Assembly (NCBI GenBank): GCA_001304015.1
Contig: LJUY01000076.1
Coordinates: 1 to 8,988, forward strand
DNA length: 8,988 nucleotides
Direction: 5' to 3'
DNA from: a candidate division Zixibacteria bacterium SM23_81
GTDB taxonomy: Bacteria > SM23-81
Shown one piece after another: positions 1-8,988 of this stretch. The notes below the pieces were generated by a model, which did not search any database, was not told where the DNA came from, and saw nothing but the letters and a program-made list of their open reading frames with translations. A program made the position numbers and the translations under genes. The number at the start of each line of letters is the position of its first letter. The stretch's first letter is position 1.

Positions 1-147
1 TATCTAAAGGCACTGTGGATGTACTGCCGGTCTGATCCGGAGGGTGTGGAGAAAGAAGAGCCTGGTGAGTTTGTCACCAGGCTTGGAGAAAAGGTGAGGA
101 AAAATGCAGGTTTCATGCGGGAGATTAGAGATATCCCAGTTTCTTGA
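1..147 (+). CDS. Possible C-terminal end of a convergent gene, open at the left edge
   Basis: Reading frame 1 is open from the first base to a TGA at 145-147, giving 48 residues. The peptide is rich in charged residues (Glu, Lys, Arg) and ends in IRDIPVS, and its codons (aag, ctg, gag, gtg) look like those of the neighbouring genes. The opposite strand of this stretch has a Ser/Pro-rich composition typical of an antisense shadow. I do not recognise the family. It would run toward the ribbon-helix-helix gene, overlap its 3' end by 23 bp, and contain the hairpin that probably terminates that gene. An open frame of this length arises by chance fairly often, so this is a tentative partial gene; sequence to the left would decide. 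Confidence 0.35.
   Translation, partial: YLKALWMYCRSDPEGVEKEEPGEFVTRLGEKVRKNAGFMREIRDIPVS
49..83 (-). terminator. Intrinsic terminator after the ribbon-helix-helix gene
   Basis: A perfect 10-bp inverted repeat, AGCCTGGTGA at 59-68 and TCACCAGGCT at 74-83, encloses a 5-nt loop. Read on the minus strand the stem is followed by a pyrimidine-rich tract (CTTCTTTCTCC) with a modest number of T residues. It begins about 41 nt after the stop of the minus-strand gene at 125-337, as expected for the end of that transcript. The U-tract is imperfect, so termination may be partial. There is no T-run on the plus side. Confidence 0.6.
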
Positions 148-337
148 GACGCTCTTTCAATAATTTGATCTCCTCGGCAGTGAGCTTGTCCTCGTCTTCT
201 TTATGGAGGGCCACAAGATCGCGCAGAACGTAGACGATAAACTCATTGACGCTGCTGAAGCCACTTCCCTCGATGATGGTGCGCAGTTTGTTATACAGTT
301 GGCGCGGTATTTTGATGGTCACTTTATCTCTGTTCAT
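125..337 (-). CDS. Small ribbon-helix-helix (CopG/Arc-like) protein
   Basis: This 70-residue protein has the layout of a ribbon-helix-helix DNA-binding fold. A short N-terminal beta strand (VTIKIP, residues 6-11) precedes helix 1 (QLYNKLRTIIEG) and the turn and second helix (GFSSVNEFIVYVLRDLVAL, from about residue 26). Such proteins bind operators as dimers through the paired strands. The C-terminal third is an acidic linker followed by a basic helix ending ERLKKLGYL, which could serve contacts with a partner. The ATG is fixed by an in-frame TGA two codons upstream, but no Shine-Dalgarno sequence is visible before it. It lies 118 bp after the WD40 protein gene on the same strand, so co-transcription is plausible but unproven. 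No adjacent toxin is present, so I do not call it an antitoxin. It is a candidate regulator of the palindrome at 8315-8330, but nothing in the sequence links the two. Confidence 0.85.
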   Translation of the reverse strand: MNRDKVTIKIPRQLYNKLRTIIEGSGFSSVNEFIVYVLRDLVALHKEDEDKLTAEEIKLLKERLKKLGYL

Positions 338-407
338 AATTCAAATGTCATCAAAGATTCTGGACAAGTCAATGAAATTTTTCCTTTAATCTGCGCAACA
401 CCTTTTC

Positions 408-438
408 GCCCTCAATACCAGGGGGATCAATTGCGGGC
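408..438. repeat. Inverted repeat between the WD40 gene and the RHH gene
   Basis: Arms at 408-416 and 430-438 pair over 9 bp with one mismatch (GCCC, mismatch, CAAT against ATTG, mismatch, GGGC), leaving a 13-nt loop. Neither side carries a T-run, so it is not a standard intrinsic terminator. In the transcript it could be an intercistronic stem that stabilises or partly attenuates the message before the RHH gene. It could also be chance. Confidence 0.3.
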
Positions 439-455
439 CAGACAGATAAGGTTTT

Positions 456-3400
456 CTAGAAAAGTGCGCGGTAATAGGGCGGTTTCTCCATGGATTCTGG
501 CATCAACGCCAATTTGTCATGTTCCCTCTTCACGTAGAGCTCAGTGCCCCAAATTCGAAGCGAGTGCTGGGACTCACTTTCGCTCCCGCAGGTGAGGATC
601 CGTGGTCCCATCGTGAGACAATCTCTTGTCTCAAGTCTGTGCCCACCCAGAATTTTATACTGGGGGAAAGACGACTGAAGGTCTATGACCACAAGGTTTC
701 CCTGTGATCCGAAAGAGGCGCAGGACTTCAGGCCCAGGATAATTCTTCCATCAAAGTATACGCTCATAGCATTCACGGCACCGATATCGCTGAGGCGGAA
801 TGTTTCACAGGCCCCGCTCTGGAAATCGACGATGCTGATTTCTGCGCTGCTGCTGTTTCTCTTCCTTTCCAACTCATCGACAATCCCAGTCCCCAAAACC
901 ACTCTCCCATCGGGAAACAAACCCACTTTGCTCATCGGCGCCTCTAGTCCCAAAAGGACTTTTACCTTTCGGTCCTTAGGGTCCCATACACGCAGCTCCC
1001 CATCGTCACTTCCCCAGAAAACTCTGCCATGACGATCGACGGCCATGGCACATACAGGGCTTTTTTGCCCCCTCAGGACCCTCATCTGTTGACCTAGGAC
1101 ATTCCACAGTCTTATAGTCCCATCTCGATGTCCGGTGAGTATTTGGCCATCGCGATATGAAGAGACGGAACAGACGGGGGAATCATGTCTCCCCAGCTTT
1201 GTCACGGTGTTTTTTTGAAACGTGGTGATCCTCAGCTCCCCCTCGCTATCGACCGAACAGATGTCCCCACCCATAACGACCAGGTGCTCCGCTGGTCTCT
1301 CATGGGCACGATAATAGTAAAGTCGATCATTAAATCCGGTCAGGATCCCAACACCGCCATCATAGCCACAGCACGCGATTTGCCCTTGGGTGTAAAAGGC
1401 AATCCGATTGACCTCCAAATCGGCTAGCTTGATCACCTGCAGCAGATTGGGCTGCTCATCGAGGTCTTCATTCAAAATCCTAGAAAACGTTGTCTCGTGC
1501 GGAGAAAAGTGCGAGACTTCGGCTCGAGAAATTGTCCGGCTGTCCACAGAGATCTCTTGCCAGCGCGCTGAGAGAGTCTGGGCATAAATTCTCAGTGGCC
1601 TGGTATCTCTCTCAAACCTGCCGATCCGAATTTGGTCGCCCCATGTGTCCACTTTTCTCCTCTGGAAAACCTCACGGATCTCTTCTCTGCTCAGCCGAGA
1701 GGAAATCGAATTATCGAGATTGTATATCAAAACAGCACCTTCCCGGTAAAATTTCGTTTCCTCGATGACCGGTTGCTCAACGAGGGAAAGACGGATCTTG
1801 ACACTTTCCAACGCACCTTCCCGCTCCTCCAGGTTACTTCTCCTCGTAGAGAACGTCGTTCGGAACTTGACCAAGATATCCAGATAGCCCTTGTCGTAGA
1901 AGGTGCCCACTATTTGATGAAAGTAAGGCTCGTCCCGCCAACCGTCCAGGATAATCAATCTCGCATGGGCATGATCTTGCATGAAATCATCAAAAAACTC
2001 ATCGGGATTGTCCCCCTTCTCATCCAAGGGATAATCCTGATAATAGATCTGATCGACGTGTCTTTTCAGCCAAGTTAAGCCCAGTATCCGATTCAATATT
2101 CCCATGTGTGCGGGATGATCCCTTTGCAGATACACTATTTCAGTCTCTTGTAAATCGCCAAATCCATGCGCTATGGATTCGCAGAAGTAGGTCTTGCCTG
2201 TGCCTGAGTCTCCGGTCACAGCCATGACCACTGGTTTCTTTATTGAAACCAGGTGTAAGAGAGTCTCCGAAAGCTCATATAATCCCGTTCTGCTGGGTTT
2301 GAGGGACAGGAGGGCGGCTGTGGTAAAATTGTGGAGATAGAGATTGTGAAGGAAATTGGGCAAGTCCAATTTCCTTAAAGCCACGGCCGCTTCTTCAAAT
2401 ATCTCGCTATCTTCTGCCGTGAGCAATTGCATCAACGTGGTGATGATGCCTGCGTCTATCCCCTTATACCTTTTCTTCTGGCCATGCCCAATGGCCCCCA
2501 TTGCCCAGGCTAAGGAGATCTTCATCTCCCGGTCAAGGTTTTGCGAGAATCTGACCAGCGCAGGTATGACCTCAATGGCGTCGGGGCCCAGTTTGCCCAA
2601 CGCCCAGATGGCCTCCTGCTTTTCCGAAAGCATGGGTTGGTCATATCCACAAGAACCCTCGCCCAATTGAACGTGAATACTGTCAGGACCTTCCAGCACA
2701 TCCACGAGATGACGTGAAGCCCCCTTCTGGCGAAGATTCCCCAGGGCATATATCAAATTGCATCTGATATTCGTATATCCAGGATCACAGGTCTCCAGGT
2801 AGCTCAAGAGCGTCTTTGTGGAGCGAATGTCCTTGAGCTCTCCTAAAATGCTCGAAGCTTCGTATTGAAGACCGCTGGAGATGTCGATGTCCGGATTAGT
2901 GAGTAATTCCAGGCATGGTCGAGTAAGAGCTGCAGGAACTGCGGTTAACCTCTTCATGACCGAGCTTATTTGTTCGTGGATGACATCGGAGATAAGGCTT
3001 TTTTCTCTGGCCCCCTTGAGCTTGGTCAGCAAATCATCAATTTGACTCCTGACCTTTTCCTCCTCTGCGATGTGAGAACTCACTTGGTCGAAAACACTCT
3101 CTTTGTCCTTCTTCAGCAGATGAATCGTATGGAGGAAAACCTTCATCTGCGAATTGCTCCTCAGCGTCCTTTTGACATCGCGCAGAAATTCTTCGGCTTT
3201 GTCCTGACATCTGCTTCGCCAAGCTTTCCTCACAGAATCCCAATCGGCCACATAAGCCTCTGCGTTCCTTTTATCGGCATCGTATTCGATAAGACGATAG
3301 AGCACTTCAAAGACGATCAATAGGCCATCGTTTTTCGCTGTCTTCTCACCTAAAATTCTGCCAAAAACCTTATTGGTCACCTCCCAAGAGCTTCCATCTC

Positions 3401-3623
3401 TTATAAATGGGTACGTCGCACTTCTGAGCAGCTCTGCGTCCTCTTTATATTGCTTGGCCTTCCAGATTCGGAACCACAATTCGTTGGATATCCTGTCGCG
3501 CAGGGTTCGGGGATTTCCCGCCCATGTGCCCTGGGGACTTAAATAGACTAATCCGCTGGGATCAAAATCCTCCAGAAAACCCGTTGCATTTTCAAGCAAA
3601 TCTCCAAAGTTCAGCCTATTCAT
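456..3623 (-). CDS. HEAT-repeat / uridine-kinase-like P-loop / WD40-propeller protein
   Basis: A predicted soluble protein of 1055 residues without a signal peptide. Residues 1-230 are uncharacterised, largely helical and charged. Residues about 250-435 hold roughly five HEAT-like helical repeats (for example QEAIWALGKLGPDAIEVIPAL). Residues about 463-650 form a P-loop domain with Walker A GDSGTGKT at 471-478 and a hydrophobic strand ending in Asp, LIILDG, at 556-561. The order of motifs resembles uridine kinase/phosphoribulokinase-type enzymes: a hydrophobic strand ending in D/E-G, then LDILVKF, an arginine-rich stretch (STRRSNLEER), then a Pro-x-x-Glu-Thr-Lys-x-Tyr segment (residues 618-626) like the lid end of Udk. 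Residues about 735-1028 hold WD40-type blades, probably seven, clearest at 815-841 and 855-881 (GTIRLW, GELRVWD). The substrate is unknown; the P-loop domain may be a switch rather than an enzyme. The ATG overlaps the upstream regulator stop by 8 nt, indicating translational coupling and a shared function. The gene ends in an amber codon. Confidence 0.9.
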   Translation of the reverse strand: MNRLNFGDLLENATGFLEDFDPSGLVYLSPQGTWAGNPRTLRDRISNELWFRIWKAKQYKEDAELLRSATYPFIRDGSSWEVTNKVFGRILGEKTAKNDGLLIVFEVLYRLIEYDADKRNAEAYVADWDSVRKAWRSRCQDKAEEFLRDVKRTLRSNSQMKVFLHTIHLLKKDKESVFDQVSSHIAEEEKVRSQIDDLLTKLKGAREKSLISDVIHEQISSVMKRLTAVPAALTRPCLELLTNPDIDISSGLQYEASSILGELKDIRSTKTLLSYLETCDPGYTNIRCNLIYALGNLRQKGASRHLVDVLEGPDSIHVQLGEGSCGYDQPMLSEKQEAIWALGKLGPDAIEVIPALVRFSQNLDREMKISLAWAMGAIGHGQKKRYKGIDAGIITTLMQLLTAEDSEIFEEAAVALRKLDLPNFLHNLYLHNFTTAALLSLKPSRTGLYELSETLLHLVSIKKPVVMAVTGDSGTGKTYFCESIAHGFGDLQETEIVYLQRDHPAHMGILNRILGLTWLKRHVDQIYYQDYPLDEKGDNPDEFFDDFMQDHAHARLIILDGWRDEPYFHQIVGTFYDKGYLDILVKFRTTFSTRRSNLEEREGALESVKIRLSLVEQPVIEETKFYREGAVLIYNLDNSISSRLSREEIREVFQRRKVDTWGDQIRIGRFERDTRPLRIYAQTLSARWQEISVDSRTISRAEVSHFSPHETTFSRILNEDLDEQPNLLQVIKLADLEVNRIAFYTQGQIACCGYDGGVGILTGFNDRLYYYRAHERPAEHLVVMGGDICSVDSEGELRITTFQKNTVTKLGRHDSPVCSVSSYRDGQILTGHRDGTIRLWNVLGQQMRVLRGQKSPVCAMAVDRHGRVFWGSDDGELRVWDPKDRKVKVLLGLEAPMSKVGLFPDGRVVLGTGIVDELERKRNSSSAEISIVDFQSGACETFRLSDIGAVNAMSVYFDGRIILGLKSCASFGSQGNLVVIDLQSSFPQYKILGGHRLETRDCLTMGPRILTCGSESESQHSLRIWGTELYVKREHDKLALMPESMEKPPYYRALF

Positions 3624-4431
3624 CGGTCAATGTCACCAGATTTTTCAAATCTTCCTTGAGCCTCATCGGCTCAATCAGCAGCATCCACCCAGATCTATAT
3701 GGGTCTCGCATCACTTGAGAATAGTCTCTTTTCAACTCTCGATTGACCGCGATGATCATACCACTCACAGGCGACCAAAGCCTATGGACATTCCCATTGG
3801 CGTCGGTGATTTTCAAGCACACCTCTCCCTGATTCACTATCTCGTATTCATCTGGGAACTCTACGGAGGACAGGGTTTTCACGGTCATCAGATAGATGTC
3901 GTGAATGCCTATGCGCACGGTGCCATCATCCTCCACCTTGGCCCATGAATGCTCGGGAATACAATAGAGCCTTTCCGGGACCAGAGTCTCTGCCGCTTCT
4001 CCTTCTTCCGGCTCCACTTCCTCCAACTCCGCTACGGAGGGGATGCTTTCTTCGTACAGCTGGCTTCGCTGCAGAGCACGCGATACCAGGCTTCGCAATT
4101 CTTTGGGCGTGAATGGCTTCGGTAAATAGTCGAAGGCCCCCAACTTCATGGCCTGCACCGCCGTCTTAATGGACGGATACCCGGTGATCATGATCACCGT
4201 GAGCTCCGGTCTTTTCTCCTTGACAACCCTCAAGAGGTCCATGCCGCTCATGCCCGGCATCATCAAATCTGCGATGATGACATCATAGTTGTGTTTCCCC
4301 TCCTTGGCCAGGGCCTCTTCTCCGCTGAGCGCTATATCCACCGTGTATACATCTTGCTCCAGAGCGCTGGATACGCTCTTGCAGACCGGTATCTCGTCAT
4401 CCACGACCAGGACTTTTGCCTTGCGTTCCAA
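3616..4431 (-). CDS. Response regulator with degenerate glycine-cleavage-H-like domain (second paralog)
   Basis: With the TTG start used here the protein is 271 residues. The N-terminal receiver domain has the acidic pair D11/D12, phospho-acceptor D55 (IIADLMMPGMSG), T83 and K105 (YLPKPFTP), the full set for phosphotransfer. An acidic linker leads to residues about 153-265, which match the H-protein fold: YCIPEHSWAKVE, VRIGIHD, WSPVSG, N-x-EL and DPYRSGW. The lipoyl-lysine position is glycine (G213, in ANGNVHR), so lipoylation is not expected. No helix-turn-helix, GGDEF or HD domain is present. A GTG nine codons upstream (4456-4458) is also open. I prefer TTG because GGGAG lies exactly 7 nt before it, as before the ATG of the neighbouring paralog, and the two proteins then align from residue 1 with identical active-site numbering. 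It follows its paralog after a short gap (121 nt to this TTG) and overlaps the downstream gene by 8 nt. Confidence 0.9.
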   Translation of the reverse strand: MERKAKVLVVDDEIPVCKSVSSALEQDVYTVDIALSGEEALAKEGKHNYDVIIADLMMPGMSGMDLLRVVKEKRPELTVIMITGYPSIKTAVQAMKLGAFDYLPKPFTPKELRSLVSRALQRSQLYEESIPSVAELEEVEPEEGEAAETLVPERLYCIPEHSWAKVEDDGTVRIGIHDIYLMTVKTLSSVEFPDEYEIVNQGEVCLKITDANGNVHRLWSPVSGMIIAVNRELKRDYSQVMRDPYRSGWMLLIEPMRLKEDLKNLVTLTDE

Positions 4432-4552
4432 TTCTTTTCTCCCAACGACCGGGGTCACGCCTTTTCCCCAGGTACGAGAACATATGCCAGCCGCTCAGGT
4501 CCTAACTCGTCGAGTGGCTCTCCACCGCTTCCAATATATCCTCAAGCCTGGC

Positions 4553-5353
4553 TTATTCGAGGACAAGGGGCGCCAGATTTTTAAGGTCATCCTCTAAGCT
4601 CGCCGGCTTGATCAACAGCAACCAGCCAGATCCATACGGATCTCTCATGACCTGGGAATAGTCCTCTTTGAGCTCCTCATTTATCGAGATCACCTGACCA
4701 CTCACTGGCGACCACATTCTATGGAGATTCCCACGGGCATCCACCACCCACAAACAGGCATCTCCCTGTCCCACCTTCTCGTTCTCGTATGGAAAATCGA
4801 TGGAGGAAATATCTTTGATGGTCATCAGAAAGATATCATGAACTCCTATGCGCACCGTGCCATCGCCCTCCACTTTTGCCCAGCAATGGTCTGGAATGCA
4901 ATACAGATTTTTGGGCAGACCAGGCTCTGCGCTCTCTTCCTCCCCCGGCTTTTCTGCAGAAGCGATTTTTTGCTCATAAAGCCGTCTTCTCTCCAGGGCC
5001 CGGGACACAATGCTGCGCAATTCGTCTGGTGTGAATGGCTTCGGTATATAGTCAAAGGCTCCCAACTTCACGGATTGCACCGCTGTATCCATGGTGGGAT
5101 ACCCGGTGATCATGACCACCACGACTTCTGCCCTTTTCTCCTTTACGGCCTTCAAGAGATCCATGCCGCTCATGCCCGGCATCATCAGATCAACAAGCAT
5201 GATGTCATACTCGTTTTCCTCCTCCTTCCTGAGAGCCTCTTCTCCGCCCAGGGCCGTGTCAATGAGGCGGCCTTCAGCCTCCAGTGCACTGGATATGCTT
5301 CTACAGACGGGCAGCTCATCATCGACGACCAGAATCTTCACCTTGGCTTGCAT
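4553..5353 (-). CDS. Response regulator with degenerate glycine-cleavage-H-like domain (first paralog)
   Basis: A 266-residue protein with a complete receiver domain: D11/D12, phospho-acceptor D55 (IMLVDLMMPGMSG), T83 (MITGYP) and K105 (YIPKPFTP). A short acidic linker is followed, from about residue 149 to 263, by a domain with H-protein hallmarks: YCIPDHCWAKVE, VRIGVHD, WSPVSG, N-EEL and DPYGSGWLL. The residue aligned with the lipoyl-lysine is G208 (DARGNLHR), so the swinging-arm function should be lost. The C-terminal domain is about two thirds identical to that of the next gene by hand count; the two arose by tandem duplication. The ATG follows a strong GGGAGGTG ribosome site that overlaps the sensor kinase stop, 3 nt away, so the kinase is the expected phosphodonor. 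With no DNA-binding output, it probably acts through protein contacts. Confidence 0.92.
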   Translation of the reverse strand: MQAKVKILVVDDELPVCRSISSALEAEGRLIDTALGGEEALRKEEENEYDIMLVDLMMPGMSGMDLLKAVKEKRAEVVVVMITGYPTMDTAVQSVKLGAFDYIPKPFTPDELRSIVSRALERRRLYEQKIASAEKPGEEESAEPGLPKNLYCIPDHCWAKVEGDGTVRIGVHDIFLMTIKDISSIDFPYENEKVGQGDACLWVVDARGNLHRMWSPVSGQVISINEELKEDYSQVMRDPYGSGWLLLIKPASLEDDLKNLAPLVLE

Positions 5354-5356
5354 GTT

Positions 5357-7348
5357 TCACCTCCCGGTTTTTGAGTTCTGCCCTCTGGTGTTATTCGCCG
5401 GGAGAAGGATGGTGACCGTCGTCCCCTTTTCCATTTGGCTCTGCACCTCTATCCTTCCCCCGTGCTGTTGCACGATCCCATAGCTCACGGAGAGCCCCAG
5501 CCCAGTGCCCGTTCTCTCCTTGGTGGTAAAGAAGGGGTCAAAAATTTTGCCGATGTTCTCCTGGGAGATACCGCAACCGCTGTCTCGAAAACTCACAGCC
5601 ACCAGTTGATCTTCCGACAATATCCTTGAACTGATGAACAAGTCGCCTCCAGTGGGCATCGCCTCCAAGGCATTCAAAATCACGTTGGTGAAGACCTGTT
5701 CTATTTTATTGCCATCTATCATGATGTCCGGCAAGGCAGAATCGAGTGCTTTATGGATTCTGACTTTATGAGCCAGGGCCTCACTTCTCAAGAGCAACAG
5801 AGTTTTGTCGACCACTTTATTGACATCGGTGAGCCTTTTCTCAGGTTGAGTCTGTCTGGAAAATTCCAAGAGCCCCTTCACGATGGTGCTGCACCGAGCC
5901 GTTTCATCGGTGATCAATTCAAGATTTTCCTTAAATCGGTCGTCGCTCTTCAACTTTTCGGCGATCAGATGGCTGTTGATCAATATGGACGTCAGGGGGT
6001 TATTGATTTCATGGGCTATTCCGGCGGCCAATTTCCCCAGGGAGGTCAACTTCTCCGACTGGATAAGCTGATCTTGTGTCGCCTTGAGCTCCTCGGTTTT
6101 TTCTCTGACTTTGTCCTCCAAAGTCCTGGTCAACATGTGATAGCCCTCGGTGGCTTTCTGGAGCTCCTCGGTCATCCTGTTGAAGGAAGCGGCCAGCTGA
6201 CCCATCTCGTCCCGCGATTGTATGGGCAGCCGATGGGAGAGGTTTCCATCAGCGACTTTCTCCGTGGCGAACAATAATTGTCTCACCGGCCTGACGACTT
6301 TTGCGGTGGTGAAATATGCGATGATGGAGAGAAGAATCACGCTGAGCAAGGCGATTCCAAGAAAGATGAATAACACGCGATTCCTCAGATCAAGGTAGGG
6401 GGCCTCCAGCATGCCCACATACAGCATACCGATGATCTCTCCCTGCAAGCTCTTTATGGGCTCATAGGCGGTGATATACCAATCATTGACCACAAACGCC
6501 CGACCGATCCAGGGTGCGCCCTGCCCAATCACTTGATCATAGACCTCTTCGGATACACGCGTCCCGATGGCTCTGGAGCCATCCTCCCTCAACACATTGG
6601 TGGCGATACGAAGATCTCCCTGAAAGATGGTCGCCGTCCCGATGTCTTTCCCCTGATAGGTCTCGCCCCGATAAACGATGTCCTTAACCCGATCGACGAT
6701 CTCATAGTCACGATTCAGCAATTTGCCTCCCAACAGAATACCTATGAGGTCACCATGGTAGTCGTAAACAGGCGCTGCGGCTATGATCATCATCCCGGAA
6801 GTTTCTTCGGCCTCTGGCCTGGGCTTAGCCTTTGGGGTTGGAATCAACTTCATCCTGGCCTGGCTGGCAAGGTCTCCACCCTCTTTTTGAAGCTGCTCTT
6901 CAGTGATAATTTGGGTGGAGACAATCTCTCGTTCATTGATCAGAACGTACTCGATGATATCATTGTCCAGTGGATCGCCGAAGAGGTCTGGTCTTCGAGC
7001 TCTCACTAAAACACGTCCTTCTCCGTCGATCAGGGTCAGGATATCCAGGGATTCAGACTCCCTGATCTTCTGCAACTCTCTCCATAAACGCTCCCGATCG
7101 TTCTTCGATACGGCATCCTTCATGAAAAATCTCACCGCCGTTAGTCGGACCACATCCTTGATGTTCTCGCTCTGTCCTTTGTATACCTCCCATGCTGAAT
7201 TGAGGTCGAGCCTCACCTTGCCTTGAGCCTGTCGGATAATGGTGTTGCCGATGAGACGTATGCCCACGAAGGCGGATAGCAAGACGCCCACTAAAATGAC
7301 GATCGAGAAACTGAGGACTAACCTTGTTCTTATTGAAATATGGCGCAT
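5357..7348 (-). CDS. Membrane sensor histidine kinase (Cache-HAMP-HisKA-HATPase_c)
   Basis: With the ATG start the protein has 663 residues. TM1 spans about residues 10-32. A periplasmic region of about 285 residues follows, and its last part has the Cache signature (ATIFQGDLRIATNV, GTRVSEEVYDQV, WYITAYEPI, GMLYVGMLE). TM2 is at about 325-347, HAMP at about 347-400, then a coiled-coil linker (ELKATQDQLIQSEKLTSLG). The H-box GIAHEINNPL has phospho-His H446. The ATP-binding domain has the N-box (NVILNALEAM, N559), G1 DSGCGI (589-594), F-box FDPFFTTK (603-610) and G2 GTGLGL (614-619), so it should be active. It has no PAS or attached receiver domain. A TTG eight codons upstream is open but lacks a ribosome site, whereas the chosen ATG has CGGAG 7 nt before it. 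Cache domains usually bind small ligands; the ligand here is unknown. It should phosphorylate the two regulators immediately downstream. Confidence 0.95.
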   Translation of the reverse strand: MRHISIRTRLVLSFSIVILVGVLLSAFVGIRLIGNTIIRQAQGKVRLDLNSAWEVYKGQSENIKDVVRLTAVRFFMKDAVSKNDRERLWRELQKIRESESLDILTLIDGEGRVLVRARRPDLFGDPLDNDIIEYVLINEREIVSTQIITEEQLQKEGGDLASQARMKLIPTPKAKPRPEAEETSGMMIIAAAPVYDYHGDLIGILLGGKLLNRDYEIVDRVKDIVYRGETYQGKDIGTATIFQGDLRIATNVLREDGSRAIGTRVSEEVYDQVIGQGAPWIGRAFVVNDWYITAYEPIKSLQGEIIGMLYVGMLEAPYLDLRNRVLFIFLGIALLSVILLSIIAYFTTAKVVRPVRQLLFATEKVADGNLSHRLPIQSRDEMGQLAASFNRMTEELQKATEGYHMLTRTLEDKVREKTEELKATQDQLIQSEKLTSLGKLAAGIAHEINNPLTSILINSHLIAEKLKSDDRFKENLELITDETARCSTIVKGLLEFSRQTQPEKRLTDVNKVVDKTLLLLRSEALAHKVRIHKALDSALPDIMIDGNKIEQVFTNVILNALEAMPTGGDLFISSRILSEDQLVAVSFRDSGCGISQENIGKIFDPFFTTKERTGTGLGLSVSYGIVQQHGGRIEVQSQMEKGTTVTILLPANNTRGQNSKTGR

Positions 7349-7417
7349 GGAGCACTCCGATATCTCGCGCAACTCGGGATCACACTCTGTTTCTGAGAAA
7401 AAGTACGAGATGAAACA

Positions 7418-8077
7418 TCAGAATGTGGTCTTCAGCTTGGCACCCACGACATGATAATCAATCCAGTCTTCGCCTTTCTTGCTCGACTGCCAGAGATAAT
7501 AGATATCGACCCCAAGATAGTGCACAATCTGTCCCTTGAAGCCACCGGTGAAACGGTGCCGATAAAGTCCGCTTTCATCTAAAATGAAGAATATTTCATC
7601 TGCCAGATAGGGGCGAATTTCCCACCTGGTCCACTTCAGGGGCATCAGGGATGACAGATTATTTCTATACATCCAGATATTCTCCCTCTCCTCCCTGATG
7701 CGGCGCTCAATCCTATGTCTGTTTTCAAAGCCAAATTCTCGCCAGCTCCATTTGAACGTACCGTTAAGGTGCGGTCTGTTTTCCTCCTTCCAATCGCCCT
7801 CCCTTTTCTCGTAAATCTGCGCGATATCACACCCCAAATAAAACCAAGGCCGTGCTTTCCACGTAACGCCGAAGTCCGTATATCGATAATAGAGCTCTGA
7901 CATACTTTCGCCCAACCTGAACTGCTGTTCCAACCCCGCTCTCCAGGACTCGGACAGATTCACCTGAATGCTTGCCGAGCTCCAGAACTGCCAATCCCCA
8001 TCTTCATAGGCGAAGGCGACCTTTGCGAGTAACGCGGCCAGGCAAACGCTCATTCCAATTTTGATGAACTCTCTCAT
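7418..8077 (-). CDS. DUF2490-like outer-membrane protein
   Basis: A 219-residue secreted protein. It starts with a signal peptide (basic residues, a hydrophobic core from about residue 7, and AFA before a likely cleavage at residues 23/24). The mature part is rich in Trp, Tyr and Arg with alternating amphipathic strands (WRAGLEQQFRLGE, ELYYRYTDFGVTWK, FENRHRIERR, RWEIRPYLADEIFF). It ends in Phe (KLKTTF), as many outer-membrane beta-barrels do. Spacing of the strands and the GLEQQFR and NRHRIERR motifs suggest the DUF2490 family, which has no established biochemical role. It is the first gene behind the strong promoter and lies 69 nt before the sensor kinase, so it may supply or modulate the signal that the kinase reads. 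The ATG used sits 11 nt after AAGGAG; a GTG four codons upstream (8087-8089) is also open but would touch the ribosome site. Confidence 0.85.
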   Translation of the reverse strand: MREFIKIGMSVCLAALLAKVAFAYEDGDWQFWSSASIQVNLSESWRAGLEQQFRLGESMSELYYRYTDFGVTWKARPWFYLGCDIAQIYEKREGDWKEENRPHLNGTFKWSWREFGFENRHRIERRIREERENIWMYRNNLSSLMPLKWTRWEIRPYLADEIFFILDESGLYRHRFTGGFKGQIVHYLGVDIYYLWQSSKKGEDWIDYHVVGAKLKTTF

Positions 8078-8304
8078 CTTATCATCCACTCCTTGAGGAA
8101 AATAGAGCAGGTGGACGAAAAATTCAAGCTAGAACTAAGCGAATCACAGGCAGTGGAACTTCAATATGCTATGGCTTATGTTCAGCACTTTCATTGTTCT
8201 GACTTTTGTCCATGATCTATGACATAAGCACCATGCATCTGCCAATTTCCAAAAAACCCGTTCCCAGCTTTTTTTAAAAGAATGGTGGGTGAATTCTCTT
8301 CTGC
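8078..8304 (-). promoter_or_regulatory. Long 5' leader with nested inverted repeats
   Basis: If transcription starts about 7 nt after the -10 box, the first gene has a leader of roughly 225 nt with no substantial ORF. Two consecutive stem candidates are visible in the transcript. The first is CACCAT (8282-8287) with ATGGTG (8229-8234), enclosing an A-run and a T-run of six that can also pair. The second is GCTTATGT (8222-8229) with ACATAAGC (8174-8181). A 15-codon ORF starting ATG at 8236-8238 and ending TGA at 8191-8193 lies across the second stem; its ribosome site is weak. I recognise no known riboswitch class. The ribosome site of the first gene (AAGGAG) lies near 8090. Confidence 0.35.
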
Positions 8305-8310
8305 ACTACA

Positions 8311-8339
8311 ATTATACTCTAATTAGAGTACTTTGTCAA
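8311..8339 (-). promoter_or_regulatory. Perfect consensus sigma-70 promoter of the signalling operon
   Basis: On the minus strand TTGACA (8339-8334) is separated by exactly 17 nt from TATAAT (8316-8311). Both hexamers match the sigma-70 consensus at all positions with optimal spacing, so the unrepressed promoter should be very strong. It faces the DUF2490-like gene and the rest of the operon. The preceding gene's terminator T-run abuts the -35 box. Such a strong promoter ahead of signalling genes implies repression, and a palindrome occupies its spacer. Confidence 0.88.
8315..8330. promoter_or_regulatory. 16-bp perfect palindrome, probable repressor operator
   Basis: TACTCTAATTAGAGTA is a perfect inverted repeat (8 bp per arm, no spacer). 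It covers most of the promoter spacer and the first two bases of the -10 box. A dimeric regulator bound here would block RNA polymerase, so the likely effect is repression. The cognate regulator is not identifiable from the sequence; candidates include dimeric winged-helix families or the RHH protein encoded at the other end of the locus. Confidence 0.7.
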
Positions 8340-8340
8340 G

Positions 8341-8372
8341 AAAAAAATACATCTCTGAGGCTTCAGCCTCAG
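8341..8372 (-). terminator. Intrinsic terminator after the radical SAM gene
   Basis: CTGAGGC and GCCTCAG (8355-8361, 8366-8372) form a perfect 7-bp GC-rich stem with a 4-nt loop. On the minus strand a run of seven T (8347-8341) follows after a 7-nt gap. The gap is longer than ideal. It lies between the radical SAM stop and the -35 box of the next operon, and would insulate the two transcripts. Confidence 0.65.
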
Positions 8373-8411
8373 GTTTTCCGCGCCACTGATGCTCTTGTCT
8401 TATAGCTGGGG

Positions 8412-8988
8412 CTATTTTTTTCGGACGAAAAAGTAGTTCTGCTGATCATGATATCTTTGAGAAATCTGACCCTCCTCCAAGAGGGTCCCCACCAATTTGG
8501 CCACTTCGTGCCTCTGACAACCCAGAGCTGTTGATAATTCCCCTATGGTACAGGGACGACGCTCCAGCGTCTGAAATATCTCCTCCCGCAGCTTCGCAGA
8601 ACGTCTTTCCCCATGCACCGACGGAGGTTGTGCGATGACGCTGGTTCGCGCTCCGAAGTAAGCTCTTGTCTGCTCCATTTTCTTAGAGCTGAGCGGTCTG
8701 GCGAAACTCTCAGCTGGTGGTCTTATGGCTGTGTTCAGATCGATGCCATCCGGTTCAATCTGAGAAAGAAGCTGCCGGATTCTCTCCAGCTCTTGGGGGA
8801 AAGCATTGATGCCCTCCAGCAGCAGCACCTCCAATCGGATCTGTCCCCGATAGCGTGCCCGAAAATCAACCAGCCCGCCCACGATCCTGTTCAGACTCAG
8901 GGAAGAATGAGGCCTGTTCACCCGCTGGAAGGTCGCCTCCGTCCCCGCATCCAGGGATGGTAGAACCACGTCGGCGGCCAACACCTCC
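8412..8988 (-). CDS. Radical SAM protein, C-terminal part (cut by the right edge)
   Basis: The frame is open to the right edge, so the N-terminus with the CxxxCxxC iron-sulfur motif lies outside the window. The visible 191 residues or so begin in the second half of a radical SAM barrel: ADVVLPSLDAG followed by a segment containing NRPH, then IRLEVLLLEGIN and DGIDLNTAIRPPAE. This is the pattern of radical SAM proteins related to the MoaA/activase-like group, where V-x-x-SLDAG and E-V-x-L-L-x-G-x-N strands line the cofactor site. The last 65 residues (LREEIFQTLERRPCTIGELSTALG onward) look like a winged helix that could bind nucleic acid. The reaction and substrate cannot be read from this fragment. 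The gene ends in a TAG after two Lys codons and is separated from the signalling operon by a terminator and a promoter, so it is probably an independent unit. Confidence 0.85.
   Translation of the reverse strand, partial: EVLAADVVLPSLDAGTEATFQRVNRPHSSLSLNRIVGGLVDFRARYRGQIRLEVLLLEGINAFPQELERIRQLLSQIEPDGIDLNTAIRPPAESFARPLSSKKMEQTRAYFGARTSVIAQPPSVHGERRSAKLREEIFQTLERRPCTIGELSTALGCQRHEVAKLVGTLLEEGQISQRYHDQQNYFFVRKK

Follow-up and report, generated by a model that had tools for sequence, protein, structure and literature searches.

STAND ATPases that carry WD40 repeats (APAF-1 type) have a P-loop domain followed by a propeller, and Raptor, the mTORC1 scaffold, has a helical solenoid followed by a WD40 propeller. 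The P-loop kinases (adenylate/UMP kinase, PSTK, phosphoribulokinase and TTM1) have a Walker A motif, a DG-type Walker B strand and an Arg-rich LID after strand 4. There are also two-component systems in which a Cache-HAMP-HisKA kinase is paired with a regulator that does not bind DNA and has a canonical receiver with an intact phosphorylation site. The locus described here resembles each of these in part. It was found in an 8,988 nt stretch of DNA (the window) from a candidate division Zixibacteria bacterium, SM23_81, and includes a gene for a 1055-aa protein with, in order, HEAT repeats, a P-loop domain and a WD40 propeller. As in the APAF-1 type, the P-loop domain precedes the propeller and the protein may be a signalling switch, but it lacks a conserved Walker B Glu and its HEAT repeats are N-terminal. 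The predicted fold and the motifs listed above are shared with the P-loop kinases. However, the domain sits between the HEAT repeats and the propeller, it is encoded in a two-component operon, and its sequence similarity to these kinases past Walker A is not significant. The two-component genes differ from those of the systems above in having a GcvH-like output domain without a conserved lipoyl lysine, and a dedicated gene for a kinase-like scaffold. Neither the HEAT/P-loop/WD40 architecture nor receiver-GcvH regulators were found described in literature searches; PMC7159879 covers other propeller/NTPase systems. The 1055-aa protein is apparently a well-conserved, undescribed signalling partner with a kinase-like core. 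Our main reading, to which we give a probability of roughly 0.6, is that a two-component pathway uses it as its dedicated output component, with docking, switching and a redox setting included.

Genes of the window and layout of the 1055-aa protein

The genes lie on the minus strand in the order radical-SAM-like end, DUF2490 gene, histidine kinase, receiver-GcvH regulators 1 and 2, 1055-aa gene and ribbon-helix-helix gene. Pfam matches above the cut-off were found for the histidine kinase, both regulators, the DUF2490 protein and the 1055-aa protein. The features are as follows.

8988-8412, minus strand: radical-SAM-like gene, 3′ part (named from the longer copy on contig C87)
~8311..8339, minus strand: candidate sigma-70 promoter, TTGACA-17-TATAAT, with a 16-bp palindrome, TACTCTAATTAGAGTA, over the spacer and -10 (sequence reading)
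7418..8089, minus strand: DUF2490 protein, first gene of the likely transcription unit (Pfam DUF2490, 87.9 bits)
5357..7372, minus strand: sensor histidine kinase, Cache_3 - HAMP - HisKA - HATPase (Pfam)
4553..5353, minus strand: response regulator 1, receiver and GcvH-like (Pfam Response_reg 94.7, GCV_H 65 bits)
3616..4458, minus strand: response regulator 2, receiver and GcvH-like (Pfam Response_reg 102.7, GCV_H 60.5 bits)
456..3623, minus strand: HEAT - P-loop kinase-like - WD40 protein, 1055 aa (ORF, Pfam, full-length homologues)
2934..3623, minus strand: N-terminal helical region, residues 1-230 (AlphaFold secondary structure)
2334..2933, minus strand: HEAT-repeat solenoid, residues 231-430 (Pfam HEAT_2 and model helices)
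1614..2306, minus strand: P-loop kinase-like domain, residues ~440-670 (conservation, model, fold searches)
2190..2213, minus strand: Walker A, GDSGTGKT, residues 471-478 (alignment of 36 sequences)
1941..1958, minus strand: Walker-B-type strand, LIILDG, residues 556-561 (family conservation)
1818..1850, minus strand: Arg-rich LID-like motif, STRRxNLExRE, residues 592-602 (conservation, 35 sequences)
549..1445, minus strand: seven-bladed WD40 propeller, residues 727-1025 (Pfam WD40, 28 strands, structural alignment)
337-125, minus strand: small ribbon-helix-helix gene (weak Pfam match)

The open reading frame at 456-3623 had been singled out in an earlier note made from the sequence alone. It is present, though encoded on the minus strand, with its ATG at 3621-3623 and its stop at 456-458. 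The order HEAT, P-loop, WD40 proposed there was recovered both by Pfam (HEAT_2, 40.3 bits vs a curated cut-off of 27.7; WD40, 45.2 bits vs 27) and in an AlphaFold model of the full protein built from 9 homologues. A seven-bladed propeller had also been expected; residues 727-1025 of the model hold 28 strands (7 blades of 4), which aligned with the WD40 propellers of PRPF19, Gbeta and LIS1 at Z 27.5-28.8 (rmsd 2.4 Å, ~285 residues). Raptor gave the best full-length Foldseek matches, at a TM of ~0.24, so that the likeness is one of layout only. To our knowledge, Raptor has no P-loop domain at the corresponding position.

There are 36 distinct homologues, 31-82 % identical, in bacterial metagenome-assembled genomes (MAGs) of several candidate phyla. 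Complete homologues are of similar length and align end to end, and no other domain architecture was seen among them. With the P-loop region as query, homologues turned up in 2 of 385 other sampled genomes, a dephospho-CoA kinase (CoaE) match aside, and in 4 of 82 and 3 of 10 genomes of the two phyla concerned. A single-protein query against genome contigs gave no match; with a 9-sequence profile, 30 loci were recovered from ~85,000 species genomes, most of them in Candidatus Aminicenantes and others in WOR-3/Stahlbacteria, Edwardsbacteria, Eisenbacteria and Acidobacteriota. In plasmids, phages and viral contigs, only unrelated P-loop matches were found. Three homologues (L034, L042 and L047) are on contigs labelled Heimdallarchaeota and Clostridiales that are probably misbinned; the neighbours of L047 match those of an Aminicenantes locus (L061) in sizes and order.

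Relative to a second copy in the same assembly (see below), dN/dS is 0.17 overall, 0.063 in the P-loop region and 0.33 in the N-terminal residues 1-230, which are the least conserved part of the protein. Judged from these sequence comparisons, the gene is real and not a chance product, because it has 36 distinct homologues, an invariant Walker A motif and the dN/dS values given above.

Fold and family of the P-loop domain

The P-loop region has the lowest entropy of the whole protein in the homologue alignment. The earlier note had read a Walker A motif, GDSGTGKT, at residues 471-478, and this is present, with the ATP-binding residues G471, D472, G474, G476, K477 and T478 invariant in 36 of 36 homologues. 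The strand ending in DG (LIILDG, 556-561), LDILVKF (581-587) and the Arg-rich stretch (588-602) were likewise located, as was a Pro...Tyr segment at 618-626, although this reads PVIEETKFY, one residue more than had been quoted. D560, G561 and D564 are invariant across the family, position 565 is variable (R/E/K/D/Q), and S592, R595, N597, E599, R601 and E602 are kept in 35 of 35 sequences. Strand 2 ends in R501-D502, and the order R501-D502, LIILDG, Arg-rich segment is nearly invariant in the family. However, this order is generic to P-loop kinases.

The P-loop domain was also modelled alone (AlphaFold; 34 homologous sequences, 256 residues), with a pLDDT of 79, a pTM of 0.79, core blocks at 86-96 and low confidence in the LID region (residues ~590-623). 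The leading Foldseek matches in the PDB were adenylate kinase 5, UMP kinase, PSTK, thymidylate kinase, phosphoribulokinase and gluconate kinase (E 1e-4 to 1e-3), and nearly all of the best 50 were P-loop kinases or related SRP/HypB-type GTPases. With VIA-align, the Clp1 polynucleotide kinase (Z 9.0), the TTM1 kinase domain (7z67, Z 8.7) and NRK1 (Z 7.2) were found, with SRP-type GTPases close. Such scores indicate a moderate similarity of fold (Z up to 9.0, TM 0.3-0.5) and, together with the low-confidence LID, count against the main reading. Matches among viral models were mostly deoxynucleoside, dTMP, polynucleotide, uridine or sugar kinases or SRP-type GTPases, and some were annotated as AAA or helicase. 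From the model, it is a fair statement that the domain has a kinase-type P-loop fold in the broad sense and not an ASCE fold, the class being assigned from the structural matches.

One alternative is that the protein is a variant STAND/NACHT-type switch, in which ATP binding leads to oligomerisation and the propeller is a sensor arm, as in APAF-1. STAND proteins classically have a propeller C-terminal to the P-loop domain, LIILDG-xx-D is similar to the DGxDE Walker B of NACHT, and weak Pfam matches to NACHT and AAA_14 were found in 32 and 33 of 34 members, respectively. However, the NACHT match in the 1055-aa protein scores 15.0 bits (vs 26.7) and covers Walker A only (query-region residues 42-66), and position 565, where a STAND protein would have its catalytic Glu after Walker B, is variable. 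No NACHT, NB-ARC or KAP structure was among the best 50 PDB matches, which were mostly kinase-type, and no STAND-type structure, with a winged helix behind the NTPase, was among the matches listed for the domain. The earlier view that the domain departs from the usual STAND type is thus upheld by the variable E565 and by these 50 matches. We consider a NACHT-type switch unlikely, and keep it in consideration because of the DGxxD motif.

The same note had gone further and likened the domain to uridine kinase. The P-loop-kinase-like fold stands on the model matches, but a specific phosphoribulokinase (PRK)/uridine kinase (Udk) identity is not supported by the Pfam, profile and motif evidence. 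A true member of this family, phosphorylating a nucleoside or sugar, would explain why Walker A is followed, in matching order, by a strand 2 that ends in D502, a strand 3 with DG and an Arg-rich LID. It would also fit the PRK structure 9qkp at Foldseek rank 6 (E 4.8e-4), the TTM1 and NRK1 alignments, and the NCBIfam phosphoribulokinase model, which weakly touches 34 of 34 members. Yet Pfam PRK (PF00485) scores 12.7 bits in the 1055-aa protein, under the cut-off of 22, and is confined to positions 1-29 of 196, a score that dozens of unrelated P-loop proteins from these genomes also reach. Past Walker A, the P-loop region is covered by no Pfam or NCBIfam model, and HHalign across the whole domain aligned Walker A alone. 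With Walker A left out, profile-profile comparison gave P values of 0.3 for PRK/Udk, 0.2 for CoaE and 0.24 for NACHT, none significant. The LID motif RxxRRxxRD...RG and the C-terminal P....YAD, taken from the invariant columns of 8 PRK/Udk sequences, are absent; the family has STRRxNLExRE and PxIExTxFY instead. PRK, TTM1 and NRK1 are among the best structural matches but level with other P-loop kinases and SRP GTPases, and adenylate/UMP kinase and PSTK fit equally well. Membership of the PRK/Udk family therefore appears improbable.

A degenerate scaffold, in which the P-loop binds ATP merely for stability and the protein tethers partners, would suit a chain of which more than half is taken up by two large interaction modules (HEAT and WD40), but it is very unlikely given the dN/dS of 0.06 in the P-loop region, the lowest of the protein, and an invariant set of Walker A, D560, R595 and R601 typical of active NTPases.

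The sole match of the P-loop profile outside the family was the CoaE noted above, another P-loop kinase (in genome G280). KaiC/FlaH matches to the 1055-aa protein were partial and local. There is no support for a role in defence, as the PADLOC matches were weak and partial (best LmuB, E 1e-5, with the best stretch near Walker A).

The histidine kinase and receiver-GcvH genes

The stop of response regulator 2 overlaps the start of the 1055-aa gene by 8 bases, an arrangement consistent with the translational coupling of these two genes that had been proposed earlier. The note had missed both the regulators' GcvH-like domain and the conservation of kinase, regulator and 1055-aa gene as a unit. 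Homologue loci were collected by similarity to the 1055-aa protein alone. A receiver-GcvH gene was found (tblastn) directly upstream of the 1055-aa homologue in 33 of the 33 loci with room for it, and a Cache-type histidine kinase gene no more than 3.5 kb away in 27 of 28 testable loci. Over 21 loci, the pairwise distances of the 1055-aa protein correlate with those of the regulator (r = 0.94) and of the kinase (r = 0.945), both with a Mantel p of ~0.0005, and all three distance matrices correlate at 0.93-0.95, so that the three genes are co-inherited. Because the homologues were found with the 1055-aa protein alone, the near-universal linkage and the correlated distances are strong evidence, at the level of sequence, that kinase, receiver-GcvH regulator and 1055-aa protein form one functional unit.

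The receiver site is intact, with the acidic pair, the phospho-Asp D64, T92 and K114 present in 38 of 38 sequences. The GcvH-like domain aligns with the true GcvH of the genome, which has K at the lipoyl-lysine position. In the response regulators this position is G, N, R, H or K (Gly in response regulator 2). Since it varies, the domain is unlikely to be a lipoate carrier and more likely to serve in docking.

Contig C87 (L003) of the same assembly carries a collinear copy of nearly the whole window (7.9 kb at 79 %; 75 % for the radical-SAM-like gene). The contamination estimate for the assembly is 4.05 %, and the copy may stem from a duplication or from a related species whose contig was binned with this genome; its origin has no bearing on the main conclusions. 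The DUF2490 gene has so far been met only in the window's own family, in the C87 copy and as a remnant match in L102, a locus of genome G003. In this genome, which belongs to the same family, the kinase and a receiver-GcvH gene are kept (L102, 3028-7342) and the same ribbon-helix-helix and TauE genes adjoin, but neither a gene for the 1055-aa protein nor a second regulator is found before TauE. That G003 keeps the pair alone suggests that the 1055-aa protein is a separable output part. The persistence of the pair also counts against the reading of that protein as a dedicated output.

Between the radical-SAM-like gene and the DUF2490 gene, a perfect 8-bp hairpin is followed by T's at ~8340-8372. 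The promoter-palindrome arrangement at 8311-8339 also precedes the C87 operon and, less perfectly, the G003 operon, and because it recurs there it is a plausible operon start. Palindromic promoters of the TACTCTAATTAGAGTA type are common to the signalling operon and a downstream TauE/SafE gene, both in C87 (~4696-4738 and 13045-13088) and in L102 (~2700-2740 and 6411-6454). This suggests a common repressor of the signalling operon and TauE/SafE, perhaps the nearby ribbon-helix-helix protein.

Proposed pathway and redox neighbourhoods

In the pathway that we infer, a membrane-bound histidine kinase that carries its Cache domain outside the cytoplasm would phosphorylate the receiver-GcvH regulator, which has no DNA-binding domain and would use its GcvH-like domain as a docking module. 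The regulator would then dock on the HEAT or the WD40 part of the 1055-aa protein, and docking would switch the kinase-like P-loop domain between states. This domain would either transfer a phosphate from ATP to a small molecule or protein, or bind and hydrolyse ATP as a switch, with the propeller holding the target. The likely setting is the control of anaerobic redox or hydrogen metabolism, which the pathway probably tunes. A more specific proposal, that the regulator, acting through a lipoate-free GcvH-like domain and bypassing DNA and the known enzyme domains, activates a distinct kinase-type P-loop enzyme flanked by a HEAT arm and a propeller, is possible but put forward tentatively. If true, it would represent a new class of two-component output, modifying redox or hydrogenase machinery post-translationally.

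The three genes would represent a signalling unit that is so far undescribed and broadly inherited among uncultured anaerobes (Aminicenantes, WOR-3/Stahlbacteria, Edwardsbacteria and others). Receiver-GcvH regulators gain a concrete partner and a candidate mechanism; the literature searched offers no other explanation of their output. Should the P-loop domain prove to be an active kinase, bacteria would combine a eukaryote-like plan of solenoid and propeller with a metabolic-kinase-like core.

The common theme of the gene neighbourhoods is suggestive of redox metabolism. Hydrogenase-type genes adjoin about a third of the loci (11 of 37), those sampled being the NiFe large subunit, small subunit and maturation protease (Pfam). 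Hydrogenase genes are not adjacent at some two thirds of loci, among them the two copies in the window's own genome, whose [NiFe] genes are on another contig (C70); this counts against the main reading. Control of hydrogenase as a universal role was rejected, as such neighbours are found at 11 of 37 loci only. Hdr/FlpD-type genes and Fer4_22/NAD-binding subunits are adjacent at one locus (L044) and a Rex-like regulator at another (L031), and at L061 peptidase, phosphate-transport-like and Rrf2 genes are found instead.

More remote receiver-GcvH genes (34-39 %) have kinases of their own and are next to genes for NrfD, cytochrome c7 and a DsrK-like Fe-S protein. At L103-L110, the regulators are often in tandem, some with an apparent N-terminal membrane segment, and their neighbours are NrfD, multihaem cytochrome and Dsr-like redox complexes; these loci apparently represent a broader, undescribed redox-linked receiver-GcvH family. 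GcvH-like domains without receivers are also found in a redox cluster of the window's own genome (L073-L075, contig C73), where three GcvH-like proteins, two of them with apparent membrane anchors, neighbour a Tat-type Fe-S protein and an NrfD-like protein.
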